From: Candidatus Accumulibacter meliphilus
GTDB lineage: Bacteria > Pseudomonadota > Gammaproteobacteria > Burkholderiales > Rhodocyclaceae
NCBI GenBank assembly: GCA_003332265.1
Contig: QPGA01000022.1
Span: forward strand, 1 to 32,233
DNA: 32,233 bases
Direction of reading: 5' to 3'
Notes under the pieces: model-generated
What the model was told of the DNA's origin: nothing
Seen by the model: the letters and a program-made list of their open reading frames with translations, nothing else
The model's database searches: none
Shown here: positions 1 to 32,233 of the stretch, one piece after another
Numbering within the stretch: the stretch's first letter is position 1
Layout: each line of letters begins with the position of its first letter
Translations under genes and position numbers: made by a program

Positions 1-279
1 GTTGACGAGCAGCGGCTTGCCCAGATAACGGGACAACTCGACCGGCTGTCCGTCGCGGTCGAGGAGCACGAAGTCGCCCAGCGCTCTGCCGATGGCGGCT
101 TGCGAAAAGGCGAAAGCGGCTTTCTCGTCGAGCGCGGTCAGCGTCAGGTCGCCGCGCAGCAGTCCCTGCGGCCGAGCCGTGAGCTTGGGCTGTTCGACGG
201 CGGCTTCATCGGCGAAGAGAGGGGAGGCTGTCAGAAGGAGAAACGCCGCCAGGAGGGCGCGAAAACAGGGACCAATCAT
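1..279 (-). CDS. SCO1/SenC family copper chaperone, N-terminal part (cut by window edge)
   Basis: This is the N-terminal 93 residues of a protein that runs off the left edge. It opens with a secretion signal (MIGPCFRALLAAFLLL, ending near SPLFA) and continues into the entry of a SCO thioredoxin-like fold, with LGDFVLLDRDGQPVEL and then LGKPLLVN. In the family the next residues carry the copper-binding CxxxC, which lies outside the window. SCO proteins deliver copper to the CuA site of haem-copper oxidases. The gene sits 44 bases downstream of cyoE on the same strand, so the two are probably co-transcribed. The ATG at 277-279 gives the signal peptide directly. Family assignment rests on the sequence pattern before the CxxxC and on the neighbour, so it is good but not complete. 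Confidence 0.75.
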   Translation of the reverse strand, partial: MIGPCFRALLAAFLLLTASPLFADEAAVEQPKLTARPQGLLRGDLTLTALDEKAAFAFSQAAIGRALGDFVLLDRDGQPVELSRYLGKPLLVN

Positions 280-323
280 CGAAAGCTGCCAGTGGTGGAT
301 CAGAAGGTCAGGGCGTCCGAGGG

Positions 324-1220
324 TCAGGACGCAAATTGACTGTCCACGATGGCGGCCAGCAGCACCAGTGTCAACTGAATCAATGAAGCGTGAAAGCAGG
401 CCATTGCCGATTTGCGGTGGGTGTCGCGAGTCAGCAGCCAGGCTTTGTGGATGAACAGGAAGCCACCGCTGGCGGCGCCGACGAAGTAGATCGCACCGAG
501 TCCGAAAGCCAGCGGTATGAAGGAGGCGGCGACCAGCGCCAGGGTGCTGAAGAAAATCGTTTTCGCCGCCCGCTGGTCACCGACAACCACCGGCAGCATC
601 GGCACGCCGGCGGCAGCGTAGTCGTCACGGAAAGCGATGGCCAGACTCCAGAAGTGCGGTGGCGTCCACAGGAAGAGGACCAGCGCCAGCGCCAGGGGTA
701 CGGCGCCGAGTTGCGGGTCGGCCGCCGTCGCCCCGGCGAGGACTGCCCAGCTACCGGCCAGGCCGCCGAAAACGATGTTCAGCCAGGTGCGGCGCTTGAG
801 CCAGACGGTATAGACGATGGCGTAGAAGAACGCACCGAGGAAGACGAAGAGCGCTGACCAGGCATTGAGTGCGATCCAGGCGGCGCCGACCGAAAGTACC
901 ATCAAGGCAGCAATCAGCAGCAGCCAGATGGGACCATGACGCAGTTCGCCGGTGACGAAGGGGCGCTTGCTGGTGCGCGCCATGAGGTGGTCGCTGTCGT
1001 GTTCGTAATACTGGTTGAAGGCGCCGGCGCTGGCCGATGAGATGAGTACCGAGAGGGTCAGTACCAGCAGTTGCAAGGGGCTCAGACTGGGGCCGGCGCC
1101 GACTGCCAGGCCGGCCAGGGCGGTAAAAGTGATGACTACGCCGATACGCAACTTGAAAAGGCCCAGAATGGCACGGAAAGGAAAGCCGGAAGTGCTGTTC
1201 GGTGGGAGCGTGGAGTGCAT
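324..1220 (-). CDS. cyoE: Protohaem IX farnesyltransferase (haem O synthase)
   Basis: CyoE/CtaB is a UbiA-superfamily membrane prenyltransferase that adds farnesyl to haem b to make haem O, the precursor of haem A. The 298-residue product has the usual length and about eight or nine hydrophobic segments. The first Asp-rich site is visible as NQYYEHDSDHLMARTSKRP (about residues 69-87) and the second polar loop as DDYAAAGVPMLPVVVGD (about 198-214). It shares a strand with the partial SCO gene downstream and lies in a cluster with two haem A synthase paralogues and a CuA-type haem-copper enzyme. The cluster therefore contains the whole haem O to haem A route. A dispersed repeat and hairpins separate it from the haem-copper operon upstream, so it may have its own transcript. 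Confidence 0.93.
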   Translation of the reverse strand: MHSTLPPNSTSGFPFRAILGLFKLRIGVVITFTALAGLAVGAGPSLSPLQLLVLTLSVLISSASAGAFNQYYEHDSDHLMARTSKRPFVTGELRHGPIWLLLIAALMVLSVGAAWIALNAWSALFVFLGAFFYAIVYTVWLKRRTWLNIVFGGLAGSWAVLAGATAADPQLGAVPLALALVLFLWTPPHFWSLAIAFRDDYAAAGVPMLPVVVGDQRAAKTIFFSTLALVAASFIPLAFGLGAIYFVGAASGGFLFIHKAWLLTRDTHRKSAMACFHASLIQLTLVLLAAIVDSQFAS

Positions 1221-1290
1221 GAGTCTCGGTGGCGCAGCGAAGGGAAAGGAAGAGGCAGGGTGGCCGCGAAATCGCCCTGGGGGCGAGAGC

Positions 1291-1420
1291 TAATGTGAAA
1301 GTCGCGCAAGCGACTCACGAAACTCCCTTCTCCCCTTCTCCCCTCGCGGGAGAAGGGTCGGGGAAGAGGGAAAACGGTCATGACTTTCATGATCTGAGGT
1401 GTATCGATTGTCATGACCGT
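1291..1420 (+). repeat. Dispersed three-hairpin repeat, copy 1 (forward)
   Basis: This copy starts TAATGTGAAAGTCGC and ends GTCATGACCGT. It holds three inverted repeats: AGTCGC-GCAA-GCGACT, then a CCCTTCTCCC/GGGAGAAGGG stem, then the long-range pair ACGGTCATGAC/GTCATGACCGT. It is about 5 bp longer than the other copies because the pyrimidine-rich left arm of hairpin 2 is partly duplicated. It lies between cyoE and the subunit I gene of the haem-copper operon. Copies also occur at 8205-8329, 14283-14407 and 22192-22316. Confidence 0.93.
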
Positions 1421-1424
1421 CAGA

Positions 1425-1497
1425 CCTGCTTGAATCGAGCCTGGAGCTTATTGTCCAGGCCCGATTGAGGCAGGCCCCCACGCCACGGGCGTGGGGG
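1425..1497 (-). terminator. Two back-to-back hairpins after the haem-copper operon
   Basis: The sequence between the repeat and the subunit I stop forms two stems. The first, 1475-1497, is a perfect 10-bp stem (CCCCCACGCC/GGCGTGGGGG) with a 3-base loop, ten bases past the stop codon. The second, 1425-1474, is an imperfect longer hairpin that includes CCTGC/GCAGG and GCCTGG/CCAGGC. Neither is followed by a clear T run, so an intrinsic terminator is only suggested. They may instead protect mRNA 3' ends. Confidence 0.5.
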
Positions 1498-1506
1498 AGC
1501 GCTCGA

Positions 1507-3201
1507 TTAGCTGAGCAGCCAGACTTCGGAAAGGTATTTCCAGTTGACGAAGTAGTAGAGCACGAAGGACACGAAGAGCAGCAGGGCCAGGATCACCGTG
1601 CCGGGAACCGGCACGTGGTCGCTGCCGTGCGCCACGGCCGAGGCCGCTTGCGTGTTCGCCGGGATCGGGGTCGGCTTGTCGGAGACCTTGCCGCCGTCGA
1701 GTTTCTTGCCGAACAGCAGCGAGCCGACGATGAGCAGGATCCACAGGCCACCACCGATGACGGCGATGACCCCGAAGATACCGGTCAGGCCCATCATCAG
1801 GTAGGCGGCACCCGGCCATTCATACTGGAACGGTGCGCCCGAGAAGGCCATGTCCCAGTGCCGGCGGGAAACGCCCAGCGTACCGGCGCCCATCATCACC
1901 AGGCCGAGAATACCCATGCTGATGCCGTACAGGTAGGGCTGGATCTGGCATAGCTTCGGCAGGATCAACTCGCGCCGGAAGAGCACCGGAACGAGCAGGA
2001 AGGTGATCGACATGAAGGCCAGGGTGGTGCCGCTGACGACCGTGGTATGGAAGTGGCCCGGAACGTAGAAGGTGTTGTGCATCAGCATGTTGATCTGCTC
2101 GGTACCGAGGACGACACCGGAGATGCCGCCAAGGAAGCCGAAGCTGACCAGCGAGATGAACATGCCCGAGAACACCGGGTTGCCCCAGGGTGCCTTGCGC
2201 AGCCATTCGAAGATGCCGTTGGTGAAACCTCTGCGCCGTTGCGCGGCTTCGATTGCGCCAGGGACCGTGAAACCGTGGATCATCGAGGCCATCACCGCGA
2301 AGTACATGAAGTACGAGGTGTTGAGCACTTTCCACTCGGCGCTCATGCCCGGGTCGGACAGCAGGTGGTGCGCGCTGGCCAGTTGCAGGAAGAGGATGTA
2401 GAGCAGGAAGGCAAAACGCGAGACTTTCTCGGACAGCGGCTTGGCGTTGAAGAGTACGGCGGCAGTCAGATACCAGACCGAGACATGCGCGGCAACGTTG
2501 ATCTGCTGCGACGAGTGTCCGAGGCCCCACCACACCATGCGATACAACTGGGCGTCGATTTCCTTGATCCAGCCCATCGACCAGAAGAAGGTCGGGATCA
2601 GGATGCCGGCACCGGAAAGAATGGTGAAAGTGGCGATGATCGCCGCGGTCAGTGCGCCGAAAGTCACCAGCGGCAGCGAGCCCTGATAGGTCTTGTCCTT
2701 CTTGGCGACGACCAGCGTCCCGAAAAAGACGCAGGTACCGAGCAGAGCGCCGACGGCGACCAGGATGATGCCCAGGTAGAAGTGCGGCTGCGCCTGCATC
2801 GGCACGTAGGAGGTGAACATGACGCTCGATTCACCCTGGAAAACAGCAACGTTGGTGATGATGCCGCCGACGACCATCAGCCAGAAGCCGAGCCAGGCGA
2901 TTTTCGGTGTCGCAATTCGGCACCTCAGCAGAACCGATGAGGCGAAGTAGAGAACGGCCATTTCGAAGAACAGGATCCACAGGATCAGCATGTCGATGCC
3001 GTGGGCGGTGAGAATCAGGTAGAACTGGTCGGCCGGCAGCAGCTTGATCGCCGGCCAGCGGGTAAGGATCACCAGCAGCGCGGTGACGCCGCCTACCAGC
3101 AGCCAAAGGACGCCGGCGACGGCGTTCCAGCGCATCAGTTTCTCGGCCTGGTCCTCAAACTGCATTCCCGAGATCGGACAGGTGCGGTACGTTGTTGCCA
3201 T
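1507..3201 (-). CDS. Haem-copper enzyme subunit I, B-family-like, lacking the active-site Tyr (candidate nitric oxide reductase)
   Basis: This 564-residue polytopic protein belongs to the haem-copper superfamily. Visible ligands are His67 (low-spin haem), His229 (CuB), His278-His279 (CuB), His383 (high-spin haem) and His385 (low-spin haem, in VPGHFHTTVVSG). The ADP-like loop after the HH pair (HHLLSDPGMSAEWK) and the helix X motif resemble ba3-type B-family enzymes. In oxygen reductases the helix VI motif is HPxVY, with Tyr four residues after His; here it is HSSQQ, so Gln233 replaces Tyr. The C-family Tyr position, six before the HH pair, is Leu272. Loss of this Tyr is typical of NO reductases in the superfamily. 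A Glu80 (LFFEM) lies in helix II. The start has a strong GGGGGAG ribosome site, and the gene follows subunit II by 14 bases. Family membership is certain; NO reductase activity is inference. A divergent oxidase is the alternative. Confidence 0.85.
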   Translation of the reverse strand: MATTYRTCPISGMQFEDQAEKLMRWNAVAGVLWLLVGGVTALLVILTRWPAIKLLPADQFYLILTAHGIDMLILWILFFEMAVLYFASSVLLRCRIATPKIAWLGFWLMVVGGIITNVAVFQGESSVMFTSYVPMQAQPHFYLGIILVAVGALLGTCVFFGTLVVAKKDKTYQGSLPLVTFGALTAAIIATFTILSGAGILIPTFFWSMGWIKEIDAQLYRMVWWGLGHSSQQINVAAHVSVWYLTAAVLFNAKPLSEKVSRFAFLLYILFLQLASAHHLLSDPGMSAEWKVLNTSYFMYFAVMASMIHGFTVPGAIEAAQRRRGFTNGIFEWLRKAPWGNPVFSGMFISLVSFGFLGGISGVVLGTEQINMLMHNTFYVPGHFHTTVVSGTTLAFMSITFLLVPVLFRRELILPKLCQIQPYLYGISMGILGLVMMGAGTLGVSRRHWDMAFSGAPFQYEWPGAAYLMMGLTGIFGVIAVIGGGLWILLIVGSLLFGKKLDGGKVSDKPTPIPANTQAASAVAHGSDHVPVPGTVILALLLFVSFVLYYFVNWKYLSEVWLLS

Positions 3202-3215
3202 CTATTTACTCCCCC

Positions 3216-3755
3216 TTATTTCACGTAAATACGGCCGAGCATCCAGGAATGACCGATGCCGCAGTATTCGTTGCAGACGATGGCATAAGTGCCTTTTTTG
3301 GTCGGCGTCATCTTCACCACGTGCTCATAACCGGGGATCACCTGGATGTTGATGTTGACCGGTTGCAGCGAGAAGCCGTGGTTGTAGTCCATCGACGAGA
3401 GATGGATCTTGTAGGTCTGCCCTTCCTCGAGTTCGAGGATCGGGTACCAGGCCCAGAGGCGGGCGATCAGGTAGCCGTCGCCGCCCGGCGGGACTCTCAC
3501 CACCGGGATGTGCTGGTCGGTCTCGGTGCGGATGGTGTTTTCGTCGATGAATTTCTCGGCCTTGGCGGCGAACAGTTCGGGGGTGATCTTGTAAGCCTCG
3601 TTGGACAGGTTCTGCTTACCGTATATGTGCCAGTAGATCATCATCCCGAACATGATCATCCCCCATACGAAGGCGATCCCTATCCACGCCCATTCGACCT
3701 TGTCGATGGGTTGCTTCCACCATAGCCGATCTGACGGCGGCAGAATTGCACTCAT
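3216..3755 (-). CDS. Haem-copper enzyme subunit II with complete CuA site
   Basis: This 179-residue subunit II has one N-terminal membrane helix (about residues 21-43) and a periplasmic cupredoxin domain. All CuA ligands are present: His126 in MDYNHGFS, then Cys161, Glu163, Cys165, His169 and Met172 in CNEYCGIGHSWM. It should accept electrons from a soluble c-type cytochrome and pass them to subunit I. The short, single-helix form and the NINIQVIPG segment resemble the ba3-type subunit II rather than the two-helix aa3 form. It is the middle gene of a three-gene operon and has an AGGGAGAG ribosome site. CuA assembly probably depends on the SCO and PCu(A)C proteins encoded nearby. An intact CuA beside a Tyr-less subunit I is the notable combination here. 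Confidence 0.9.
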   Translation of the reverse strand: MSAILPPSDRLWWKQPIDKVEWAWIGIAFVWGMIMFGMMIYWHIYGKQNLSNEAYKITPELFAAKAEKFIDENTIRTETDQHIPVVRVPPGGDGYLIARLWAWYPILELEEGQTYKIHLSSMDYNHGFSLQPVNINIQVIPGYEHVVKMTPTKKGTYAIVCNEYCGIGHSWMLGRIYVK

Positions 3756-3785
3756 ATTTCTCTCTCCCTGAGGTGACTGGCTGTT

Positions 3786-3935
3786 TTATTTGGCGACCGG
3801 GGTGTTCATGATGTCGATGATGCCCCACAGGATGTAGATCAGCCCTGGTGACGCCACACCGAGAAACAGGAGCAGGAAGTGGTTGTCCAGCAGCTTCTGC
3901 ATGAACGGGATGTCGTCGTCTTTGTCGTCGACCAT
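3786..3935 (-). CDS. 49-residue single-helix membrane protein, probable small subunit of the haem-copper enzyme
   Basis: The ORF begins with ATG at 3933-3935 behind AAGGAGG, a near-perfect ribosome site, and ends TAA at 3786-3788. The product starts with an acidic stretch (MVDDKDDDIPFMQK), continues with a hydrophobic helix of about 20 residues (roughly 19-40, FLLLFLGVASPGLIYILWGI) and ends NTPVAK. It is the first gene of the operon, 30 bases ahead of subunit II, directly under the FNR-type promoter. Small one-helix subunits (IIa-like) are known in ba3-type oxidases, so a structural subunit role is reasonable. I do not recognise a named family. The strong ribosome site and operon position make it a real gene. 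Confidence 0.78.
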   Translation of the reverse strand: MVDDKDDDIPFMQKLLDNHFLLLFLGVASPGLIYILWGIIDIMNTPVAK

Positions 3936-4028
3936 GGTTTAATCCTCCTTCGCTGATTGGCGCTCGTGGCGCTTGGTAAGTTGCCGATAACGTAAAATCC
4001 CTTGGCCTTTCCGGGCACAATTGGCCGA

Positions 4029-4071
4029 AGAATACCTGCTCTTGCCCTGCTTTTGATTTGATGCACGTCAA
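4029..4071 (-). promoter_or_regulatory. FNR/Dnr-type box with class II -10 for the haem-copper operon
   Basis: Positions 4058-4071 read TTGATGCACGTCAA, one mismatch from the FNR/Dnr consensus TTGAT-N4-ATCAA. On the minus strand the next -10-like hexamer is TATTCT at 4029-4034. The box centre and the -10 centre are about 33 bases apart, as expected when the activator sits at -41.5. This predicts transcription from about 4023 and an 88-base leader to the 49-residue ORF. The spacing supports an anaerobic or NO-responsive CRP/FNR-family activator. Confidence 0.65.
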
Positions 4072-4184
4072 GAACGGGGAAAGACGGCGATGACCGGCAA
4101 GGCCAGCAATCATCAGCCTTGCAGGCATGGTCATGCGACCGCTGGTCGCAGTCCCTGGAGCGCTCAAGGCCAGCGTCGAAGGCC

Positions 4185-4190
4185 TATAAT
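4185..4190 (+). promoter_or_regulatory. -10 element ahead of the COX15-type haem A synthase
   Basis: A consensus TATAAT lies 53 bases upstream of the chosen ATG. The -35 region (GCTCAA at the 17-base spacing) is weak. The divergent FNR-type box at 4058-4071 is about 120 bases further upstream and is not at class II distance from this -10. Confidence 0.45.
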
Positions 4191-4242
4191 TCGCGCTTTG
4201 CTTTCCTCGCTTCGCTTTCCTCTTTCCTCCCGGGTTCATCGT

Positions 4243-5319
4243 ATGAATAAAGTCGCTCGCCGGCAAGTTGCGCTGTGGTTGTTCATCTGCAGCGCCATGG
4301 TCTTTGCAATTCTGGTCGTCGGCGGCGTCACCCGCCTGACACATTCCGGGCTGTCGATCGTCGAGTGGAAGCCGATCGTCGGCATCGTTCCACCGCTCAA
4401 CCAGGCCGAGTGGGACGAGACTTTCGAGAAATACAAGAAGACGCCGGAGTACCACAAGGTCAACCACCAGATGGGGCTCGAGGAGTTCAAGGGAATCTTC
4501 TTCTGGGAGTACTGGCACCGTGTTCTCGGGCGCCTGATCGGTGTCGTCTTCCTGCTGCCCTTCCTCTATTTCTGCTGGCGACGCAAGATCGACCCGCCGC
4601 TGCTGCCCAAGCTGCTCGGCATCTTCGTGCTCGGCGGGCTGCAGGGCGCGATGGGCTGGTACATGGTCAAGAGCGGCCTGATCGATGATCCGCGCGTCAG
4701 CCAGTATCGCCTGACGGCGCACCTGTCGCTGGCCTTCCTGATTTTCGTGGCCATGATGTGGCTGGCGCTCGGCCTGCTCAGCGAGCGCCGCCGCCTTGGT
4801 AGCGCCACCGGCGCGACCGGCGCGACCAGTGAGTTGACGCTGAAAGGCTTGCAGCGCTTCGCTTTCTGGCTGGCGATCCTGGTCGGCTATATGGTCGTCA
4901 GTGGCGGCCTGGTGGCTGGCATTCGGGCCGGCAAGGCCTACAACAGTTTTCCGCTGATGAACGGGCATATCTTGCCGCCGGAAAGCTTCAGCATCGATCC
5001 CTGGTATCTGAATTTCTTCAATAATATGGCCCTGGTGCAGTTCGACCACCGCCTGGGGGCATGGCTGTTGGCTTTTCTGGTGCCCTGGTTGTGGTGGAAG
5101 ATCAGGGCAGCCGCGCTTTCGCGCAGCGCCCGCCTGGCCGCGACTCTGGTCCTGGTAGCCGTATTCCTGCAGATCGTGCTCGGGATCTCGACCTTGCTGC
5201 TGGCCGTTCCGGTTGGCCTCGGTGCAGCACATCAGGGGGGGGCGATGATCGTTCTCGGCCTGCTGCTGTGGTTGAATCACCAACTGCGGGTACAGCCGGT
5301 GGCGGGCAGCGCCGCTTGA
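4243..5319 (+). CDS. ctaA: Haem A synthase, COX15/CtaA family (type with all four haem-ligand His)
   Basis: CtaA/COX15 is a membrane monooxygenase that oxidises the C8 methyl of haem O to a formyl group to give haem A. The 358-residue product has eight predicted helices in two related halves. The four conserved His are visible in the contexts WHRVLGR, TAHLSLAF, FDHRLGAW and AAHQGGAM. The N-terminal signature VVGGVTRLTHSGLSIVEW is typical of the proteobacterial/mitochondrial type without loop cysteine pairs. An upstream in-frame ATG exists at 4090, but the extra 51 residues look non-coding and the ATG at 4243 starts exactly at the family N-terminus. It is divergent from the haem-copper operon and overlaps a second CtaA-like gene by four bases, so both are probably translated together. 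Confidence 0.9.
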   Translation: MNKVARRQVALWLFICSAMVFAILVVGGVTRLTHSGLSIVEWKPIVGIVPPLNQAEWDETFEKYKKTPEYHKVNHQMGLEEFKGIFFWEYWHRVLGRLIGVVFLLPFLYFCWRRKIDPPLLPKLLGIFVLGGLQGAMGWYMVKSGLIDDPRVSQYRLTAHLSLAFLIFVAMMWLALGLLSERRRLGSATGATGATSELTLKGLQRFAFWLAILVGYMVVSGGLVAGIRAGKAYNSFPLMNGHILPPESFSIDPWYLNFFNNMALVQFDHRLGAWLLAFLVPWLWWKIRAAALSRSARLAATLVLVAVFLQIVLGISTLLLAVPVGLGAAHQGGAMIVLGLLLWLNHQLRVQPVAGSAA

Positions 5320-6281
5320 TTGCCAGCCAGGCTTTGCGACTGCAGAAAATCCGGACGATTGCCTGTTGGCTGACGGCGCTGTCGCTGCTGGTGGTGCTGC
5401 TCAGCGCCTGGCTGCGCCTTGCAGCGGCCGGTCTCGGCTGTGCCGATTGGCCCGCCTGCTACGCGCAACTGCTGAGCGGCGAGCCGCTGCTGCAGACCTG
5501 CGGCCTACTGCGCCTGCTGCATCGCGCGACGGCCTCGCTGGCGCTACTGCTGGCCTGCTATCTCGCGTGGCTGTGCTGGCGGCGTCCGTCGCTGCCGTCG
5601 CCGGCACGTCCGGCAAGCATGCTGGTGGCCTTGGTGCTGGCGCTGGCGGTGCTCGGTTTCTGGAGTTCGGATCCGCGGCTGGCGGGCGTTGCTTTCCTGA
5701 ACATCCTCGGCGGCCTCGGCCTGGTGAGCTTCTCGTGGCGAGTGGTTCTGGCCAGCACGCCGGATGCGCTGCTGACCGGAACAGGAGCTTCGGCCCCGCC
5801 GAGGCTGGTGCTGTGTCTCGGTGGCGCTGCGCTGTCGGTGACTGTCATCCTCGGGGCACTGATCGGCGCCCGTTACGCCGCCGTGGCCTGTACGTCGTTT
5901 CCGGATTGTGCTGGAAGCTGGTGGCCGACGGCAGCCGGCTGGGCGGCCCTGCAGGCCTTTGCGAGCTTGGCGGAAGCGCCGCCTGCGGGCGAAGCCGGGG
6001 GGCTCAGCCTGCATCTGTTGCACCGCTGGAGCGCTTTGCTCACCCTGCTCGTGCTGGGCGCTGCTGCCTGGCAGGCATTTGCTAATGGCGTGACGCGCAG
6101 GGCAGCCGTGGCGCTGCTGGTGCTACTGATCGCGCAGCTGGCGATCGGGGCGCTGACCGTGATCAGTGGCTTCAGTCTGTGGCTGGCGATCGCGCATGGC
6201 GTCGGCGCGGCCGCCCTGCTGGCCGCCCTGGCGACCTTTCGGCGCCGCTGCTCTGGCCCCGCTGACCCGGGGGCGGCATGA
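5316..6281 (+). CDS. Second CtaA/COX15-like protein with loop cysteine pairs and one haem-ligand His replaced
   Basis: This 321-residue membrane protein is also CtaA/COX15-like, of the cysteine-containing type. The first half has GLGCADWPAC and the second ACTSFPDC, the paired loop cysteines seen in Bacillus-type CtaA. Conserved His appear in LLHRATAS, LLHRWSAL and AIAHGVGA. At the remaining expected site (the family's AHL helix) the sequence is FLNILGG, so Asn stands where His is expected. It may not bind both haems in the normal way and could be an accessory factor for haem A synthesis or delivery. The likely start is TTG at 5316, overlapping the previous stop as TTGA; a second TTG follows at 5334. 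The longer frame from 5061 lies inside ctaA and was not used. Enzymatic activity is uncertain. Confidence 0.8.
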   Translation: MIASQALRLQKIRTIACWLTALSLLVVLLSAWLRLAAAGLGCADWPACYAQLLSGEPLLQTCGLLRLLHRATASLALLLACYLAWLCWRRPSLPSPARPASMLVALVLALAVLGFWSSDPRLAGVAFLNILGGLGLVSFSWRVVLASTPDALLTGTGASAPPRLVLCLGGAALSVTVILGALIGARYAAVACTSFPDCAGSWWPTAAGWAALQAFASLAEAPPAGEAGGLSLHLLHRWSALLTLLVLGAAAWQAFANGVTRRAAVALLVLLIAQLAIGALTVISGFSLWLAIAHGVGAAALLAALATFRRRCSGPADPGAA

Positions 6282-6349
6282 GCTAGCGAGAAGGGCAGCG
6301 CCGTTTTCCCATGCCCAGCGCTGTTGCTGCGCCTGACCCTGGCGAAGGC

Positions 6350-6826
6350 TCAGTGCGTTTTGTGCTCGCTCGCCGCTGTGCCGCTGGCGGTCAGGTCGCG
6401 CACTTCGGCCTGAACTTCGATCACTTGCACGCTCTTGTCCGGGCCCTCGACCTGCAGCGTCAACGGGATCGAATCCCCTTTCGTCAGCGGCTGCTTGAGC
6501 TTCATGAGCATCACATGGTAGCCGCCAGGGGCCAGCTGTACCGGCTTGCCGGCCGGCAGTTCGAGGCGGCTTACGGCGCGCATCTTCATGATCCCGCCGT
6601 CCATCTTCATTTCGTGAATTTCGCTGACCGCTGCGACCGGGCTGGCGGCGCCGACGAGCGTCGCGCCCGACTTGCTGGTGATTTCCAGGAAAGCGCCGGT
6701 GGCCTGCTGGCCGGTCACCGTTCCGCGTATCCAGGCATCCTTGACTTCGACATCGGCGGCCAGCGCTGCTGTTGCCGACAGGCTGAACAGGAAGGCCATC
6801 GCCAGTTGGGTTCGTGTCGCTTTCAA
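6350..6826 (-). CDS. PCu(A)C periplasmic copper chaperone
   Basis: PCu(A)C proteins bind Cu(I) in the periplasm and help to metallate CuA sites of haem-copper oxidases with SCO proteins. The copper motif H-X10-M-X21-H-X-M fits exactly, from HEMKMDGG to GGYHVML. A signal peptide ends near ATAALA, followed by ADVEVKDAWIR, the usual start of the mature domain. Three ATG codons (6839-6847) open the frame, but AAGGAG at 6833-6838 lies six bases before TTG at 6824-6826. Starting there gives MKATRTQLAMAFLFS, a cleaner signal peptide of normal length, so I prefer it; the ATG at 6847 is the alternative. A His-containing tail (SEHKTH) follows the domain. The gene lies downstream of the SCO and DUF1318-like genes on the same strand and fits the CuA assembly theme. 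Confidence 0.88.
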   Translation of the reverse strand: MKATRTQLAMAFLFSLSATAALAADVEVKDAWIRGTVTGQQATGAFLEITSKSGATLVGAASPVAAVSEIHEMKMDGGIMKMRAVSRLELPAGKPVQLAPGGYHVMLMKLKQPLTKGDSIPLTLQVEGPDKSVQVIEVQAEVRDLTASGTAASEHKTH

Positions 6827-6942
6827 ACCGTACTCCTTCATCATCATGCAAAGGCCTTGATTATAAGTGGCGGTCCGTGGGGTCTGCGTGCGACAAGATG
6901 CCGCACACTCCGCACCAGGGAGCGGGTCCGGCCGGCAAGGAA

Positions 6943-7371
6943 TCAGGGCTTCTGGCTCCAGTTGCCCTGTTCATCTTCGACCCACCAGCCCGAGTGGAAC
7001 TGCTCCTTCCAGCGCTTGACCTGCGCCGCGCGAGCGAGCGGCTCGAGTTGCTGGCCGCCGTTGCCTTCAGCGATCGCGTAGATCAGCGAATTGCGATCCG
7101 GGTTCTCCTGGTCGATCAGTTTCTCGGCGATCTGCCGTTGTGAGAGGTTGAGCCGACTCCCGTCACGCAGCTTGATCATGCCGTCGTTAGCCAAGCCGAT
7201 GATCCCGGGATCGTAAAAATAGACCAGCCGCGAGCTTCGTTGCGCCAGGGTGTGCTTGACGAGGATCACCGGTGGCGTGCCGATATCGAGATTGATCTCC
7301 GCGCCGGGCGGTGCCGCCGCCAGCGGCAGTGATAGAAAAGTGAGGAGCAGTAGCGAGAGAAGGCGTTTCAT
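6943..7371 (-). CDS. Secreted DUF1318/YdbL-like protein
   Basis: The 142-residue product has a clear signal peptide (MKRLLSLLLLTFLSLPLAAA). The C-terminal half resembles the YdbL/DUF1318 family: an AEKLIDQENPDRNSLIYAIA segment typical of its helical part, then GWWVEDEQGNWSQKP at the end. The N-terminal part of the mature protein (INLDIGTPPVILVKHTLAQR) is not in short YdbL proteins and may be an added element. The molecular role of the family is not established. It starts 18 bases after the SCO stop with an AGGA ribosome site, so it is almost certainly co-transcribed with SCO and possibly with PCu(A)C. That placement suggests a periplasmic role near metal or cytochrome assembly, which is inference only. 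Confidence 0.6.
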   Translation of the reverse strand: MKRLLSLLLLTFLSLPLAAAPPGAEINLDIGTPPVILVKHTLAQRSSRLVYFYDPGIIGLANDGMIKLRDGSRLNLSQRQIAEKLIDQENPDRNSLIYAIAEGNGGQQLEPLARAAQVKRWKEQFHSGWWVEDEQGNWSQKP

Positions 7372-7389
7372 GTCATTTTTCCTGAAGGA

Positions 7390-7971
7390 TCATTGGCCAT
7401 CGAGCAGCTGTTTGATATCGCTGGCGACGCTGTCGGCGGGCTCGCCGTGGCGGACCAGCAGTCGTAGCCGGCCCTGCGGGTCAAAGATGTAGCTGCCGGT
7501 GCTGTGGTCCATGGAGTAGGTGGCGGGCGTGCTGCCGGCTTGCTTGGCGTAGAAGACCTTGAACTCCTTGGCGGCGACAGCGGTGGCGTCGTCGTCGCCG
7601 CGCAGGCCGATGAAGCTCGGATCGAAGGCGGTGACGTAGCCGGACAGGAGTTGCGCGCTATCACGCTCCGGGTCGAGGGTGACGAAAAGGACTTGCACGC
7701 GACTGGCGCTGTCGCCGAGGCGCTTGAGCACGTCACGCATCGCCAGCAGTGTCGTCGGGCAAACGTCAGGACACTGGGTATAGCCGAAGAAGAGAACGAT
7801 CGCCTGGCCCTTGAAATCCGCCAGCTGGCGCGGCTTGCCGTTGTGGTCGGTCAAACTCAAGGTCTTGCCCCAATCGACGCCGGTGATGTCGCTGGACTTG
7901 AAAGCCACTGGCTGAGAACACGCCGAGAGCAGCAGGGAGATGGACAGGATCAGCGTCGAAAGGATTTTCAT
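7390..7971 (-). CDS. SCO1/SenC family lipoprotein, copper chaperone
   Basis: This 193-residue protein is a SCO-type thioredoxin-fold chaperone that loads copper into CuA. A lipobox (LSAC, lipid Cys18) anchors it to the membrane. The copper ligands are all visible: Cys67 and Cys71 in CPDVC, and His155 in MDHSTGSYIFD. GYTQCPDVCPTTL and FVTLDPERD are classic family segments. The frame stays open upstream to 8334 through a dispersed repeat, but the ATG at 7969-7971 gives the signal peptide, so that start is used. It is the second SCO gene in the window. Together with the partial one at the left edge it suggests two SCO proteins serving different oxidases or different steps. Confidence 0.92.
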   Translation of the reverse strand: MKILSTLILSISLLLSACSQPVAFKSSDITGVDWGKTLSLTDHNGKPRQLADFKGQAIVLFFGYTQCPDVCPTTLLAMRDVLKRLGDSASRVQVLFVTLDPERDSAQLLSGYVTAFDPSFIGLRGDDDATAVAAKEFKVFYAKQAGSTPATYSMDHSTGSYIFDPQGRLRLLVRHGEPADSVASDIKQLLDGQ

Positions 7972-8204
7972 GGTCGTCTTTGCTTGTCGCGAACGTCTGT
8001 TGTGCAGAGCGAGAAAGGTAGCGTTGGTCACTTGTTCGTTGCCCGTGGGTGGCCGGGGGAGCCTGCTGCGGCGGCGCTGGAGCGGCTGGCGTGGCGGTTT
8101 TCCGGTCGGGAAGGCTGCCTGTCCATCGTCGCCCGCCGTGGCCGACATCTTGCGCTCAGGCCGGCATTGTCCCGACCGCGCGGGCCTGCTGCCTTGATTC
8201 AGGT

Positions 8205-8329
8205 TAACGGTCATGACAAACGAGACACCCCGGATCATGAAAGTCATGACCGTTCCCCCTCTTCCCCAGACCCTTCTCCCGCAAGGGGAGAAGGGAGCTT
8301 CGTGAGTCGCATACGCGACTTTCACATTA
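8205..8329 (-). repeat. Dispersed three-hairpin repeat, copy 2 (reverse)
   Basis: This is the same element in reverse orientation, 234 bases upstream of the SCO start. Read on the minus strand it begins TAATGTGAAAG and ends with the ACGGTCATGAC partner arm and TTAA. Hairpin 1 has the loop GTAT, as in copy 4, while copies 1 and 3 have GCAA and GCCA with the same stem. It closely matches copy 4, which suggests two subtypes: copies 2 and 4, and copies 1 and 3. Confidence 0.93.
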
Positions 8330-8336
8330 ATCATTG

Positions 8337-8595
8337 TCAGGCATTCTGCAGCAGCAGCTCAAGGAAATTTCCCACCGCGTCGTGCTTGACGTCCATGCAG
8401 CGTCGCCGCGAACGGGCTCTTGCGATGGCTTCGACTTGGCGGATCGTCGCCTGGCCGGCGACAATGGCCTCATCCGGGATCGGTAGCAGAGCTTGCGGAC
8501 TACCGGCAATGATGGCGATCTGCGTCGCCGCTGTTCACAACGGTATTCGTTCCTTGACCGAAAGCTTGCCGGGGCCGCTGACGGCCAGTGCAGCG
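8337..8595 (-). pseudogene. Possible gene remnant between cytochrome c gene and repeat
   Basis: On the minus strand a single frame can be followed from just past the cytochrome stop to a TGA at 8337-8339, with one internal TGA. The first part reads VGAALAVSGPGKLSV, which recalls the C-terminal end of DoxX-like membrane proteins. After the stop it continues for about 60 codons and ends GNFLELLLQNA. No good start codon or ribosome site is visible. The repeat begins within ten bases of the final stop. I regard this as decayed coding sequence; the original gene is not identified. Confidence 0.25.
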
Positions 8596-8596
8596 C

Positions 8597-9019
8597 CTAC
8601 TTCTGCTGCATGCGGTTGAGGTAATCGATCAGCGCCAACAGGCGTCCGCGGACAGAGGAATTGGCGTTGTGTTGCATCTCGAAGTAGTGCTCGGCGGCTT
8701 TGAGCTGATAATCTTTTCCCCAGATCAACATCTCACTCGATCCGTGCGCCTTGACCTCTTTTCGTCCTTCGATCACGCTATAGACACTGTCGAAGGGAAA
8801 AACCCCGCCGTTGTTCTTGCTCAGTCGTGACAGGTCCGGTGGCGTCACGTTGAGGAGGCTGGCATAAGGCCCAGCCTTGAGATCCTTACCATGGCAGAGA
8901 ATGCAGTTTGATTCGTACTCGTTTTTGCCGATGTCGGCCGGTTCTGCTGCCACGCTACTTCCCGGCCCGCCACAGAACAATGCCAACATGATCGCGCAAC
9001 GATTCCCCAGCCTCTTCAT
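8597..9019 (-). CDS. Small periplasmic monohaem cytochrome c
   Basis: The 140-residue product has a signal peptide (to about VAAEP) and one haem c site, Cys39-Ile-Leu-Cys42-His43 followed by Gly. A downstream AHGSSEMLIWG segment supplies the probable axial Met, as in class I cytochromes where Met precedes a Trp-Gly pair. The rest is helical with a C-terminal RLLALIDYLNRMQ. It would be a soluble electron carrier. A CuA-bearing enzyme, an obvious acceptor, is encoded about 5 kb away, but direct pairing is inference. The ATG at 9017-9019 gives the signal peptide. No terminator is evident in the 270 bases upstream, which contain a T7 run near 9085 and no convincing gene. Confidence 0.88.
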   Translation of the reverse strand: MKRLGNRCAIMLALFCGGPGSSVAAEPADIGKNEYESNCILCHGKDLKAGPYASLLNVTPPDLSRLSKNNGGVFPFDSVYSVIEGRKEVKAHGSSEMLIWGKDYQLKAAEHYFEMQHNANSSVRGRLLALIDYLNRMQQK

Positions 9020-9291
9020 CAGCCTGCTTCCCCTCTCATTGGTTCATTTCCTCGGTGTCTCGCCGGCGGCCGCAAGGCCCTCGTTTTTTTCGCCATCGCG
9101 AAGCAGAATGATAGGCACAATGGCGGCCACCGGCAACAGAAGGGCGGCCGGCACTGGCTTTCCCGGACGGCGAGCACCTCTGCCGAGACGAAATGCCGCA
9201 TCCGGATGTCGCTGGGGCGGCTTACAATGACGCCCTTTCGAGCGCCGCTCGGTGCTCACTGAGCTAGGCAGAGTTGGCGGAGTTGAGCGAA

Positions 9292-10068
9292 ATGTCGGGC
9301 CAGGTGCATCGCACAGCGGGGTACTTCGAACTGCCGGAAGAGCGCAGGCCGCCTTTCTGGCGGCCGGCTGTGCTCGTTCTGCTGGTCCTGGGCGTGCACC
9401 TGAGCGGCCTGTTTCTCGCTTTTGGAATGGTCAGCGGGCACACCCCTCCGGAGCCCTTGCCGGTGCTGACCGTGCGCGTTCTGGAACTCGCCCCGGTGCT
9501 GGCGAAAGTCGAAGAAAGCAGGACGGTCGAACCGCCAAAGATGGCCAAGGCGCTGGAACCGCCAGCCGCGGTGGCGCCGCCAGCTCCCGTCAAGGCGCCG
9601 AAAAAGCTCCGCCAGCAGAAGCCGGCGCGCGCATTGCCGGTGCCTGCGAAAAAGCTATTGCCGACGCCGCCAGCGCTACTGACGGCGGCGCCTACGGCAG
9701 CTGCGGCGAGTTCTTTCGCCGTCGCGCCGCAAGCAGCGTCGCCGGCAGTGGCGTCGCCGCTGGCGCTTGCAGCGCCTCTGCCAGTGGTCGGGGCGCGCTT
9801 CGACGCCGACTACCTGCGCAACCCGCCGCCCGTCTATCCGCCGGCCTCGCGGCGACTGGGTGAGGAGGGGCGTGTTGTGCTGCGCGTCATGGTCAGCGCC
9901 GAGGGCCTGCCGCTGAGCGTCGAAGTCAAACAGGCGAGCGGTTTTCGGCGCCTGGACGAAGCAGCCATGGCGGCTGTCGAACGTTGGCGATTCGTCCCCG
10001 CCAGACGCGGCGCGACGGCCATCGAGTCGTCAGTGCTGGTACCGCTACAATTCACGCTCAAGGGTTGA
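9292..10068 (+). CDS. tonB: TonB energy-transducing protein
   Basis: TonB links the inner-membrane proton motive force, harvested by ExbB-ExbD, to outer-membrane receptors. The 258-residue product has one N-terminal membrane helix (about residues 24-46), a long Pro/Ala/Lys-rich periplasmic spacer (about 55-165) and a C-terminal TonB domain with PPVYPPASRRLGEEGRVVLR and a final AVERWRFVPAR. A TTG at 9274 would add six residues, but the ATG at 9292 has GGAG at a good distance, so it is preferred. exbB follows after 20 bases and exbD after that, forming a complete tonB-exbB-exbD operon. Iron uptake genes lie about 19 kb away; no clear Fur box is seen directly upstream. Confidence 0.93.
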   Translation: MSGQVHRTAGYFELPEERRPPFWRPAVLVLLVLGVHLSGLFLAFGMVSGHTPPEPLPVLTVRVLELAPVLAKVEESRTVEPPKMAKALEPPAAVAPPAPVKAPKKLRQQKPARALPVPAKKLLPTPPALLTAAPTAAAASSFAVAPQAASPAVASPLALAAPLPVVGARFDADYLRNPPPVYPPASRRLGEEGRVVLRVMVSAEGLPLSVEVKQASGFRRLDEAAMAAVERWRFVPARRGATAIESSVLVPLQFTLKG

Positions 10069-10088
10069 ACCGGAAAGTAGAAGAGACT

Positions 10089-10823
10089 ATGCGAATGGAG
10101 TTGGGATTGGCGCAGTTCTGGGCGCAGGGCGATGTGGTGACGCATTCGGTGGCGACACTTTTGGTGTTGCTGTCAGTGCTCAGCTGGTATGTGATTGCCA
10201 CCAAAGCCTACGCTGTCTGGCAGGCCAAGCGTTGTCATGCGCGCGCACTGGCCTCGTTCTGGGGGGCGCCTAGCCTGCCGGCGGCGATCGAGGCGATCCG
10301 GCTGGAGGATCGCACCGGCATTTTCACCAGCATGGCGGTTGCCGGCGCCAACGCCGCCGGCTTGCATCACCAGCACTCCGATCGCGGCATCGGCGCCGGG
10401 GTCAGCGTCAGCGAGTTTGTCACGCGCTCGCTGCGCAGCCAGATCGTTGAAGCACAGGCCAGCATCGAATCCGGACTCACCTTCCTGGCATCGGTGGGCT
10501 CGACGGCGCCGTTCATCGGCCTGTTCGGGACCGTCTGGGGAATCTACCACGCTCTGGTCGGTCTCTCGGGCGCCACCCAGGTGGTCCTCGACAAAGTCGC
10601 CGGCCCGGTTGGCGAGGCGCTGATCATGACCGCCGGTGGCCTCTTCGTGGCGATTCCTGCGGTGCTCGCCTACAACGCCTTCACCCGCGGCAATCGCCTG
10701 ACGCTGGCGCGCCTGGACGGCTTTGCGCATGACCTGCACGCCTACCTGACCACTGGTCTGCGTGGCCGGCCCGGTGACAAGCTGGTCGATCTGGGTGCCG
10801 TTCGTGCCGGGCGTAGCGCCTGA
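10089..10823 (+). CDS. exbB: ExbB, MotA/TolQ/ExbB-family proton channel
   Basis: ExbB forms the pentameric inner-membrane channel that, with ExbD, drives TonB. The 244-residue product has a first helix at about residues 20-40 (LLVLLSVLSWYVIATK) and two later helices. The family core is clear in LTFLASVGSTAPFIGLFGTVWGIYHAL and GEALIMTAGGLFVAIPAVLAYN. The ATG at 10089 starts at the normal N-terminus; the frame is open to 9984, inside tonB, but the extra part is not coding. exbD follows after 14 bases. The acidic periplasmic face and the TAPFIGLFGTVWGI motif separate it from MotA. Confidence 0.94.
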   Translation: MRMELGLAQFWAQGDVVTHSVATLLVLLSVLSWYVIATKAYAVWQAKRCHARALASFWGAPSLPAAIEAIRLEDRTGIFTSMAVAGANAAGLHHQHSDRGIGAGVSVSEFVTRSLRSQIVEAQASIESGLTFLASVGSTAPFIGLFGTVWGIYHALVGLSGATQVVLDKVAGPVGEALIMTAGGLFVAIPAVLAYNAFTRGNRLTLARLDGFAHDLHAYLTTGLRGRPGDKLVDLGAVRAGRSA

Positions 10824-10837
10824 ACAGGGGAGGCAGC

Positions 10838-11254
10838 ATGGCATTCGGTTCATTCGAAAACAGTGGCAGCAGCCAGCCGATGGCGGAAATCAATACCACG
10901 CCGCTGGTCGACGTGATGCTGGTGCTGCTGGTGATCTTCATCATCACCGCACCGCTCTTTCACGAAGCGCTGCCGATCGACCTGCCGCGCGTCGATGCCA
11001 GCCGGCTCGATGATCCACCGCAGGTGTTGTCGGTGGCCATCGACGCCGCCGGTGACGTCTTCATCGACGGCCAGGCGGTCGAGCGTAGTGAAATGGCGGC
11101 ACGCTTCGTGGCCATCAACGCCGGTGGCGGGCAGCCCGAGCTACATCTGCGCGCCGACCGTGGAACGCGCTACGAGCGTGTCACCGAGGTGCTTGCCGAC
11201 GCGCAGCGTGCGGGTCTGGTGAAAATCGCCTTCGTGACCGAGCCGACGCCCTAG
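10838..11254 (+). CDS. exbD: ExbD, TolR/ExbD-family proton channel partner
   Basis: ExbD supplies the proton-carrying Asp inside the ExbB pentamer. The 138-residue product has the signature INTTPLVDVMLVLLVIF, in which the Asp of LVDVML is the conserved membrane residue, followed by a single helix to about residue 42. The periplasmic domain ends with the expected LHLRADRGTRYERVTEVLADAQRAG segment. A GGGGAGG ribosome site lies seven bases before the ATG. It is the last gene of the tonB operon. A weak GCCCG/CGGGC inverted repeat follows the stop, without a T run. Confidence 0.94.
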   Translation: MAFGSFENSGSSQPMAEINTTPLVDVMLVLLVIFIITAPLFHEALPIDLPRVDASRLDDPPQVLSVAIDAAGDVFIDGQAVERSEMAARFVAINAGGGQPELHLRADRGTRYERVTEVLADAQRAGLVKIAFVTEPTP

Positions 11255-11338
11255 CCCGTGGGTCTGCGGGCCCGTTGCCAGCCTGGACAGCCGCGCTTGG
11301 CAAAGTGCAGGGCGCTGTCGTCGAAAACGAGTTGCGGG

Positions 11339-11367
11339 TTGACAGCAGCCGCAAGCATCCGGATAAT
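11339..11367 (+). promoter_or_regulatory. Strong sigma-70 promoter for tRNA-Gly
   Basis: A perfect -35 TTGACA (11339-11344) is followed after exactly 17 bases by GATAAT (11362-11367). The tRNA-Gly begins about 80 bases downstream. Box sequence and spacing are near consensus, as expected for a stable RNA gene. Confidence 0.8.
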
Positions 11368-11447
11368 GCGCCGCGCTGGTGGTCGCGAATCTTTCGATTC
11401 GTAGCGGGTCTTCCCGACGCGTCGAGCGGCGCCAGAAATGCTTCCAA

Positions 11448-11523
11448 GCGGGAGTAGCTCAGTTGGTAGAGCGATACCTTGCCAAGGTATAGGTCGAGAG
11501 TTCGAGACTCTTCTCCCGCTCCA
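11448..11523 (+). tRNA. tRNA-Gly (GCC anticodon)
   Basis: The 76-base cloverleaf starts GCGGGAG, pairs with CTCCCGC at the 3' end and has an encoded CCA. The D-loop (AGCTCAGTTGGTAGAGC), the anticodon arm with loop TTGCCAA (anticodon GCC) and the T-arm (GTTCGAGAC) are all regular. A strong promoter lies upstream and a perfect terminator follows. Confidence 0.97.
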
Positions 11524-11530
11524 GATATCG

Positions 11531-11566
11531 AAGGGAAAGTGCTTAAGGCACTTTCCCTTTCTTTCA
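11531..11566 (+). terminator. Intrinsic terminator after tRNA-Gly
   Basis: A perfect 12-bp stem (AAGGGAAAGTGC/GCACTTTCCCTT) with a 5-base loop is followed by a T-rich tract (TTTCTTTCATTT). It lies eight bases past the tRNA CCA. Confidence 0.88.
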
Positions 11567-11578
11567 TTTCGGGGCAGG

Positions 11579-11584
11579 TATAAT
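11579..11584 (+). promoter_or_regulatory. -10 element for tRNA-Leu
   Basis: A consensus TATAAT sits between the tRNA-Gly terminator and the tRNA-Leu, which begins ten bases after it. The -35 region at the 17-base spacing is poor. The terminator upstream implies that tRNA-Leu needs its own promoter. Confidence 0.55.
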
Positions 11585-11594
11585 GGCCTGCATC

Positions 11595-11678
11595 GCCCGG
11601 ATGGTGGAATAGGTAGACACAAGAGACTTAAAATCTCTCGGCCTTGCGGCTGTGCCGGTTCGATCCCGGCTCCGGGCA
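11595..11678 (+). tRNA. tRNA-Leu (UAA anticodon), no encoded CCA
   Basis: The acceptor arms GCCCGGA and TCCGGGC pair perfectly. The anticodon stem AGAGA/TCTCT encloses CTTAAAA, giving anticodon UAA. A long variable arm (GGCCTTGCGGCTGT region) and the T-arm with GGTTCGATCCC identify a class II leucine tRNA. After the discriminator A the genome reads CGA rather than CCA, so CCA must be added after transcription. This contrasts with the adjacent tRNA-Gly, which encodes CCA. Confidence 0.95.
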
Positions 11679-11715
11679 CGATCCCTTTACTGCAGGCTTT
11701 CTGCGCTGGTTCCCG

Positions 11716-12216
11716 ATGATCATTTTCGATCTTTCCTGTCAGCACGAGCATCGCTTCGAAGGCTGGTTCCAGTCGCGCGAGGATTTCGACAGCCAGTCAT
11801 CGCGTTCGCTGATCAGCTGCCCGGACTGTGGTTCGCTGCAGGTTCGTCGGGTGCCGTCGGCGCTGCATGTGGGTCGTCAGTCGAAGAGCTTGGAAGTGGT
11901 CCCGCCACCCATGCCACCCAGGCCACCCATGTCAGCCGCGTCAAGCGCGGCAGTCCCCGCGCCAGTTCCGCCATCGCCGGCGATCGATCCGCGTGCCGGC
12001 GCGCGCTCCTCCCTGCAACAACTGACAACCATGCTGCTTGCGAATTGCGAGGACGTCGGCGAGCACTTCGCCGAAGAGGCCAGAAAGATCCACTACCTGG
12101 AGACGCCAGAGCGCTCGATTCGCGGGCAGGCGAGCAACGAGGAATATGAGGCATTGCGTGAGGAAGGGATCGAAGTCCTCCGTTTGCCGCGCCTGAAAGT
12201 GAAAGACCTGCACTGA
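11716..12216 (+). CDS. DUF1178 family zinc-ribbon-like protein
   Basis: The 166-residue product begins MIIFDLSCQHEHRFEGWF and continues with a CPDCGS knuckle (about residues 35-40). The Cys8, His and CxxC pattern of DUF1178 suggests a small metal-binding ribbon. A Pro/Ala-rich linker with PPMPPRPPM follows (about 58-95). The C-terminal part is the conserved helical block with CEDVGEHFAEEARKIHY and a GQASNEEYEALREEGIEV segment, both hallmarks of the family. Function is unknown. The frame runs back into the tRNA-Leu gene; the ATG at 11716 matches the family N-terminus. It starts 37 bases after the tRNA and may share its transcript. Confidence 0.85.
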   Translation: MIIFDLSCQHEHRFEGWFQSREDFDSQSSRSLISCPDCGSLQVRRVPSALHVGRQSKSLEVVPPPMPPRPPMSAASSAAVPAPVPPSPAIDPRAGARSSLQQLTTMLLANCEDVGEHFAEEARKIHYLETPERSIRGQASNEEYEALREEGIEVLRLPRLKVKDLH

Positions 12217-12241
12217 TATACGGCCGATGGCCAGCTGTTGC

Positions 12242-12256
12242 GCGACTATCACATTA
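12242..12256 (-). repeat. 15-bp scrap matching one end of the dispersed repeat
   Basis: GCGACTATCACATTA differs by one base from GCGACTTTCACATTA, the 5' end of the dispersed repeat read in reverse. No other part of the element is present here. It lies directly before the ribosome site of frmA. It could be a truncated copy or a chance match. Confidence 0.4.
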
Positions 12257-12276
12257 ACGATTGAGGAGAGTTGTCG

Positions 12277-13389
12277 ATGATCAAAGCACGTGCTGCCATT
12301 GCCTGGGCGGCTGGGCAGCCGCTGGAAATCACCGAAGTCGACGTCGAGGCGCCGCGTAGCGGCGAGGTGCTGGTGCGCATCGTCGCTAGCGGCGTTTGCC
12401 ATACCGATGCGTTTACGCTCTCCGGTGCCGATCCCGAAGGGATTTTTCCAAGCATTCTTGGCCACGAGGGCGGCGGCGTCGTCGAGGCCATCGGGCCCGG
12501 CGTGACTTCGGTCGCGGTCGGTGATCACGTGATTCCGCTGTACACGCCCGAGTGCGGGCAATGCAAGTTCTGTACCTCGGGAAAGACCAATCTCTGCCAG
12601 GCGATTCGCGCCACGCAGGGTAGGGGCCTGATGCCCGACGGCAGCAGCCGCTTTGCGCACCGGGGCAAGCCGATTTTCCATTACATGGGCACCTCGACCT
12701 TCAGCGAGTACACCGTGTTGCCGGAAATCTCGCTGGCCAGGATCGCCAAGGATGCGCCGCTGGAGAAAGTCTGCCTGCTCGGCTGTGGTGTGACCACCGG
12801 CATCGGTGCGGTGGTTAATACTGCCAAGGTCGAGCCGGGGGCAACGGTGGCGATTTTTGGCCTCGGCGGTATCGGCCTCTCCGCAGTGATCGGTGCGGTG
12901 ATGGCCAGGGCGGCGCGGATCATTGCCATCGACACCAACCCCGGAAAGTTTGCCATTGCCCGGCAACTGGGGGCGACCGACTGCATCGATCCGGCGGATT
13001 ACGACCGCCCGATTCAGGAAGTGATCGTGGACCTGACCGATGGTGGCGTCGACTACTCGTTCGAGTGCATCGGCAACGTCAAGGTGATGCGCGCGGCGCT
13101 CGAGTGCTGTCACAAGGGCTGGGGCGAAGCGGTGATCATCGGGGTCGCTGGCGCTGGCGAGGAAATCTCGACGCGACCCTTCCAGCTGGTGACGGGCCGC
13201 GTCTGGCGGGGTTCGGCGTTTGGCGGCGTGCGTGGCCGCAGCGAGCTGCCCGGCTATGTCGCCCGCGCGCAAAACGGCGAGATTCCGCTCGACACCTTCA
13301 TCACCCATACCATGGGCCTGGAGGACATCAACCACGCTTTCGAGCTGATGCACGCCGGCAAGAGCATCCGTTCGGTGATCCATTTCTGA
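12277..13389 (+). CDS. frmA: S-(hydroxymethyl)glutathione dehydrogenase (class III alcohol dehydrogenase)
   Basis: This enzyme oxidises the spontaneous adduct of formaldehyde and glutathione to S-formylglutathione with NAD+. The 370-residue length is normal. The catalytic zinc region is seen in [17 protein letters not shown] and [15 protein letters not shown]. The structural zinc cysteines are in [15 protein letters not shown], and the NAD-binding fold has [14 protein letters not shown]. The start with GAGGAG eight bases upstream is the ATG at 12277; a TTG at 12271 would add two residues. The next gene, S-formylglutathione hydrolase, begins five bases after the stop, so the two form a complete glutathione-dependent formaldehyde detoxification operon. 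No FrmR-type regulator is adjacent. Confidence 0.96.
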
Positions 13390-13394
13390 CGGTC

Positions 13395-14255
13395 ATGACG
13401 GTCACTGCCGGGGCGCTCGAAGAGATCGCTGGCAATCGCTGTTTCGATGGCTGGCAGCGCCGTTATCGGCATTACTCGGCGACGCTGCGCTGCGCGATGG
13501 TGTTTGCCGTCTATCTGCCGCCACAGGCCGAAAGCGGCAAGGTGCCGGCGCTGTACTGGCTTTCCGGCTTGACCTGCAGCGATGAGAACTTCGTCCAGAA
13601 AGCGGGCGCTCAGCGCCTGGCGGCCGAACTGGGCGTGGCCATCGTCGCCCCCGACACCAGCCCGCGTGGCGCGCAGGTACCGGGCGACCCGGAAGGCGCC
13701 TGGGATTTCGGCCACGGCGCCGGTTTCTACCTCAACGCCACACAGCAGCCGTGGGCCGAGAACTATCGGATGCACGACTACGTGGTCTGGGAGTTGCCGG
13801 CGCTGATCGAAGAGCTGCTGCCGATCGACGCGCGGCGCGGCATCAGCGGTCACTCGATGGGCGGTCACGGGGCGCTGATCTGTGCGCTGCGCAACCCCGG
13901 CCGTTATCGCTCGCTGTCGGCTTTTGCACCGATCAGCCACGCGCTCGACAGCCCCTGGGGGCAGAAAGCTTTCGCCCGCTATCTCGGTGAAGATCGAGCC
14001 AGCTGGAAAGAGTGGGATGCTTGCGAATTGATCGCCAAAGGCGGCGAGCGCCTGCCTCTGTTGGTCGATCAGGGCGCGGCCGACGGTTTTCTGGTCGCGC
14101 AACTCCAGCCCGAGATGTTGCGCCAGGCTTGCGTGGCTGCCGGCCATCCGCTCCGCCTGCGGGTGCACCCCGCTTACGACCACAGCTACTTCTTCATCGC
14201 CAGCTTCATCGACGATCACCTGCGCCATCACGCCCTGGCCTTGCTCGCCCCCTGA
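13395..14255 (+). CDS. frmB: S-formylglutathione hydrolase
   Basis: This alpha/beta-hydrolase esterase D-type enzyme splits S-formylglutathione to formate and glutathione, the second step after FrmA. The 286-residue product has the nucleophile elbow GHSMGGHGAL, the family segment LYWLSGLTCSDENFVQKAGAQ near the N-terminus, and PAYDHSYFFIASF, which carries the catalytic His, near the C-terminus. The catalytic Asp is probably in DQGAADGFL. The ATG at 13395 is close to the frmA stop but has no good ribosome site, so translation may depend on coupling to frmA. The start lies in a small palindromic sequence (GGTCATGACGG) that recalls one arm of the dispersed repeat. Confidence 0.94.
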   Translation: MTVTAGALEEIAGNRCFDGWQRRYRHYSATLRCAMVFAVYLPPQAESGKVPALYWLSGLTCSDENFVQKAGAQRLAAELGVAIVAPDTSPRGAQVPGDPEGAWDFGHGAGFYLNATQQPWAENYRMHDYVVWELPALIEELLPIDARRGISGHSMGGHGALICALRNPGRYRSLSAFAPISHALDSPWGQKAFARYLGEDRASWKEWDACELIAKGGERLPLLVDQGAADGFLVAQLQPEMLRQACVAAGHPLRLRVHPAYDHSYFFIASFIDDHLRHHALALLAP

Positions 14256-14282
14256 GCCGATCGACGGCTGCCGGCGCTGGCT

Positions 14283-14407
14283 TAATGTGAAAGTCGCGCC
14301 AGCGACTCACGAAACTCCCTTCTCCCCTCGCGGGAGAAGGGTCAGGGGAAGAGGGGGACGGTCATGACTTTCATGATCAGGGGTGTCTCGACATGTCGTG
14401 ACCGTTA
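14283..14407 (+). repeat. Dispersed three-hairpin repeat, copy 3 (forward)
   Basis: This copy runs from TAATGTGAAAG to GACCGTTA between convergent frmB and the HDOD-REC-GGDEF gene. Hairpin 1 has loop GCCA, and hairpin 2 is intact. In hairpin 3 the right arm reads GTCGTGACCGT, so an A-T pair is replaced by a G-T wobble and pairing is kept. The final TTA is the TAA stop of the gene on the minus strand. Confidence 0.93.
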
Positions 14408-16324
14408 GCCGGCGACGACGACCCGGTTGCGGCCTTCGTTCTTGGCCTGGTAGAGCGCTGCGTCGGCGGCCTGGATCAGCGCCTGACAGTTTCCGTCGGA
14501 AGCGCTGGCGGACGCTACGCCGATGCTCACGGTGACTGGCAGCGCCTGTTGGTTCCACAGGAAGTTGTATTTTTCGACGAAGGTCCGGAGGCGTTCAGCG
14601 ATCTGCGCTGCGGCGCGTGCGCTGGCATTTGGCAGCACCGCGGCGAACTCCTCGCCACCGTAGCGAAAAACCAGGTCTTCGCCGCGTGAGGTGCGCTTGA
14701 GGAGATCCGCGAGCTGGTGCAGGACGGCGTCGCCGGCGGGGTGTCCGTGGCTGTCGTTGATGCGCTTGAAGTGGTCGATGTCAAGCAGCAGGAAGGCCAT
14801 GGGTAGGGCGTTGGACTGTGCGAACGCCCATTCCGAAGCCAGGAAGTCGAGGCCGTGGCGTCGGTTCGGGAGTTGCGTCAGGGTATCGGTCAGCGCCTCC
14901 TGCAGCAGGCGTTTGTGGGCAACGGCGAACTCACCGGTCGAACGCATGATGCCGCGGCGCTCGCGCTGAATCTCTTCGCGCAGCAAAATCATGCGCGTGG
15001 CGGTATTGAGCCGCACGCGCAAGGTCTGGACGGTCAGCGGTTTGACCAGTACGTCGTCGGCGCCAGCGTCGATGGCTTCGATGATATGGCCCTCGCTGTC
15101 CGGCGATGCCAGGAGCAGGGCGTAAGTCTCCTTGCCGGCGCTGGTCTGGCGCAGAATGCGGCAGAAGACGGCCGGCTTGAGGCCGGGCATCGACATGTCG
15201 GCAATGACGATCTGGGCGGGTTGACGCAGCGCCTGCTTCAGGCCTTCCGGACTGCTGTCGAGCAGCACTGGCAGATGTCCGAGACTTTCGATCTGTTCCA
15301 TGAGTGCGGGCAGTTCGGGCGTCGGAACGCCGAGGATCTGCACCTGCAGGCGCGGCGCCTGCGCCTTGCCGCTTTGCTCTGGACTGGCGGCGCTGACCCG
15401 TCGGCTCGGCGGGCTGGCGGCGAGGATTTCGGCGAAGGGCGGCAGCTCCTGCGTGCGTACCTGCAGCGTCGCACCCCATTCGCGCCAGCGCCGAGCCATG
15501 CGGTCGACCATGTCGTTGAGCGCCTCACCGCTGACTCCCAGGCGCGCGGCACGGGTCAGCAGACCCGGCAGCAGGCTCCAGCGTGCCTCCTCGTCGGCCA
15601 TGCAGATTTCGGCCAGCGAGCAGGCAAAATTGAGCGAGTGGGTCAGCGTCTGCAAACGCGAGCCATCCGGAAAACCGGCGACATCGGGTTGCTCCTGATG
15701 GTAGGCGGCCTGAATCAGCATGTCCGGCAAGCCCCACTCGGCGAGCATGGTGGCGCCAAGCTGGCGATGGTCCATGGCGAAGTGTTCACGCTCGAGAGTG
15801 GCCAGATCCTGATGCAGCTCCTTCACCGCGATCAGTACCTCGGCGTACTCGTCGGGGTACAGCGACGCCATCGCCAATTCGCCGACCCGGCTCAGCAGGC
15901 CGATGGTGAAGATGTCTTCGCTCGAAATCTGTGCGAAACGGGCGAGTTCCTGGCAAGCGATGCCGGTGGCCAGCGAATGGCCCCAGAAAGCGGTGTAATC
16001 GAATTCGACGCACTGGCCGCTCTTGTGGCTGTGCATCACCGACAGCCCGATCACCAGATCGCGGACCTTGAACGATCCGAGGGCGACAATCGCTCGCTGC
16101 AGGGAAACAATCGGCCGCGTGCGGCCAAAGGCGGCGGCGTTGGCGAACTTGAGCAGGCGTCCGGCAATCGCCGGATCCGACTGCACCAGCCGCACCAGTT
16201 CCGTAACCCGGAAATCGTCCCGCTGCAGAAGAGTGATGATTGCGAAGGCGACGCCTTTCGGCGACGGCAGCTTGCCCGTCGCCTTCATCAAACGGTAGCG
16301 TTCGGGGTCGACGAAGCTGATCAA
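14405..16324 (-). CDS. HDOD - receiver - GGDEF signalling protein (diguanylate cyclase)
   Basis: This 639-residue soluble protein joins three modules. Residues about 20-220 are an HDOD domain (LVRLVQSDPAIAGRLLKFAN). Residues about 326-445 are a receiver domain with Asp376 in IVIADMSMPG and Lys428 in VLVKPL. Residues about 475-637 are a GGDEF domain with GGEEF at 556-560. The inhibitory RxxD site (Arg547-Asp550) lies five residues before it, so the cyclase should be active and subject to product inhibition by c-di-GMP. No histidine kinase is encoded nearby. The frame begins at TTG 16324; ATG at 16288 is an alternative that still keeps the whole HDOD domain, and neither has a strong ribosome site. 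The stop codon is formed by the end of a dispersed repeat. Confidence 0.92.
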   Translation of the reverse strand: MISFVDPERYRLMKATGKLPSPKGVAFAIITLLQRDDFRVTELVRLVQSDPAIAGRLLKFANAAAFGRTRPIVSLQRAIVALGSFKVRDLVIGLSVMHSHKSGQCVEFDYTAFWGHSLATGIACQELARFAQISSEDIFTIGLLSRVGELAMASLYPDEYAEVLIAVKELHQDLATLEREHFAMDHRQLGATMLAEWGLPDMLIQAAYHQEQPDVAGFPDGSRLQTLTHSLNFACSLAEICMADEEARWSLLPGLLTRAARLGVSGEALNDMVDRMARRWREWGATLQVRTQELPPFAEILAASPPSRRVSAASPEQSGKAQAPRLQVQILGVPTPELPALMEQIESLGHLPVLLDSSPEGLKQALRQPAQIVIADMSMPGLKPAVFCRILRQTSAGKETYALLLASPDSEGHIIEAIDAGADDVLVKPLTVQTLRVRLNTATRMILLREEIQRERRGIMRSTGEFAVAHKRLLQEALTDTLTQLPNRRHGLDFLASEWAFAQSNALPMAFLLLDIDHFKRINDSHGHPAGDAVLHQLADLLKRTSRGEDLVFRYGGEEFAAVLPNASARAAAQIAERLRTFVEKYNFLWNQQALPVTVSIGVASASASDGNCQALIQAADAALYQAKNEGRNRVVVAG

Positions 16325-16359
16325 GAAAGTTTCGAGTCCGGCATTTGCCGGCGATTATG

Positions 16360-16575
16360 CTACAAAACGCAGGTCATCGGCGGATGACGATGGCGCAAGA
16401 TCTGATCAGGCACGATGATCTGTGAGCCGCGGCAGGGTGCCGCGCCGCGGCCTCCCGTTCGTTCACAGTAGCTCGGTGTCGTCAACCCCGATAGGGGCAG
16501 GCTTTCGCTGCCCAGGGTCATGATGCCCGCGCCGCGGCTGACGTAGGCGGTGATCGTGCTGCGGCTGGTTTTCAT
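16360..16575 (-). CDS. Possible 71-residue ORF overlapping the SRAP stop
   Basis: An ATG at 16573-16575 overlaps the SRAP gene stop as ATGA and opens a 71-codon frame to a TAG at 16360. The product begins MKTSRSTITAYVSRGAG and has no recognised domain, no hydrophobic helix and three cysteines. The four-base overlap is a common sign of translational coupling. Composition and the lack of any family resemblance leave it doubtful. The stretch otherwise contains only a GC-rich inverted repeat near 16430-16455. Confidence 0.3.
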   Translation of the reverse strand: MKTSRSTITAYVSRGAGIMTLGSESLPLSGLTTPSYCERTGGRGAAPCRGSQIIVPDQILRHRHPPMTCVL

Positions 16576-17267
16576 CTCTCGTCGCCACGCAGCGCGGTGA
16601 TCAGGGCTGGGTCGTCCGCGCTGGCCTTGCCGACGCGGAGGCTGACCGGCCAGCTCTGCAGGTCGCCGTCCGGGCAGGGGCGGATCAGCGCTGCCGCCTG
16701 GTCGACCGGGGCGCTCAGCCAGTCCTGCCAGTGTTCGGGAGCAAGAATCAGCGGCATGCGCTCGTGGATTGCCTGCAGCCGCTGGTTGGCGGCGGTGGTG
16801 ACGATGCAGCAGCTGCGGATCACTTCGCCGCTCGGTGCGGTCCAGGCTTCCCAGAGTCCACCGAAGGCCATCACTTCGCCTGACTGCAGTGAGGTGTAGA
16901 AGGGCTGTTTGCGTGCCGAGCCAGGTTGCGCGGCGGTTTTTTGCCACTCATAGAAACCGCTGGCCGGAAGCAGGCAGCGGCGCTTGCGGAAAGCGTCGCG
17001 AAAGGCGGGTGTTGCGGCCAGCGCGGCCAATGGCTCACCGCGGGCGTTGATCAGGCGGGCAGCGATTGCCGGGTCTTTCGCCCAGTGCGGCAAGAGCCCC
17101 CAGCGCAGCTGGTGCAGAACGCGTAGCCCCTCGGGCGACTGGCGAATGACCGCGACGTCACTGGCCGGGGCGATGTTGTAGCGGGCGCTCAGCTCGACGC
17201 ATTCGTCGAGGGCGAAGCGTCGCGAGAGCTGCGAGCGAGGGGCATCGAGGGCATAGCGTCCACACAT
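16572..17267 (-). CDS. SRAP domain protein, YedK/HMCES family
   Basis: SRAP proteins form a thiazolidine cross-link with abasic sites in single-stranded DNA and shield them. The 231-residue product starts MCGRYA, so Cys2 becomes the N-terminal nucleophile after Met removal. Other active-site signatures are RYNIAPAS, LRWGLLPHWAKD, LINARGE (with its Asn, Arg and Glu) and the His of AIHERMPLIL. GFYEWQ is another family hallmark. Length and motifs are standard. The start is fixed by the need for Cys at position 2. It is divergent from menE and has no obvious SOS box in the 140 bases upstream. Confidence 0.95.
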   Translation of the reverse strand: MCGRYALDAPRSQLSRRFALDECVELSARYNIAPASDVAVIRQSPEGLRVLHQLRWGLLPHWAKDPAIAARLINARGEPLAALAATPAFRDAFRKRRCLLPASGFYEWQKTAAQPGSARKQPFYTSLQSGEVMAFGGLWEAWTAPSGEVIRSCCIVTTAANQRLQAIHERMPLILAPEHWQDWLSAPVDQAAALIRPCPDGDLQSWPVSLRVGKASADDPALITALRGDER

Positions 17268-17395
17268 GGGTCGAGTTTAGCAGTGTCCGCCGAGCCGGCG
17301 AAGCGGTGCTGGTCGCTGGCATCGCTCAGTAGCCGCCAGGACGCGCGCGGCGTTTTTCTTGATCGGCAGCATGGGCGAGAGCCAGGGGGGCTGCG

Positions 17396-17401
17396 TATAA
17401 T
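17396..17401 (+). promoter_or_regulatory. -10 element ahead of menE
   Basis: A consensus TATAAT lies 15-27 bases before the candidate menE start codons. No good -35 is found at 16-18 bases. If it is used, the transcript would have a very short leader. Confidence 0.4.
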
Positions 17402-17415
17402 CTCCGCGCCATGTC

Positions 17416-18930
17416 TTGCCGTTCACAGTGACCCACGCCGCGTCTTCCCTTCTGCCGACAAAAAACGCTGCGCCTTTTCCAGAGAGGCGCAGCCCGTTCG
17501 TGCGCTGGCTGCATGCGAACGCAGGCCAGCACCCCTCGGCGCTCGCTTTGCTGAGCACGCGCGGCGAGTGGCGCTACGACGAATTGGCGTCTCTGGCCGA
17601 GCGCGCTGGCGGCTTTCTGCGTGCGCAAGGGCTGGCGGCTGGCGACGCCGTGGCCATCGCCGGGGGCGCTGGCGAACTGGCGCTCGCAGCGCTTGCCTGT
17701 GCGGCGGTGAAAGTGGCTTTTCTGCCGCTCGATCCGCTCCTCGCGGAGGCCGCCTGGCCGAGGCTGCAAGCGCTCGCTGGCGGTCGCCTGCGGCGGCTTT
17801 CGCCGTTGCCCGATAGTCGGGATCTTTGCAACGCAGCTTCCCCGTCGCTCGCTGCGGGGCAAGGGAGGAGCAAGGCAGGCGACGCGCTCAATGACGCCAG
17901 GTTTGCCGATGCGGCCACTGATCTGGCACTGTTGATTGCCACCAGCGGCAGCGAGGGCGCGCCCAAGGTGGTGATGCTCAGCGAGGCCAATATCGACGCC
18001 GCCGCCGCGGCTTCGAACGAGCGCCTGCCGCTACACCCCGGAGACCTTTGGCTGGCCTGTCTGCCGCTGCATCACGTCGGCGGCATCGCCATCCTTGGCC
18101 GGTGCTTGCGCGCCGCGGCGACGCTGCTCCTGCATGACGGTTTTTCGGCGACTGCCGTTTGGGACGATCTGCACGCCCGCCGTGTCAGTCACCTGTCGCT
18201 GGTTCCGGCGATGTTGGCGCGCCTGCTTGACGTGGCGCAGGGCGCGTCGCCGCCGCGCAGTCTGCGCCATGCCCTGATCGGTGGCGCGGCCTTGTCGCGG
18301 CCGCTTTGCGAGAAAGCCCTGGCCAGCGGCTGGCCGATCTGCCCGAGCTGGGGAATGAGCGAGTCGACGGCGCAGGCGGCGACGCTGCTACGGCCGGACG
18401 ACGACTGGCAGGCGGGCCAGGTCGGTCACTTGCTGAGCGGGCTGCACGCCCGGGTGGCTGCCGACGGGCGCCTCCATTTGCGCGGCGCGCAGGTCATGGC
18501 CGGCTATCTGAACCCGGCCTGGCAGCGCGGTGACGGCCTTGCCGACGGTTGGTTGCCAACCGCAGACCTGGGCCGTTTCGACGCCGACGGAGGGCTCAGC
18601 ATTCTCGGCCGCGCCGACGACATGCTGATCAGCGCCGGCGTCAACGTGCACCCGCTCGAAGTCGAGTCCTGCCTGGCGGCTTGCCCCGGCGTCATCGACG
18701 TCGCGGTGACTGCCGTTGCCGATCCGCTCTGGGGCGACCTGCTGGTTGCCCTGATCGTCGGTCCGGCCGAGCTCGGCGCGCTGCACGACTGGAGCCGGCA
18801 GCACCTGGTGGCGGCCAAACGACCGCGTCGGCTGCTGCGCCTGGATGCGCTGCCGCGTAACGCCATTGGCAAGATCGAACGGCGCGCCTTGCGCGAGCTC
18901 GCGCAGGTGGGTGAGTGGGTGAGTGGGTGA
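17416..18930 (+). CDS. menE: o-Succinylbenzoate-CoA ligase
   Basis: MenE activates o-succinylbenzoate with ATP and CoA in menaquinone synthesis. The 504-residue frame is an ANL-superfamily ligase. Core motifs are the ATP loop IATSGSEGAPKVVMLSE, PLHHVGGIAI, PSWGMSESTAQA, and the hinge and catalytic part ADLGRFDADGGLSILGRADDMLISAGVNVHPLEVE. A C-terminal PRNAIGKIERRAL carries the catalytic Lys. The start is uncertain: TTG 17416 and GTG 17428 are possible and neither has a clear ribosome site. An Ala-rich insert (about residues 135-165) precedes the ATP loop. Substrate assignment relies on the following menF and menD; alone it would be a generic acyl-CoA ligase. The last codons and the stop fall inside a tetranucleotide tandem tract. 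Confidence 0.88.
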   Translation: MPFTVTHAASSLLPTKNAAPFPERRSPFVRWLHANAGQHPSALALLSTRGEWRYDELASLAERAGGFLRAQGLAAGDAVAIAGGAGELALAALACAAVKVAFLPLDPLLAEAAWPRLQALAGGRLRRLSPLPDSRDLCNAASPSLAAGQGRSKAGDALNDARFADAATDLALLIATSGSEGAPKVVMLSEANIDAAAAASNERLPLHPGDLWLACLPLHHVGGIAILGRCLRAAATLLLHDGFSATAVWDDLHARRVSHLSLVPAMLARLLDVAQGASPPRSLRHALIGGAALSRPLCEKALASGWPICPSWGMSESTAQAATLLRPDDDWQAGQVGHLLSGLHARVAADGRLHLRGAQVMAGYLNPAWQRGDGLADGWLPTADLGRFDADGGLSILGRADDMLISAGVNVHPLEVESCLAACPGVIDVAVTAVADPLWGDLLVALIVGPAELGALHDWSRQHLVAAKRPRRLLRLDALPRNAIGKIERRALRELAQVGEWVSG

Positions 18931-18957
18931 ATGAGTGAATGAGTGAATGAATGAGTG
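18907..18957 (+). repeat. Tetranucleotide tandem tract spanning menE stop and menF start
   Basis: Twelve RTGR units run without a break (GTGG/GTGA three times, then ATGA/GTGA variants ending ATGA-ATGA-GTG). The menE TGA stop is at 18928-18930 and the in-frame menF ATG at 18947-18949, both inside the tract. Other ATGs at 18931, 18939 and 18951 meet a stop within four codons. Such a tract can slip during replication. Confidence 0.9.
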
Positions 18958-20452
18958 CCTGAACCTCGCTGAGCTGCTCGATGGCCCGCGCAGCACACTC
19001 TTGCGGCGGCGTTTGCGCGCGCGCTTGGCGGCAGCGGCGGCGCGGGGTCTGCTCAGCGTCACGCTTGATCTCGGCCCAGGGAAAGACCAGCGCTGGCTGG
19101 ACGTCGATCTCGCGCAAGCGCAGCGCAACTGGTGGGCGCGGCCGGCGGAGGCTGGCAGGGACAGCCCTCAGCGCGTTGGCGCAGGCGGCGATTTTCGCCT
19201 CGCGATTGGCAGCGCGATGAGTTTCACGAGCGCCGGTCCGGCGCGTTTTTCGGCTTTGCAGGCCGCTTTTGCCGGTCTGGCGCCGGTCTGGGAGCACGAC
19301 GACTGGCAGCACACCGGTTTCGTTCCGGCGGCGCATATCGGTTTCGCCTTCTCTGAGAACACCGAAAGCGCTGCAGACACTGCGGACGACCTGCCGAACG
19401 CGCGCCTGCTGGTGCCCGCCATTTTGCTGGCCAATCGTGCGGGTCGCTGCACCGCCACTTTCAGCTGCGCGGTGCGCGAAGGTGAAAGCGCCATCGAACG
19501 CTGGCGCAGCGCTCTGCGGGCAGCTCAGTCGCCAGATCGGGCGCCAGAGCGGACGCCAGCCCCGGCAGCGGCGGCCAGCCTCGTGCACCGCCGCAGCGCC
19601 ACGCTGGCCGATCGGGCGTTCCTGGCGCGAGCCCGCGCCGCCCTGGCTGCGATCGCCGGCGGCGGCGTCGACAAGCTGGTTCTGGCGCGCAGCGTATACG
19701 TCGACAGCGCCAAGCGCATTGACCCGGCAGCCGTGCTGGCCGCACTCGCCGATCGCCATCCCGAATGCGCCATCTACGGCGTCGGTGAGCACGAGCAGTG
19801 TTTTCTCGGTGCCACGCCCGAGCGTCTGGTTTCGCTGCGCCACGGCGTCGTCGAGGCCGACGCGCTCGCTGGTACGGCCTGGCTGGCCGCTGCCTCGGCG
19901 GCCGGAGAACGGAGCTCGCTGGCCTTGCGCGACGACAAGAACACGCGCGAGCAGCAGCTGGTGGTCGATGCCGTTCGCGCCGCTCTGACGCCGCTCTGCG
20001 CGGCGCTGGCGCCGCCGACGGCCGCCGAGGTGTTGCAGCTGCGCGAGCTGCAGCATCTGCGTACGCGCGTGCGCGGTTGCCTGCGGCCGGGGGTCGGGCT
20101 TTTCGATCTCATCGCTCGCCTGCACCCGACACCTGCCGTGGGCGGCGCACCCGCAGAGGCCGCAGGTCAGTGGTTGCGCCGCCACGGCGATCGGCGGGGT
20201 GCCTGGTACTCCGGTGGCCTTGGCTGGATCGACCGTGACGGCGACGGCGAAGTGGTTGTCGCCCTGCGCTGCGCGCATATCAAGGACCGGCAGGCCGAGC
20301 TGTTCGCGGGCGCGGGTATCGTCGCCGGCTCGGACCCGACACAGGAACTTGCCGAAACCGAAGCCAAGCTGGCGGTCATCGCCGACGCCTTGCGCCAGCC
20401 GCTGCGCCAAGCCTTGCACAGCGCGCCTTGCCAGGCGAGCCGCCGCGCATGA
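18947..20452 (+). CDS. menF: Isochorismate synthase
   Basis: MenF converts chorismate to isochorismate, the first committed step of the classical menaquinone pathway. The 501-residue product has a variable N-terminal part and a chorismate-binding domain from about residue 225. Family motifs are GGVDKLVLARSVYV (with the general-base Lys), FLGATPERLVSL, LHPTPAVGGAPAE and AGIVAGSDPTQELAETEAKL. The start is the only in-frame ATG in the tandem tract, preceded by an in-frame TGA, with a weak GTGA-rich ribosome site. The tail overlaps menD by four bases. An ADC synthase or salicylate synthase role is possible for this superfamily, but menD as the next gene makes MenF the best call. Confidence 0.92.
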   Translation: MNECLNLAELLDGPRSTLLRRRLRARLAAAAARGLLSVTLDLGPGKDQRWLDVDLAQAQRNWWARPAEAGRDSPQRVGAGGDFRLAIGSAMSFTSAGPARFSALQAAFAGLAPVWEHDDWQHTGFVPAAHIGFAFSENTESAADTADDLPNARLLVPAILLANRAGRCTATFSCAVREGESAIERWRSALRAAQSPDRAPERTPAPAAAASLVHRRSATLADRAFLARARAALAAIAGGGVDKLVLARSVYVDSAKRIDPAAVLAALADRHPECAIYGVGEHEQCFLGATPERLVSLRHGVVEADALAGTAWLAAASAAGERSSLALRDDKNTREQQLVVDAVRAALTPLCAALAPPTAAEVLQLRELQHLRTRVRGCLRPGVGLFDLIARLHPTPAVGGAPAEAAGQWLRRHGDRRGAWYSGGLGWIDRDGDGEVVVALRCAHIKDRQAELFAGAGIVAGSDPTQELAETEAKLAVIADALRQPLRQALHSAPCQASRRA

Positions 20453-22194
20453 GCGACGCCGCCGACATCGGTCTGCTCAACCTGCGCTGGGCGCAGACTT
20501 TGGTCGATGCCCTGGCCGCCGCCGGATTGCGCGACGTGGTGCTTTCGCCGGGCTCGCGTTCGAGTCCGCTGGCGCTGGCTTTTCTGCGCCAGCCGGCGAT
20601 CCGCTGCCAGGTCATCCTCGACGAACGCAGTGCCGCCTTCTGCGCGCTGGGCATGGCCAAGGCCACGCGCCAGCCGGCGGCGCTGCTGTGCACTTCGGGT
20701 TCGGCGCCGACAAACTGGTTTCCGGCGCTCATCGAAGCAGATCTCGGTGCCGTACCGCTGTTGCTGTTGTCGGCGGATCGTCCGCCCGAGTTGCTCGGCT
20801 GGGGCGCCAACCAGACCATTGATCAGCAGCGGCTGTTCGGCAACCACGTGCGCGCCTTCTCCGCGCCGCCCTTGCCCGCTAGTGCTTTTTCGACGGCCTA
20901 TCTGCAGCGCCTGGCGGCGCGGGCGATCGCTGACAGCCGCTGGCCGCTGCCGGGTCCAGTGCATCTGAATCTGGCGTTTCGTGAGCCGTTGCTGCCGGCC
21001 GGCGACTTGCTCGCGACGCATGCCGTCGCGGCCTGCCCGGCGGCGATCAGCGTTGCCGCACCGCTGCTGCTGCCGGAGCCACAGGCGATTGCCGACACGC
21101 TGGCCGAGATCAGCGCTCGTCCCGGGCTGATCGTCTGTGGTGGCGCCGACTATCCGCCGGGCTTTGCCGACGCAGTGAGCGCGCTGGCCGCGCAGCTCGA
21201 CTGCCCGATTTTCGCCGAAGCGCTGTCAAACCTGCGTTTTGGTGCGCACGACCGCAGCCGGCTATGCGTGCGCTACGAGGGTTTCCTGCGCCCGGCATCG
21301 TCGCTCGCCGCGGCGCGCCCCGCATGGCTGCTGCGCTTCGGGGCCTTTCCACTCACGCGCAGGCTGCAGGACTGGCTGCGCGCGGCGGCGCCGGCGGTGC
21401 AGGTGGTGATCACGGCGGACAGCCGCTGGCCGGATCCGCAGCACGCCGCCAGCAGACTGATTCAGGCCGATCCGGCGCAGACCTGCCGGGCTTTGCTGGC
21501 CGGCGGCGGAAAGCCCGCGCCGGCAGACTGGCGGGCTTCTTTTGCGCAGGCCGAAGGAGCTGCCGAGGCCGTGGCTAGCGCTGCGTTCGAGGTCTGCGCG
21601 CACGCCGCTGAGACGTCGAAAATCTTTGAAGGCACGCTGATCCCGGCGCTCCTGGAAAGCCTGCCGGCAGGCCATCGTGTGTTCTGCGGCAACTCGCTGG
21701 CCATCCGCGACCTCGATGCCTTTTCCGGCAGCGGCGACAAGCCGCTGCGCTTCTTCGCCAATCGCGGTGCAAGCGGCATTGACGGCAATCTGTCGACGGC
21801 CCTGGGGATCGCCAGCGATGGCCCCTGCGTGGCGCTGGTCGGCGACCTGACGGCGCAGCACGATCTGGGCGCACTGGCCGCGACCGGCGGTCGCGACATG
21901 GTGGTGGTGGTGCTCAACAACGGCGGTGGCGGGATTTTCGATTATCTGCCGGTCGCCGCCTTGCCCGAGTTCGAGCGCGCCTGGCTGACGCCGCAAAGCA
22001 TCGACCTGGTCGCCGCCGCACAAAGCTTCGGCGTCGTCGGCGAGCGTGTCCGCTCGCTGGTCGAGTTCAGGGTCAGCGTCGAGCGGGCGTTGCGACGCGG
22101 TGGCGCGACGCTGATCGAAGTACCGATCGATCGCCAGGCGAGCGTCGCCAGGCGCCGGGAGTTCTGGCAACGGGGTGCCGCGGCACCGGTTTAA
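20449..22194 (+). CDS. menD: SEPHCHC synthase (MenD)
   Basis: MenD is a thiamine-diphosphate enzyme that adds the succinic semialdehyde unit from 2-oxoglutarate to isochorismate. The 581-residue product has the hallmark N-terminal VVLSPGSRSSPLALAF, then DERSAAFCALGMAKATRQPAALLCTSGSAPTNWFPALIEA, followed by LLLSADRPPELLGWGANQTIDQ. The C-terminal ThDP-binding part is seen as GNSLAIRDLD, ANRGASGIDGNLSTALGIA and ALVGDLTAQHDLGAL, then NNGGGGIFDYLP. The ATG start overlaps the menF stop as ATGA; an in-frame ATG 21 bases earlier lies inside menF. The TAA stop is the first three bases of a dispersed repeat. MenH, MenC, MenB and MenA are not in the window. Confidence 0.96.
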   Translation: MSDAADIGLLNLRWAQTLVDALAAAGLRDVVLSPGSRSSPLALAFLRQPAIRCQVILDERSAAFCALGMAKATRQPAALLCTSGSAPTNWFPALIEADLGAVPLLLLSADRPPELLGWGANQTIDQQRLFGNHVRAFSAPPLPASAFSTAYLQRLAARAIADSRWPLPGPVHLNLAFREPLLPAGDLLATHAVAACPAAISVAAPLLLPEPQAIADTLAEISARPGLIVCGGADYPPGFADAVSALAAQLDCPIFAEALSNLRFGAHDRSRLCVRYEGFLRPASSLAAARPAWLLRFGAFPLTRRLQDWLRAAAPAVQVVITADSRWPDPQHAASRLIQADPAQTCRALLAGGGKPAPADWRASFAQAEGAAEAVASAAFEVCAHAAETSKIFEGTLIPALLESLPAGHRVFCGNSLAIRDLDAFSGSGDKPLRFFANRGASGIDGNLSTALGIASDGPCVALVGDLTAQHDLGALAATGGRDMVVVVLNNGGGGIFDYLPVAALPEFERAWLTPQSIDLVAAAQSFGVVGERVRSLVEFRVSVERALRRGGATLIEVPIDRQASVARRREFWQRGAAAPV

Positions 22195-22316
22195 TGTGAA
22201 AGTCGCGTATGCGACTCACGAAGCTCCCTTCTCCCCTTGCGGGAGAAGGGTCTGGGGAAGAGGGGGAACGGTCATGACTTTCATGATCCGGGGTGTCTCG
22301 ATTGTCATGACCGTTA
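22192..22316 (+). repeat. Dispersed three-hairpin repeat, copy 4 (forward)
   Basis: This copy starts at the menD stop codon (TAATGTGAAAG) and ends GACCGTTA. Hairpin 1 is AGTCGC-GTAT-GCGACT, hairpin 2 is CCCTTCTCCC/GGGAGAAGGG, and hairpin 3 pairs AACGGTCATGAC with GTCATGACCGTT. It lies between convergent menD and prpE. Confidence 0.94.
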
Positions 22317-22340
22317 GTGTGCGTCCTCGCCGCAGTGGGT

Positions 22341-22372
22341 AAAAAAAACTGCCGCCCTCGCGGGCGGCAGTT
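22341..22372 (-). terminator. Intrinsic terminator for prpE
   Basis: Read on the minus strand, a perfect 11-bp stem (AACTGCCGCCC/GGGCGGCAGTT) with a 4-base loop runs directly into eight T residues. It sits about 40 bases after the prpE stop. Confidence 0.93.
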
Positions 22373-22414
22373 GATTGCTCAGGGAGGGGCCGCCGATCAC
22401 TCGGCGGCCTGGCC

Positions 22415-24316
22415 TCAAGCCTGGGCGGCGGTCAGCGCTTTTTGCAGCTGTTCGAGGGCAAGGGGATCCTCGATGGTCGTCAGATCGCCCGGGTCGCGAC
22501 CTTCGGCGAGGGCCTGGATGGTCCGCCGCAGCAGCTTGCCCGAACGGGTCTTGGGCAGCACGCTGAGGAAGTGCACGTGACTCGGGCGAGCGATCGCGCC
22601 GAGGCTGGCGTCCACCTGCTTCATTACCGCCTTCTCGAGCGCAGCTACCAGCTCTGGCGTGGCGATGCTGTCGGCGCTCTTGACCACCGCGAAAGCCATC
22701 GGCATCTGACCCTTGAGCTTGTCGGCAACACCGACGACGGCAACTTCGGCAATCGCCGGATGTCCCTGGATGGCTTCTTCGATCTCGCGCGTCCCCAGAC
22801 GGTGGCCAGCAACGTTGATCACGTCATCGGTACGGCCGAGGATGTAGTGATAGCCTTCCTTGTCGGCGATACCCCAGTCGAACGACGAGTAGACCTGCGG
22901 CTCGCGGAAGAGCGTGAAGTAGGTCGACACGAAGCGCGCGTCGTCGCCCCAGACGGTCGACAGGCAGCCTGGCGGCAGCGGTGGCAGGATGCCGACGATG
23001 CCTTTTTCATCCGGATCGCAGATCGTGCCGTCTTCGCGGAAGATCTTGAGGTTGTAGCCATAGACCGGGAAGCTCGGCGTGCCGTAGCGGATTTCGGTCT
23101 TCTCGACACCAGGCATGGCCGACAGCATCGGCCAGCCGCTTTCGGTCTGCCAGTAGTTGTCGATCACCGGCAGGCCGAGTTCGCCCATCAGCCACTCGTG
23201 TGTCGGCTGGTCGAGAGGCTCGCCGGCCAGGAACAGATGCTTGAGCGTCGACAGGTCGTACTTGTGCATGTACTCGGTGTCGTGCTTCTTCAGCACCCGT
23301 GCCGCCGTTGGTGCCGAGAACATGACGCTGACCTTGTATTTCTCGACGATCTGCCACCAGATGCCGGGATCGGGACGCAGTGGCGTGCCTTCGTACATGA
23401 TGGTGGCCATGCCGGCGAGCAGCGGACCATACACGATGTAGGAGTGGCCGACGACCCAGCCGATGTCGGAGGTGGCGAAAAAGGTCTCGCCCGCTTCACC
23501 GCAGAAGATGTTCTTGATCGACGCGGCCAGGGCGACGGCGTAGCCACCCGTGTCACGCTGCACGCCTTTCGGCTTGCCGGTGGTTCCGGAGGTATAGAGG
23601 ATGTAGGACGGCTCGGAGGACTCCAGCCAGACGATCGGCACGTCGGTGTCCATGACCTTGGCGCGTTCGGTTGCATAGTCTACGTCGCGACCGGCGACCT
23701 TGTTGAAGCCCTTGTCGATGCCACGATCGATCATCAGGACTTTCGCCGGCTTCTTTTCGGCCAGAGAAATTGCCTCGTCGAGCAGGCCCTTGTAGGGGAC
23801 GGCCTTGCCGCCGCGCATGCCGGCATCGGAAGAGACGATCAGTGCCGGCGTTGCATCGTCGATGCGCGTGGCCAGCGAACCGGAGGCAAAGCCACCGAAA
23901 ACGACCGAATGGATGGCGCCAATGCGCGCACAGGCAAGCATCGCGAAAGCTGCTTCAGCGACCATCGGCATGTAGATCAGAACGCGGTCGCCCTTGCCGA
24001 CGCCAAGATTTTGCATGATCGCCGCCATGCGCATCACTTCGGCTTTCAAGTCGGCGAAGGAATAGACCACTTCCTGGTCGGTTTCGGTCGAGATGAAGAC
24101 CAGCGCGCGGTCGTTCGGTCGCGTCGCTGCGTGCCGATCGACGGCGTTGTAGCAAAGATTGGTTTCGCCGCCGACGAACCATTTGGCGAACGGTGGCCGG
24201 GAAAAATCGAGTACCTGGCTGAACGGCGTGTGCCAGTCGATGAGTTTGGCCTCTTCGCCCCAGAAAGCGTCCGGATTGTCGATTGATTTCTTGTGAAACT
24301 CTTGGATTGTCGTCAT
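22415..24316 (-). CDS. prpE: Propionate-CoA ligase
   Basis: PrpE activates propionate to propionyl-CoA with ATP. The 633-residue protein is an acetyl-CoA-synthetase-type ANL enzyme. The ATP loop is YILYTSGTTGKPKGVQRDTGG, followed by FFATSDIGWVVGHSYIVYGPLLAGMATI. The YWQTESGWPM motif and LPPGCLSTVWGDDARF point to the propionate rather than acetate branch, since Acs proteins differ at these places. KTRSGKLLRRTI carries the catalytic and acetylatable Lys. The ATG at 24316 has GAGGGAG upstream; 16 extra codons to 24364 are not needed. Together with acuI it suggests flux between propionate or acrylate and propionyl-CoA. Some activity on acetate cannot be excluded. Confidence 0.88.
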   Translation of the reverse strand: MTTIQEFHKKSIDNPDAFWGEEAKLIDWHTPFSQVLDFSRPPFAKWFVGGETNLCYNAVDRHAATRPNDRALVFISTETDQEVVYSFADLKAEVMRMAAIMQNLGVGKGDRVLIYMPMVAEAAFAMLACARIGAIHSVVFGGFASGSLATRIDDATPALIVSSDAGMRGGKAVPYKGLLDEAISLAEKKPAKVLMIDRGIDKGFNKVAGRDVDYATERAKVMDTDVPIVWLESSEPSYILYTSGTTGKPKGVQRDTGGYAVALAASIKNIFCGEAGETFFATSDIGWVVGHSYIVYGPLLAGMATIMYEGTPLRPDPGIWWQIVEKYKVSVMFSAPTAARVLKKHDTEYMHKYDLSTLKHLFLAGEPLDQPTHEWLMGELGLPVIDNYWQTESGWPMLSAMPGVEKTEIRYGTPSFPVYGYNLKIFREDGTICDPDEKGIVGILPPLPPGCLSTVWGDDARFVSTYFTLFREPQVYSSFDWGIADKEGYHYILGRTDDVINVAGHRLGTREIEEAIQGHPAIAEVAVVGVADKLKGQMPMAFAVVKSADSIATPELVAALEKAVMKQVDASLGAIARPSHVHFLSVLPKTRSGKLLRRTIQALAEGRDPGDLTTIEDPLALEQLQKALTAAQA

Positions 24317-24387
24317 GAGACTCCCTCGTCCAAAATTTAAACCACGTGCTGCAGTGGAAACCACGCCTGCCGGGTGTCTTCGAGCGC

Positions 24388-25512
24388 CTAATGCTCCCGG
24401 TCAAGCGTCCTTTTTCGGAGCTCTGCCAAAGGCAGACCCAACTTCAATTCCCTTTCCAGTAATTCCAGGAAGGGAAGTGCTTCTTTGCTCAAGCGCAGGA
24501 GGTGCGGGATCACCGCGTTCTCGTGTCCAGCCTTGATCAGGTCGATGGCATGGCCGAGGCGTGGCGCCGGTTGCTGGCGCGACGGCTTCTCAGCACAGGC
24601 GACGACGCGATTGCCACCTGCCTGTTGCGCCGTCTTGAGGCGCTGAGCGGCCAGAGTGAGCAAGGACGACGCCGAGTTTAGACGATCAACCGGGGTATTT
24701 GCCACCCCGACGCTGACCGACAAATCGAGGCGCTTGCCGTGCACCGCGATATTGGCTACCGCGAAGGCCTCGCGAAGCCGATTGGCGAAGGCTTCGCAGG
24801 CCGGGTAGGGGGTACCCGGCGAAACGACGGCCAGATCGCTGCCGGAGTAGTGGCCGAGGCTGTCCTCCTTGCGCACCTTGGTGGCCAGCATGCTTGCGAA
24901 ACGTTTGTGCAACTCTTTGACCAGATCTTCACCGTGCTCGTCGCGCAGCGCGTCGAAGCGGTCGAAGCCCATGATCAGAATGCTCACCGGACTCGCGTGG
25001 CGCAGGGCATACGAGATCGCCTGCGCCGCCTGTACTTCGAGGCGCTGGCGGGTGGGTAGTCCGGTATCGGGGTGCTGGGTGTCGCGTTCCGGATTTTCGC
25101 GCAGGATATTCTGCGCCTGGGCCAGGCGCAGTGCAGAGTCGATGCGCGCCAGCAGTTCGCTGGCGCCGATGTCGCTGGCGATGAAGTCGGAGGCGCCGAG
25201 CGCGCGGGCGCGGGAATTGGCCTCCTCATTGTTGCTGGCGATCATCAACACCGGAATCTGACGCAGGCGGGCCAGCCGCGACGAGCGTAGTCGGGCCAGC
25301 AGACCGTCGCTATCCAGTACCGGCATTGACGTCGACAAGGCGCAGATCACCAGCTGCAGCGAATGATCGATGACCAGCGCCTGCCAGCCGCCTTCACCAT
25401 CGCCTTCCTCGCGGAAGTCGTAGTGGTCGCGGATGAGCTGGATGAGCTGGGTGCGAACGCTTCGCGATGCATCGACAATCAGGATGCGAGGCCGTTGCTG
25501 CGGAGTGTCCAT
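24388..25512 (-). CDS. Receiver-GGDEF protein with degenerate receiver and cyclase sites
   Basis: The 374-residue product starts with a receiver-like fold (RILIVDASRSVRTQLIQLI). The phospho-acceptor position is Ala (ICALSTSMP) and the conserved Lys near ASDFIASDI is replaced, so it should not be phosphorylated normally. A GGDEF-like domain follows (about residues 150-305). The GGDEF motif is SGSDL at about 223-227, so cyclase activity is unlikely. The RKED five residues before it matches the RxxD c-di-GMP-binding site, which suggests a c-di-GMP receptor. A C-terminal helical tail of about 70 residues has no known domain. ATG at 25512 is preferred over TTG at 25530. It lies between prpE and acuI on the same strand, 32 bases after acuI, and may be co-transcribed with it. 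Confidence 0.82.
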   Translation of the reverse strand: MDTPQQRPRILIVDASRSVRTQLIQLIRDHYDFREEGDGEGGWQALVIDHSLQLVICALSTSMPVLDSDGLLARLRSSRLARLRQIPVLMIASNNEEANSRARALGASDFIASDIGASELLARIDSALRLAQAQNILRENPERDTQHPDTGLPTRQRLEVQAAQAISYALRHASPVSILIMGFDRFDALRDEHGEDLVKELHKRFASMLATKVRKEDSLGHYSGSDLAVVSPGTPYPACEAFANRLREAFAVANIAVHGKRLDLSVSVGVANTPVDRLNSASSLLTLAAQRLKTAQQAGGNRVVACAEKPSRQQPAPRLGHAIDLIKAGHENAVIPHLLRLSKEALPFLELLERELKLGLPLAELRKRTLDREH

Positions 25513-25544
25513 CGCGGTGGGCGCTGGCAATCAAGGCCAGAGCG

Positions 25545-26540
25545 TCAAGTGCCGCCCACAGCGACCACCACCCGGCCATGCGCACGACCCTTGAGGAAGT
25601 CGTCGAAGACCGTGGGCAGTTCGTCGAAAGCGATGCAGCGCGTCATCGACTGCAGATACTGCGGGCGCAGGTCGCTTGCCAGACGCTGCCAGACGCCGCT
25701 GCGGTACGGCTCGCCAATGTAGCCGGAATCGATTCCCAGCAGGCAGGCGCCGCGCAGGATGAAAGGCATTACCGTCGTATTCAGTGACGGGCTGGCGGCC
25801 AGACCGATGCTGGCGATCGTTCCACCCTGTTTCATGGTGCTGACTATCCAGGCGAGAACCTCGCCGCCGAGGTTGTCTACGGCACCAGCCCAGAGCGTCT
25901 TGTCGAGGGGCCTGATGCGCGACAGGTCGAGCGCCGAGCGGAACATCACTGCTGCCGCGCCCAGGCCTTTGAGGTAGTCGACTTCGCTTTCTTTGCCGGT
26001 CAGTGCCGTGACCTGATAGCCACGCCGGGCCAGCATGTCCACCGCCAGACTGCCGACGCCACCGCTGGCGCCGGTGACGATCAACGGACCCTTGCTCGGT
26101 TGGAGACCGTTTTCTTCCATGCGCACAATTCCCAGGGCCGCCGTGAAGCCCGCCGTACCCAGGGCCATCGCTTCGTACAGCGATAGCCCGGTGGGCAGGG
26201 GGACGACCCATTGCGCGGGCACTCTGGCATATTCGGCATAACCACCGTGGTGCGCAACGCCGATGTCGAAGCTGGTGGCGATGACCGCGTCGCCGACGCT
26301 GAAGCGCGCGTCGCTGCTCGCGACGACGGTTCCCGAGAGGTCTATGCCGCCGACGCAGGGGTAGCGGCGAATGATGCGGCCGGCGCCTGTTGCCGCCAGC
26401 GCGTCCTTGAAATTAACGCTCGAGTAGGCGACCTTGATCGTCACTTCGCCCGCATCCAACTGCGCTTCCTCGAACTTGACGAAGCTGCTTTTGGTGGCAC
26501 CTCCCTGTTCATCGATCAGAAAAGCTTTGAAGGGACTCAT
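25545..26540 (-). CDS. acuI: AcuI/YhdH-family NADPH-dependent acrylyl-CoA reductase
   Basis: AcuI reduces toxic acrylyl-CoA to propionyl-CoA with NADPH. The 331-residue product is a zinc-free MDR oxidoreductase. Signatures are SSVNFKDALAATGAGRIIRRYP, VGGIDLSGTVV and the nucleotide-binding VTGASGGVGSLAVDMLARRGY. The end, FDDFLKGRAHGRVVVAVGG, is typical of the YhdH/AcuI group. No zinc-binding cysteine cluster is present. The ATG at 26540 gives the usual N-terminus MSPFKAFLID; upstream codons to 26615 run through a small direct repeat. PrpE, encoded on the same strand two genes downstream, makes the same product from propionate. Activity on other quinone or enoyl substrates is possible. Confidence 0.85.
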   Translation of the reverse strand: MSPFKAFLIDEQGGATKSSFVKFEEAQLDAGEVTIKVAYSSVNFKDALAATGAGRIIRRYPCVGGIDLSGTVVASSDARFSVGDAVIATSFDIGVAHHGGYAEYARVPAQWVVPLPTGLSLYEAMALGTAGFTAALGIVRMEENGLQPSKGPLIVTGASGGVGSLAVDMLARRGYQVTALTGKESEVDYLKGLGAAAVMFRSALDLSRIRPLDKTLWAGAVDNLGGEVLAWIVSTMKQGGTIASIGLAASPSLNTTVMPFILRGACLLGIDSGYIGEPYRSGVWQRLASDLRPQYLQSMTRCIAFDELPTVFDDFLKGRAHGRVVVAVGGT

Positions 26541-26931
26541 GCAGGCTCCGTACGTTGGATTGGATGATGGGGTTGAGCACAACAAGGAGTCGAGCACAAC
26601 TCGAGCACAACACATGGGGCGAAGCTGCCGCCTCGATGACCGTCAGGACAGTCGGGGATTATAAACACAAAGCCCAGCACCTTTGCGCGCCAGCGCGCGT
26701 CATCGCTGTTGCCAGAATTAGAGGGTTCGATGCGGGTGCCAGCGGGACAAACAATATAGCGCGTTTGTTCCTCTGCTCGTATGTGCAGTGCAGCATTGCC
26801 ACGAGGCTGATTTTTCTAGGATATCTTAGTTAAGTGAGTTGCTTGCAGTGCTTATTTCGATCGGTTTCTGGGATAGCTGCGGCTGAACTGGGGGTTTACA
26901 GTGTGACTTTTTTCACATAAATTCCGCCTCT
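26541..26931 (+). other. Intergenic region between acuI and the NlpC/P60 gene
   Basis: This 391-base gap separates two divergent genes. It holds three direct copies of GAGCACAAC (26575-26583, 26592-26600, 26603-26611) close to the acuI start, an A+T-richer stretch from about 26740 to 26930, a near-palindrome CTAGGATATCTTAG around 26816-26830 and a CRP-type site at 26902-26917. No convincing gene is seen. Confidence 0.6.
26902..26917 (+). promoter_or_regulatory. Perfect CRP-type palindrome TGTGA-N6-TCACA
   Basis: The 16-bp site TGTGACTTTTTTCACA matches both half-sites of the CRP/Vfr consensus. It ends 14 bases before the NlpC/P60 ATG, where it would overlap the ribosome-binding area. A bound protein there would more likely repress than activate this gene, unless it acts on the distant divergent acuI promoter. 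Confidence 0.6.
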
Positions 26932-27480
26932 ATGCTCAAAAACTACCTTCTCTCTCCTCTTTTCGCTGCCGCGCTGATGGCTTTTCCAGTGGTCCTCCCA
27001 GGAAAAGCCGGCTCGGTTTACGCCACCGAATTGCACAGAATTGTCGAGGATGCGTCGTTCTTCGAGCGCTACACCAACAGCGCTCAGGACCTGATTCTCA
27101 AGGGCCTCGAGCTGATCGGCATCGACTATCGCATGGGCGGCACCAATCCCGATGTCGGTCTGGACTGCAGCGGTCTGGTGCAAGTGGTTTTCAAGGAGGC
27201 GATCGGCATGTTGCTGCCGCGCACGGCCAGGGAACAGAGCCAGGTGGGTGCGGTGATCGGTCGCCAGGAGCTGAAAGCCGGAGACCTTGTTTTCTTCAAC
27301 ACCATGCGGCGCGCGTTCTCGCACGTCGGCATCTATCTCGGTGACAACCGCTTCCTGCACGCGCCGCGCTCCGGTGCCGAAGTGCGTATCGAGGATATGC
27401 GCCAGAGTTACTGGATCAACCGCTACAACGGCGCCCGTCGCCTGCTGGCTCGCGAGGAGCAGCAAATCCTCGCTCGTTGA
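26932..27480 (+). CDS. NlpC/P60 family cell-wall hydrolase, secreted
   Basis: NlpC/P60 enzymes are papain-like endopeptidases that cut peptidoglycan stem peptides. The 182-residue product has a signal sequence (MLKNYLLSPLFAAALMAFPVV, cleavage near KAGSVYA) and one catalytic domain. The nucleophile is the Cys of LDCSGLVQVVF, the second residue the His of SHVGIYLGDNRFLHAP, and the third probably the His just before AP. Entry motif IGIDYRMGGTNPDVGLDCSG is standard. It resembles small betaproteobacterial NlpC/P60 proteins that lack a separate binding domain. The ATG at 26932 has no visible ribosome site, and a CRP-type palindrome occupies that position. Confidence 0.92.
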   Translation: MLKNYLLSPLFAAALMAFPVVLPGKAGSVYATELHRIVEDASFFERYTNSAQDLILKGLELIGIDYRMGGTNPDVGLDCSGLVQVVFKEAIGMLLPRTAREQSQVGAVIGRQELKAGDLVFFNTMRRAFSHVGIYLGDNRFLHAPRSGAEVRIEDMRQSYWINRYNGARRLLAREEQQILAR

Positions 27481-27589
27481 CCAGCCATGACCGTCCCCGC
27501 CGCCGCTTGTGGCGCCGCATTCACAATTCCCGACGAGGCTTTCAGCAAGCCTGCTAGCGACGTCTCGCACGTAGGAGTGCGATCGAGTT

Positions 27590-27748
27590 TCAGTCGCTGA
27601 AGGCGTCCGTCTGCCCGGGTCGTCGCAGCATCTTGTTCACCTCGTCGGAGTGCAACTCCTCTTCGACGATCAGTTCGCGGGCGTATTCCTCAAGGTGGCG
27701 GGGCTGTAGCGGGCATGTGTTGCCCGACGCCCTGGTGGCGGTGCTCAA
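27590..27748 (-). CDS. Possible 52-residue ORF overlapping the porin stop, ferritin-like tail
   Basis: A TTG at 27746-27748 overlaps the porin stop as TTGA and opens 52 codons to a TGA at 27590. The middle reads HLEEYARELIVEEELHSDEVNKMLR, an amphipathic acidic helix that recalls the last helix of bacterioferritin-like proteins, with Glu and His spaced like metal ligands. No ribosome site is visible and the product is too short for a full ferritin. It could be a short coupled gene or the decayed 3' end of a ferritin-like gene cut off by the porin gene. Confidence 0.35.
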   Translation of the reverse strand: MSTATRASGNTCPLQPRHLEEYARELIVEEELHSDEVNKMLRRPGQTDAFSD

Positions 27749-29172
27749 AATGCCAGCTGCAGACGGGCGCCGGCAACGGTGGAGTCGGGTAGCGAAAGCC
27801 CGGGATGGAAAATGCGCTGGATCAGCGGTTGCACGATCACGCCGCGTGCGAGCTGAAGCTGATAAGTTACTTCGACGACGCTTTCCGCAGTAGACGACAG
27901 CGGCGTGCCAAGATCGGCCGCCAGCAGTTCACGTCCCTGCGGGCCGACGTGCGCGCGCGTTGCTCCGATGCCGAAGATGTCGTCTTCACGGCCAGCGAAC
28001 ACGCCCTGCCAGGCGATACCGGCGCTGACCGAGTAATCGATGTTGTTCGTCTTGCCGTCGGTAACGCCGTAGCGAACGAAGGCCGTCAAGTTGCGATTCG
28101 AGTCGGGGACACGATAAAGGGTCTGTTCGCCGAGAATGTAGGCACCCCAGTGCGTCGTGGTCTTGGGATCGCCCGCCGGGTTGACCGCCACCAGCTCCGG
28201 GAACTGCGGCGTGAAACGCCAGGCGCCAACGGCGAGCTTGCTGATGGGTTCGAAGCCACCCGCGTGGCTGGCGGTCGGATCTGACTCGCCGAGCGTCACG
28301 CCCAGTTCGGCCGGACGCAGGCCGACTTCACCGATGACCATGCTGCCGCTGCCATGTTGCCAGCTGATGTTGGGGCCGGCAGTCGCTGCGCGCTCGGTCG
28401 TAACGCCGCGGGTGACGGCCAGCATTGCGTACCAGGCAGGATCCGGATCGATCCGCAGCCGGGTGCCCCAGGTGCTGGTCGGGTAGATCGAAGGACCTGC
28501 CAGGGTGCCGAAATCACCGGCTTCGGCGGACATCCCGAACGACGGATGCAGAAAAACGCCCGACGAATCGGTAATGTAGAACTCGGAGTCGATCGGGTAA
28601 AGGCCAAGCCGCAGTGAGCCCTTGTCGTCGAGGAAGGACTGCTGCAGCCAGGCCTGGAAGATGCCGCTGCGGTTGACCGGCGCTTCGATGTTGTCTACGC
28701 CCATCAGGCTACCGACGTAGTTGAGATTGACGCGTTGGCCGCTGTTGCTGATTAAATGCAGGTACGCCGATCCGCCATGCCAGCCGAGCAGCTTCTCGCC
28801 GTCGACTTGCAGGATCAGGTCGACATGACCCATGTAGCCGCCGCCGCGTTTCAAGCCACCAGTATTGTTACGGAGGTAGTCGGCGGTGTAGAGAAGTTCG
28901 AGCTCGGCACCTTTGTCGTACAGGCGCTGACGGGCACCGCCCCAGTCGCCGGTGAGGGTGCTTTCCTGCCAGTTCGGCGCCGCGACATCGGCGCTCGCGA
29001 TGGAAATCATCTCGCGCGCCGGCCCGCCCTCGCTCTGCCGGATTTCGTCTGCCCTTGAGGACGCGCCGGGGTCGTCCCCGGCGGCAGCATGCGCAGGCAA
29101 AGCTTGAGGGAAAAGAACAGTGAGCAGCAATGCGCTGTGCGCGGCGCCGAATGTGTACTTGGACATCAACAT
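27745..29172 (-). CDS. OprB-family outer-membrane porin
   Basis: OprB-type proteins are 16-strand porins first known for carbohydrate uptake. The 475-residue product has a signal peptide (SKYTFGAAHSALLLTVLFPQALPAHAAA). The family entry motif follows: LTGDWGGARQRLYDKGAELELLYTADYLRNNTGG. Later strands include GSLRLGLYPIDSEFYI and a C-terminal RLQLAF that ends with the terminal Phe required by the BAM machinery. Start choice is MLMSK at 29172 or MSK at 29166; the frame is open further upstream but without a signal peptide. It is divergent from an iron(III)-binding protein gene, and a Fur-like palindrome lies between them. A role in iron or citrate entry rather than sugar is therefore worth considering. 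Confidence 0.85.
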   Translation of the reverse strand: MLMSKYTFGAAHSALLLTVLFPQALPAHAAAGDDPGASSRADEIRQSEGGPAREMISIASADVAAPNWQESTLTGDWGGARQRLYDKGAELELLYTADYLRNNTGGLKRGGGYMGHVDLILQVDGEKLLGWHGGSAYLHLISNSGQRVNLNYVGSLMGVDNIEAPVNRSGIFQAWLQQSFLDDKGSLRLGLYPIDSEFYITDSSGVFLHPSFGMSAEAGDFGTLAGPSIYPTSTWGTRLRIDPDPAWYAMLAVTRGVTTERAATAGPNISWQHGSGSMVIGEVGLRPAELGVTLGESDPTASHAGGFEPISKLAVGAWRFTPQFPELVAVNPAGDPKTTTHWGAYILGEQTLYRVPDSNRNLTAFVRYGVTDGKTNNIDYSVSAGIAWQGVFAGREDDIFGIGATRAHVGPQGRELLAADLGTPLSSTAESVVEVTYQLQLARGVIVQPLIQRIFHPGLSLPDSTVAGARLQLAF

Positions 29173-29275
29173 ACAGTTTCCAAAAAATTGGCGAGAGCCT
29201 GCCTCGCGGACCGTGACTGTTATCAAAGCTGCCCAATCGCAGCGAGGACCCAAAGGAATGAGTTTGTAATGTACA

Positions 29276-29290
29276 TGCGAATCATTCGCG
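29276..29290 (+). promoter_or_regulatory. Fur-box-like palindrome between porin and iron-binding protein genes
   Basis: TGCGAATCATTCGCG contains a perfect 13-bp palindrome (GCGAAT-C-ATTCGC) and fits the 7-1-7 Fur pattern TGxxAAT-N-ATTxxCx. It lies in the 284-base gap between divergent genes. A weaker similar stretch (GTTATTCGCATCTC) occurs near 29424-29437, closer to the iron-binding protein gene. Confidence 0.55.
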
Positions 29291-29456
29291 TTACCATGCT
29301 TTGGCTGAACTTTTTCATGTTCACAATGATGGATCGTCAAGCGACCCGAATCTCACATGCACAAACACGAACGCTTCGCATTTACAGGACACTCTACGCT
29401 TGTTAGTATCCGTTGGTAACAAGAGTTATTCGCATCTCAATCAATGGAGGTATGAC

Positions 29457-30488
29457 ATGAAAGTTCTATTTTCGCGTTCGCTGTTGACTCTCGCGGTGGT
29501 GGCCGCTGCGTTCGGCAGCAGCGTCAGCCAGGCCGAGGAGAAAGTGCTGAATCTTTATTCGGCGCGGCACTATCAGACTGATGAAGCCTTGTACCAGGGA
29601 TTCACCGAGCAGACCGGAATCACCATCAAACGTATCGAGGGCAAGGAAGACGAACTGCTCGAACGGATCAGGAATGAGGGCGCGTACAGCCCGGCGGATA
29701 TCCTGCTCACCGTCGATGCCGCGCGGCTGTCGGCCGCGCACGAACTGGGCCTCTTTGCGCCAGTCAGCTCGCCGCTTCTCGAGGCGCGTATTCCGGCCAA
29801 TCTGCGCACTGTCGACTGGTTTTCGTTCTCGACGCGTGCGCGCGTCATCGTCTATGCCAAAGGTGTCGTCAAGCCCGAGGAAGTACAGACTTACGGCGAC
29901 CTGGCCAATCCTCGCCTGAAGGGAAAAGTCTGCTCGCGTTCGGGCTCGCATCCCTACAACCTGTCACTGATGGCGTCGATCATCGCCCATCAGGGCGAGG
30001 CCAAGGCCGAGCAATGGGCGAAGGGCATGGTGGCCAATTTCGCGCGCGCGCCGAAAGGTGGGGATACCGATCAGATCCGGGCGGTGGCTGCTGGCGAATG
30101 CGCGGTAGCGGTCGCCAATACCTACTATCTGGCGCGCCTGATGCGTTCGGACAAGCCCGAGGACCGCACGACGATGGACAAGATCGGCATCGTCTGGCCT
30201 GACCAACAGAGCTATGGAGCGCACATCAACGTCTCCGGTGGCGGGGTTCTCAAGCACGCGCCGCACAAGGAAGCCGCGCTCAAGTTCCTCGAGTATCTCG
30301 CCAGCGACCAGGCGCAGCGCTATTTTGCCGACGGCAACAACGAGTGGCCGGTGGTGGTCGGGATGAAGATCGACAATCCGGCGCTGATTGCGCTCGGCAA
30401 GTTCAAGGCCGACTCGCTGCCGGTCGGCTCGCTGGCGATGTATCGTGCCAAGGCGCAGATGATCTTCGATCAGGTGGGGTATCGCTGA
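29457..30488 (+). CDS. Iron(III) ABC transporter periplasmic binding protein (FbpA/FutA type)
   Basis: This 343-residue protein binds ferric iron in the periplasm for an FbpABC-type importer. It has a signal peptide (MKVLFSRSLLTLAVVAAAFG, ending near SVSQA). The mature start EKVLNLYSARHYQTDEALYQGF is the family hallmark with its iron-coordinating Tyr. The second iron site is seen in AVANTYYLARL, with two adjacent tyrosines. Segments FNFA-like VANFARAPKGGDTDQIRAV and INVSGGGVLKHAPHKEAALKFLEYL are also typical. A GGAGG ribosome site precedes the ATG. The permease gene is convergent, 25 bases past the stop, so binding protein and permease are on separate transcripts. No ATPase gene is in the window. 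Confidence 0.92.
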   Translation: MKVLFSRSLLTLAVVAAAFGSSVSQAEEKVLNLYSARHYQTDEALYQGFTEQTGITIKRIEGKEDELLERIRNEGAYSPADILLTVDAARLSAAHELGLFAPVSSPLLEARIPANLRTVDWFSFSTRARVIVYAKGVVKPEEVQTYGDLANPRLKGKVCSRSGSHPYNLSLMASIIAHQGEAKAEQWAKGMVANFARAPKGGDTDQIRAVAAGECAVAVANTYYLARLMRSDKPEDRTTMDKIGIVWPDQQSYGAHINVSGGGVLKHAPHKEAALKFLEYLASDQAQRYFADGNNEWPVVVGMKIDNPALIALGKFKADSLPVGSLAMYRAKAQMIFDQVGYR

Positions 30489-30513
30489 TCGCGCCGATCG
30501 CCGCGCAGCGGCG

Positions 30514-32148
30514 TCAGCGATGGCGGCGCGAAATCTGGCGTGACAGCGCGATCAGCGGTAGCAGTCCGACAACGACGATGGCCAGCGACGCGCCGGCTGC
30601 TTCGGCGAGCCGTTCGTCTGCGGCCAGCGTATAGGCCTGCGTGGCCAGGGTGTCGAAATCGAAAGGGCGCATTACCAGCGTCGCCGGCAACTCTTTCATG
30701 ACGTCAACGAAGACCAGCAAGCTGGCGGTGAACAGGCTGCTGCGCAGGATAGGCAGGTGCACCCGGCGCAGCGTTGCGCTCTGACCGAGCCCCAGGCTGC
30801 GCGCCGCATCGTCCATGTTCGGGGTGATTTTCGCCAGACTGGTGCTCACCGCCTGCAAGGCGACGGCCAGAAAGCGCACCAGATAGGCGTAGATCAGCGC
30901 CGCGATTCCGCCCGTGAGCAGCAGGCCGGGGTTGGCGCCGAACCAGTCCTGCCACTGGCCGGCCAGCCAGATGTCGAGGCGGCTGACCGGGATCAGGACA
31001 CCGACGGCGATGACTGAACCGGGGACGGCGTAGCCGAGGCTGACCAGGCGGTTGAGGGCGCGCGCCAGCAGCCCTTTCGACAGGCGTGCGCCGTAGGCGA
31101 GCAATACCGCCAGCGACACGGCGATGATTGCGGTCAGGCCGGCGAGCACGAAGCTGTTGCGTACCATGACGAAGAAATGTTCGCCGAAGCGCGCTTCGCC
31201 GTTGGCCAGCGCCAGGCGCAGCAAGAGGTAGGCCGGCAACAGGAAACCGATGGTCAGCGGCAGCGCACACACTGCGCTGGCCAGCCAGCCGCGCCAGCCC
31301 GACAAGCGCTGGCCAGTGCGTGGCCGGTTGCGTGCGGTGGTGTCGTAGAAGCGCGAGCGGCCGCGGGAGAGCCGCTCGATGGCCAGCAGCAACATCACGA
31401 AGCCGAGCAGCGCCGCCGCCAGTTGTGCTGCGGCAATGCGATCACCGAGCGAGAACCAGGCACGATAGATGCCGGTGGTGAAGGTCTGCACGCCGAAATA
31501 GGAGACCGTCCCGTAATCGGCGAGCGTTTCCATCAGTGCCAGCGCGGCGCCGGCCGCGACGGCCGGTCGGGCCAGCGGCAGCGAGACGCGAAAGAAACCG
31601 CGCCAGGGCCCGAGGCCGAGTGTGCGCGAAGCTTCGAGCATGCCGCTGGCACGCTCGATGAAAGCCGTGCGGGTGAGCAGATAGACGTAGGGATAAAGAA
31701 CGAAGACGAACATGGCGACGGCGCCGCCCAGGCTGCGCACTTCCGGAAACCAGTAGTCGGCCTTGCTCCAGCCGAAGTACTCGCGCAGGAAAGTCTGCAG
31801 GGGGCCGACAAACTGCAGGAAATCGGTGTACACGTAGGCCAGAACGTAGGCCGGCATGGCCAGTGGCAAGACCAGCGCCCATGCGAAGACGCGTCGACCG
31901 GGAAATGAATGCATGGTCGTCAGCCAGGCTGTGCTGACGCCGAGGACGACCACGCCCACCCCGACCGTCAGGCACAGCACCAGAGTGTTGGCGATGTAGT
32001 CCGGCAGCACGGTTGCCGCCAGGTGCGACCAGGTCGTTCCGGTACCGCCGCTGAGGATGTTGGTCAGCACGCTGGCCACCGGCAGGCCGACCAGAGCGGC
32101 GACGGTGGCAGAAACGACGAGCAGGGGGTTGAGCGATGAGCGGATCAT
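30514..32148 (-). CDS. Iron(III) ABC transporter permease (FbpB type, fused two-domain)
   Basis: The 544-residue protein carries two binding-protein-dependent permease domains in one chain, about 12 helices in all, as in FbpB/SfuB. Each half has the EAA loop that contacts the ATPase: EASRTLGLGPWRGFFRVSLP (about residues 173-192) and DAARSLGLGQSATLRRVHLP in the second half. The centre has a cytoplasmic basic linker (SRGRSRFYDTTARNRPRTGQR). It would form the membrane channel for the binding protein encoded convergently. The ATG at 32146-32148 is preceded by a Fur-like site overlapping a -10 TATAAT. The ATPase partner is not seen; it could lie beyond the right edge or elsewhere. Confidence 0.92.
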   Translation of the reverse strand: MIRSSLNPLLVVSATVAALVGLPVASVLTNILSGGTGTTWSHLAATVLPDYIANTLVLCLTVGVGVVVLGVSTAWLTTMHSFPGRRVFAWALVLPLAMPAYVLAYVYTDFLQFVGPLQTFLREYFGWSKADYWFPEVRSLGGAVAMFVFVLYPYVYLLTRTAFIERASGMLEASRTLGLGPWRGFFRVSLPLARPAVAAGAALALMETLADYGTVSYFGVQTFTTGIYRAWFSLGDRIAAAQLAAALLGFVMLLLAIERLSRGRSRFYDTTARNRPRTGQRLSGWRGWLASAVCALPLTIGFLLPAYLLLRLALANGEARFGEHFFVMVRNSFVLAGLTAIIAVSLAVLLAYGARLSKGLLARALNRLVSLGYAVPGSVIAVGVLIPVSRLDIWLAGQWQDWFGANPGLLLTGGIAALIYAYLVRFLAVALQAVSTSLAKITPNMDDAARSLGLGQSATLRRVHLPILRSSLFTASLLVFVDVMKELPATLVMRPFDFDTLATQAYTLAADERLAEAAGASLAIVVVGLLPLIALSRQISRRHR

Positions 32149-32164
32149 GATTCAAGTGCGTAAA

Positions 32165-32179
32165 TGAGAATTATAATTG
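32165..32179 (-). promoter_or_regulatory. Fur-box-like site overlapping a -10 for the permease gene
   Basis: TGAGAATTATAATTG on the plus strand fits the 7-1-7 Fur pattern (TGAGAAT-T-ATAATTG). On the minus strand positions 32170-32175 read TATAAT, 21 bases before the permease start. A Fur dimer here would block the -10. The -35 is not clear. Confidence 0.6.
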
Positions 32180-32233
32180 ACAAGCGGCCTTGCTCCTTGC
32201 TGCTTCACGTCCTGGCTGACGTCGGCAGGAACT

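Follow-up and report, generated by a model that had tools for sequence, protein, structure and literature searches.

A predicted eNOR-type nitric oxide reductase of Candidatus Accumulibacter, related to the B-family haem-copper oxidases

In the splitting of O2 by haem-copper enzymes, an active-site tyrosine serves as an extra donor of an electron and a proton. To our knowledge, O2 reductases throughout this superfamily have such a Tyr in cross-linked form. Because this donor is missing from eNOR, a nitric oxide reductase (NOR) family, the eNOR site would be ill suited to O2 splitting. The family is described in PMC8756737, with citation of Hemp and Gennis (2008), and Murali et al. are cited for it in PMC11388526 and PMC12569097, the latter describing a reference set of 67 NOR and 865 other sequences derived from their work. 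According to PMC8756737, an eNOR is recognised by a Gln at the Tyr site and by an adjacent cupredoxin subunit, has one predicted proton channel and is often mislabelled as a cytochrome oxidase; energy conservation is suggested there as possible. Table A4 of that paper lists Gln as the site residue of eNOR, Asn as that of sNOR and CuANor, Asp as that of gNOR and Glu in the active site of cNOR/qNOR, and its sequence set already names one sequence from Rhodocyclaceae and one from Thermus. eNOR is counted among the biochemically characterised NORs, with NO reduction under microoxic conditions (PMC11388526).

Candidatus Accumulibacter is a key phosphorus-removing organism of wastewater plants (PMC6446978). 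In papers on the genus, NirS is found almost everywhere and NO reductase is patchy: norZ occurs in just a few genomes (PMC6446978), norBC in two MAGs (PMC9238405), a new A. meliphilus MAG has neither norZ nor norBC (PMC10949500), and norB in 44 MAGs is set against norC in 6, "a common bottleneck" (PMC12766714). A two-gene ba3 oxidase (cbaA/cbaB) is listed as a terminal oxidase in all Accumulibacter genomes, with an FNR motif reported before its operon (PMC6446978).

The DNA analysed here is a contig of 32,233 nucleotides from Candidatus Accumulibacter meliphilus, referred to as the window. Its positions 1507 to 3201, minus strand, encode a haem-copper subunit I of 564 amino acids (PF00115, 208 bits) in a frame that runs from an ATG at 3201 to a stop at 1509-1507. 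The original prediction, which proposed a non-canonical NO reductase, had the coordinates of this gene right and lacked its strand; a plus-strand reading of 1507-3201 was rejected, being interrupted by stop codons. The translation contains all six histidines named in that prediction (His67, 229, 278, 279, 383 and 385), as well as the HSSQQ motif with Gln233 at the Tyr site and Leu272 at the alternative Tyr position of the C family. By alignment to ba3, H67 and H385 are the ligands of the low-spin haem, H383 is that of the high-spin haem, and H229, H278 and H279 bind CuB.

A HMMER alignment of helix VI, as had been proposed for a check, placed H229-S-S-Q-Q233 on H-P-I-V-Y of Thermus ba3 (PDB 1ehk) and on H-P-V-V-Y of PDB 7deg, which we take to be an Aquifex protein. 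At the position where B-family ba3 enzymes have Tyr, four residues past the helix VI CuB His, the window protein has Gln233; at that of the C-family (cbb3) Tyr, in helix VII six residues ahead of the His-His pair, it has Leu272. The Gln233 column of a MAFFT alignment held Tyr in 15 rows, comprising 13 B-family proteins, one odd Azospirillum protein and the genome's own A-family oxidase. In the same alignment Leu272 fell on the Tyr of the genome's own CcoN, a position occupied by Leu or Ile in Gln-type sequences. All 51 sequences of an alignment, the window's own and 50 with 46-89% identity to it, had Gln232 and Gln233, and Gln233 was also found in each of the 28 genus genomes, of which the window's is one; it is therefore no chance feature. 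The alignment suggests that Gln233 would face CuB. A different Tyr beside CuB had been named as an outcome against the prediction. Its absence held for the two known positions, which carry Gln and Leu, and needs qualification for three tyrosines elsewhere that are conserved in the Gln rows (Y268 and Y297 in 25 of 25, Y300 in 24 of 25) and nearly absent from the Tyr rows. Judged by its spacing, ten residues ahead of His278, Y268 is probably too far from CuB.

At a threshold of E 1e-60, the subunit I gene was found in 34 of 369 genomes sampled from the class, the window's genome counted. Among named genomes, at least 555 of at least 592 candidate stretches were confirmed and the best 80 of these were kept; within the best 80, the closest loci were two from Ca. 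Accumulibacter (L036 and L037), at 99%. Remote Gln-type homologues were found on plasmids of Defluviimonas (62.7%), Thermomicrobium roseum (50.0%) and Thermus thermophilus (about 48%). Haloarchaeal plasmid matches were considered as archaeal eNORs and rejected, as all four sequences obtained carry Tyr.

Subunit II is predicted at 3216 to 3755 on the minus strand, upstream of subunit I, as a protein of 179 amino acids with a CuA domain (PF00116, 27.6 bits). Its CuA motif is complete (H126, C161, E163, C165, H169 and M172). Of 140 loci, 132 had an ORF with the Cys/Glu/Cys/His/Met motif that ended no more than 400 bp ahead of subunit I; the eight without it had cut contigs, broken frames or, in Thermus, Asp for Glu. 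Since subunit II was chosen through this motif, the conservation of the motif over 133 subunit II sequences is partly circular, and only H126 (100%) is independent.

Before subunit II, at 3786 to 3935 on the minus strand, lies the gene of a candidate third subunit, a small protein of 49 amino acids with one hydrophobic helix; AGGAGG stands upstream of this gene. A profile search found the small ORF ahead of subunit II at 122 of 122 loci with room (genus, 24/24; named, 67/67; class, 28/28; plasmid, 3/3), the profile having been trained on the named and class loci, so that only the 24 genus and three plasmid loci are independent. The named and class loci may overlap in genomes, and the named group excludes L036-L045 and L055, which are Accumulibacter. 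Left out of the count, for want of room or of a subunit II, were L131, L132, L133 and L141 of the genus, L056 and L057 of the named group and L033 of the class. The profile had no match in reverse-strand or shuffled controls and detected the ORF at all nine of the 122 loci where a regular expression had missed it. Codon differences within the ORF were synonymous in 2505 of 2975 cases between genus pairs and in 1007 of 2317 cases against all 112 others, where distances are large. The protein had no Pfam match up to E 0.5 and no NCBIfam match up to E 0.01. Because a short gene also stands just before subunit II in several B-family plasmid operons, the 49-residue protein may correspond to the small subunit of ba3, which we take to be IIa.

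Phylogenetic analysis was carried out with IQ-TREE on 47 rows. The tree is unrooted, contains some long rows and does not have the named reference eNORs (Rhodothermus, Ardenticatena and Natronomonas) among them; L165 was dropped, an antisense frame having been picked, and L162 was entered as its last 590 residues. The 25 Gln rows formed one group with moderate support (ultrafast bootstrap 89, SH-aLRT 90), which included the homologues from Thermus, Thermomicrobium and Defluviimonas together with the window's subunit I. The 13 Tyr-type B-family rows formed a separate group (96/92), with the Gln group beside it and not inside it, and the five Glu-type NOR rows formed a third (100/99). Clustering within proven O2 reductases, the other outcome named against the prediction, was not seen. 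An AlphaFold2 model of subunit I built from 21 sequences had a mean pLDDT of 74.7 and a pTM of 0.81; residues 227-230 of helix VI were not helical in the model, and residues 364-378 and 445-459 were below pLDDT 50. When the model was used in a fold search of the PDB, ranks 1-21 were occupied by 7deg and Thermus ba3 entries (7deg_A, E 4.0e-17).

The locus thus combines Gln233, the ligand set H67, H385, H383, H229, H278 and H279, and an adjacent CuA subunit II. As Gln at the site together with an adjacent cupredoxin subunit is the published definition of eNOR, the proposal of a candidate non-canonical NO reductase, supported by the Gln site, the CuA subunit and the tree, can be sharpened to a predicted eNOR. 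On sequence grounds we consider it very likely that Candidatus Accumulibacter has in this locus the genes of an eNOR, a nitric oxide reductase related to the B family. By its sequence the protein is a member of this already known family and not of a new one: like eNORs, it has Gln where the Tyr would be, a full set of haem and CuB ligands, a cupredoxin subunit II directly upstream and, probably, a misleading label as cytochrome oxidase, and the defining features compared gave no difference. With the B-family ba3 cytochrome c oxidases (Thermus; 7deg) it has fold, ligand spacing and CuA subunit in common, and it differs from them in the exchange of Tyr for Gln and in its separate tree group. With qNOR and cNOR it would share the proposed reaction from 2 NO to N2O and a missing active-site Tyr, whereas those enzymes have Glu instead of Gln and are remote in the tree.

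From established knowledge, CuA in subunit II implies a one-electron periplasmic donor. A periplasmic cytochrome c or cupredoxin would hand electrons to CuA, from which they would pass through the low-spin haem to the haem-CuB site, where the predicted reaction is 2 NO + 2 e- + 2 H+ -> N2O + H2O. Subunit I residues Y244, S257, S306 and T312 match the columns of the ba3 K-path, and H309 replaces a Thr of ba3; these residues and E21 of subunit II were mapped on what we take to be the path residues of ba3. A K-channel-like path (Tyr244, Ser257, Ser306, His309 and Thr312 of subunit I; Glu21 of subunit II) may bring in cytoplasmic protons, in which case the reaction would conserve energy.

The region upstream of the small ORF contains an FNR/DNR-type palindrome, TTGATGCACGTCAA, at 4058 to 4071, its centre 129 bp before the start of the ORF. 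This was the sole zero-mismatch match to the FNR-type pattern within the window. The analysis was extended to loci where the small ORF had been found by regular expression and at least 200 bp of upstream sequence was available (24 genus, 61 named and 27 class loci). All 24 genus loci had a zero-mismatch box at a distance of 124-161 bp upstream of the small ORF, and a box with at most one mismatch occurred in 40 of the 61 named loci and in 24 of the 27 class loci; simple base shuffles gave expectations of 0.4, 1.0 and 0.9 for genus, named and class loci, respectively. The box points to oxygen or NO control of the operon, probably by an FNR/DNR-type regulator. FNR boxes also precede cbb3 oxidases, and for this reason the box cannot separate NO from O2 as the substrate.

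An eNOR gene was found in 28 of 28 genus genomes searched, with broken or shortened frames in three (G377, G382 and G394). A NirS-class PF02239 match above 430 bits was present in 27 of the 28 (none in G373), and two NirS-class examples from the window's genome match N-terminal cytochrome c models. Glu-type NORs were detected in ten: qNOR in seven genomes, NorB of about 455 amino acids in two and another NorB-like protein of 458 amino acids in two, G376 having two kinds. The window's genome has its qNOR on contig C24. The Glu motif was read in five of these proteins and in three further full-length qNORs, and the rest were assigned by score and length. NosZ propeller matches occurred in 15 genomes. 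NirS and eNOR were accompanied by no Glu-type NOR in 17 of 28 genomes, 11 of which also had no NosZ match; such absences are upper limits, because several of the genomes are incomplete MAGs. As far as sequence can tell, eNOR is present, probably under an oxidase name, in every genome searched of a genus called NOR-patchy, where the NO produced by NirS would generally be consumed by this enzyme.

PF00115 matches of the 28 genomes fell into an A-family group (three score classes), CcoN, eNOR, Glu-type NOR and a CuB-poor homologue; at least one example of each was read, with one per A-family class. No Tyr-type B-family oxidase was met among these matches, and the "ba3" of the literature is for this reason most likely the eNOR of the window. 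The cbaA/cbaB oxidase of PMC6446978 and the eNOR are both genus-wide, have two subunits and an FNR motif upstream; unlike in the eNOR reading, cbaA/cbaB is described there as a terminal oxidase. We infer that what papers on the genus call a "ba3 oxidase" is probably this eNOR. The published transcript data are mixed with respect to this reading: in UW-LDO-IC, "ba3" was grouped with aa3 and was lower while FNR was active, with small changes, and in UW-1 it was high anaerobically and dropped on aeration (both PMC6446978). No paper treating Accumulibacter and eNOR together was found, with the proviso that Murali et al. (PNAS), which lay outside the search, may mention it.

Downstream of subunit I on the minus strand lie a haem o synthase gene, CtaB/CyoE (324 to 1220; TIGR01473, 271.1 bits against a cut-off of 210.3), and the start of a gene for a SCO-family copper chaperone (1 to 279), cut by the contig end and conserved in its downstream position. 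CtaA/CtaB neighbours are typical of oxidases. Among 51 relatives with at least 7 kb of downstream sequence, genes downstream on the same strand encoded CtaB in 42, SCO in 49, a cytochrome b/4Fe-4S/FlpD fusion in 47, a 168-residue protein of unknown kind in 49 and a cytochrome b/2Fe-2S/FAD/NAD fusion in 46. The fusion domains were read in L047, L087 and L118, and other loci were counted by directed tblastn. Another contig of the assembly, C99, starts within the cut SCO gene and carries the three next genes. A class-wide search with the cytochrome b/NADH fusion gave 187 of 369 genomes, a number that does not stand for co-occurrence, since most of the matches listed cover the reductase half alone. 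No classical denitrification gene was recognised among the window genes scanned, and NirS was in the flank of just 6 of 72 relatives. Rrf2-regulator and DUF542 genes adjoin the Thermus homologue, and a hemerythrin gene lies near that of Defluviimonas; genes of these kinds are linked to NO.

A further PF00115 homologue was found in the flank of 44 of the 51 relatives, in 39 of them on the same strand. In 12 of 12 readable rows (L115 and L168 were absent from the alignment output and L046 was a fragment), it keeps the equivalents of H67, H229, H383 and H385, with Phe replacing the active-site Tyr, and a non-His residue plus Tyr in place of the CuB His-His pair. Among class genomes it occurred in 28 of the 34 with eNOR and in 16 of the 335 without (Fisher p 4.9e-25, with no correction for relatedness); it was also found in the window's genome on contig C63 and, by score class, in 24 of 28 genus genomes. 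The literature searched, in its accessible parts, gave no description of this CuB-poor homologue, nor did that on eNOR mention the small ORF, the FNR-type box or the linkage to the cytochrome b fusions and the CuB-poor homologue. We tentatively suggest, as a possibility that we rate below even, that proteobacterial eNOR provides the catalytic core for a larger respiratory module not described so far, which in Accumulibacter would supply NO reduction genus-wide. Such a module would consist of the one-helix subunit, CuA subunit II, subunit I, two cytochrome b fusions and the CuB-poor homologue, and the cytochrome b/2Fe-2S/FAD/NAD fusion could take electrons from NADH for it. As two of the three CuB His are lost and the haem ligands are kept, the CuB-poor homologue might be a haem electron relay, an NO binder or an assembly partner, and not an oxidase. 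The roles of this homologue and of the two cytochrome b proteins are conjecture.

It could be argued that the locus encodes a high-affinity ba3-type O2 reductase that uses another residue, such as the conserved Y268, Y297 or Y300, or an outside electron for O-O cleavage. The closest solved relatives are indeed B-family oxidases, the haem and copper assembly genes that adjoin the operon include the oxidase-typical CtaA/CtaB, and PMC6446978 names a two-subunit ba3 terminal oxidase with transcripts grouped with aa3. Against this, Gln is fixed in all 51 aligned sequences, Leu or Ile takes the place of the C-family Tyr, and PMC11388526 counts eNOR among the characterised NORs. With Tyr missing from both known positions and the protein apart from the Tyr-type B family in the tree, we regard O2 reduction as highly improbable. 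Other NOR families that have a cupredoxin subunit (sNOR, bNOR/CuANOR, gNOR or nNOR) would account for the same architecture of a haem-copper and a cupredoxin subunit, but assignment to one of them is more improbable still: the site residue of the window is Gln, which Table A4 of PMC8756737 gives for eNOR, and this disfavours sNOR and bNOR/CuANOR (Asn) and gNOR (Asp), as it does cNOR/qNOR (Glu).

An eNOR with the same chemistry could also serve mainly in NO detoxification at oxic-anoxic transitions and not in respiration, a role that overlaps with the preferred explanation and that we think possible, if on the unlikely side. The gene also occurs where qNOR is present, as in the window's genome, two remote homologues have Rrf2-regulator, DUF542 or hemerythrin genes nearby, and the changes in "ba3" transcripts were small in UW-LDO-IC (PMC6446978). 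Electron entry at CuA, a conserved operon with haem/copper assembly and membrane cytochrome b genes, and the K-path-like residue set suggest a respiratory role instead.

With an eNOR behind the universal "ba3 oxidase" label, the NO reductase gap in Accumulibacter would close, published aerobic-respiration transcripts would turn into transcripts of NO reduction, and 11 of 28 genomes are predicted to stop denitrification at N2O. Should the respiratory module exist as outlined, Accumulibacter strains without NosZ would be N2O producers. N2O, the product of eNOR, is a greenhouse gas, and Candidatus Accumulibacter has been suspected as a source of it.

Haem and copper assembly genes follow the genes of the eNOR operon. 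Divergent from the operon, on the plus strand, are genes for a haem A synthase-like CtaA/COX15 protein (4240 to 5319; PF02628, 370.7 bits), which at 324.3 of 550 bits is under the NCBIfam cut-off, and a second, diverged CtaA/COX15-like protein (5349 to 6281; PF02628, 109.7 bits; NCBIfam HemSynCtaA, 38.3 bits). A divergent CtaA/COX15 was seen in 14 of the 51 loci with at least 7 kb downstream. Possible assembly factors are encoded farther along on the minus strand: a PCuAC copper chaperone, possibly for CuA (6350 to 6847; PF04314, 123.5 bits), and a SCO1/SenC copper chaperone (7390 to 7983; PF02630, 144 bits). The linkage of PCuAC to eNOR is not conserved (3 of 72 loci), and that of SCO1/SenC is weakly conserved (9 of 72).

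A further homologue from the haem-copper superfamily, poor in CuB ligands, was recognized by its sequence on another contig of the same genome (G000:C63:15223-16398; L152:2577-4208, minus strand, in the fetched locus). Sequence alignment revealed that the haem histidines are kept, that the helix VII His-His of CuB is missing, with Tyr in the second place, and that Phe occupies the site of the active-site Tyr. Further homologues are encoded at L087:11187-12617 and in L168, L171 and other loci. The gene is strongly linked to eNOR: among the genomes of the class that were searched, it was found in 28 of the 34 that encode eNOR, compared with 16 of the 335 others.

Two membrane cytochrome b fusions are encoded downstream of eNOR (L047:11826-13424, L047:13984-15894 and L172:2214-6307). 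One carries 4Fe-4S and FlpD domains, and the other carries 2Fe-2S, FAD and NAD domains. A SCO gene is split over two contigs, one part lying at the contig end (window 1-279) and the other at the start of contig C99 (L172:1-654). Comparison with the sibling locus L170 revealed that it lacks a counterpart of about 0.9 kb of C99 (684-1572). Within the window, a second, diverged CtaA/COX15-like gene (5349-6281, plus strand) lies directly 3' of CtaA.

The subunit I frames of eNOR are broken or shortened in three Accumulibacter genomes (G377, L143; G394, L144; G382, L145), possibly through assembly errors. An additional partial copy in G394 is interrupted by a stop. Two genomes encode 458-aa Glu-type NorB-like proteins (L148:661-2037 in G383 and L149:250-1626 in G388), which form a branch of the tree separate from the NorB of G375 and G376.

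Homologues also were observed on plasmids. The Azospirillum brasilense haem-copper homologue (NZ_CP059450.1, L167) has the helix VI motif HNLHY, and its CuB His-His is replaced by Tyr-His. In the Gln-type homologue of Thermus thermophilus pHB5018d (L116:11983-13665), the residue that aligns with H385, a ligand of the low-spin haem, is Lys; this homologue is adjoined by genes for an Rrf2 regulator and a DUF542 protein.
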